Source of the DNA: Blastocatellia bacterium
GTDB taxonomy: Bacteria; Acidobacteriota; Blastocatellia; HR10; J050
Direction of reading: 5' to 3'
Assembly: GCA_025054955.1 (NCBI GenBank)
Contig: JANWZE010000071.1
Location: forward strand, 1 to 32,998
Length of the DNA stretch: 32,998 nt
In this document: positions 1 to 32,998 of the stretch, piece after piece
How the letters are laid out: each line of letters opens with the position of its first letter
Numbering within the stretch: the stretch's first letter is position 1
Program-made: the position numbers and the translations under genes
The notes under the pieces: generated by a model
The model's input: only the letters and a program-made list of their open reading frames with translations
The model's database searches: none
What the model was told of the DNA's origin: nothing

Positions 1-207
1 CTCGTCACGATGGTTTTTGAGCATGCTATATCGCGTGCTGCGTTTGATCGCATCGCTGATGCGGTCGGCGTTGAGGATGGTCATCTGTTCCAGATGCTGT
101 TTGTGCAGGCGCACCGTGCAATAGCCAAGCGTGCCGAACACGACCGCCATGCCGCCGAGGAGGGCCATGCTCAGTTTTATACTCAACCGCCATGAATGAG
201 TTGTCAT
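1..207 (-). CDS. Sensor histidine kinase, N-terminal fragment (cut by window edge)
   Basis: Only the first 69 codons are inside the window; the reading frame is still open at base 1. The protein begins MTTHSWRLSIKL, followed by one hydrophobic segment (about residues 12-32, including ALLGGMAVVFGTLGY). A charged stretch then contains DRISDAIKRSTRYSM. A short cytoplasmic tail, one membrane helix and an 'ADR-SD-IKRSTRYSML' segment are, as I recall, typical of membrane sensor kinases encoded next to multiheme cytochrome genes; the HAMP, HisKA and ATPase domains would lie outside the window. The ATG at 207 is chosen because it is four bases past the stop of the upstream NrfD-c7 gene, on the same strand, so co-transcription is likely. 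The Shine-Dalgarno is weak. No kinase motif is visible, so the family call is an inference. Confidence 0.6.
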   Translation of the reverse strand, partial: MTTHSWRLSIKLSMALLGGMAVVFGTLGYCTVRLHKQHLEQMTILNADRISDAIKRSTRYSMLKNHRDE

Positions 208-211
208 AGTG

Positions 212-1798
212 CTACGGCAAGCGATGACAGGTTGTGCACCCGTCGTTGATGCTGAACGCTCGTTCTCCATCATGACAGAGGCCGCATGCTTGACGGTCAT
301 GCATATTGACCGACAGCGGCGCTTGATGGGTTTCTATGATCCTAAATGTCCGAGCGTGACAGACTGTGCAGCTCGGTTGAGTCGGGTCAACGTGGGTCGT
401 GTGGCTAAAGGTCACCGGCCCTGGGCTGTCCTCATGTTGTGGGAATTCCTTATCGGCTGGCAGTTGCAAGGAGTGCTCCACGACTTGCGCCTCGGGCTGT
501 GTTGATGGCGTGTCAGTCGTGGTCATGAGGCGGCTTCGATGTTGGAGGCCGCTATAGGCCAACGCAATCGCGCTGCCTCCCAGGATGACCGTCAGCGCAA
601 GAACCAACGCTGCCGTGCGGCGCTTGGCCGGATGCAGCAATGCGGCTGCCGGCAATGGCACGACGCGCTCTGCCGGCAGTTGTTCTTTCATCGGGAACAC
701 CGGAAGATACCGCACTGCCAATCCGAATAATACGAACCCCAACGCGACGATCATGGTAGTTACCGCGATCTCCATCCAGCTTGGGAAATAGAAAATACCG
801 GCATTGGCTTCGATGCCGGTGATGCTGACGTTCAACCGGTTCATGATGAAGCCTAACACGACCATCACAGCCGAGACGAAGAGGCCGAAATCGTTGTTGC
901 GGATGCGGGCAATCAGCAGCAGGATGATCGGCGCGATGATACCGAGCAGGTTTTCGGCCAGAAACATCCGACCGGCATAGGTCGGCTCAAAGGCCAGCTC
1001 CCATGCTCCGCGCTCCAGTAGGTCCTGACCTTTTAAGACCAAGTAGACGCCCAGGACGACCACCATCACCTTGCCCAGGTCGGCCAGAAGGTCTAGTTCC
1101 AGACGCTTGCCAAATGCGCGAAAACTCAGGAATGATTCAAAAATGGTCATAGCGCAACCAAGCGCCACAGCCGAGATGAAAAAGAACACGGGTAGCAATG
1201 GCGAGTACCACAACGCGTGCAGCTTGTGCGGCACAATCAGAAACAGTGAACCCAACGATGATTGGTGCAGCATGGACAGGATCACGCCAACGATAACCAG
1301 CGGGATGGTCAGCGCGTGAATGATCTTCAGCGGCTTTTGCAGTTGCCATCGCTCGAAGACCATTGGACTGAATTCCAGCGCCAAAACCAACGTGTAGAGC
1401 ATGACACACCATGCCACCTCGAACATCACTGAACGAGTATTCCACATGACCAGCGGATGCCAGATGTTGTAAGGTTTTCCCAAGTCATAAATGAGCGCCA
1501 CAATCACCAGCAAGTAACCCAGAAAGGCTGTCAGAATGGCTGGCCGGACGATGGGCCTGAAGCGTTCAACATGGAAGATGTAGACGACGGCGCTCAGCGT
1601 AAAACCGCCGGCAGCCAGGGCGACACCGCACAACACATCAAAACCGATCCAGAGTCCCCAAGGGAATTGGTCGCTCAACGCCGTGCTGGCGCCCAGTCCG
1701 CGCGTGAAACGGATCACCGTGCTGTAGAGGCCGGCGATCAGGATGATGACCAACACGACTCGCCAAAATGTAAGCTGAGGCAGCTTGATTCGGCTCAT
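212..1798 (-). CDS. NrfD/HybB-family membrane quinone oxidoreductase with C-terminal c7-type triheme domain
   Basis: A 528-residue polytopic membrane protein. Residues 1 to about 400 are a chain of hydrophobic helices with the NrfD/HybB signature near the N-terminus (SDQFPWGLWIGFDVLCGVAL). HybB-type subunits pass electrons between the quinone pool and an iron-sulfur partner. After a further helix (about residues 415-435) comes a linker and then a domain starting near residue 461 with FSHTTHV and three heme-binding motifs: CTVCH (477-481), CGLCH (505-509) and CTTCH (521-525). The spacing and the phrase CGLCHDGERAFS match the c7-type triheme cytochrome family. The start at 1798 is set by a GGAGGAGGT ribosome site and the 4-base ATGA overlap with the ferredoxin gene; an open frame runs further upstream without support. 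HybB proteins normally lack hemes c, so the fusion is unusual. It probably moves electrons between quinol and a periplasmic cytochrome chain; direction unknown. Confidence 0.87.
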   Translation of the reverse strand: MSRIKLPQLTFWRVVLVIILIAGLYSTVIRFTRGLGASTALSDQFPWGLWIGFDVLCGVALAAGGFTLSAVVYIFHVERFRPIVRPAILTAFLGYLLVIVALIYDLGKPYNIWHPLVMWNTRSVMFEVAWCVMLYTLVLALEFSPMVFERWQLQKPLKIIHALTIPLVIVGVILSMLHQSSLGSLFLIVPHKLHALWYSPLLPVFFFISAVALGCAMTIFESFLSFRAFGKRLELDLLADLGKVMVVVLGVYLVLKGQDLLERGAWELAFEPTYAGRMFLAENLLGIIAPIILLLIARIRNNDFGLFVSAVMVVLGFIMNRLNVSITGIEANAGIFYFPSWMEIAVTTMIVALGFVLFGLAVRYLPVFPMKEQLPAERVVPLPAAALLHPAKRRTAALVLALTVILGGSAIALAYSGLQHRSRLMTTTDTPSTQPEAQVVEHSLQLPADKEFPQHEDSPGPVTFSHTTHVDPTQPSCTVCHARTFRIIETHQAPLSVNMHDRQACGLCHDGERAFSINDGCTTCHRLP

Positions 1799-2556
1799 AC
1801 CTCCTCCTGTTGTTCGGCGCGTTGCACTTCGACGCGACGCTTGGTGATCCACCAAATTCCACCCAGCAGCACACTGCCGACAACGACGAAGTTCGGAATT
1901 TTTCGCAAAACTTCCCACGTGAGCATCGGCAGCGGTTCAGTGCCAACGTGCGTTGGGTAACCCAACGTTTCGATCGGCACGTCGCTTAACACCAGCACTG
2001 AGGTGCCGCCGACTTCCTGCAGTCCGTAGATGTGATTGATGTACTGCGCAGGATGAGCGCGAATCCGCGCGCGCGCCTCTTCGATGAGCTCGTCCCGATT
2101 GCCGAACAGTGTGGCGCCTGTCGGACAGACTTCGGCGCAGGCCGTTGATTTTCCTTGCTTCACCCGTTCATAACACATCGTGCATTTTTTGATCCGTGGT
2201 TGCGTCTGGTTCCATTCATAGGTCGGAACATTGAACGGACAGGCCTGCATGCAATAGCGGCAACCCATGCAGCGATCCGCATGATAGATGACGGGTCCTT
2301 CAACCGTTTTTTCCAGGGCGGCCACTGGACATACCGATACGCAGGTCGGATTTTGACAGTGCATGCACAGCCGCCGGACAAACCGCCCGTTACGTTGATT
2401 GACCACGGTGACGCTCGCGGCGGAGAGTTTTTCGTCAAGGAAATTCTCCTGCGCCGGTGGCAGCCGATTGACCTGTTTGCAGGCCACATAGCAGGCACCG
2501 CAGCCAATGCACCGTGTGCTGTCAAACAAGAGCGCTTTCTGTGATGAGATGCCCAT
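1795..2556 (-). CDS. HybA/DmsB-type four-cluster ferredoxin with C-terminal membrane anchor
   Basis: 253 residues with four cysteine groups for [4Fe-4S] clusters: CIGCGACYVAC starting at residue 16, then CMHCQNPTCVSVCP, CMGCRYCMQACP and CTMCYERVKQG...CAEVCP. This is the DmsB/NrfC/HybA electron-transfer subunit pattern. A single hydrophobic helix near the C-terminus (FVVVGSVLLGGIWW) followed by a basic tail resembles HybA, which is membrane anchored. No signal peptide is visible; members of the family are often carried across the membrane with a Tat-exported partner, or stay cytoplasmic. The ATG at 2556 follows a GGAGGG site. It overlaps the HybB-like gene by four bases, so the two form one translational unit. 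No hydrogenase, molybdopterin or nitrite reductase catalytic subunit lies upstream, so this is an electron-transfer module without a visible catalytic partner. Confidence 0.88.
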   Translation of the reverse strand: MGISSQKALLFDSTRCIGCGACYVACKQVNRLPPAQENFLDEKLSAASVTVVNQRNGRFVRRLCMHCQNPTCVSVCPVAALEKTVEGPVIYHADRCMGCRYCMQACPFNVPTYEWNQTQPRIKKCTMCYERVKQGKSTACAEVCPTGATLFGNRDELIEEARARIRAHPAQYINHIYGLQEVGGTSVLVLSDVPIETLGYPTHVGTEPLPMLTWEVLRKIPNFVVVGSVLLGGIWWITKRRVEVQRAEQQEEV

Positions 2557-2878
2557 ACTTTTCCCTCCATATTCCTCTGCATGATCGAGTACGCAACTTC
2601 TATTCCACTGATCAGTACACAGCCGATTGATGAATTTCGCTACAACTGATTGATAGCCCCTGAATTTACCTGCCTTCGGCCGTCGGTCTAATGCAGTGTC
2701 CTGTCAACCGGTGCTTTTCACTGCGTCATCTGGCACAGGTGCGTGTTTTAGCCAACACAGGGGCGCTCGCGTCTCCGAAACCACAGCAGGCAAGCAATCA
2801 CGTGCGTGTTGCTCACCTCGGCTAAGTAGGTGGACAAAAATTTCTGGGGCATTTTGGGGGGACGGGACATTCTGGAGT

Positions 2879-3098
2879 GCGGTGACGTGTCACCGCTTTC
2901 CAAAAACCGTGCTCACTTCATACCCTTGGCAACGTGCTCACTTCATCCCCTTGGCGTTTGAAAAGCTGATGGGATTAAGTCAAGCCAAGACGGTTGCGGC
3001 TGGCTTTGGAGCGCTGCGACGTGGCGCAGCTTTTCAAAGCGGTGACGTGTCACCGCACTGCAAAAACCGCGCTCACTTCATGCCCTTGGCTTTGAAAA
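2879..3098. repeat. 52-bp direct repeats carrying a palindrome, plus a third partial copy
   Basis: Copies at 2879-2930 and 3039-3090, exactly 160 bases apart. Each starts with GCGGTGACGTGTCACCGC, two 8-base complementary arms around a central GT, followed by CAAAAACCG(T/C)GCTCACTTCAT and CCCTTGGC. A third, partial copy (GTGCTCACTTCATCCCCTTG, then GCGTTTGAAAAGC) sits at about 2933-2966; the sequence TTTGAAAAGC also follows the 3090 copy. Probably a dispersed extragenic palindromic family. Confidence 0.75.
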
Positions 3099-3343
3099 GC
3101 CCCGGCTCAACTCACTAGCCACTGACGCGGCCGGCTGCACATCGGCGTATGGTGTGGCAGCGGCGCTCGGTTGTCGGGGCGTCTCTTGGCGTACGCTCCC
3201 GTTGCCAATTCAATAGCGACTGACGGGCTAGAGATGTGTAGATAACAATGGCGCCTGCAGCCGGCCGCGTTGATGGCTGCTAGCGGGCGTCGCAGCGTCA
3301 ATGAATTGGCAAATCGCTCTAAAGCTGCATTGACACCATCGGG

Positions 3344-3372
3344 TTGAACCGCATGGGTGGATGTCACATAAT
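3344..3372 (+). promoter_or_regulatory. Possible sigma70-type promoter for the TM2-like gene
   Basis: TTGAAC at 3344-3349, a 17-base spacer and CATAAT at 3367-3372. Predicted transcription start is near 3379, so the leader would be only about 13 bases and would begin inside the ribosome site. Tentative. Confidence 0.3.
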
Positions 3373-3391
3373 AGGGCGGGAGAGAAAAACA

Positions 3392-3589
3392 ATGAGCAAA
3401 GCTGGCACAGCAGCAGTTCTGAGCTTTTTCATTCCGGGGGTGGGGCAGATTTATAATGGCTGCTTTTTGCGCGGCTTGTTTTGGTTGATTGTTACGCCTG
3501 GGTTGTGGCTCGGCACCGGCGGGATGCTGGGTTGGGTCTGCCACTTCATTTCGGCATACACGGCATATTCGTATGCCGAGCGTCATTGA
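3392..3589 (+). CDS. Small TM2-like membrane protein
   Basis: 65 residues, MSKAGTAAVLSFFIPGVGQI onward. Two hydrophobic segments (about 6-19 and 22-40) are separated by the G-x-G-Q-x-Y-N-G motif (GVGQIYNG), followed by a third hydrophobic stretch ending SYAERH. The FIPG-GQ-Y-G motif in the first helix pair is typical of TM2-domain and related small bacterial membrane proteins of unknown function. The ATG at 3392 is preferred over an in-frame ATG at 3353 (the frame opens at a TTG at 3344) because of the GGGCGGGAGAG purine stretch 8-18 bases before it. It stands alone, divergent from the redox module and convergent with the beta-propeller gene. No functional claim beyond membrane localisation is justified. 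Confidence 0.72.
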   Translation: MSKAGTAAVLSFFIPGVGQIYNGCFLRGLFWLIVTPGLWLGTGGMLGWVCHFISAYTAYSYAERH

Positions 3590-3644
3590 GGTGTATGAGC
3601 TTGAGCCTGTCCAGGATCAGAACCGGTGTGAACGCGATGGCCGG

Positions 3645-3772
3645 CACGCGGACAGGCTCAAGGCCATCGTGGTTCATTTAGCATTCAGTCACATGTTCAC
3701 CTGGCTGACCCGCTTGCGACAGGCTACACGCGGACAGGCTCAAGGCCATCGTGGTTCATTTAGCACTCAGTC
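3645..3772. repeat. 46-bp direct repeat, second copy overlapping a gene end
   Basis: Copies at 3645-3690 and 3727-3772, offset 82 bases and differing at one position. Each begins CACGCGGACAGGCTCAAGG and ends TTTAGCA(T/C)TCAGTC. The second copy contains the stop codon and last few codons (LSAK) of the beta-propeller gene on the minus strand. The first holds the same sequence outside the gene, as if the gene's 3' end had been copied. An inverted version of the GGACAGGCTCAAG core lies at about 3600-3612. Confidence 0.75.
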
Positions 3773-5273
3773 GCACATCCACCTCGTAATTGAAATTGCT
3801 CCCACCTTTGTTACGACTCTCGCCGACGCGGAAAACGTAACGACCGGTTGTCGGAATGGTGAATTCCAAGCGTGAATCGAGCGAATTGCCGTGATCGTCG
3901 TTCTCAGCCAGCCGCACGCCATTGCCATCAAACAGCGTCAAGGTTGTATCGGCCAAGGAGGCCGGACTCAACCGCTGGGCGCGGGTTTCAATCGTCACGC
4001 GGTCTTGCGCTTTAGCGTCGAAGCTGAAGTAGTCGGCGTCGCCATTGACATCGAAAGCGCCTAGAATGGTGACGTTTGGTATAACGAGGTTGGATTGAAC
4101 GATAGAATCATTCGGCTCTTGTTCACGGACGAATGCCATCGGCGCGGCCTGTGGGAGGAAGGCGATGCTTTGCTGTGCGCCGCGCAGTGTATTGATCATC
4201 GGTGAGGGGTTCAATTGCGCCGTTTCTTGCGGATCATCGCTCAGCAAGTCAGACACAACCGATAATCGAGTTTGTTCCTGCGAATCGAGGCTGACGACCA
4301 GCGCGATTCGACTATCCGGCGAGATGGCGACACCGCCTTGCTGCGCGTGGCGCAGTTGAGGGGAGATGGTGACCAGTTTAATTGGCAGAATGCCCATCTC
4401 AGTGAGCCGGTAGACATAGATGCCTTGAAAGCCGGGAACAACAATAGTCGTCCCGTCAGGCGACAGCCGCAGATTGGAAATTGTTGACGACTGCATCGGC
4501 GTTCGATCAACGAGCGCCAGCGTGCCGCCGGGTTGAGCGCCGCTGACGCGCAAGACGGCGAACATGGCGCTGAGTCGTGAAGCTGTCAACACGCTCGTAT
4601 CGCCTGCCGCGAGGTCCAGACCTTGAATGCAGCCGACCATCGTAAACGGCGAACTGGGGCGGAATGTGGGCGTGCCCGTGCTGATTCCATCCAGGAAGAT
4701 CAGCCCGCCGCAACCGGTGCTGATGGCCACGCTGTTGCCTGAGTCAAACATGGCGATGTCCAGTTCTGTTCCCAACGTCGCGCCCGGAATGGGCAATGAT
4801 GTGCCACGCTGTCGTGGCGCGTCAGGAAGTCCTTCAAAGATCGTGGCCGTCGGCGGATTCTCCTGACCATTGAGAATGACAGCCCGTGTGCCATCCGGCG
4901 TGATCGCGACAGCGTTTGGTCCGCTTCCCGTGGTAAACAGGCGAGTCTCTCGCGGCTGCGCTGTGTCCAGAGCGGTGATCACCGAGGCCAATCGCTCTCG
5001 TGGACTCAGCGCCAGCGCATACGTGCCGGTTGGTGAAACGGCGAGTTCGGTCGTTGTGCCGGTGGTGAAGATAGTTCCTATGATTCTGATCTCGTTTGGT
5101 CCGACCCGAACCATGGTGATGTCGCCCGAGCCGGGCATCGAGCCGCCACGGCCTGCTGCCACTAGCGCGATGAAGCTCGCCGATGATTGAGCCACCGCGG
5201 GTCGCGCCGGCGGCATGAGGAGCAAGCTGCCGAGCAAGATGACACATGTGATAACGATACCAACTGACCTCAT
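3756..5273 (-). CDS. Exported beta-propeller protein with C-terminal PPC domain
   Basis: 505 residues. Residues 1-29 form a Sec signal peptide (hydrophobic VITCVILLGSLLLM, likely cleavage after AVAQ). The middle, about 35-375, has repeated blade-like units such as LAVSPTGTYALALSP, VAITPDGTRAVILN, LRLSPDGTTIVVPG and VAISPDSRIALVVS. The [S/T]PDG-hydrophobic pattern is seen in YncE/YVTN-like seven-bladed propellers. From about 385 a pre-peptidase C-terminal (PPC) fold follows: EQEPNDS, GDADYFSF, LTLFDGNG, FTIPTTGRYVFRV. No catalytic residue is recognisable, so an extracellular binding or scaffold role is most likely. The ATG at 5273 follows GGGAGA and gives a clean signal peptide. It is 80 bases downstream of the amidohydrolase gene on the same strand. 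Its 3' end lies inside a duplicated 46-bp repeat. Confidence 0.82.
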   Translation of the reverse strand: MRSVGIVITCVILLGSLLLMPPARPAVAQSSASFIALVAAGRGGSMPGSGDITMVRVGPNEIRIIGTIFTTGTTTELAVSPTGTYALALSPRERLASVITALDTAQPRETRLFTTGSGPNAVAITPDGTRAVILNGQENPPTATIFEGLPDAPRQRGTSLPIPGATLGTELDIAMFDSGNSVAISTGCGGLIFLDGISTGTPTFRPSSPFTMVGCIQGLDLAAGDTSVLTASRLSAMFAVLRVSGAQPGGTLALVDRTPMQSSTISNLRLSPDGTTIVVPGFQGIYVYRLTEMGILPIKLVTISPQLRHAQQGGVAISPDSRIALVVSLDSQEQTRLSVVSDLLSDDPQETAQLNPSPMINTLRGAQQSIAFLPQAAPMAFVREQEPNDSIVQSNLVIPNVTILGAFDVNGDADYFSFDAKAQDRVTIETRAQRLSPASLADTTLTLFDGNGVRLAENDDHGNSLDSRLEFTIPTTGRYVFRVGESRNKGGSNFNYEVDVRLSAK

Positions 5274-5353
5274 ATTCTCCCTCGTTAAGCTATGGCGCAA
5301 CTGATGACAACTCCACGCTGGATCGTCTGTTCGAGCTGCACCCGGCCATGGCA

Positions 5354-6829
5354 TTATCCGGGCATTGAGCCATGTGTCCGAAGAAAATTGAGAAACTCGC
5401 GTCGCGTTCTCGGACCATAGGTCGCGAAACTCGGCTGCGGATCGTTTTGATATTCCACGCGCCGTCGCTGAATTTCGTCGCGAGCGATCTGTTTCTTGGC
5501 TTCCGGTGGATTGATGCCGTAGGGCACGGTCGCATTAAGTCCGAAGATTTTGGCTTTGAGTTCGGGCGTCAGCGCCGGATAGCCGAATCGTTCTTGAAAC
5601 TCTGTTGAGATTTGAAACGCGCGGAACGCATTGATCTGGTCTTGCGGCGATCCATACCAGATGGAATCCGTGCCCCACAACACGCGATCCTGACCAACAT
5701 ACTTCAACAGCTTTCCGATGACGTGAGCGGCGACCGTCGGGTTGCCCATGACCTGACGCCAGGTAGTGCCGATCTCCGCATAGACGTTGCTGCTCGGTGG
5801 AATCTCGTTGTCTTGAAGCGAGCGGATGAGCGTGTCAATGCCGCGCGTCGAATTGCGATTGTAGGGGCCTTCGCGCGAGCCGATTTCAAATCCCGAATGA
5901 TAGATGATGAAGGTCACATCAGGGAACATTTTGGCAACGACGCCGACATCGCGGCAGGTGCCAAAGGGCGAGTTGCCAGACAGTCCCTTGTGAATGCAGA
6001 TGATCTTGACGCCCAGCTCACGGGCTTTTTGAATGAAGGGAATGCCCACCACCGGGTCATCAAGATACCAAGGCGCAGTATTGGCGCCAAAGTGCGTGTA
6101 GCACTTCCATGCCTTAATCTGGTACTGTTCGACCAGGCGTTGCATGTTGTCCAGTTGCGCTTGTCGTGGCTGGTAGTTGGGCACGACAATGCCGTGAATC
6201 TGCAATCGCGGTGAGTTGTACATCATCTGAACAAGCTCGCGCGTGGCAGCCGCTTCTGCGGTTGAGAGCGGGTCTTGTCCGGGATTGGCGGGCACCTGGC
6301 TCAACACCGCAATATCAGTGTCGCTGTCCATGAAGATTTCTTTGATGTAGTGGTGCACGTTGAAGCAGTCAACAGGGTTTGGCTCGCCGCAGTTGCGTTG
6401 TGTGAAGAACGCATTATTGACGAATGTGCTGCTGGGGTTGGCCGGGTTGACGTGATGCGTTTGCACGTCGAAGATGAATTCATCTTTGGCGAAGCGACTG
6501 GCCGCCGCGTCCAGATCGAGTTCCATCGCGGGATGGACATCGAAGTAACCGCCCGCATTGCCGTTTCGCGCCAACACCTGGTTCATGCAGAGCAAGGTTG
6601 TGGCCGTGCCGGCAGCCGACATCAAGAATTGTCGGCGCGAGAGTCCGAGCCGTCGCGCGTTTTCCTCAGCGCGCCTCATGGCCAGCGTCTTGACGAACTC
6701 GATCTGCGGTGTGAGCGGATAAGGCTCAAATTCGCCGTTGCTGGTTGAATCGAGCTTAATCGGCAGTCGAGGCTCAATCTCCGGTTGCGATTTTTTGACG
6801 CCCACCACATGGGCTGCATATTTCTTCAT
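5354..6829 (-). CDS. Amidohydrolase-2 family metal-dependent hydrolase with Tat-type signal
   Basis: 491 residues. A twin-arginine motif (SRRQFLM, 64-70) and hydrophobic stretch (SAAGTATTLL) follow an unusually long N-terminal region of about 63 residues, suggesting Tat export. The catalytic part is an amidohydrolase-related TIM barrel: FDVQTHH near the start of the domain, ICIHKGLSG and IIYHSGFE in the middle, and RVLWGTDSIWYGSPQ near the end, where the conserved Asp and barrel His ligands are expected. This resembles the PF04909 family, which hydrolyses or decarboxylates cyclic and aromatic acids; the substrate here cannot be told. The ATG at 6829 has a good GGAGGGACCT ribosome site. Probably co-transcribed with the downstream propeller gene. 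Confidence 0.83.
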   Translation of the reverse strand: MKKYAAHVVGVKKSQPEIEPRLPIKLDSTSNGEFEPYPLTPQIEFVKTLAMRRAEENARRLGLSRRQFLMSAAGTATTLLCMNQVLARNGNAGGYFDVHPAMELDLDAAASRFAKDEFIFDVQTHHVNPANPSSTFVNNAFFTQRNCGEPNPVDCFNVHHYIKEIFMDSDTDIAVLSQVPANPGQDPLSTAEAAATRELVQMMYNSPRLQIHGIVVPNYQPRQAQLDNMQRLVEQYQIKAWKCYTHFGANTAPWYLDDPVVGIPFIQKARELGVKIICIHKGLSGNSPFGTCRDVGVVAKMFPDVTFIIYHSGFEIGSREGPYNRNSTRGIDTLIRSLQDNEIPPSSNVYAEIGTTWRQVMGNPTVAAHVIGKLLKYVGQDRVLWGTDSIWYGSPQDQINAFRAFQISTEFQERFGYPALTPELKAKIFGLNATVPYGINPPEAKKQIARDEIQRRRVEYQNDPQPSFATYGPRTRREFLNFLRTHGSMPG

Positions 6830-6962
6830 AGGTCCCTCCGATGTTTCTTTCGGGCATGGGCATTGATCAAAACAATCACGATGAGAGGCCGCCCGCGCCA
6901 GCGTCATCACGATTCTTCATATCAGCGCCAGAGTTCCTGTCATGGTTGACCGGGCGCTATGC

Positions 6963-6991
6963 AATCTACGTTAAGAACCGTCACCCGTCAA
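6963..6991 (-). promoter_or_regulatory. Probable sigma70-type promoter for the amidohydrolase gene
   Basis: On the minus strand: TTGACG (6991-6986), a 17-base spacer, and TAGATT (6968-6963). The -35 box overlaps the last codons of aroK. Predicted start is near 6956, giving a leader of about 127 bases before the ATG at 6829. Confidence 0.5.
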
Positions 6992-7502
6992 GTCGCTGAC
7001 GCAGCCGACGCATGATCACTTCGACGACCGCGTGTGGGGAAACGTCATGCGTCTGGACATGGATCATGGCTTGCGCGTAGCTGGATTGGCGGCTCTCCCA
7101 CAATGCGCGCAACTGCTCGCGCGATTGGTACAACGGCCGGTCCCGTGTTCCTTCGAGCCGTTTCACGATGATCTCAAACGGACAATCCAACCATACCGAC
7201 ACGCCATGCGCGTGAATGGTCTCCTGATTGGCTTGGCTGACGAAGGCGCCGCCGCCCACGCTGACCACAGCGCGGCCCTGGCACGCAATTTCGTTGAGCA
7301 GCTTGCTTTCGATCAATCGAAATGCCGCTTCGCCATCTTCGCTGAAAATTTGGCGGATGGATTTGCCGGCATGCTGCGCGATTTGTTCATCCAAATCAAT
7401 GAAGCGGCAACCGAGTCGTTCGGCCAGCAGGCGGCCCACTGTGGTTTTGCCGCTGCCCATGAAACCAACCAGAAAGATCGAACCTGAAGCCAAGAGAGTC
7501 AT
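6981..7502 (-). CDS. aroK: Shikimate kinase
   Basis: 173 residues, the usual length. It phosphorylates shikimate at the 3-hydroxyl with ATP, the step before AroA. The P-loop GFMGSGKT is at residues 13-20. The shikimate-binding FIDLDEQI follows (about 34-41), then FRLIESKLL with its arginine, the GGGAF motif of the shikimate site, and a lid region containing RDRPLY. The ATG at 7502 overlaps the aroA stop by the 4-base ATGA arrangement, so translation is probably coupled to aroA. Cytoplasmic. No abnormal residues seen. Confidence 0.95.
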   Translation of the reverse strand: MTLLASGSIFLVGFMGSGKTTVGRLLAERLGCRFIDLDEQIAQHAGKSIRQIFSEDGEAAFRLIESKLLNEIACQGRAVVSVGGGAFVSQANQETIHAHGVSVWLDCPFEIIVKRLEGTRDRPLYQSREQLRALWESRQSSYAQAMIHVQTHDVSPHAVVEVIMRRLRQRLDG

Positions 7503-8794
7503 CGTTGAGCAATCTGTTCAAGCGCCGAGAAGAAAGTGGGAAATGAAACGGCGACGACATCGCTGGCATCCACCTGCGTGCGCCCACGGGCGACCAACCC
7601 GGCGATGGCAAAGGCCATGGCGATGCGATGATCGCCGTAAGCGTCAATCTGTGCGCCATGCAGTGGCTGCGGTCCGGGAATATGCAAGCCGTCATCAAAC
7701 TCTTCAACGTCGGCGCCCATTCGTCGCAGGTTCTCTGTGAGAGCGCGGAGCCGGTCGCTCTCTTTGACGCGCAGTTCGCCAGCCTCGCGGATGGTTAATC
7801 CGCCTTCCATCTGTGTGGCCATGACGGCCAGAATTGGAATCTCATCAATCAACGCTGCGATGAGCTCGCCGCCGATCACATTCGGCGATGCCGGCCGCAA
7901 GTGGCTTGACCGAACAACCAGATCGGCGACCGGCTCGCCGTGCCACTGCCGCACATTCTCAAGCTCGATCGAGGCGCCCATTCGCCGGAGCAGATCAATG
8001 AAACCGGTTCGCGTTGGATTGATGCCAACGTTGCTGATGCAAAGCATGGAATCGGGCAGCATCAGCGCAGCAGCAATGAAAAACGCCGCCGAGGAGAGGT
8101 CGCCTGGGATACGAACCTCACACGCGCGCAAGCGAGCCGGGCCGGATACGGAGATTGCATGGTTGCTTAGAGCCACCGGCACGCCAAAATGAGTCAGCAT
8201 GAGTTCCGTATGATTGCGCGTGGACACCGGCTCGACAACGGTTGTTGTGCCGGCGGCCAGCAGTCCGGCCAGCAAGATACAGGATTTGACTTGTGCGCTG
8301 GCCACCGGCAGGTGATAGGTAATTGGTTGAAGCGCTCCGCCGTGAATGTGAAGAGGCGCAAAGCGGCCATCGCGCGCCGTGATGACCGCGCCCATCTGGG
8401 TGAGCGGCTCGATAATGCGTTGCATCGGCCGGCGTTGAAGCGACTGATCGCCGGTGATCCAACTGTCGAATCGTTGACCGGCCAACAGACCGGCCAGCAG
8501 CCGGATCGTTGTGCCGGAGTTGCCGGCATCGAGCATCGTCTGCGGCGCGCTCCATCCGGTTAGACCTCGCCCGACAATACTTACCTCTGCGCCCCTCTGT
8601 TCGATGGCGACACCTAACGCCTCAAGACAGGCCAGCGTCCGTTGACAATCATCTGCCGGACTGTAGTTGAGCAAGCGTGACCGCCCATCAGCCACCGCCG
8701 CCAGCATAGCAGCGCGATGCGAAATAGACTTATCGCCGGGAATGGCGATCATTCCATGAACGCGTCGTACCGGATCAATCGTCTTGCTTGACAT
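7499..8794 (-). CDS. aroA: 3-phosphoshikimate 1-carboxyvinyltransferase (EPSP synthase)
   Basis: 431 residues, in the family's normal range. It joins shikimate-3-phosphate and phosphoenolpyruvate to give EPSP, the precursor of chorismate. Key motifs: PGDKSISHRAAML from residue 19 (Lys, Ser and Arg of the substrate site), LDAGNSGTTIRLLAG, GDLSSAAFFIAAAL, KESDRLRALTENLRRMGAD and DHRIAMAFAIAGL. The open frame extends upstream to 9199, but that part is the antisense of the RsbW-like gene. The ATG at 8794 (MSSKTIDPV) places the GDKS motif at the expected distance. The ribosome site is weak. It leads the aroA-aroK pair and diverges from the RsbW-like gene across 73 bases. Confidence 0.95.
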   Translation of the reverse strand: MSSKTIDPVRRVHGMIAIPGDKSISHRAAMLAAVADGRSRLLNYSPADDCQRTLACLEALGVAIEQRGAEVSIVGRGLTGWSAPQTMLDAGNSGTTIRLLAGLLAGQRFDSWITGDQSLQRRPMQRIIEPLTQMGAVITARDGRFAPLHIHGGALQPITYHLPVASAQVKSCILLAGLLAAGTTTVVEPVSTRNHTELMLTHFGVPVALSNHAISVSGPARLRACEVRIPGDLSSAAFFIAAALMLPDSMLCISNVGINPTRTGFIDLLRRMGASIELENVRQWHGEPVADLVVRSSHLRPASPNVIGGELIAALIDEIPILAVMATQMEGGLTIREAGELRVKESDRLRALTENLRRMGADVEEFDDGLHIPGPQPLHGAQIDAYGDHRIAMAFAIAGLVARGRTQVDASDVVAVSFPTFFSALEQIAQR

Positions 8795-8867
8795 GAGCGA
8801 GCGGGCTATGTTACACCAAACCGTGCGGAGCATGCGAGCAAAATGAACCAGGGAATCCAAGCGCCAG

Positions 8868-9323
8868 ATGCAGGAGCAGAAAACGACCGTAGGTTTGACC
8901 ATCGCCAGTGACTTCGAGTTTGTCGAACTGGCCGAACTGGTGGCAACCAATCTTGCCAAGCTGATTGAATTTGATGAGGACGCTTCCACCTGGATTGGGA
9001 TGGCTGTGCGTGAAGCAGTCATCAATGCCATCCGACACGGCAACAAACAAGACCCGAACAAGCGTGTTGATCTGCGGTTCTCACTCAACAACGACACGAT
9101 CACCGTCGAAGTGATTGACGAAGGTGAAGGCTTTGATCTGCGACTCGTGCCTGATCCGTTGGACCCGGAAAACCTCTTGAAACCATCCGGTCGAGGCATC
9201 TTTTACATGCGTTCATTCATGGATCGTGTCGAATTTTCTCATCCTCCCGGCGGCGGCACCGTGGTCAGTATGAGCAGACGGAAACATTCCCAAGGAGAGG
9301 TGACCAGCCATGCTAACGATTAG
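8868..9323 (+). CDS. RsbW/SpoIIAB-like anti-sigma factor serine kinase
   Basis: 151 residues with a GHKL-type ATPase fold. The N box is EAVINAIRHGN (Glu49, Asn53), the G1 box DEGEGFD (84-90) and the G2 region GRGIFYMRSFMD. Such proteins bind a sigma factor, or another output protein, and phosphorylate a STAS-domain antagonist on serine. The neighbouring gene, overlapping by 14 bases, encodes exactly such an antagonist, so the two form a partner-switch pair. No sigma factor or PP2C phosphatase is in the window. The ATG at 8868 is the first in its frame after an in-frame stop at 8844; the ribosome site is poor. Confidence 0.88.
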   Translation: MQEQKTTVGLTIASDFEFVELAELVATNLAKLIEFDEDASTWIGMAVREAVINAIRHGNKQDPNKRVDLRFSLNNDTITVEVIDEGEGFDLRLVPDPLDPENLLKPSGRGIFYMRSFMDRVEFSHPPGGGTVVSMSRRKHSQGEVTSHAND

Positions 9324-9651
9324 TCAACGACAGGTCGGTTCGATTACCATTGTAGACCTCAACGGGAAGATCACCATCAGCGAAGGCAGCGCCCAGTTCC
9401 GCGAGGCGATTCGCCAATTGGTCGAGCAGGAGAAGCCTCGGCTGGTGCTGAATTTTGCCGGCGTCACCTACGTGGATAGTTCAGGCGTCGGCGAATTGGT
9501 CAGCACCTACACGGCCATCAGTAAGCAACATGGCCAACTCCGCTTGCTGCACGTGCCGCCGCGCATCAAAGAATTGTTGCGCATTACCAAGTTGCTTTCA
9601 GTATTTGAACTGTTCGACGATGAAGCAGCCGCGCTCCAGAGCTTTCGCTAG
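9310..9651 (+). CDS. STAS-domain anti-sigma factor antagonist (RsbV/SpoIIAA-like)
   Basis: 113 residues forming one STAS domain: beta strands SITIVDLNGKI and RLVLNFAGVTYV, then the phosphorylation loop DSSGVGEL (Asp56, Ser57, Ser58). One of the serines is the expected target of the upstream kinase. The unphosphorylated form would bind the kinase and release its bound regulator. The start is supported by AAGGAGAGGTGACC just upstream, within the end of the kinase gene. The target of the switch cannot be identified here. Confidence 0.9.
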   Translation: MLTISQRQVGSITIVDLNGKITISEGSAQFREAIRQLVEQEKPRLVLNFAGVTYVDSSGVGELVSTYTAISKQHGQLRLLHVPPRIKELLRITKLLSVFELFDDEAAALQSFR

Positions 9652-9676
9652 CGGTTGTTGCCTGTGATGCAGTAGT

Positions 9677-11476
9677 ATGAAGCGTATCATTTGCGCCATC
9701 CTGATTGGTTCCTTCGGCGTGTGTGCGCTGCCGGTTGGCCGAGCCGCTCAGACGGTCAAGCCAGCGTCGCCGCCAACTCAACCAGCCGTCTACGGCGTGC
9801 AGCCTGAAACGGTCAACGTGTTTGTCCAATATGACGAGCGGCTGTTCGTTGTTATGGCCGCGCTCGGTGCGGCCGGTTATGAGGCTGGCAGCAGCGGCTC
9901 GGCCGTATCGCCAATACGCCAACGCCTGCGTGAGCATCTGGCCAAGCTTGATCCGGCTCTTCGTGCTCAACTGACGACAGGTTATAGAAACATCGTTGGC
10001 GCTGCCGCCTCAACGGGGCCTGCCGGCGTGAGCGGATTTGTTGGCCTCAGTCTGGCGTTGTCCCCGCCTCCGGCGCTGGCCTTCTCGCCACGTCGTCAAG
10101 CGTTCCCGGCCGATGTATCCGAAGCGGCGCGGCTGTTGCCGTTGATCCGAGAATTCTACGCTCGTTCGGGTGTCTCCAAACTGATTGAGCCGAGCTTGAC
10201 CTCCATGCAGGAGCAACTGACTGCTGCGCGTCAGGCTGTCTCCGTGGTGCTTTATCAGGTTCTCAATTATCTGCACACAGAGCCGATTCTCTCGCTGGTT
10301 CGACGCTCATCCAGTTCGCGTCCTGCTGACGCGCCAACAAAACCGCGCCTGCGCACACGGCGACTCTACGTCATCATCAATCCGCTGGACGAGACCGATT
10401 CGGCCTACGTGCGCAATGACATTTTGAACGGCGCCGACGCCGATGTGGATCGCTTGCCCGGCGACGATTATTTTGTTGTCCTTGGGCTAGGCTCGACGCT
10501 GGAGCCGGTGCAACTGACCTTTGTTCGATTTGTGCTGGAGCCGTTGGCTGAGAAATATGCGTTGGCTATTCGCGAGCAAGCGCCGTTGATCGGTCACCTG
10601 GCGGAGAAGATCGCCGGCTCGAACGTGGCAAAACGGCTGACTGCCTTCTCGGTGGTGAACGATTCGCTGGCCCAAGCCGTGCATACTCGCCTACGGCGAT
10701 TGCGCCAGCAGACGGTGATCGAGCAGCAACTAGCTGCTCAGAAACTCTCGCCAGAGCAATGGGCGGCGGAGAAGACAGCCTTAGAAAAGGCTGCCGATGA
10801 TAATGCCATTGTTGAGTTGAGCGCCCATTATGAGCAAGGCGCTGTGCTGGTCTTCCATTTTTATGAGCGGTTGGCGCGCGCTGAGCAGGTGGGCGTTGAT
10901 ATTGCTTCGTACTATGAGGACATGGTGCGTGGGGTGAATTTTGAGCGGGAGAGCCAGCGAGCGAGCGGCTACCGTGAGGCGCGCGCGCGTGTCGCGGCGC
11001 GGCGGGCTGAACCCAGAACGCCAGTGGCGGCTGCGACGTCCCCATTGTTGGAGACGTTGGCGACGGTAGACAGCTTGGTCAAGCAGCAGAAGCTCGAAGA
11101 AGCCCAACGAGCGCTCGATGAATTGGCCAAGCAATATCCTAACAATGCGCGCGTGTCCTACGCGCAGGCGCAACTGATCAGTCAACGGGCGCGTCAGATT
11201 GATCCAGCCAGCAGCGCCGATGAAGATGCAGCATGGCACATGTTGATGTCGCAGCTTGAACAGGCTGTGCAAGTCTATCGTCGCGCTATCAACGCGGCGT
11301 CGCTGCCTGACGAGAAATGGATCGTCTCGCAGTCGCACGTGGCCATAGGTCGGATATTGGAATTTGCCGGCCAGATCGAAGCAGCCGACGACGAGTATCG
11401 CAAAGCGATCGAGCTGGGCGATGTGCCGGGCGGCGCCTATGCGCAGGCGAAAGAACGACTCGGACGGAGAAATTAG
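9677..11476 (+). CDS. Exported protein of unknown function with C-terminal TPR-like repeats
   Basis: 599 residues. A signal peptide covers about 1-23 (RIICAILIGSFGVCALPV, cleavage near GRAAQ). Residues 40-440 are not a family I can name. The region has FVQYDERLFVVMAALGAAGY near its start and LTFVRFVLEPLAEKY around 275-290. That layout is reminiscent of exported zinc-peptidase-like proteins, but no HExxH zinc site is present, so it would be inactive if related. From about 455, helical repeat units typical of TPRs occur (LVKQQKLEEAQRALDELAKQ; VAIGRILEFAGQIEAADDEY). It starts 25 bases after the STAS gene and may be co-transcribed, but a functional link is unproven. No clear ribosome site. Confidence 0.7.
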   Translation: MKRIICAILIGSFGVCALPVGRAAQTVKPASPPTQPAVYGVQPETVNVFVQYDERLFVVMAALGAAGYEAGSSGSAVSPIRQRLREHLAKLDPALRAQLTTGYRNIVGAAASTGPAGVSGFVGLSLALSPPPALAFSPRRQAFPADVSEAARLLPLIREFYARSGVSKLIEPSLTSMQEQLTAARQAVSVVLYQVLNYLHTEPILSLVRRSSSSRPADAPTKPRLRTRRLYVIINPLDETDSAYVRNDILNGADADVDRLPGDDYFVVLGLGSTLEPVQLTFVRFVLEPLAEKYALAIREQAPLIGHLAEKIAGSNVAKRLTAFSVVNDSLAQAVHTRLRRLRQQTVIEQQLAAQKLSPEQWAAEKTALEKAADDNAIVELSAHYEQGAVLVFHFYERLARAEQVGVDIASYYEDMVRGVNFERESQRASGYREARARVAARRAEPRTPVAAATSPLLETLATVDSLVKQQKLEEAQRALDELAKQYPNNARVSYAQAQLISQRARQIDPASSADEDAAWHMLMSQLEQAVQVYRRAINAASLPDEKWIVSQSHVAIGRILEFAGQIEAADDEYRKAIELGDVPGGAYAQAKERLGRRN

Positions 11477-11499
11477 TAGGCTCATCGCGTTTCGTCTCG

Positions 11500-11562
11500 G
11501 TGGACAGTGATCAGTGGTCAGGAGTCAGGAGTCAAGAGCCAGTGCTCAGTGCTCAGGAATCG
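11500..11562 (+). repeat. Degenerate heptamer array A (first half of composite repeat element 1)
   Basis: Nine consecutive 7-base units in strict register, beginning 23 bases after the stop codon of the TPR gene. Examples are GTGATCA, GTGGTCA, GGAGTCA and GTGCTCA; most end in TCA. The last unit runs into the 46-bp direct repeat. The same unit family occurs in reverse orientation at 22167-22323. Confidence 0.85.
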
Positions 11563-11781
11563 CCCATGAGCGCCGCGCTCGCCAGGAAGCATGAAAATGG
11601 TTATTTGCAGAGGAGCATGCGTTTTGGAGTGCGGCGGCAAGCCCGCAGGGCGCGACGCCGCTTTGGCCTGGTGCGTCGTGTCGTGACAGAAAGCGCCGTC
11701 GTCGCTTCGCTCTGCCGGCGCACTCCAAGACAAAGTCAGGAATCGCCCATGAGCGCCGCGCTCGCCAGGAAGCATGAAAAT
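11553..11781. repeat. Perfect 46-bp direct repeats flanking a palindromic insert
   Basis: Identical 46-bp copies at 11553-11598 and 11736-11781 (offset 183), each starting TCAGGAATCGCCCATGAGCG and ending GGAAGCATGAAAAT. Between them lies the 105-bp palindromic element described separately. A diverged third copy follows at about 11818-11872. Between them is a small perfect hairpin, ACAGGCG-GGAA-CGCCTGT (11787-11804). Confidence 0.85.
11624..11728. repeat. 105-bp palindromic (MITE/REP-like) element
   Basis: Terminal inverted repeats TTGGAGTGCGGCGGCA (11624-11639) and TGCCGGCGCACTCCAA (11713-11728) match at 15 of 16 positions. The interior has further self-complementary GC-rich pieces (GGCGGC with GCGACGCCGC). 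No coding potential is visible. It sits between the perfect 46-bp direct repeats. No transposase is present, so mobility is only a hypothesis. Confidence 0.6.
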
Positions 11782-11907
11782 CGAGGACAGGCGGGAACGC
11801 CTGTGCCACATTCTCAAGGGAATCGCCCATGAGCTGACGCGCGCCACGAAGGATGAAATAAAATTCCTTCGCGAGGTTCGTGTGTTTCGTGGGCTATTTT
11901 CAGAGGA

Positions 11908-12039
11908 GTGGTCAGCTCAATGTGGGCATTTCTCACGAACCACGAATCACGGACCACGAACCACGAATCACTAAGCACGAACCACGGATCACGGACCACG
12001 GACCACGAACCACCGATCACGGACCACGAACCACAGATG
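11908..12039 (+). repeat. Conserved core plus heptamer array B (second half of composite repeat element 1)
   Basis: The 29-bp core at 11908-11936 (GTGGTCAGCTCA, six variable bases, GCATTTCTCAC) is followed by fifteen consecutive 7-base units from 11935 to 12039, mainly ACGAACC, ACGAATC and ACGGACC. The array stops 20 bases before the ATG of the DUF72 gene. The same core and array order occur reversed at 22075-22323. Confidence 0.85.
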
Positions 12040-12058
12040 AGTGCAGTTGAAGGTTCTT

Positions 12059-12931
12059 ATGACAGGCGGCATCCCACGAGTTCGCATTGGACCGGCGGGC
12101 TGGTCCTACGCGGATTGGCAAGGTCGCGTCTATCCTGAAGCGGCTGGCCGCCAGTTTGATCGGCTGGCATATCTGGCTCAGTATTTCGACACGATCGAGA
12201 TCAACAGTTCATTCTATCGCCTGCTGACGCCTGCGATCACCGAGCAGTGGGTGCGCCGTGTGGCCTCGCGCCCTGAGTTTAAGTTCACAGCCAAGCTCTA
12301 TCGCGCCTTCACACATCAACGCGATGAGGCGACGGTTGAAGACGAACGGCAGTTCAAGCTGGCAATCGAGCCGCTCGCGCAGGCGGGCAAGCTCGGCGCG
12401 ATTCTGGCGCAGTTTCCCTGGTCGTTCAAGCGCACGCGCGATGCGCGCGTTTACTTGCAGAAACTACTCGATCAATTCCATGAGTATCCGTTGGTGGTCG
12501 AGTTTCGGCATGCCTCATGGGATCGAGAAGAAGTCTATCGTTCGCTGGCCGAGCGTGGTGTCGGATTTTGCAACATAGATCAGCCGCTTCTTGATCGTTG
12601 CATCGCGCCGTCTGATCATGTGACGGCCGCTGTCGCTTACGTGCGATTGCATGGGCGCAATGCTGACCAATGGTTCGCTCAATCGTCCGATGCCGCAGCC
12701 CGGTACGATTATCTCTATTCGCCTGAGGAACTCGCGCCGTGGGTTGATCGCATCCGTCACATGGCCAGTCAAGCTGATGAAGTCTATGTGATCACCAACA
12801 ATCACTTTCAGGGGAAGGGCGTCGTTAACGCGCTGGAGATTAAGTCCATGATGCTGGGTGAGCCAGTGCCGGTTCCTGAACCGTTGCAACGCGCCTATCC
12901 TCGGCTGAGCGCCGTCGCGCGCCCGCTGTGA
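12059..12931 (+). CDS. DUF72 (YecE-like) family protein
   Basis: 290 residues, a TIM-barrel fold of unknown biochemical role. Family signatures: RIGPAGWSYADWQG at the N-terminus, FDTIEINSSFYRL, FKFTAKLYRAFTHQR, GAILAQFPWSF, VEFRHASWDRE, AYVRLHGRN and VYVITNNHFQGKGVVNAL near the end. The ATG at 12059 follows TTGAAGG at a good distance; an in-frame GTG at 12041 would start inside the heptamer-repeat flank and is less likely. It has no obvious operon partner. Confidence 0.9.
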   Translation: MTGGIPRVRIGPAGWSYADWQGRVYPEAAGRQFDRLAYLAQYFDTIEINSSFYRLLTPAITEQWVRRVASRPEFKFTAKLYRAFTHQRDEATVEDERQFKLAIEPLAQAGKLGAILAQFPWSFKRTRDARVYLQKLLDQFHEYPLVVEFRHASWDREEVYRSLAERGVGFCNIDQPLLDRCIAPSDHVTAAVAYVRLHGRNADQWFAQSSDAAARYDYLYSPEELAPWVDRIRHMASQADEVYVITNNHFQGKGVVNALEIKSMMLGEPVPVPEPLQRAYPRLSAVARPL

Positions 12932-12973
12932 AGGCGTCTTTTCTGAGGAATCCCTGCCAACGGATGAAAGGTT

Positions 12974-13026
12974 CCAACGGATGAAAAACCGGTTGGCACT
13001 TTTCATCGGTTGGCAAATTTCTTTTT
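12974..13026 (+). terminator. Likely intrinsic terminator after the DUF72 gene
   Basis: CCAACGGATGAAAA (12974-12987) pairs with TTTTCATCGGTTGG (13000-13013) at 13 of 14 positions, with a 12-base loop, followed by a T-rich run (AAATTTCTTTTTATC). An extra copy of CCAACGGATGAAA lies just upstream at about 12957. The rest of the 12932-13215 spacer holds a GC-rich low-complexity stretch and one dispersed repeat. Confidence 0.55.
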
Positions 13027-13136
13027 ATCATTTCGGTGCGTCGCCACAGGCCAGATCAGCAACTTCCCTCATGACCGCAAAGCCGCAGATGGGCGCAAAG
13101 AAAGCAGGCCCGCGGCGGTCTCGGCGGCTTGGCAGC

Positions 13137-13181
13137 TTTATTTTCCTCCATCGTGGCGTGCGGGCGCACATGGCCAGTTCC
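13137..13181 (-). repeat. Dispersed repeat copy
   Basis: TTTATTTTCCTCCATCGTGG, then CGTGCGGGCGCACATGGCCAG and TTCC. This aligns with the reverse complement of the repeats at 11820-11871 and 11553-11598, so it is a diverged member of the same extragenic family. Confidence 0.5.
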
Positions 13182-13215
13182 TGTCAAATGAGAATCGCCT
13201 GCCGAAGCTGTCGCC

Positions 13216-14109
13216 TCAAAAGTGAATCTCGTCTTCACGAAAATCAGGTGTTTCCAGTTGTAGCGTCGCGTGAACGATACCGAATTCCTGACGCAGTTTG
13301 TCTTGAAGCTGCTCCAGTGTAGTCTTGTGGCAAGCGCCGTCTTGCAACACAATATGCGCGCTGAGGGCTTCACGGCCCGGTGTAATCGTCCAAATATGCA
13401 AGTCGTGAAGACTGATCACACCCGGCACGGTCTGAATGCACTGCTTGACCTTTTCGATGGGAATGTGAGCCGGCGTGGCTTCCAGCAAGACGTTCACTGA
13501 ATCACGCAGCAGTCGCCAGGCGCTGTAAGAAATCAAACTGGCCGTCAGCATACTGAACACCGGGTCAGCCCGTCGAATATCCCATAGCACAATCACAATG
13601 CCTGCTGCGATGGCTCCGATCGAGCCGAGCGCATCGCCGAGCAGGTGGAGAAAGGCGCCGCGGATGTTCATGTTGCCATGCCGATGCTTATTCAGGAGCC
13701 AAAGTCCTAATCCGTTAATGAACAGCCCGCCGGACGCGATGGCGATCATTTGCGGGCCGTTCACGTCGGGTGGTGACTGAAGCCGTCGCACGGCTTCATA
13801 GAAAATGCCAAGCCCAATGATCACGATCACCACCGCATTGGTAAATGCGGCGAGAATTTCCAGGCGATAATAGCCATAGGTCTTCTCGGGTGGAGCCGAG
13901 CGGTCGGCCATCCACATGGCCACCAGCGCCAACGTCAATCCGGCAACATCCGTCAGCATGTGACCGGCATCGGCCAAGAGCGCCAGACTATTGCTTAACC
14001 ATCCGCCGATGGCTTCCACCACCATATAGCAGGCGGTCAGGGTAAGCACCAGTTTCAGGCGGCGAGCGTTAGTGCTATAGCTCGGCTGTTGATGATTGTG
14101 TGTTCCCAT
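13216..14109 (-). CDS. Cation diffusion facilitator (CzcD/ZitB-like metal transporter)
   Basis: 297 residues with about six membrane helices. The two metal-site motifs of the family are present: LLADAGHMLTD in helix 2 and FLHLLGDALGS in helix 5 (HxxxD each). A short histidine-containing N-terminus (MGTHNHQQ) precedes helix 1. The C-terminal cytoplasmic domain has DLHIWTITPGREALSAHIVL. Such proteins export zinc, cobalt or cadmium in exchange for protons. The ATG at 14109 gives the expected N-terminus; an upstream in-frame GTG at 14160 has no support. There is no clear ribosome site and the predicted transcript leader is very short. Divergent from the trp operon. Confidence 0.93.
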   Translation of the reverse strand: MGTHNHQQPSYSTNARRLKLVLTLTACYMVVEAIGGWLSNSLALLADAGHMLTDVAGLTLALVAMWMADRSAPPEKTYGYYRLEILAAFTNAVVIVIIGLGIFYEAVRRLQSPPDVNGPQMIAIASGGLFINGLGLWLLNKHRHGNMNIRGAFLHLLGDALGSIGAIAAGIVIVLWDIRRADPVFSMLTASLISYSAWRLLRDSVNVLLEATPAHIPIEKVKQCIQTVPGVISLHDLHIWTITPGREALSAHIVLQDGACHKTTLEQLQDKLRQEFGIVHATLQLETPDFREDEIHF

Positions 14110-14123
14110 GGATAAGTTGCCAT

Positions 14124-14151
14124 ATTCTACACGCCGACGCTCAATTGTGAA
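14124..14151 (-). promoter_or_regulatory. Possible promoter for the CDF transporter
   Basis: Minus strand TTCACA (14151-14146), 16-base spacer, TAGAAT (14129-14124). The start would be near 14117, only about 8 bases before the ATG at 14109, consistent with the lack of a ribosome site. Confidence 0.4.
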
Positions 14152-14172
14152 GATCGTCACCAGAAAAAGTGC

Positions 14173-14201
14173 TTGACGCAGCTTGATCCAATCACTAGAA
14201 T
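14173..14201 (+). promoter_or_regulatory. trp operon promoter (sigma70-type)
   Basis: TTGACG at 14173-14178, a 17-base spacer, and TAGAAT at 14196-14201. The predicted start is near 14208, only a few bases before the leader-peptide ATG. No operator-like palindrome overlapping it was recognised, so control is probably through the downstream attenuator. Confidence 0.8.
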
Positions 14202-14210
14202 CCCGCTTCT

Positions 14211-14276
14211 ATGATCGCTCGGTCGAACTTCGGTGACACGGTTCTAGTCGCGGCTTACTGGTGGTCTTGGCCATAG
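14211..14276 (+). CDS. trpL: trp operon leader peptide
   Basis: 21 codons followed by TAG, starting MIARSNFGDT and ending AAYWWSWP. Three Trp codons out of four (14259-14270) lie close to the stop, as in attenuation leader peptides. Translation would stall here when charged tRNA-Trp is scarce. With the promoter's predicted start near 14208, the ATG is only about 3 bases into the transcript, so the peptide is probably translated from a leaderless or nearly leaderless mRNA; there is no Shine-Dalgarno. It is followed by the alternative hairpins and terminator that precede trpE. Confidence 0.88.
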   Translation: MIARSNFGDTVLVAAYWWSWP

Positions 14277-14357
14277 CCGGTGGGGTGTCACACGAAGTCG
14301 AGGGACTGTTTGATCCCCACCTTGAACACGCATTCAAGGTGGGGCTTTTTATTTTTT
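14223..14357 (+). promoter_or_regulatory. trp attenuator (alternative RNA structures)
   Basis: Three mutually exclusive pairings can be read. (1:2) TCG/ACTTCG/GTGACAC at 14223-14239 pairs with GTGTCAC/CGAAGT/CGA at 14285-14301: 16 base pairs with two single-A bulges, the Trp codons lying in the loop. (2:3, antiterminator) GGTGGGG at 14279-14285 pairs with CCCCACC at 14315-14321. (3:4, terminator) CCCCACCTTGAA with TTCAAGGTGGGG. A ribosome paused at the Trp codons leaves GGTGGGG free and favours readthrough. A ribosome at the stop codon (14274-14276) covers it and favours termination. The mechanism is inferred from the known trp paradigm; the pairings are seen directly. Confidence 0.85.
14315..14357 (+). 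terminator. Intrinsic terminator of the trp attenuator
   Basis: Perfect 12-bp stem: CCCCACCTTGAA (14315-14326), loop CACGCA, TTCAAGGTGGGG (14333-14344), followed by CTTTTTATTTTTT. It lies 11 bases before the trpE start. Confidence 0.92.
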
Positions 14358-14368
14358 GGAGAGACGTT

Positions 14369-15751
14369 GTGTTCGAGCTGAAGCAGGAACTGGTCGCCGA
14401 TTTGGAAACGCCGGTGTCGGCATTTCTGAAGCTGCGCCCGTTGAATCCGTTGTTTTTGTTGGAGAGCGTCGAAGGTGGCGAGGCGCTGGGCCGCTATTCA
14501 TTCATCGGATTGAACCCGATGCTTCGTCTGGAAATGCAACTTGGTGGAATCATCTGGTGGGAGTTAGGAATTCGCCGGCGAGCTTCGGGTCATCCGTGGG
14601 AACTGTTGCGAGAGACATTGGCTCGATTGAGCAGCCCGCCGACGCGCGCCGACCTGCCTCGTTTCTCCGGCGGGCTCGTCGGCTTTGTCGGTTACGATGC
14701 AGTACGGTTCATGGAACGGCTCCCTGAGACGGCCCGACCGGTCATGCCGTTTCCACTGGCGGCATTTTATTTGCCGGCCGTGATTCTCGCCTTTGATCAT
14801 GTGCGCCGGACGGTGAGCATCATCGGCGCCAAGAGTCAGCTCGGCGTGGATGAAACAGTTGAGCAAGTTCATCGGCTGCTTAGCCGGCCAATCCACGAGT
14901 TGCCGTCTGCGCCCTCAACGCGGCCACGAGCCAATCAGACGGCTGAGCAGTTCGTCGAGCGGGTCATGCGCGCCAAGGAGTATATTGCTGCTGGAGACAT
15001 CTTTCAGGTGGTCCTCTCCATTCGGTTTGAAGGGGAGACACAAGCCCATCCGTTTCAGGTCTACCGGGCGCTGCGCATGATCAATCCGTCTCCGTACATG
15101 TACTATCTGGATTTCGGATCGCACCAGATCGTCGGTTCATCGCCTGAGATGTTGGTCAGACTCGAAAACGGACAGGCGATGGTGCGACCGATTGCCGGCA
15201 CGCGCCCGCGTGGAGCCGATCAGCAGGAGGACGATCAACGTGCGCGCGATTTGTTGGCCGATGAAAAAGAGCGTGCCGAGCATTTGATGTTGGTGGACCT
15301 GGCGCGGAATGATCTTGGACGCGTGGCTCAGCCGGGAACGGTGACCGTTCCTGTGTATGCCTCGGTGGAGCGGTATTCCCACGTCATGCATTTGGTTTCG
15401 AGCGTGGAGTGCCGAGTCGCCCCACAGATAGATATGATTGATTTATTCCAGGCTGTTTTCCCTGCCGGAACGGTGACCGGCGCGCCAAAGATTCGGGCAA
15501 TGCAGATCATCGAAGAATTAGAAGGTGAGCAACGTGGCCCCTATGCCGGCTGTGTTGGCTACTTTGGACTCAATGGCAACATGGATCATGCCATCACGTT
15601 GAGAACCACTTTCTTTGCCGGTGGCCGATACTACATTCAGGCTGGCGCCGGCATCGTGGCTGATTCGGTGCCCCAGCGTGAGTACCACGAGATTCACAGT
15701 AAAGCGCAGGCGATGTTTCGCGCGTTGGAGATGGCGGGAGGCAAATTATGA
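14369..15751 (+). CDS. trpE: Anthranilate synthase component I
   Basis: 460 residues. It converts chorismate plus ammonia (supplied by TrpG) to anthranilate. The N-terminal LLESVEGGEALGRYSFIG contains the LLES motif associated with tryptophan feedback binding. The catalytic half has PIAGTRPRGA, DLARNDLGRVAQPGTV, TVTGAPKIRAMQIIEELEG and YIQAGAGIVADSVPQ. The GTG at 14369 follows TGGAGAGAC; an in-frame start further upstream (14261) would lie inside the leader and terminator and is rejected. It overlaps trpG by four bases (ATGA). First structural gene of the trp operon, under the attenuator. Confidence 0.96.
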   Translation: MFELKQELVADLETPVSAFLKLRPLNPLFLLESVEGGEALGRYSFIGLNPMLRLEMQLGGIIWWELGIRRRASGHPWELLRETLARLSSPPTRADLPRFSGGLVGFVGYDAVRFMERLPETARPVMPFPLAAFYLPAVILAFDHVRRTVSIIGAKSQLGVDETVEQVHRLLSRPIHELPSAPSTRPRANQTAEQFVERVMRAKEYIAAGDIFQVVLSIRFEGETQAHPFQVYRALRMINPSPYMYYLDFGSHQIVGSSPEMLVRLENGQAMVRPIAGTRPRGADQQEDDQRARDLLADEKERAEHLMLVDLARNDLGRVAQPGTVTVPVYASVERYSHVMHLVSSVECRVAPQIDMIDLFQAVFPAGTVTGAPKIRAMQIIEELEGEQRGPYAGCVGYFGLNGNMDHAITLRTTFFAGGRYYIQAGAGIVADSVPQREYHEIHSKAQAMFRALEMAGGKL

Positions 15752-16326
15752 AAGTGTTGCTCATTGATAATTACGATTCGTTTACCTACAACCTCTATCA
15801 GATGCTACGGGTGTTGGGCGCCGATGTAATCGTCCGTCGAAACGACGAGCTGAGCCTCGATCAAGTGGATCGGCTTTCGCCGACGCATCTGGTGATTTCA
15901 CCGGGGCCGGGCCGACCTGAGCAGGCTGGCTTGTCCTGCGCGGTGATCGAAGGCTTTTATAACAAAATTCCTATTCTTGGCGTTTGCTTGGGTCATCAGT
16001 GTGTGGCGCACGTATTTGGCGGACGTGTCCGGCGAGCGCCACGGATGATGCACGGCAAAACGTCGGCGATTCATCATGATGGTCGGAGCATCTTTCGTGG
16101 CGTGACCAACCCATTCAGGGCGACGCGGTATCATTCGCTGATTGTCGAACGGGACGAATTGCCTGATCTTCTGGAGGTCTCAGCTTCAACCGCGGAAGGC
16201 GAGATCATGGGGCTTCGCCTGAAGGCGTTTCCCGTGGAAGGCGTTCAGTTCCATCCAGAATCCATCATGACGCCAGAGGGCGCTAAGCTGATCAGCAATT
16301 TCCTACAACTCGGAGCACAGAGCTGA
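15748..16326 (+). CDS. trpG: Anthranilate synthase component II (glutamine amidotransferase)
   Basis: 192 residues, a stand-alone class I glutamine amidotransferase. It releases ammonia from glutamine for TrpE. Nucleophile region GVCLGHQCVAHVFGG (Cys in CLGHQ), N-terminal LLIDNYDSFTYNL, HGKTS and the His-Glu pair in VQFHPESIMTPEG are all present. No fusion to trpD or trpC. As it appears to be the only copy here, it may also serve as the PabA subunit for folate synthesis, but that is only a common arrangement, not shown. Start overlaps the trpE stop; stop overlaps trpD by one base. Confidence 0.96.
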   Translation: MKVLLIDNYDSFTYNLYQMLRVLGADVIVRRNDELSLDQVDRLSPTHLVISPGPGRPEQAGLSCAVIEGFYNKIPILGVCLGHQCVAHVFGGRVRRAPRMMHGKTSAIHHDGRSIFRGVTNPFRATRYHSLIVERDELPDLLEVSASTAEGEIMGLRLKAFPVEGVQFHPESIMTPEGAKLISNFLQLGAQS

Positions 16327-17369
16327 TGGAAGAAACATTAGAGAGACTTGTGAGTGGCGAGCATCTTTCTCGGCAGGAAGCCAGAGAGATTTTGTTACAA
16401 CTGATCAATGGCGCGATGGCTCCGTCGCAAATCGGCGCCTTGTTGATTGCATTGCGCATGAAGGGTGAGACGCCCGATGAAATCATCGGATTCATTGAGA
16501 TCATGCAGGAGCGGGCTGTCCGAGTTGATCTATCGCTTCGCCCGCTCGTTGATACATGCGGCACTGGCGGCGATCGAAGCGGGAGTTTCAATATCTCGAC
16601 CATGGCCGGATTGGTGGTTGCCGGCGCCGGTCAACCAGTCGTTAAGCATGGAAACCGCGCCGTGTCCAGCCGATGCGGCAGCGCCGATTTTCTGGAGACG
16701 CTCGGCATTCGCGTCGGGCTTGACCCAGACGGCGTTCGACGTTCATTGCACGAAACGGGCTTCGCCTTTCTCATGGCGCCGATGTTTCACCCGGCCACCA
16801 AACAGGTGGCTTCGATCCGACGCGAGTTGAAGGTAGAAACCATCTTTAACAGTCTTGGGCCGTTGACCAATCCGGCATCGCCTGAGTATCAGTTAGTGGG
16901 CGTCTCCAGTCTGGCAAAAGGCCGGAAGATCGCCGAGGTGATGCGCCGGCTCAACCGGCGTCGCGTATTTATTGTGCATAATGAAACGGGCTACGACGAA
17001 ATGACGCCTTGTGGACGCAACGTAGTGCTGGAAGTGGCCGAGGGCCAAGTGCGAGAGTTTGTCATTGAAGCTGCGGATTGTGGCATGCAACCATGCCGAG
17101 CAGACGATCTACGAGGCGGGTCGCCAGAAGAGAATGCGCGTATCGGCATGGCCATTCTCAAAGGCGAGCGAGGGCCGAAACGGGATACTGTGTTGATGAA
17201 TGCCGGCATGGCCTTGTGGGTGGCGGGCCGCGCCGGTGATCTGCGGCAGGGCATCGAGCAGGCAGCCGAGTCACTCGATTCGGGCCGCGCATTCCATGTG
17301 GCCGATTCATTGCGGCGGCTGTTCCCCTACGATGGCGGTGCCCCGCCGATTCGTCTGGCCTGGGATTAG
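16326..17369 (+). CDS. trpD: Anthranilate phosphoribosyltransferase
   Basis: 347 residues. It transfers the phosphoribosyl group of PRPP to anthranilate. Motifs: DTCGTGGDRSGSFNIST (PRPP site), VKHGNRAVSSRCGSADFLE, HPATKQVASIRRELKVETIFN with NSLGPLTNP, and HNETGYDEMTP. The N-terminal helical domain (LSRQEAREILLQLINGAMAP) is complete. The ATG at 16326 shares one base with the trpG TGA. Ten bases separate its stop from trpC, which has its own strong ribosome site. Confidence 0.96.
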   Translation: MEETLERLVSGEHLSRQEAREILLQLINGAMAPSQIGALLIALRMKGETPDEIIGFIEIMQERAVRVDLSLRPLVDTCGTGGDRSGSFNISTMAGLVVAGAGQPVVKHGNRAVSSRCGSADFLETLGIRVGLDPDGVRRSLHETGFAFLMAPMFHPATKQVASIRRELKVETIFNSLGPLTNPASPEYQLVGVSSLAKGRKIAEVMRRLNRRRVFIVHNETGYDEMTPCGRNVVLEVAEGQVREFVIEAADCGMQPCRADDLRGGSPEENARIGMAILKGERGPKRDTVLMNAGMALWVAGRAGDLRQGIEQAAESLDSGRAFHVADSLRRLFPYDGGAPPIRLAWD

Positions 17370-17379
17370 AGGAGGGCGT

Positions 17380-18192
17380 ATGATCCAATCTGTATTGGAG
17401 ACAATCATCTCGGCAAAACAGCAGGCTGTTGAACAAGCGCAGCAACAGAGGCCGCTGCCAGAGCTGATGCGACTGGTTCGGGAGAGTCCGCAGCCGAGAG
17501 ATTTTAAGGCGGCATTGCTCGGCGCGGGGCTTTCGGTCATCGCCGAAATCAAAAAGGCTTCGCCGTCACGAGGTGTCATGGTTGAAAATCTGGATGTCTG
17601 CGACGTGGCGCGGCAGTATGAGGAAGCGGGCGCGGCGGCCATCTCTGTGGTGACGGAAGAGGCATTCTTCGCCGGCCATCTTCAAGACGTGCAAGCGGTC
17701 AAACAAGTCGTCGGGCTGCCGGTGTTGCGCAAAGATTTCATCTTCGACGCCTATCAGGTGTGGGAATCGCGCGCGGCGGGAGCGGACGCAATTCTGCTGA
17801 TTGCCTCATTGTTTGACATGCCGGTGCTGCGAACATTCATTCTGCTCGCGCGCCGCCTGCGCATGGCGACGCTCGTGGAGATTCGCACGAGCGATGACTT
17901 AAAAAAGGCGCTGGATGCCGGCGCTGATCTGGTCGGTGTGAATGCGCGTGATTTGAATCATTTTGTCGTTGATCTGCGCGTGCCGCTTTCCTTAGCGCCG
18001 TTAATCCCGCCGGGAATTGTGAAGGTCGCCGAGAGCGGCATCAAGACAGCAGAAGACCTGCGATCTATTCGACAGGCCAAGTTCGACGCCGTGCTGATTG
18101 GCGAAACATTGATGCGGGCTGAGCATCCCGGTGGCAAATTGCGTGAGCTGATTCATGAGAGTGCGACGCATTCGAGTCGGCAAATTGCGTGA
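17380..18192 (+). CDS. trpC: Indole-3-glycerol-phosphate synthase
   Basis: 270 residues, single-domain (not fused to TrpF). It converts CdRP to indole-3-glycerol phosphate. TIM-barrel motifs: AEIKKASPSRG, VLRKDFIFDAYQVWESRAAGADAILLI, LVEIRTSDDL, LVGVNARDL and VAESGIKTAEDL. The ATG at 17380 follows GGAGGGCGT. The C-terminus is odd: the last 20 or so codons are coded by a 46-bp tandem duplication, and because 46 is not a multiple of three the gene ends in the second copy (...SSRQIA). Without the duplication it would have continued in frame over the trpF start. The catalytic core is unaffected. Confidence 0.95.
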   Translation: MIQSVLETIISAKQQAVEQAQQQRPLPELMRLVRESPQPRDFKAALLGAGLSVIAEIKKASPSRGVMVENLDVCDVARQYEEAGAAAISVVTEEAFFAGHLQDVQAVKQVVGLPVLRKDFIFDAYQVWESRAAGADAILLIASLFDMPVLRTFILLARRLRMATLVEIRTSDDLKKALDAGADLVGVNARDLNHFVVDLRVPLSLAPLIPPGIVKVAESGIKTAEDLRSIRQAKFDAVLIGETLMRAEHPGGKLRELIHESATHSSRQIA

Positions 18193-18224
18193 ACTGATTC
18201 ATGAGCGTGCGACGGATTCGGGTC
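18133..18224. repeat. 46-bp tandem duplication at the trpC/trpF junction
   Basis: Copy 1 is 18133-18178 and copy 2 is 18179-18224, directly adjacent, identical at 42 of 46 positions. Each starts GGCAAATTGCGTGA and ends ATTCG(A/G)GTC. Copy 1 encodes the trpC tail and also contains an ATG whose frame reads MRVRRIRV, a relic of the trpF start. Copy 2 carries the trpC stop and the real trpF start (MSVRRIRV). Confidence 0.92.
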
Positions 18225-18824
18225 AAAGTGTGCGGCATAACCAATGAAGCGGATGCGCGATTGGCAGTCCAGTGTGGCGCCGATGCGATCGGATTCATTT
18301 TCGCGCGCAGTCCACGACAAATCACGATCACGGCTGCTCGTGCTATCGCGCGGCGGTTGCCGCCGTGGATCGCTCGCGTCGGCGTCTTTCAAGATCACAC
18401 GTTGGAGCAAGTGCAGGACGTGCTGGATGAAGTCGGGTTAACACATGCGCAATTGCACGGCTCGGAACCGCCTGAGTACCTCCGCCGATTGAACGGGCGC
18501 GCTGTGAAAGTGTTTCACCTGTCTGACGCGAATCTGCTCCAGGAGATTCGGCGCTACGATTGTCATACGGTGATGCTTGATTTGGCCAAGCATGAGTCAG
18601 GCCATATCATGAGTTTCATCGAGATCGCCCGCGCGGTGGCAGCGCGCTACAACGTCATTTTAGCCGGCGGCTTGACGCCTGAGTGCGTGAAGCGGGTCAT
18701 TGTGCAGGTCAATCCCTACGCAGTGGATGTCGCGCGCGGCGTCGAAGCGTGTCCGGGCAAGAAGGATTGCATCAAGATGGAGCGATTTTTTCAACAAGTC
18801 AGGGAGGCGGAACATGAACTATGA
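18201..18824 (+). CDS. trpF: Phosphoribosylanthranilate isomerase
   Basis: 207 residues. Isomerises PRA to CdRP. Motifs: [12 protein letters not shown] (catalytic Cys), [35 protein letters not shown] (Asp), [12 protein letters not shown] and [15 protein letters not shown]. The ATG at 18201 lies inside copy 2 of the tandem duplication, with no strong ribosome site, and starts 8 bases after the trpC stop. The stop overlaps trpB by 11 bases. Confidence 0.95.
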
Positions 18825-20028
18825 CCAGCCTGATGAGCGTGGCCGATTCGGGCGGTTCGGCGGACAGTACGTTCCAGAGACATTGATGGAGGCGCTGTTT
18901 GAGCTGGATCGCCACTTTCAATCGGCTCGGCATGATGAGCAGTTCAATCGAATGTTTCGACATCATCTCTGCGAGTTTGTTGGTCGGCCGACACCGCTTT
19001 ATTTGGCCGAACGGCTCACGCAGCAACTGGGCGGAGCAAAAATCTACCTGAAGCGGGAAGACCTCTGTCATACCGGCGCGCACAAAATCAATAATTGCGT
19101 CGGGCAAGCGTTGCTGTGTGCGCGCATGGGGAAAAAGCGCATCGTGGCTGAAACCGGCGCCGGTCAGCACGGCGTGGCGACGGCTGCCGTGGCAGCGCGA
19201 TTGGGGCTGGAATGTGTTGTTTATATGGGCGAGGCCGATATGAAGCGGCAGGCACCGAATGTGTTGCGCATGCGGTTGCTGGGCGCTGAGGTCAGACCTG
19301 TCAGCGATGGCCGCCAAACATTGAAAGAAGCTATCAATGCAGCTATCCGTGATTGGGTGACGCACGTCAAGACGACTCATTACTTGCTCGGCTCAGTTGT
19401 TGGGCCGCACCCTTACCCGACGATGGTACGACACTTCCAGTCGGTCATCGGTCAGGAAGCTCGCCAACAAGTGTTAGCCTGCGAAGGCCGACTGCCCACC
19501 GCGCTGGTTGCATGTGTTGGCGGCGGTTCCAATGCGATGGGGTTGTTTTACCCGTTTCTGTCAGATGACTCGGTGAGAATTTATGGCGTCGAGGCCGGCG
19601 GGCGCGGCAATCAGTTGGGCGAGCATGCAGCGACGATCCGATATGGCCGGCCTGGCGTGCTGCATGGCGCTTACTCATACGTGCTGCAAGATCGTTTCGG
19701 TCAGATTGCTGAAACACACTCAGTGTCAGCCGGATTGGATTATCCGGGCGTTGGGCCGGAACATAGTTTTTTGAGCGAGTCAGGGCGCGTCACATACGTC
19801 ACAGTGTCTGACCATGAGGCGCTAGCTGCTTTCGAGCAGTTGTCTCAAATAGAAGGGATCATTCCGGCGCTTGAATCGGCGCATGCGCTTGCCTACCTCA
19901 AAAGACTGATCCCGCACACAGGACGCGATGACGTTGTCATCGTCAATCTTTCCGGGCGCGGAGACAAAGACCTGCAAACAGCCGGCGACGCAATGGAGGC
20001 ACGATGGGACAGGTCGCATGTCGCATGA
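18814..20028 (+). CDS. trpB: Tryptophan synthase beta chain
   Basis: 404 residues, the classical TrpB1 length. A PLP enzyme joining indole and serine. The N-terminus [19 protein letters not shown], the PLP-lysine motif [20 protein letters not shown], the stretch [13 protein letters not shown] and the phosphate loop GGGSNAMG are present. The ATG at 18814 follows GGGAGGCGG in the end of trpF; the longer open frame from 18700 is rejected because it is the wrong phase of trpF. Overlaps trpA by 25 bases, suggesting coupled translation and equal subunit supply. Confidence 0.97.
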
Positions 20029-20792
20029 ATGAGTTAAAGCGGGCAGGCCGGAAAGCGCTGATCCCATTTCTGACCGCCGGTTTTCCCTCACCAGAGATTT
20101 TTCTGCGACTGCTGCGCGCCGTTGATGAGCTGGCTGATCTGATTGAAATCGGCGTGCCGTTTTCTGATCCGCTCGCTGATGGGCCGGTTATTCAACGAGC
20201 GTCGCAAATGGCCTTGCAGCAGGGCATCACCTTAGATTGGATTCTGCAAACGCTGGCCAACACGCAAACGCGCGCGCCGCTCGTGTTGATGAGTTATTTG
20301 AATCCGTTGTTACAATACGTCGCCGGCAATGTGGCGGCTGCGGCTCACCATGCGCAGATTGCCGGTTTGATTGTGCCAGACCTGCCGGTTGAAGAAAGCG
20401 CACCACTGGAAGCGCAGGCCAGAGATCACCAATTGGATATGATCTACTTGGTGGCGCCAACAACAAGCGCGGAGCGCGCCCGCTACATTGCTGAGCGTTC
20501 GCACGGCTTCGTGTATCTGGTCTCGATCACCGGCGTGACAGGCGCTCGCGCGAGTTTCCCTTCGGAGACATTCGAGTTTCTCCATCGCATGCGCCAGGTA
20601 ACCGATCGGCCACTTTGCCTTGGATTCGGGGTTTCGCATCCTCGTCAGGTGGAGCGCATCGCGCCGTATGTGGATGGGGTAATTGTCGGCTCGGGTCTGT
20701 TACACGCGATCATGGATGCGCCTTCGGATCCGATCCGCGCTGCTCAAGATTTTCTGTGGCCGATCAAACGGGCGCTAGAACAAGCAGGCTAG
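20004..20792 (+). CDS. trpA: Tryptophan synthase alpha chain
   Basis: 262 residues. Cleaves indole-3-glycerol phosphate and channels indole to TrpB. Motifs: [58 protein letters not shown] and [13 protein letters not shown]. The ATG at 20004 follows GGAGGCACG; a later in-frame ATG at 20025 (MNELKRAG) is also possible, just before the trpB stop. Last gene of the trp operon; no clear terminator was seen before the convergent thioredoxin gene. Confidence 0.96.
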
Positions 20793-20888
20793 TGCGATTT
20801 TCAGTTGCCTTTGACCTCGTGGCCATGCAGCTTGCGGGCTAATGTACGCTGGCAAGCGCGCGCAGGGCAGACTCATTCACAAACCGAG

Positions 20889-21428
20889 CTAGCTCTTTTT
20901 CGCATTCAATGTTTTTTCAATGAGCGCCTCAGTCAGTTGAATGGGGTGGCCGCTGAACCGCAGGATGCCTTCACGGTCAATAAGAAAGGCTCTGGGAATA
21001 CCGCGCACGCCGTAAAGTCTCGCAACCTGGCTATTCCAGTTGCCTTGATCGTAAAGAATCATGAAATCGAAATTGCCGTTTTTCAGAAAACTGGTCGCGC
21101 GTGGCGTCAGTCCTTCGATGTTGATGCCGATGACTTTCAAGCCCTTGGATTGATACCGGCTGTGTAGTTTCTGTACGTGAGGCATGCTCACCCGGCATGG
21201 CCCGCACCACGAAGCCCAGAAATCAAGCAGTACGACTTTGCCGCGAAAATCGCGAAGCGAGTATTGTTTTCCTGTTTTATCAGGCAGTTTGAAATCCGGG
21301 GCCAATTGATTCAGGGCTGGCTGATTGAAGACCTGTAGTGAGTATGTTGGAGTGCTAGAAAAGCAAACCAACGCTCCGCCTAGAACGGCGCATGCAATCA
21401 GTACAAACGCTCGCTCAGTTCGACGCAT
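20889..21428 (-). CDS. TlpA/ResA-like exported thioredoxin
   Basis: 179 residues. A membrane or signal segment covers about 7-29 (AFVLIACAVLGGALVC). The thioredoxin-like domain of the AhpC/TSA-Redoxin type follows: LAPDFKLPDKTGKQYSLRDF, then VVLLDFWASWCGPCRVSMP with redox cysteines at 75 and 78, and GVRGIPRAFLIDREG with the cis-proline. Such proteins reduce disulfides in the periplasm, for example during cytochrome c maturation, which fits the heme proteins nearby only loosely. The ATG at 21428 has AGAGGAG upstream; an earlier start at 21488 would add a poorly hydrophobic extension. Convergent with trpA. Confidence 0.9.
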   Translation of the reverse strand: MRRTERAFVLIACAVLGGALVCFSSTPTYSLQVFNQPALNQLAPDFKLPDKTGKQYSLRDFRGKVVLLDFWASWCGPCRVSMPHVQKLHSRYQSKGLKVIGINIEGLTPRATSFLKNGNFDFMILYDQGNWNSQVARLYGVRGIPRAFLIDREGILRFSGHPIQLTEALIEKTLNAKKS

Positions 21429-21463
21429 ATCGTTATGACTCCTCTGATTCGAATGAAAATTGA

Positions 21464-21492
21464 AGGATAGGCAGAGATGATTATTCAAGCAA
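21464..21492 (-). promoter_or_regulatory. Possible promoter for the thioredoxin gene
   Basis: Minus strand TTGCTT (21492-21487), 17-base spacer, TATCCT (21469-21464). Start predicted near 21457, about 29 bases before the ATG. The rest of 21429-21638 shows nothing else recognisable. Confidence 0.4.
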
Positions 21493-21638
21493 GTGGCAGC
21501 GGAGATTTCAGGCTAGCTTGAGCGACCTCGTCTCAACGACGTGTCCTCGGATGATGTCACGAGATTCATGTTGCAGAAGAGCGTGATAGTCATGCGTGTT
21601 TATAAGCCGCTGGCCGGCATGTTTGGGCAAGAGCCTGG

Positions 21639-22070
21639 TCAAATATCTAAGATCACCTGAGCCTGCCAGCCACGCGCCGTGCGTTCAACCTGAAAACGGT
21701 GGAGCGTAACTGCTTTGACGTCCACGACGAGCTCATGCTTGCTCGGATCAAGCCGCTCGCCATAAACCTGCGCCTCCGCTGTGTGGCGCTCGCCGTCCTG
21801 CCGAATCACCACACGCTGGGCGCGTAGCAGGAGTTGCTCGGCGTCCTTGTAAAAAACAAACTCTTGCAGGAATCGAAACAAGAGGAGGTCTAGCGCATGA
21901 GACTCAACCGAGATAGTGCGGCGCACTTGATCGTGGATGGTGTTGAGGTCGCTCACCATCACATTCATCGTCGCGTCGGCGGCGGCGATGAACAACTCTT
22001 CAAGCGTGTCGCCCCATGCTTCCAATGCCACGTCGGCGGTGGCGATGTCTTCAAGGTAGCGGTATGGCAT
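21639..22070 (-). CDS. Archease
   Basis: 143 residues, the family's usual length. Archease activates the RNA ligase RtcB and allows multiple turnover. The N-terminus YRYLEDIATADVALEAWGDT and the AAADATMNVM segment, the central SHALDLLLFRFLQEFVFYKD, and the C-terminal VKAVTLHRFQVER match the family, including the acidic residues that bind metal. It lies downstream of rtcB on the same strand, 250 bases apart, the gap being filled by a heptamer-repeat element. No ribosome site is obvious. Confidence 0.9.
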   Translation of the reverse strand: MPYRYLEDIATADVALEAWGDTLEELFIAAADATMNVMVSDLNTIHDQVRRTISVESHALDLLLFRFLQEFVFYKDAEQLLLRAQRVVIRQDGERHTAEAQVYGERLDPSKHELVVDVKAVTLHRFQVERTARGWQAQVILDI

Positions 22071-22074
22071 AGGC

Positions 22075-22323
22075 GTGATTCGTGGATCGTGGTCCGTGAT
22101 TCGTGGATCGTGGTGCGTGGATCATGGTCCGTGATCCTTGATTCGTGAGAAATGCCTGCGCTGAGCTGACCACTGTCCATTGACCTCCTGAGCACTGACT
22201 TCTGACTTCTGGCTCCTGACTCCTGACATTTGGCTTCTGGCTTCTGACTTCTGACTTCTGACCACTGACCACTGACCACTGACCACTGATCACCGACCAC
22301 TCCCCACTGACCACTATCCACTA
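22075..22323 (-). repeat. Composite heptamer-repeat element 2, between rtcB and archease
   Basis: Reading on the minus strand: about twenty-two 7-base units (22323-22167, for example GTGGTCA, GAAGTCA and GGAGTCA), then the 29-bp core (22173-22145: GTGGTCAGCTCA, GCGCAG, GCATTTCTCAC), then ten more units (22144-22075, for example GATCCAC and GAATCAC). One unit has eight bases. It begins at the rtcB stop codon and ends 4 bases before the archease ATG, and has the same order and core as the element at 11500-12039. No coding potential is believable within it. Confidence 0.88.
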
Positions 22324-23778
22324 TCCCTTGACATTGCCGATGGGAATGAATCGAACCACCGGTTTACTGAGGCCGGCTCGGTCGGTGGCCTCGATCACGT
22401 CGTCAATGTTCTTGTAGGCTGGGCCGGCTTCTTCTGCTAATCCGGCGTAGGAGACAGTGCGCACGTAGATGCCGCGGGCTTCCATCTGCCGTTGAAGTTC
22501 TTTGCCATTGAACAATTTCTTCGCCTTGTTGCGGCTCATGGTGCGACCACTGCCATGAGCTGTGGTGAAGAACGTTTGATCGCCGCTGGGGATGCCGGCG
22601 AGCAGATACGAGCCGGTCTCCATGCTGCCCCCGATGATGATCGGCTGCCCGGTCTGCTTGTAGATAGCCGGCAGCTCGTCAGCGCCGGGAGCAAACGCGC
22701 GTGTCGCGCCTTTACGGTGAACCAGCACATCGCGCATCTGACCGTCAACATTGTGCCGTTCGAGCTTGGCGGTGTTGTGCGCCACGTCATAGACCTGATG
22801 CAGGCCCAGTTCCTTCGGGTCCTTGTGAAACACGTCGGCGAACACTTCGCGGATGCGATGCAGAATGACTTGTCGGTTCGCAAATGACATGTTGATGGCG
22901 CAATTCATCGCGGCGAAGTAAGCCTGTCCTTCGGGCGAGTCGAATGGCGCGCAGGCCAATTCTCGATCAAGGATTTTGATCTTGTACTTGCTCTCCATGA
23001 CACTGAGAAACATCTCCAGGTAGTCAGTGGCGACCTGATGTCCAAAGCCTCTGGAGCCGCAATGAAACATCACCACAACTTGATTGGGTAGATCAATGCC
23101 AAATGCTTTGGCCAGCGCTTGATCAAACACATACTCAGGTTTGGCGACCTGAATCTCCAGATAATGATTGCCTGAGCCGAGCGTGCCGATTTGCTTGTAG
23201 CCGCGTTCGACGGCTTTCTTGCTGATTTTGGAGGCGTCGGCGCCGGCGATGCAGCCGCCGCCTTCCGTGCGTTCTAGGTCTTCCTGCCAGCCGTAGCCGT
23301 TCTGCACGCACCAACGCGCACCTTGCTCAACGACGTGGCGAAATTCATCCTGCGAGATTTTCACAAAGCCGGACGCGCCGACGCCGGCAGGCACGCGCGC
23401 GAATAATTTGTCCACCAGCGTCTTCAGATGCGGTTTGACCTCCTCGTAGGTCAGATTGGTTCGCACCAGGCGCATTCCGCAGTTGATGTCAAATCCGACG
23501 CCGCCAGGTGAAATGACGCCGGTTCGCGCATCCATCGCCGCCACGCCGCCAATCGGAAAGCCGTAGCCCCAATGCCCGTCGGGCATGCAATAGGCGTACT
23601 TCAAAATCCCTGGCAACGTGGCCACGTTTGTCACCTGATCGAACACGCCTTCGTCCATCTCTTGCAACAGCTTCTCTGTTGCAAAAATGCGGGCCGGCAC
23701 ACGCATGCCTTGTTTGTGTGTGATAGGAATTTCCCATGTGGTTTCGTTGATTTTCTTGATGTCATTTGGTATTGCCAT
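22321..23778 (-). CDS. rtcB: RtcB, 3'-phosphate RNA ligase
   Basis: 485 residues, full length. Joins RNA 3'-phosphate or 2',3'-cyclic phosphate ends to 5'-OH ends with GTP and Mn2+. Motifs: GVISPGGVGFDINCGMRL with the metal-binding Asp and Cys, GTLGSGNHYLEIQ, FHCGSRGFGHQ, YDVAHNTAKLE, GGSMETGSYLLAG, and TTAHGSGRTMSR, which holds the His that is guanylylated. The ATG at 23778 follows GGGGAGGTGAG. The archease downstream completes the usual repair pair. The stop codon lies at the edge of a heptamer array. RtcA and RtcR are not present in the window. Confidence 0.96.
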   Translation of the reverse strand: MAIPNDIKKINETTWEIPITHKQGMRVPARIFATEKLLQEMDEGVFDQVTNVATLPGILKYAYCMPDGHWGYGFPIGGVAAMDARTGVISPGGVGFDINCGMRLVRTNLTYEEVKPHLKTLVDKLFARVPAGVGASGFVKISQDEFRHVVEQGARWCVQNGYGWQEDLERTEGGGCIAGADASKISKKAVERGYKQIGTLGSGNHYLEIQVAKPEYVFDQALAKAFGIDLPNQVVVMFHCGSRGFGHQVATDYLEMFLSVMESKYKIKILDRELACAPFDSPEGQAYFAAMNCAINMSFANRQVILHRIREVFADVFHKDPKELGLHQVYDVAHNTAKLERHNVDGQMRDVLVHRKGATRAFAPGADELPAIYKQTGQPIIIGGSMETGSYLLAGIPSGDQTFFTTAHGSGRTMSRNKAKKLFNGKELQRQMEARGIYVRTVSYAGLAEEAGPAYKNIDDVIEATDRAGLSKPVVRFIPIGNVKG

Positions 23779-23807
23779 AACTCACCTCCCCATGAAAACG
23801 AGAGGAT

Positions 23808-23813
23808 ATTATA
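23808..23813 (-). promoter_or_regulatory. Possible -10 element of the rtcB promoter
   Basis: A perfect TATAAT on the minus strand, about 30 bases before the rtcB ATG. No matching -35 box or sigma54 GG-GC pattern was seen at the right distance, so this is tentative. Confidence 0.3.
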
Positions 23814-23858
23814 ACCGACCGGCGCCAATTGTGATGGATGGAATCAAACGCAACGAAA

Positions 23859-26423
23859 CTATTTGTAGACGGCGACGTCAGCTTTGCGCAGCAGTTGATC
23901 TTGGTAGTAGAAGCCGCGCCTGATGGTGCGGGCAATGGCTTGAGGGCGGCCGCCGGCGACGAATTCGACGATATTGTGCTCACCGGCTTGGAACGGCTCC
24001 ATGGCAATTGGCGCGATAGGTTTCAGGTGAGCCGCCTGAAACACATTTTTGAGGGCGCGCTCCAGTTCAGGATTTTCTCCGGGTGGAGCGAGCCGACGAT
24101 CACATACATCAACAGCCATGAGCACGTCGCCGCATATCAGCCGGTCAAGCTGATGTTGAATGTAGGCCTGTGGGTCTGTCAGTTTGTCAATGGCTTGCTT
24201 GACAGCGCGGCCCAGCTCTTCAAGAAAGAGCGCATAGCCGCTGGGACCGGCAGAGACGCGAATATGGAGGTCTAGTGTAATATCTCGGTTCTGTAATTGG
24301 GATTGGATCGTGGTGATCTCCCGGCTCACTCGGCGCGCGCGTTCGGAGGCTTGGCGGAGGTCGGCATAGACATCTTTGTTCATCGCTGCGCCTTTCGTCA
24401 GCAAATTGTCCAGCGCCTCAACCAACGCTTTAGCGCGCTCAGCTTCTGCCTGCAGGTTTTTGGCCAATGGTAGATCATCGCGGAAAAAGCGATTGAGGGT
24501 TTCTCCGGCGCGTTTCATCGCGGCTTCGAAGCCATCTTGTTCCAGGCCGTTGACCGTGCCGCCAAAGATAAGGCCTAAGAGTCGGGCGTAGAGCCGATCA
24601 GCAGACTCGCTGCTGAAGCCGGTCGCCTGCTCCGAAGCGCCAGCCGCTGAGCCTGATGGATGACTCGTCGTGCCCTGTTGCATCTGCGCGCGCAATTCCT
24701 CTAACGCCCGTCGGTGTTCGTCAGTATGGGCCTGTTGTTCGCGGACTTTGTTCACAAGTTGAGAGATGGCCTGTTCAAGCCCTTCGATCTTGGCCCGCGC
24801 TAGTTGCTGTTGTTTCATCAGTTCAGCCTTCAGCTCATCGAACGCGCGTTGCAGTCGCTTGCTGATTTGCTGCTCAACGGCCTCGGCTGCCCCGGCTTGC
24901 GTCTGGCTAGCCAGCGTCTGCTCCAGAGCAGCAAGGCGGTCACGTTCGCGGTGGAAGTCAATGATCAGCGTTTCCAAAGAGGCCAGCTTCTGTTCCATGT
25001 CCTCCAGTCGCCTGCCCTGTATTTGCACCGATTGGGTAAGCTGAGACGACGGATTGGATAAGTCGGTTGTGGGTGGTAACGGAGCAGGGGACTGACCCGT
25101 GAATGGGGGTCGTGATGTGAAGCGATTTTCGACATCGTCATACGATGGGCTGCGCACGGGGCTGCGTGAAGTTCGCTGGTGTGACCAAAACTGGGTGAGC
25201 TTCGTCCACCAGCCGGGTGAGGCAGGAGGCGGTGTCGGCGCTGGTGGTGGTATGACAGCCGACGGCCCGCTGTATCGCTCTGACATGGACACCATCAACA
25301 TGTCGGGTTCCGGTTCCATCACCGGCCGCTCAAACCGATGTCTCAAGTAACGGTATAAGACCCAGAGAATAGCCAACCCCAGAAGCAGGGCTACCAATTG
25401 ACCCACCGGCGACGAGATGAAGTCTTCAGCCAGCCACAGGAACGAAGAAGTCGCCCAGGTGATGGGCACCACCAGGACTTCACCCGCCTGGCCAACAGCA
25501 TCACGACGAACCGCATTGAGCAATTGAGTGCGATCTTCCGAAGAAAATTCAACCTGACCGCTTTGGATCAGCAGCTTGGAACTGCCCGGTTCGGTCGGTT
25601 GCTTGTTGAGCATGACATGGAGCGTCAGCGTTTGCTGAAAGCCGTACCATTGTTGGCTGCTTAATTGTTTGTTCGGTTCTAAATTGATGGTTTCTGAGGC
25701 AAGGATGTCCGGTGTCGAAATTTTGATGTGGGAGGGGATATCCACGAACCGGAGAAAGCTCCAACCAATATCATCGCCTTTGAATGTGACGGTCTGTGGC
25801 TTGAGGTAATCGTCAATTGATAATTTGAGGTTGGCCGGCGTGACCGAAATGGTTGGCAGCGGACTTCGCCAAAAGAGCTTAATGTAACGTGCCTCTGCCT
25901 GAGCGCTGACCTCGTTCTGCTGAGCCAGTAACTCGGCAGCTTGAACCGTGTCCGGTTGTGGTTGTCCGGCGGGCACGCGACCAACGCGGTAGACCAAGCT
26001 GATGGGCGAGGTGGCAGCGAGCGTCACCAGCAGCGTCACCGTCGCCTGTCCCTTGATGGGTATCCATTGGCCTTCCCGCAACGGCTCATCCGGCTTGATT
26101 GTCAGCTCAATGCCGGCGGGGATTTTGTCGAACCGGATGAACCACCAGTCAGGCTGATCGGTCGTCACTCTAATGCTGTAGGTTGTGGGAGCCCGTTCAT
26201 TATAGAAGCGGCCAATATCTTGCGTGATGGATTGCGGATTGGTCAGTTTCAGTTGAACAACCGGGGCGGAGGTTTGCGCGATGGCTGGTCCGCTTGCCCA
26301 CAATAGGCTGAGTAGACAAACCAGATTGCGCCATCTCCATTGCCGGCTACGCGTGGGCAGGCCGACACGCGGTTGTTGTTGAACGAGACGTGTCGCAACA
26401 CGGCCGGAGTCGGCAAGGTTCAT
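23859..26423 (-). CDS. Membrane-anchored protein with tandem extracytoplasmic domains, coiled coil and GrpE-like C-terminus
   Basis: 854 residues, not a family I recognise as a whole. A signal-like segment (RNLVCLLSLLWASGPAIAQ, 32-50) precedes an extracytoplasmic region holding two similar modules, with WWFIRFDKIPAGIELTI (about 93-109) and WSFLRFVDIPSHIKIS (221-236). One membrane helix spans 338-360 (VGQLVALLLGLAILWVLYRY). A Pro/Ser-rich linker follows, then a long coiled coil (about 465-582). The last 60 residues (AMEPFQAGEHNIVEFVAGG, AIARTIRRGFYYQDQLLRKA) look like the beta domain of the DnaK exchange factor GrpE. The ATG at 26423 has AGGAGAAGGC upstream. It follows nrnA at a gap of 82 bases. 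It could link DnaK to the membrane, but that is inference. Confidence 0.68.
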   Translation of the reverse strand: MNLADSGRVATRLVQQQPRVGLPTRSRQWRWRNLVCLLSLLWASGPAIAQTSAPVVQLKLTNPQSITQDIGRFYNERAPTTYSIRVTTDQPDWWFIRFDKIPAGIELTIKPDEPLREGQWIPIKGQATVTLLVTLAATSPISLVYRVGRVPAGQPQPDTVQAAELLAQQNEVSAQAEARYIKLFWRSPLPTISVTPANLKLSIDDYLKPQTVTFKGDDIGWSFLRFVDIPSHIKISTPDILASETINLEPNKQLSSQQWYGFQQTLTLHVMLNKQPTEPGSSKLLIQSGQVEFSSEDRTQLLNAVRRDAVGQAGEVLVVPITWATSSFLWLAEDFISSPVGQLVALLLGLAILWVLYRYLRHRFERPVMEPEPDMLMVSMSERYSGPSAVIPPPAPTPPPASPGWWTKLTQFWSHQRTSRSPVRSPSYDDVENRFTSRPPFTGQSPAPLPPTTDLSNPSSQLTQSVQIQGRRLEDMEQKLASLETLIIDFHRERDRLAALEQTLASQTQAGAAEAVEQQISKRLQRAFDELKAELMKQQQLARAKIEGLEQAISQLVNKVREQQAHTDEHRRALEELRAQMQQGTTSHPSGSAAGASEQATGFSSESADRLYARLLGLIFGGTVNGLEQDGFEAAMKRAGETLNRFFRDDLPLAKNLQAEAERAKALVEALDNLLTKGAAMNKDVYADLRQASERARRVSREITTIQSQLQNRDITLDLHIRVSAGPSGYALFLEELGRAVKQAIDKLTDPQAYIQHQLDRLICGDVLMAVDVCDRRLAPPGENPELERALKNVFQAAHLKPIAPIAMEPFQAGEHNIVEFVAGGRPQAIARTIRRGFYYQDQLLRKADVAVYK

Positions 26424-26505
26424 ATGCCTTCTCCTATGCAGGCCAAGGCGCGTCTGGGGCGCCTCGACGCGGGTCAATGGATCGTCAGCCATAAGTTCTC
26501 AGTCA

Positions 26506-27525
26506 TCAACTGGACGCTGACGGGGAGCCTTGGTTGCGTTGGTCATCGCAGTTGCCGGCGCCGTTCCCACTTTGCTCAAGGGCTTCTTGAAGCTTGGCCA
26601 GGAGCGCGTGCTTGATCTGAGTCAATTCTCCATTCAACGTACAACCGGCTGCATTGCGATGGCCGCCACCGCCGAAATGATCGGCCACGCGGGCGACATT
26701 GACGGAGTCCTTTGAACGCAATGACGCGCGATAAACACCCGGTTGTGTTTCGCGCAAGGAGACGACGATGTCAATATCGGCTGCGCTCAACGGATAGGTC
26801 ACAATACCTTCAGCGTCTTCTTCTGTGGCTTGCGCCTCTGTCATCATCTGGTGCGTGATGGCCAAGCAGGCAATGCGACCCGTCTGGTCACGGGTGAGCG
26901 AACTTAAAGCGAGACCCAGGAGTTTGAGTTTGCTAAACGGTTGCGAGTAATAGATGGCGCGGGCCACGCGAGCCGGGTTAGCGCCCAGCTTGACTAGCTC
27001 GCTGGCCACCTTGAGCGTGCGATCAGTGGTATTGGGATAGTGAAACGAACCGGTGTCAGTCAATAAGGCCGCATAGGCGCAGGTGGCAATCTCTGGCGTG
27101 ACGCGCACCCCCATTGCTTTGCACAGATTGTAGATCATCTCGCCGACCGCCGAGGCAGTTGTGTCAATCCAGTTAATGCAACCAAATCGCACAGTCGTCA
27201 CATGATGATCAATGTTGATGGTGAACTGCTGTTCGAGTCCCGGCAGTCCAGGCCGATCAATGTCGCTGCACTCGATGACGAACACGCCATCATATTGGCG
27301 TGGACGATCGAATTGCCCAATCTGGCGAATGCGGTGCGCGCCGGGCAGTTCCCGATAGGATTTTGGAATCTCGTCACGGATCACAATCTCCGCCTGTTTA
27401 TTCATTGCTTCCAGCATCCACATCAGCGCCAGTGACGAACCGATGCTATCGCCGTCAGGCCGAACGTGTGACGTGATGGCGAATTGATGATGCCGCTCGA
27501 TGAATTCAACAACTTCACTCAACAT
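26506..27525 (-). CDS. nrnA: DHH/DHHA1 phosphoesterase (NrnA-like oligoribonuclease / pAp phosphatase)
   Basis: 339 residues, typical length. Degrades very short RNA oligonucleotides and, in several species, dephosphorylates pAp. Motifs: SHVRPDGDSIGSSLAL (metal-binding Asp), NIDHHVTTVRFG (the DHH motif), LLTDTGSFHYPNT, and in the DHHA1 domain FGGGGHRNAAGCTL. The ATG at 27525 follows GTGAGGCGGCT and is 7 bases after the rbfA stop. In many bacteria nrnA sits directly after rbfA in the nusA-infB operon, which matches the arrangement here. The last 20 residues are a low-complexity Gly/Asn/Ser tail. Confidence 0.92.
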   Translation of the reverse strand: MLSEVVEFIERHHQFAITSHVRPDGDSIGSSLALMWMLEAMNKQAEIVIRDEIPKSYRELPGAHRIRQIGQFDRPRQYDGVFVIECSDIDRPGLPGLEQQFTINIDHHVTTVRFGCINWIDTTASAVGEMIYNLCKAMGVRVTPEIATCAYAALLTDTGSFHYPNTTDRTLKVASELVKLGANPARVARAIYYSQPFSKLKLLGLALSSLTRDQTGRIACLAITHQMMTEAQATEEDAEGIVTYPLSAADIDIVVSLRETQPGVYRASLRSKDSVNVARVADHFGGGGHRNAAGCTLNGELTQIKHALLAKLQEALEQSGNGAGNCDDQRNQGSPSASS

Positions 27526-27532
27526 AGCCGCC

Positions 27533-27892
27533 TCACTGCTGACGGGAATTGTCCAGTTCTGCGAATAGTTTCTCCAATCGTTCGGCTTTTTCAAGCGAAT
27601 CGTCAAAGTGAAAAGTCAGTTGCGGGATGAAGCGCATGGTGAGACGCGGATATAACTGTGAGCGAATGAAGCCGGCTGCATGATTGAGCTGGCGGATGGT
27701 TTCGTCAATCTCTTGTCGTGACCCCAGCAAGCTCACGTAAACCCGCGCGTGACGCATGTCCGAACTGACTTTGACGTGAGTGATCGTCACCGGCCGGATG
27801 CGCCGGTCATTCAATTCGTAGGTGATGATCTCGCTGATCTCCTCGCGGAGCAGCTCGGCTATCCGTGCGGGTCGAAACGGTTTGGTCGTCAC
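27533..27892 (-). CDS. rbfA: Ribosome-binding factor A
   Basis: 119 residues from the chosen start. A small KH-fold protein needed for 30S subunit maturation. Motifs: RPARIAELLREEISEIITYEL, VTITHVKVSSDMRHARVYVS and RLTMRFIPQLTFHFDDSLEKAERLEKL. The GTG at 27892 is preferred because AAGGAG lies 6 bases upstream. An in-frame TTG at 27922, 5 bases after infB, has no ribosome site. Fits between infB and nrnA. Confidence 0.94.
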   Translation of the reverse strand: MTTKPFRPARIAELLREEISEIITYELNDRRIRPVTITHVKVSSDMRHARVYVSLLGSRQEIDETIRQLNHAAGFIRSQLYPRLTMRFIPQLTFHFDDSLEKAERLEKLFAELDNSRQQ

Positions 27893-27927
27893 GCCACTCT
27901 CCTTGCTTTCGCCTCCGATCAATCGGC

Positions 27928-30561
27928 TTAGAGCGTCTGCGCCACCTTTTCCAAGGTGAACGCTTCAATGATGTCACCGGGTTTCAGGTCGCCATAGTTT
28001 TCCAGGGCAATGCCGCATTCAAACCCTTCGCGAACTTCGTTGACATCGTCCTTAAATCGTCGTAACGATTGAATGGTGCCTTCATAAACCACCACATTAT
28101 CACGCAGCAGTCGGACGTTTGCCTTGCGGCGGATGACGCCAGCAGTGACCATGCAGCCGGCAACGCTGCCGACCTTGGCCACATGAAAGACCTGGCGTAC
28201 CTCGGCCTGACCCAGTCGCACCTCTTTCTCCACCGGTTCCAGCAATCCTAGCATCGCGTTACGAATCTCTTCTTCCACTTTGTAAATGATCGAGTGGAAG
28301 CGAATGTCTACATTCTCTTGTCGCGCCAGTTCCAAAGCACGTGGTTGCGGACGGACGTTGAAGCCGATGATGACAGCCGTTTGTGAATGGTCGTGCGCGG
28401 CTGCTGTTTGTGACGATTTGTTAGCGGCGGCGGCCAGTAAGACGTCGGATTCAGTGATGGCGCCAACGCCGCTGCGAATCACCCGGACACGCACTTTCGG
28501 ACTGGACAATTTCTCCAACGTAGCCCGTAACGCCTCCAATGAGCCTTGCACATCGGCCTTGAGGATGAGTTGCAATTCGCGCAATTCACCACGACTCATG
28601 CGTTCGTGCAACTGTTCCAGCGATGTGATTGCAGCCTGAGCGACGCGGGCTTGTCGTTGAGCCGTCTGCCGCAGCGAACTAATGCGATGGGCAAGATTCG
28701 GATCATCCACCACCACCAGCTTATCACCCGCTTCCGGCACAGCCTCCAGGCCGATGATCTCCACCGGCGTGCTGGGCGGGGCCGATGTCAGCGGTTGACC
28801 GCGATGATCAAACATGGCACGCACCCGTCCAGACGTTGAGCCAACAACAAAGAGGTCGCCAATTTTCAGTGTGCCTTGCTCAACCAAAATGGTGGCGACG
28901 GGGCCACGCCCGCGGTCTAGCTTGCTTTCCAGCACAGTGCCCATGGCATTACGCGCCGGATTGGCTTTCAGGTCTAACAGGTCGGCCGTCAGCAGAATCA
29001 TCTCCAGCAATCCATCGAGGTTGATCCGCTTTTTCGCTGAGACTTCCACCATGACGGTATCGCCGCCCCACCCATCCCAGACCAGACCGCGCTCGGAAAG
29101 TTCCCGCTTGACCCGCTCGGCATTGGCTTCAGGCTTATCAATTTTGTTAATCGCGACGATGATCGGCACGCCGGCTGCCTGCGCGTGCTCAATCGCTTCG
29201 ATGGTCTGCGGCATGACGCCATCGTCGGCTGCGACGACCAGCACAACGATGTCAGTCACTTTGGCCCCCCGCGCGCGCATCATCGTGAAGGCTTCGTGAC
29301 CCGGTGTGTCCAAAAAGACAATGTCGCGTTTCTCAGCAGGATTATCTGGATTCGGAACTTGAACCGTATAGGCGCCGATGTGTTGGGTGATGCCGCCAGC
29401 TTCCGATTCGGCCACCGCTGTTTGCCGAATGGCATCAAGCAGACTCGTTTTGCCATGATCCACGTGCCCCATCACCGTGACCACAGGCGCTCGTTTCACC
29501 AACACCTCTTCTTCGCCGGATTTGATCATTTTCTCCAGAATGGCTTCTTCGACCAATTCCTCGAATGAGGCAATCTGAACGGTGAAGCCAAATTCGCGGC
29601 CTAGCTCAATAGCTGTCGCTGCGTCCAGCGGATGATTGATGGAGGCAATCACACCGCGTTCCATCAATTTGCGTTGCACATCGCGCGAGCGCAAGCCCAG
29701 TTTTTCGGAGAATTCCTTGACCGACATGCCTTCCATCAGTTTGACATGCTTCAGTTCTGCTGGGCGCGGTGGCTCGGTGATGACCGGAATCTCAGGCGGT
29801 CGTTCTTCTGTGATGACCCGCTTCTTGACCGGCTGACGCAGCGTTCGCCGCCGGCGGCGACGATCATCGCGTGGGGGCACATAAACCTGGTCTATTGGCG
29901 GTGCGCCGGCTGGCACCGGAGCTGGCTCAGGAGCGGCTGGCGCTGGCTTCAGCACTCTGATGACCGTGCTGGCGGGCGGCTCCACCGGCGGTGGTGAAAT
30001 GGGCGCTTCTACGACTCCGGTCGTCATACTTCCGGAGACGGGGACTCTTGGTGGAGTCGGCGCCGGTACCGGTCCCAGGCGCGTCACCTTAATACCGCCT
30101 ACCGTCGGCGGCTCCTCAATCAGTGGTGGTGGCGGCGGCGGAACTTCCTCCTCCTTTTCCAGAGGCTTCTTTTCAAGTGGAATTGTCTTGAAGGTGGGCA
30201 GCTCCTTGGCCGGTTCGACGGGGGCTTTCGGCTCCTCCGCCGCAGTGGCTGCTTCGCCCGCTTGGGTCAGCGGCACAGCTTCTGCCGGCGGCGGCGATGG
30301 AGGCGGCACAGGCTGACTCACGACGGGCGTTGTGCTGACCATCTCTTCGACTTCTTTAGTCTTCTTCTTCAGTACGACCTTCGGCTTTTGGGAGTCATCT
30401 TTCTTGGCGTGGTACTTCGAGCGAATCAGGTCAGCCTCTTGTTCGGTCAGCGTGTTGGCTGGCAAGCTGACATTAATGCCTAGGCGGTGGGCATCTTCGA
30501 TCACCCGCTTTGGCTCCAAATGGAGTTGCTTGGCCAGTTCGTAAACTCTAATCTTTCCCAT
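27928..30561 (-). CDS. infB: Translation initiation factor IF-2
   Basis: 877 residues. GTPase that delivers initiator tRNA to the 30S subunit. Residues 1-50 are the first IF2_N module (IRVYELAKQLHLEPKRVIED), followed by a Pro/Ala/Glu/Lys-rich linker to about 265 with a basic patch RDDRRRRRRT. A second IF2_N module spans about 270-325. The G domain has GHVDHGKT (365-372), DTPGH (418-422) and NKID (472-475), followed by the EF-Tu-like domains and C-terminal fMet-tRNA-binding region. The ATG at 30561 follows AAGGATACC. It follows nusA directly; no ylxR gene lies between them. Confidence 0.97.
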   Translation of the reverse strand: MGKIRVYELAKQLHLEPKRVIEDAHRLGINVSLPANTLTEQEADLIRSKYHAKKDDSQKPKVVLKKKTKEVEEMVSTTPVVSQPVPPPSPPPAEAVPLTQAGEAATAAEEPKAPVEPAKELPTFKTIPLEKKPLEKEEEVPPPPPPLIEEPPTVGGIKVTRLGPVPAPTPPRVPVSGSMTTGVVEAPISPPPVEPPASTVIRVLKPAPAAPEPAPVPAGAPPIDQVYVPPRDDRRRRRRTLRQPVKKRVITEERPPEIPVITEPPRPAELKHVKLMEGMSVKEFSEKLGLRSRDVQRKLMERGVIASINHPLDAATAIELGREFGFTVQIASFEELVEEAILEKMIKSGEEEVLVKRAPVVTVMGHVDHGKTSLLDAIRQTAVAESEAGGITQHIGAYTVQVPNPDNPAEKRDIVFLDTPGHEAFTMMRARGAKVTDIVVLVVAADDGVMPQTIEAIEHAQAAGVPIIVAINKIDKPEANAERVKRELSERGLVWDGWGGDTVMVEVSAKKRINLDGLLEMILLTADLLDLKANPARNAMGTVLESKLDRGRGPVATILVEQGTLKIGDLFVVGSTSGRVRAMFDHRGQPLTSAPPSTPVEIIGLEAVPEAGDKLVVVDDPNLAHRISSLRQTAQRQARVAQAAITSLEQLHERMSRGELRELQLILKADVQGSLEALRATLEKLSSPKVRVRVIRSGVGAITESDVLLAAAANKSSQTAAAHDHSQTAVIIGFNVRPQPRALELARQENVDIRFHSIIYKVEEEIRNAMLGLLEPVEKEVRLGQAEVRQVFHVAKVGSVAGCMVTAGVIRRKANVRLLRDNVVVYEGTIQSLRRFKDDVNEVREGFECGIALENYGDLKPGDIIEAFTLEKVAQTL

Positions 30562-30583
30562 TGGTATCCTTATGTTCTTACCG

Positions 30584-32041
30584 TCAGCTTGATGACTCGT
30601 GCAGCGCTTCCGGCTCGTTTGACATCACCAGGGACGTTAGCTCGGCTCCAGCCAGCTCCGACGCGGTTGCTTCCGCTGGCGGCGCTGCGGTGACGGTAAC
30701 CTCGCCGGTTGTGCTAACCGGCTGCGCTGGCGCCGTTACCTCACTCGGCTGGTAGCGCGACATCAACAGTTGCGCTTGCTCGATGAGTTCTGAAGCTTGA
30801 TCTAAGCTGATGTCCAGCGATTGGGCCAGGTCATCAGCCGTCGCCCGAGCCACTTGCTCTACGGTCTGATAGCCGTGGGCTGAGAGCTTGCGCACCATGT
30901 CAGCGCCCAGTTGTTCTTCTGCCGCCGTGATGCTCACCTGACTGGGCGCAATGAGCTGAGCCATTTGGCTCACCACGTCACGTTTCACATCCGATTCACT
31001 GCGAATGTCAATGTTCCAGCCGACCAATTTGGCAGCCAATCGAACATTCTGACCGAGCTTGCCGATGGCCAGCGATTGTTGATCGTCGGCGACAATGACT
31101 TCCAGCCGCCGGTTCGCTTGGTCAACAATTTGAACTTTGTTGACTTTGGCTGGGCTCAAGGCATTGGCGGCAAAGATCGCCGGATTCTCTGACCATTCGA
31201 TGATGTCTATTTTCTCGCCGTGCAATTCACGAATGACTGCTTGAACGCGGCTGCCTTTCATGCCGACACAGGCGCCCACTGGATCAATATCGCGGTCGGT
31301 TGAGACGACTGCCAGCTTGGCGCGTTCGCCCGGCTCGCGCACCGCCCCTTTGATCAGCACGGTGCGGTCATAAATCTCCGGCACTTCCATCTCGAACAAT
31401 TGCATCAGCAGCTCAGGACAGGTGCGCGACAATATGATCTGTTGTCCGTAGGTCTCTTTCACGTCGCGTGTCACACGAATGATGACGGCGCGAATCCGCT
31501 CGTTGAGTGAAAATTTTTCCGCCTTTGATTGCTCCGAGCGGGGCAGCAACGCTTCAACCGAACCCAAATCAACGATGATGTCGCCGCGTTTCTCAAACCG
31601 TTTGACGTAACCGTTAACCAACTTGCCGACTTGGTTAATATATTGTTCATACACCAGGTTTCGCTCGGCCTCACGCATTTTTTGGGTGATCAGTTGCTTG
31701 GCTGCGTGCACGGCAATGCGGCCGATGCCTTCAAACGGACGCTGGATTTCCAGGATGTCGCCCGGCTCGGCGCCCTCAGCCAGCTCGTTGGCTTCGGCCA
31801 GGCTGATTTCTCGCGCCGGGTCAGTGACCTCTTCGACGACGGTCATCTGGGCGAAGATTTCAATCTGTCCTGTGTCAGCGTTGTACCGCACCGTGATGTC
31901 CTCACCCAGATGGCGAAATTGTTTCTGATAAGCCCTCAGCACAGCTTCGGTGATGGCGTCAATGATGGTTTGCGGGTCAATATTCTTCTCACGACTGAGC
32001 AATTCGATATTCTGTGCAATCGGGCTTAAATTCACAGCCAT
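30584..32041 (-). CDS. nusA: Transcription termination/antitermination factor NusA
   Basis: 485 residues. The N-terminal RNA polymerase-binding domain (about 1-125) leads to an S1 domain and two KH domains with DPVGACVGMKGSRVQAVIREL and LAIGKLGQNVRLAAKLVGWNI. A helical hairpin C-terminal segment (VRKLSAHGYQTVEQVARATADDLA) ends in an Ala/Thr/Glu-rich tail. NusA modulates pausing, intrinsic termination and antitermination. The ATG at 32041 has GGGAGAGGAA upstream. Position after rimP and before infB is the conserved order. In some bacteria NusA is known to control its own operon; a terminator-like hairpin in the leader makes that plausible here. Confidence 0.97.
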   Translation of the reverse strand: MAVNLSPIAQNIELLSREKNIDPQTIIDAITEAVLRAYQKQFRHLGEDITVRYNADTGQIEIFAQMTVVEEVTDPAREISLAEANELAEGAEPGDILEIQRPFEGIGRIAVHAAKQLITQKMREAERNLVYEQYINQVGKLVNGYVKRFEKRGDIIVDLGSVEALLPRSEQSKAEKFSLNERIRAVIIRVTRDVKETYGQQIILSRTCPELLMQLFEMEVPEIYDRTVLIKGAVREPGERAKLAVVSTDRDIDPVGACVGMKGSRVQAVIRELHGEKIDIIEWSENPAIFAANALSPAKVNKVQIVDQANRRLEVIVADDQQSLAIGKLGQNVRLAAKLVGWNIDIRSESDVKRDVVSQMAQLIAPSQVSITAAEEQLGADMVRKLSAHGYQTVEQVARATADDLAQSLDISLDQASELIEQAQLLMSRYQPSEVTAPAQPVSTTGEVTVTAAPPAEATASELAGAELTSLVMSNEPEALHESSS

Positions 32042-32135
32042 AACAATTCCTCTCCCTGCCTCCCGTCGGCTCGTCTCTGCTCGCCGCTCGCGCCCATGTG
32101 CGGCGGTCAGCGCCTCGCCGGGTGTGCCTTGAATA

Positions 32136-32615
32136 TTACGACTTGCCTTTTCCCCATTGAAAAACCAGATGCGCTTTGCGAATCATGGAATAGGGAATTG
32201 CGACTTCATGGCCCAGCTCCTGTTCGGCAATGGTGACGATGTCACCTTCAATACCCAGAAGCTGCCCATGAAAGTTGCGACGGCCTTCCACCTCTTCGGT
32301 TGTTTGGATTTTGGCCTCTCGTCCAGCGAATCGCTGATAATCAGCGGGTTTGTACAAGCCTCGCTCCAGCCCTGGTGAACTGACTTCCAACACATACCGC
32401 GTAGGAATCAGGTCTTCCACATCCAGGAGCGGGCTGATGTATTGACTAACCGCGGCGCAATCATCAATCGTCACGCCTCCAGGCTTGTCAATGTACAACC
32501 GCAGCACTTGACGGTGTGCTGGACCGACCAATTCGACATGGACCAATTCATAGCCCTCGCCGACCACAACCGGCTCGACAACGGCAGTGATGCGTTCAAC
32601 CAGATATGACGACAT
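32136..32615 (-). CDS. rimP: Ribosome maturation factor RimP
   Basis: 159 residues from the ATG at 32615. Required for 30S assembly. Family features: VVEPVVVGEGYELVHVEL, LRLYIDKPGGVTIDDCAAVS, YVLEVSSPGLERGLYKPADY with the typical SSPG(L) motif, and a C-terminal Sm-like domain (GQLLGIEGDIVTI). The start is uncertain: the ATG has no Shine-Dalgarno and lies a few bases after the T-run of a hairpin. The frame stays open to a TTG at 32654, with AGGAG only one base before it. The family N-terminus fits the ATG. First gene of the cluster. Confidence 0.92.
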   Translation of the reverse strand: MSSYLVERITAVVEPVVVGEGYELVHVELVGPAHRQVLRLYIDKPGGVTIDDCAAVSQYISPLLDVEDLIPTRYVLEVSSPGLERGLYKPADYQRFAGREAKIQTTEEVEGRRNFHGQLLGIEGDIVTIAEQELGHEVAIPYSMIRKAHLVFQWGKGKS

Positions 32616-32620
32616 TCGGT

Positions 32621-32648
32621 CTAACAAAAAAGTGGGCCGCAGCCCACT
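32621..32648 (-). terminator. Intrinsic terminator-like hairpin in the rimP leader
   Basis: On the minus strand AGTGGGC (32648-32642), loop TGCG, GCCCACT (32637-32631), then TTTTTGTTAG. It ends six bases before the rimP ATG and about 45 bases after the predicted transcription start. A terminator so placed would act as an attenuator of the rimP-nusA-infB cluster. Alternatively it could shield the ribosome site. Confidence 0.62.
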
Positions 32649-32701
32649 CTCCAAACTCCTAAGCTTTTCAACAATCTCACAAGGAGATCATTGAAGCGCC
32701 A

Positions 32702-32731
32702 ATGATAGCCGTTGAGCGGGGTAAAAATCAA
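32702..32731 (-). promoter_or_regulatory. Probable promoter of the rimP-nusA-infB cluster
   Basis: Minus strand TTGATT (32731-32726), 18-base spacer, TATCAT (32707-32702). Predicted start near 32695, giving a leader of about 80 bases that contains the hairpin at 32621-32648. Confidence 0.5.
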
Positions 32732-32739
32732 GCCTGGTC

Positions 32740-32998
32740 AAATTTTGAGTTTGGTTCAATCAGCGTTGGCGACCAACATTGAATAGGACGCCCCACTGCA
32801 TGCAGGATTGCGACTCTTGAGAATATGGCACAAATGTGGCACAGGCGTTCCTGCTCTGTGCCATTCCTGCCTGTGCTCCATTCTCATGGTTCGTAGCGAG
32901 CATGGAGCTCATGAGCGATTCCCTTGAAAACAACATTTTCGTCGTTCCTGGCGTGCCTCAGCATATAAGCGATTCCCATGGAAATTCCCTCACGGAGA
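32740..32998. repeat. Intergenic dispersed repeats at the window end
   Basis: No gene is seen. Two copies of the dispersed family lie at 32880-32922 and 32935-32976, each ending GCGATTCC. The first matches the reverse complement of the 11553-11598 repeat at 35 of 43 positions by my count. Just before them (about 32840-32877) is a GGCACAGGCGTTCCTGC/GCCTGTGC inverted repeat related to the hairpin at 11787-11804. The order of hairpin, AAGGGAATCGC and repeat resembles the 11.8-kb region read in reverse. Confidence 0.65.

Follow-up and report, generated by a model that had tools for sequence, protein, structure and literature searches.

A predicted single-pass membrane protein with a GrpE-like C-terminal end in three related Acidobacteria genomes

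GrpE, the nucleotide exchange factor of bacterial DnaK (Pfam PF01025; structures 1dkg, 4ani, 3a6m, and 8gb3), is a soluble protein of about 200 amino acids. A 2015 review describes it as a soluble dimer and as the sole known type of Hsp70 exchange factor in bacteria (PMC4753570), and we found no membrane-bound or fused GrpE in the open literature. In yeast, Snl1 is a BAG-domain Hsp70 exchange factor anchored in the ER (PMC3962485). Work on M. tuberculosis GrpE has located a stalk patch at residues 60-80 that is needed for DnaK binding and for viability; stalk mutants nearly abolish ADP/ATP exchange, the main one also loses DnaK binding, and Arg169 bridges Glu236 of DnaK (PMC10803776). Here we describe a gene, X, found in a stretch of 32,998 nucleotides from a Blastocatellia bacterium, which is called the window below. 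Its product carries a GrpE-like end behind a predicted membrane helix, and we ask how far it resembles GrpE and what it may do.

The gene, its neighborhood, and its distribution

A start for X is possible at 26492, and the ATG at 26423, from which 854 codons and a stop lead to 23859, is the one with an AGGAG at 7 nt upstream, so the coordinates of the original prediction are right, with the addition that the gene lies on the minus strand, which had been left unstated (Table 1). X lies 82 bases after nrnA, shares its strand with nusA, infB, rbfA, and nrnA, and is followed by rtcB and archease. The neighborhood of X, where nrnA and rtcB are the neighbors, contains no dnaK, dnaJ, or other chaperone gene. 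The rtcB and archease genes (21639-23778, minus strand) themselves adjoin the nusA-infB-rbfA-nrnA genes. Elsewhere in the window, a single minus-strand frame at 212-1918 matches both Pfam NrfD and Pfam Cytochrome_C7; it encodes an NrfD-type membrane protein that ends in a cytochrome c7 domain, and a 4Fe-4S protein at 1795-2556 adjoins it.

X is known so far from three related Acidobacteria genomes of one family, namely the window's genome and two others, G001 and G002, which have homologues of 830 and 817 amino acids in the same place; searches of 58 relatives and of 396 genomes from the phylum found no others. The gene order rimP-nusA-infB-rbfA-nrnA-X-rtcB-archease is common to all three genomes, and in sister families (four genomes) archease directly follows nrnA with no X between. 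Thus, X is a gene of a single lineage, set between nrnA and rtcB-archease.

Several other matches were considered and set aside. One sister genome gave a weak match (L078, E 0.0015) that covers the coiled coil only, and a match in G044 is confined to the membrane and linker part. Other Acidobacteria have long GrpE frames of 549-718 aa, which were rejected as parallels to X, the GrpE part being ordinary in all eight that were examined; seven of the eight have a methionine shortly before the GrpE part, so most of the long frame above it is unlikely to be coding. In G005 (L073, G005:C13:67900-75000), repeated translated motifs (SETRTRFKEDCDS) a few kb after nrnA suggest a CRISPR array.

Table 1. 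Features of gene X and its product, with window coordinates and the basis of each assignment
Feature	Position	Strand	Basis
Whole gene X, membrane-anchored protein with GrpE-like end, 854 aa	23859..26423	-	open frame, ATG with AGGAG 7 nt upstream; homologues
Ribosome-binding site AGGAG of X	26431..26435	-	7 nt upstream of ATG at 26423
N-terminal hydrophobic segment, probable signal peptide or signal anchor, residues 34-52	26268..26324	-	hydropathy, all three homologues
Two related beta-rich extracytoplasmic modules, residues ~54-190 and 191-325	25449..26264	-	internal repeat; beta strands in model
Transmembrane helix, residues ~338-360	25344..25412	-	hydropathy; helix in model
Poorly conserved linker, residues 365-457	25053..25331	-	pLDDT under 50; lowest identity
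Predicted coiled coil, residues 458-582	24678..25052	-	two long helices in model
Conserved helical region, residues 605-763, no known family	24135..24611	-	helices in model; conservation
GrpE-like domain, residues 764-854, shortened bundle helices and beta-wing	23862..24134	-	Pfam, hhalign, dN/dS

The GrpE-like end and the protein that carries it

The last 60 residues of X had been proposed to match the beta domain of GrpE, and this resemblance is real in all three proteins. The Pfam GrpE family (PF01025) matches residues 788-854 of X (model positions 98-165 of 165) with an E value of 7e-7 and 29.5 bits, and it matches the same last-67-residue stretch of the two homologues with 34.8 and 38.9 bits, the gathering cut-off being 25.8 bits. 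When hhalign was used to compare a profile of the three X ends with one of 22 ordinary GrpEs of the same phylum, the score was 57.1 (P 6e-8) over residues 764-853, a stretch that includes part of the helical bundle, while the best of 300 column shuffles scored 28.2 and removal of the GrpE-like part (the last 91 columns) left a score of 17.5. The match therefore covers the last 60 residues and is longer than was claimed, reaching up to about residue 764. An HMM of the 22 ordinary GrpEs gave 13.6-24.4 bits with the three X ends, and the best of 6000 sequence shuffles reached 7.9 bits. Searched against the 396 genomes, a profile built on the last 253 residues of X recovers ordinary GrpEs in 4 of them at E<1e-3, and its top match among all PDB sequences is T. 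thermophilus GrpE (3a6m), a weak match that is not significant (E 0.53). Identity to GrpE is roughly 20-25% over some 90 aligned residues, and an AlphaFold model of the whole protein, built from three sequences only, gives residues 801-854 a mean pLDDT of 24-37 and is not a confident one there. From the sequence comparisons, we regard homology between the end of X and GrpE as established.

HNIVE stands at residues 816-820 and IRRGFYYQDQLLRKADVAV ends at residue 852, and the residues kept in all three proteins are D772, L791, F811, H816, G837, F838, L845, R846, A848, V850, and V852, with R776 and G799 kept in two of the three. Where GrpE has FDPxxH and (Q/K)KGY...LLRPAxVxV, X has FQPxxH and RRGF...LLRKADVAV, and the FxPxxH and RRGF-LLRxA motifs are gapless and have the right spacing relative to GrpE. 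R835 of X aligns with Arg169 of M. tuberculosis GrpE, a placement derived by counting from where the alignment ends and not from a printed alignment. In all three proteins the D of FDP is changed to Q, the P of LLRPA to K, and the K of KGY to R (FDP reads FQP in the homologues and FQA in the window protein), and the replaced D and P are invariant columns in the 22 ordinary GrpEs used. The stalk motif of GrpE (LR..A.F.N.RKR..RE) is not recognizable at the aligned place in X, where all of the conserved stalk residues of ordinary GrpE (R, A, N, R, E) are missing. The bundle loop, which in GrpE contacts lobe IIB of DnaK, is about 10 residues shorter in X. Of the bundle helices, D772 and, in two of the three proteins, R776 are kept, whereas an invariant G is lost. 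Because the stalk motif is unrecognizable, the bundle loop is shortened, and the wing is changed, we read X as a relative of the GrpE wing and not as a GrpE by all its defining features.

Because synonymous sites are nearly saturated in comparisons with the window protein, we took dN/dS from the G001/G002 pair only. The ratio for this pair is 0.059 at the GrpE-like end, 0.083 in the helical region, about 0.19 in the outside part and likewise in the coil, and 0.56 in the linker. The window protein and its G001 homologue, a comparison between genera, are 65% identical at the GrpE-like end and 33% identical in the outside part, and the helical region is 54-56% identical between the window protein and its homologues. 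The GrpE-like end is the most conserved and constrained part of X, with the linker lowest in identity, and it is under strong purifying selection, retaining FxPxxH, RRGF, LLRxA, and the last strand.

The arrangement originally predicted ahead of this end, with two outside modules, a single membrane helix, and a coiled coil, agrees with the hydropathy, with an internal repeat, and with a low-confidence model. The outside modules are the two copies of this repeat (E about 1e-5 in each of the three proteins) and are modeled as beta strands with pLDDT mostly 65-86 (AlphaFold, whole protein, three sequences); the outside part has no Pfam family and no significant PDB relative, and the modules are possibly an undescribed beta-rich module. 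The membrane helix appears in all three proteins as a hydropathy peak at 338-356 of 2.09-2.14 over 19 residues with a basic C-terminal flank, and the coiled-coil helices are modeled at 458-506 and 510-582 with low to moderate confidence. A hydrophobic segment at the start together with one in the middle of the protein and its basic flank implies a cytoplasmic C-terminus whether the first segment is cut or not. X should thus be a single-pass inner-membrane protein with its GrpE-like end in the cytoplasm, and the topology supports the placement that had been suggested for this domain.

Hsp70 partners and the possible role of X

The window's genome has an ordinary dnaK-grpE pair and a second grpE adjoining a ClpC-type gene. 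An ordinary grpE is present in G001 and G002 as well and hence in all three X genomes, so X is an addition to ordinary GrpE and not a replacement for it. The second grpE (L002, G000:C152) lies between a gene for an HtpX-like membrane protease and the gene for the ClpC-type AAA+ protein.

The original prediction also looked to co-conservation of X with a divergent DnaK, and this was not found. The window's genome does encode a divergent short Hsp70 of 523 aa (G000:C101:8023-9591, locus L061 2024-3595), but it occurs in only 4 of 58 relatives and was rejected as a partner of X because it is absent from G001 and G002. This protein has little or no substrate-binding part, and its gene adjoins a thioredoxin-like gene. 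Three other weak Hsp70 matches in the same genome, on separate contigs (L015, L016, and L017), look like MreB-type actins when judged by eye and were set aside. Since the divergent Hsp70 does not co-occur with X, ordinary DnaK is left as the only plausible Hsp70 partner and is the likely one, if X has a partner.

In our view, the likeliest role of X is that of a DnaK co-chaperone or docking factor tethered to the membrane, and we consider the case for a membrane-tethered co-chaperone evenly balanced. The recruitment or recycling of a DnaK-type chaperone at the membrane, as was first suggested, is possible. Two copies of X would be held side by side by the coiled coil, in the manner of the GrpE stalk, and the presumed pair would present two wings beneath the membrane and engage DnaK there. 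The beta-wing would dock in the nucleotide-binding domain of ordinary DnaK and hold or open DnaK near the membrane, where it might also affect ADP release, and the outside modules may tie this action to something in the cell envelope, perhaps through a signal from outside. A co-chaperone role is favored by the homology to GrpE, by the strong constraint on the GrpE-like end, by the kept framework of the wing, by R835 at a DnaK-contact position, by the membrane helix, and by the presence of ordinary DnaK. Against it, the window's genome already has two ordinary grpE genes serving DnaK, and full GrpE activity is doubtful because the stalk patch is lost.

The main rival explanation is that the fold has been repurposed, with the beta-wing taken over by a membrane scaffold for structure or protein binding and no longer acting on any Hsp70. 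The loss of the stalk motif, the shortened bundle loop, the replacement of the invariant D and P in all three proteins (FQP and LLRKA), and the lack of dnaK, dnaJ, or any other chaperone gene among the neighbors argue for this explanation and against the co-chaperone role alike, and the lack of a co-conserved divergent Hsp70 also fits it. However, very strong constraint has preserved both the framework of the wing and the Arg at the position of DnaK contact, and there would be less cause for a module of purely structural use to retain this surface, although this is not decisive. We therefore hold a repurposed fold to be a serious if somewhat doubtful alternative, and put the involvement of no Hsp70 at all at about one chance in three.

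It is unlikely, in our judgment, that X is a membrane receptor with the GrpE wing as its output, whose outside modules would sense the envelope and whose wing would alter the nucleotide state of DnaK; if it were, the chaperone cycle would be controlled locally from outside the cell. Still less probable is a negative regulator, in which the wing would bind DnaK without the stalk contacts and either park DnaK at the membrane or compete with ordinary GrpE. X has indeed kept the wing and lost the stalk, and the near abolition of exchange in M. tuberculosis stalk mutants would be consistent with such inhibition, but the main stalk mutant also loses DnaK binding, and so the wing alone may bind poorly (PMC10803776). 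That a short C-terminal stretch resembles GrpE merely by chance is very improbable, for although the match spans only 67-90 residues and the AlphaFold pLDDT is below 50 at residues 801-854, the curated cut-off is passed in three proteins, the motifs are gapless and rightly spaced, and the scores are far above those of 300 profile shuffles and 6000 sequence shuffles.

Comparison with known systems

X resembles GrpE in the framework of the C-terminal beta-wing motifs, in part of the helical bundle, and in the predicted helices and coiled coil ahead of them. It differs in that GrpE is soluble and about 200 aa long, whereas X has 854 aa with a membrane helix and outside modules, and in that the conserved stalk motif is not recognizable in X, its bundle loop is shortened, and FQP and LLRKA stand in place of FDP and LLRPA. 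With a wing but no stalk, X is a naturally occurring case in which to ask which parts of GrpE are required for acting on DnaK. Mitochondrial GrpEL1/Mge1 likewise have a GrpE-family wing and serve Hsp70 in protein import at a membrane, but they are soluble, reside in the matrix, and have no membrane anchor themselves. Yeast Snl1 is like X in idea, with an Hsp70-acting domain (a putative one in X) fixed to a membrane, and the likeness is one of analogy and not of relation: the BAG fold is unrelated to GrpE, and Snl1 is eukaryotic and has no large outside part. If X does act on DnaK as a tethered co-chaperone, then control of the Hsp70 cycle can be localized to a membrane in bacteria too, as it can by Snl1 in yeast.
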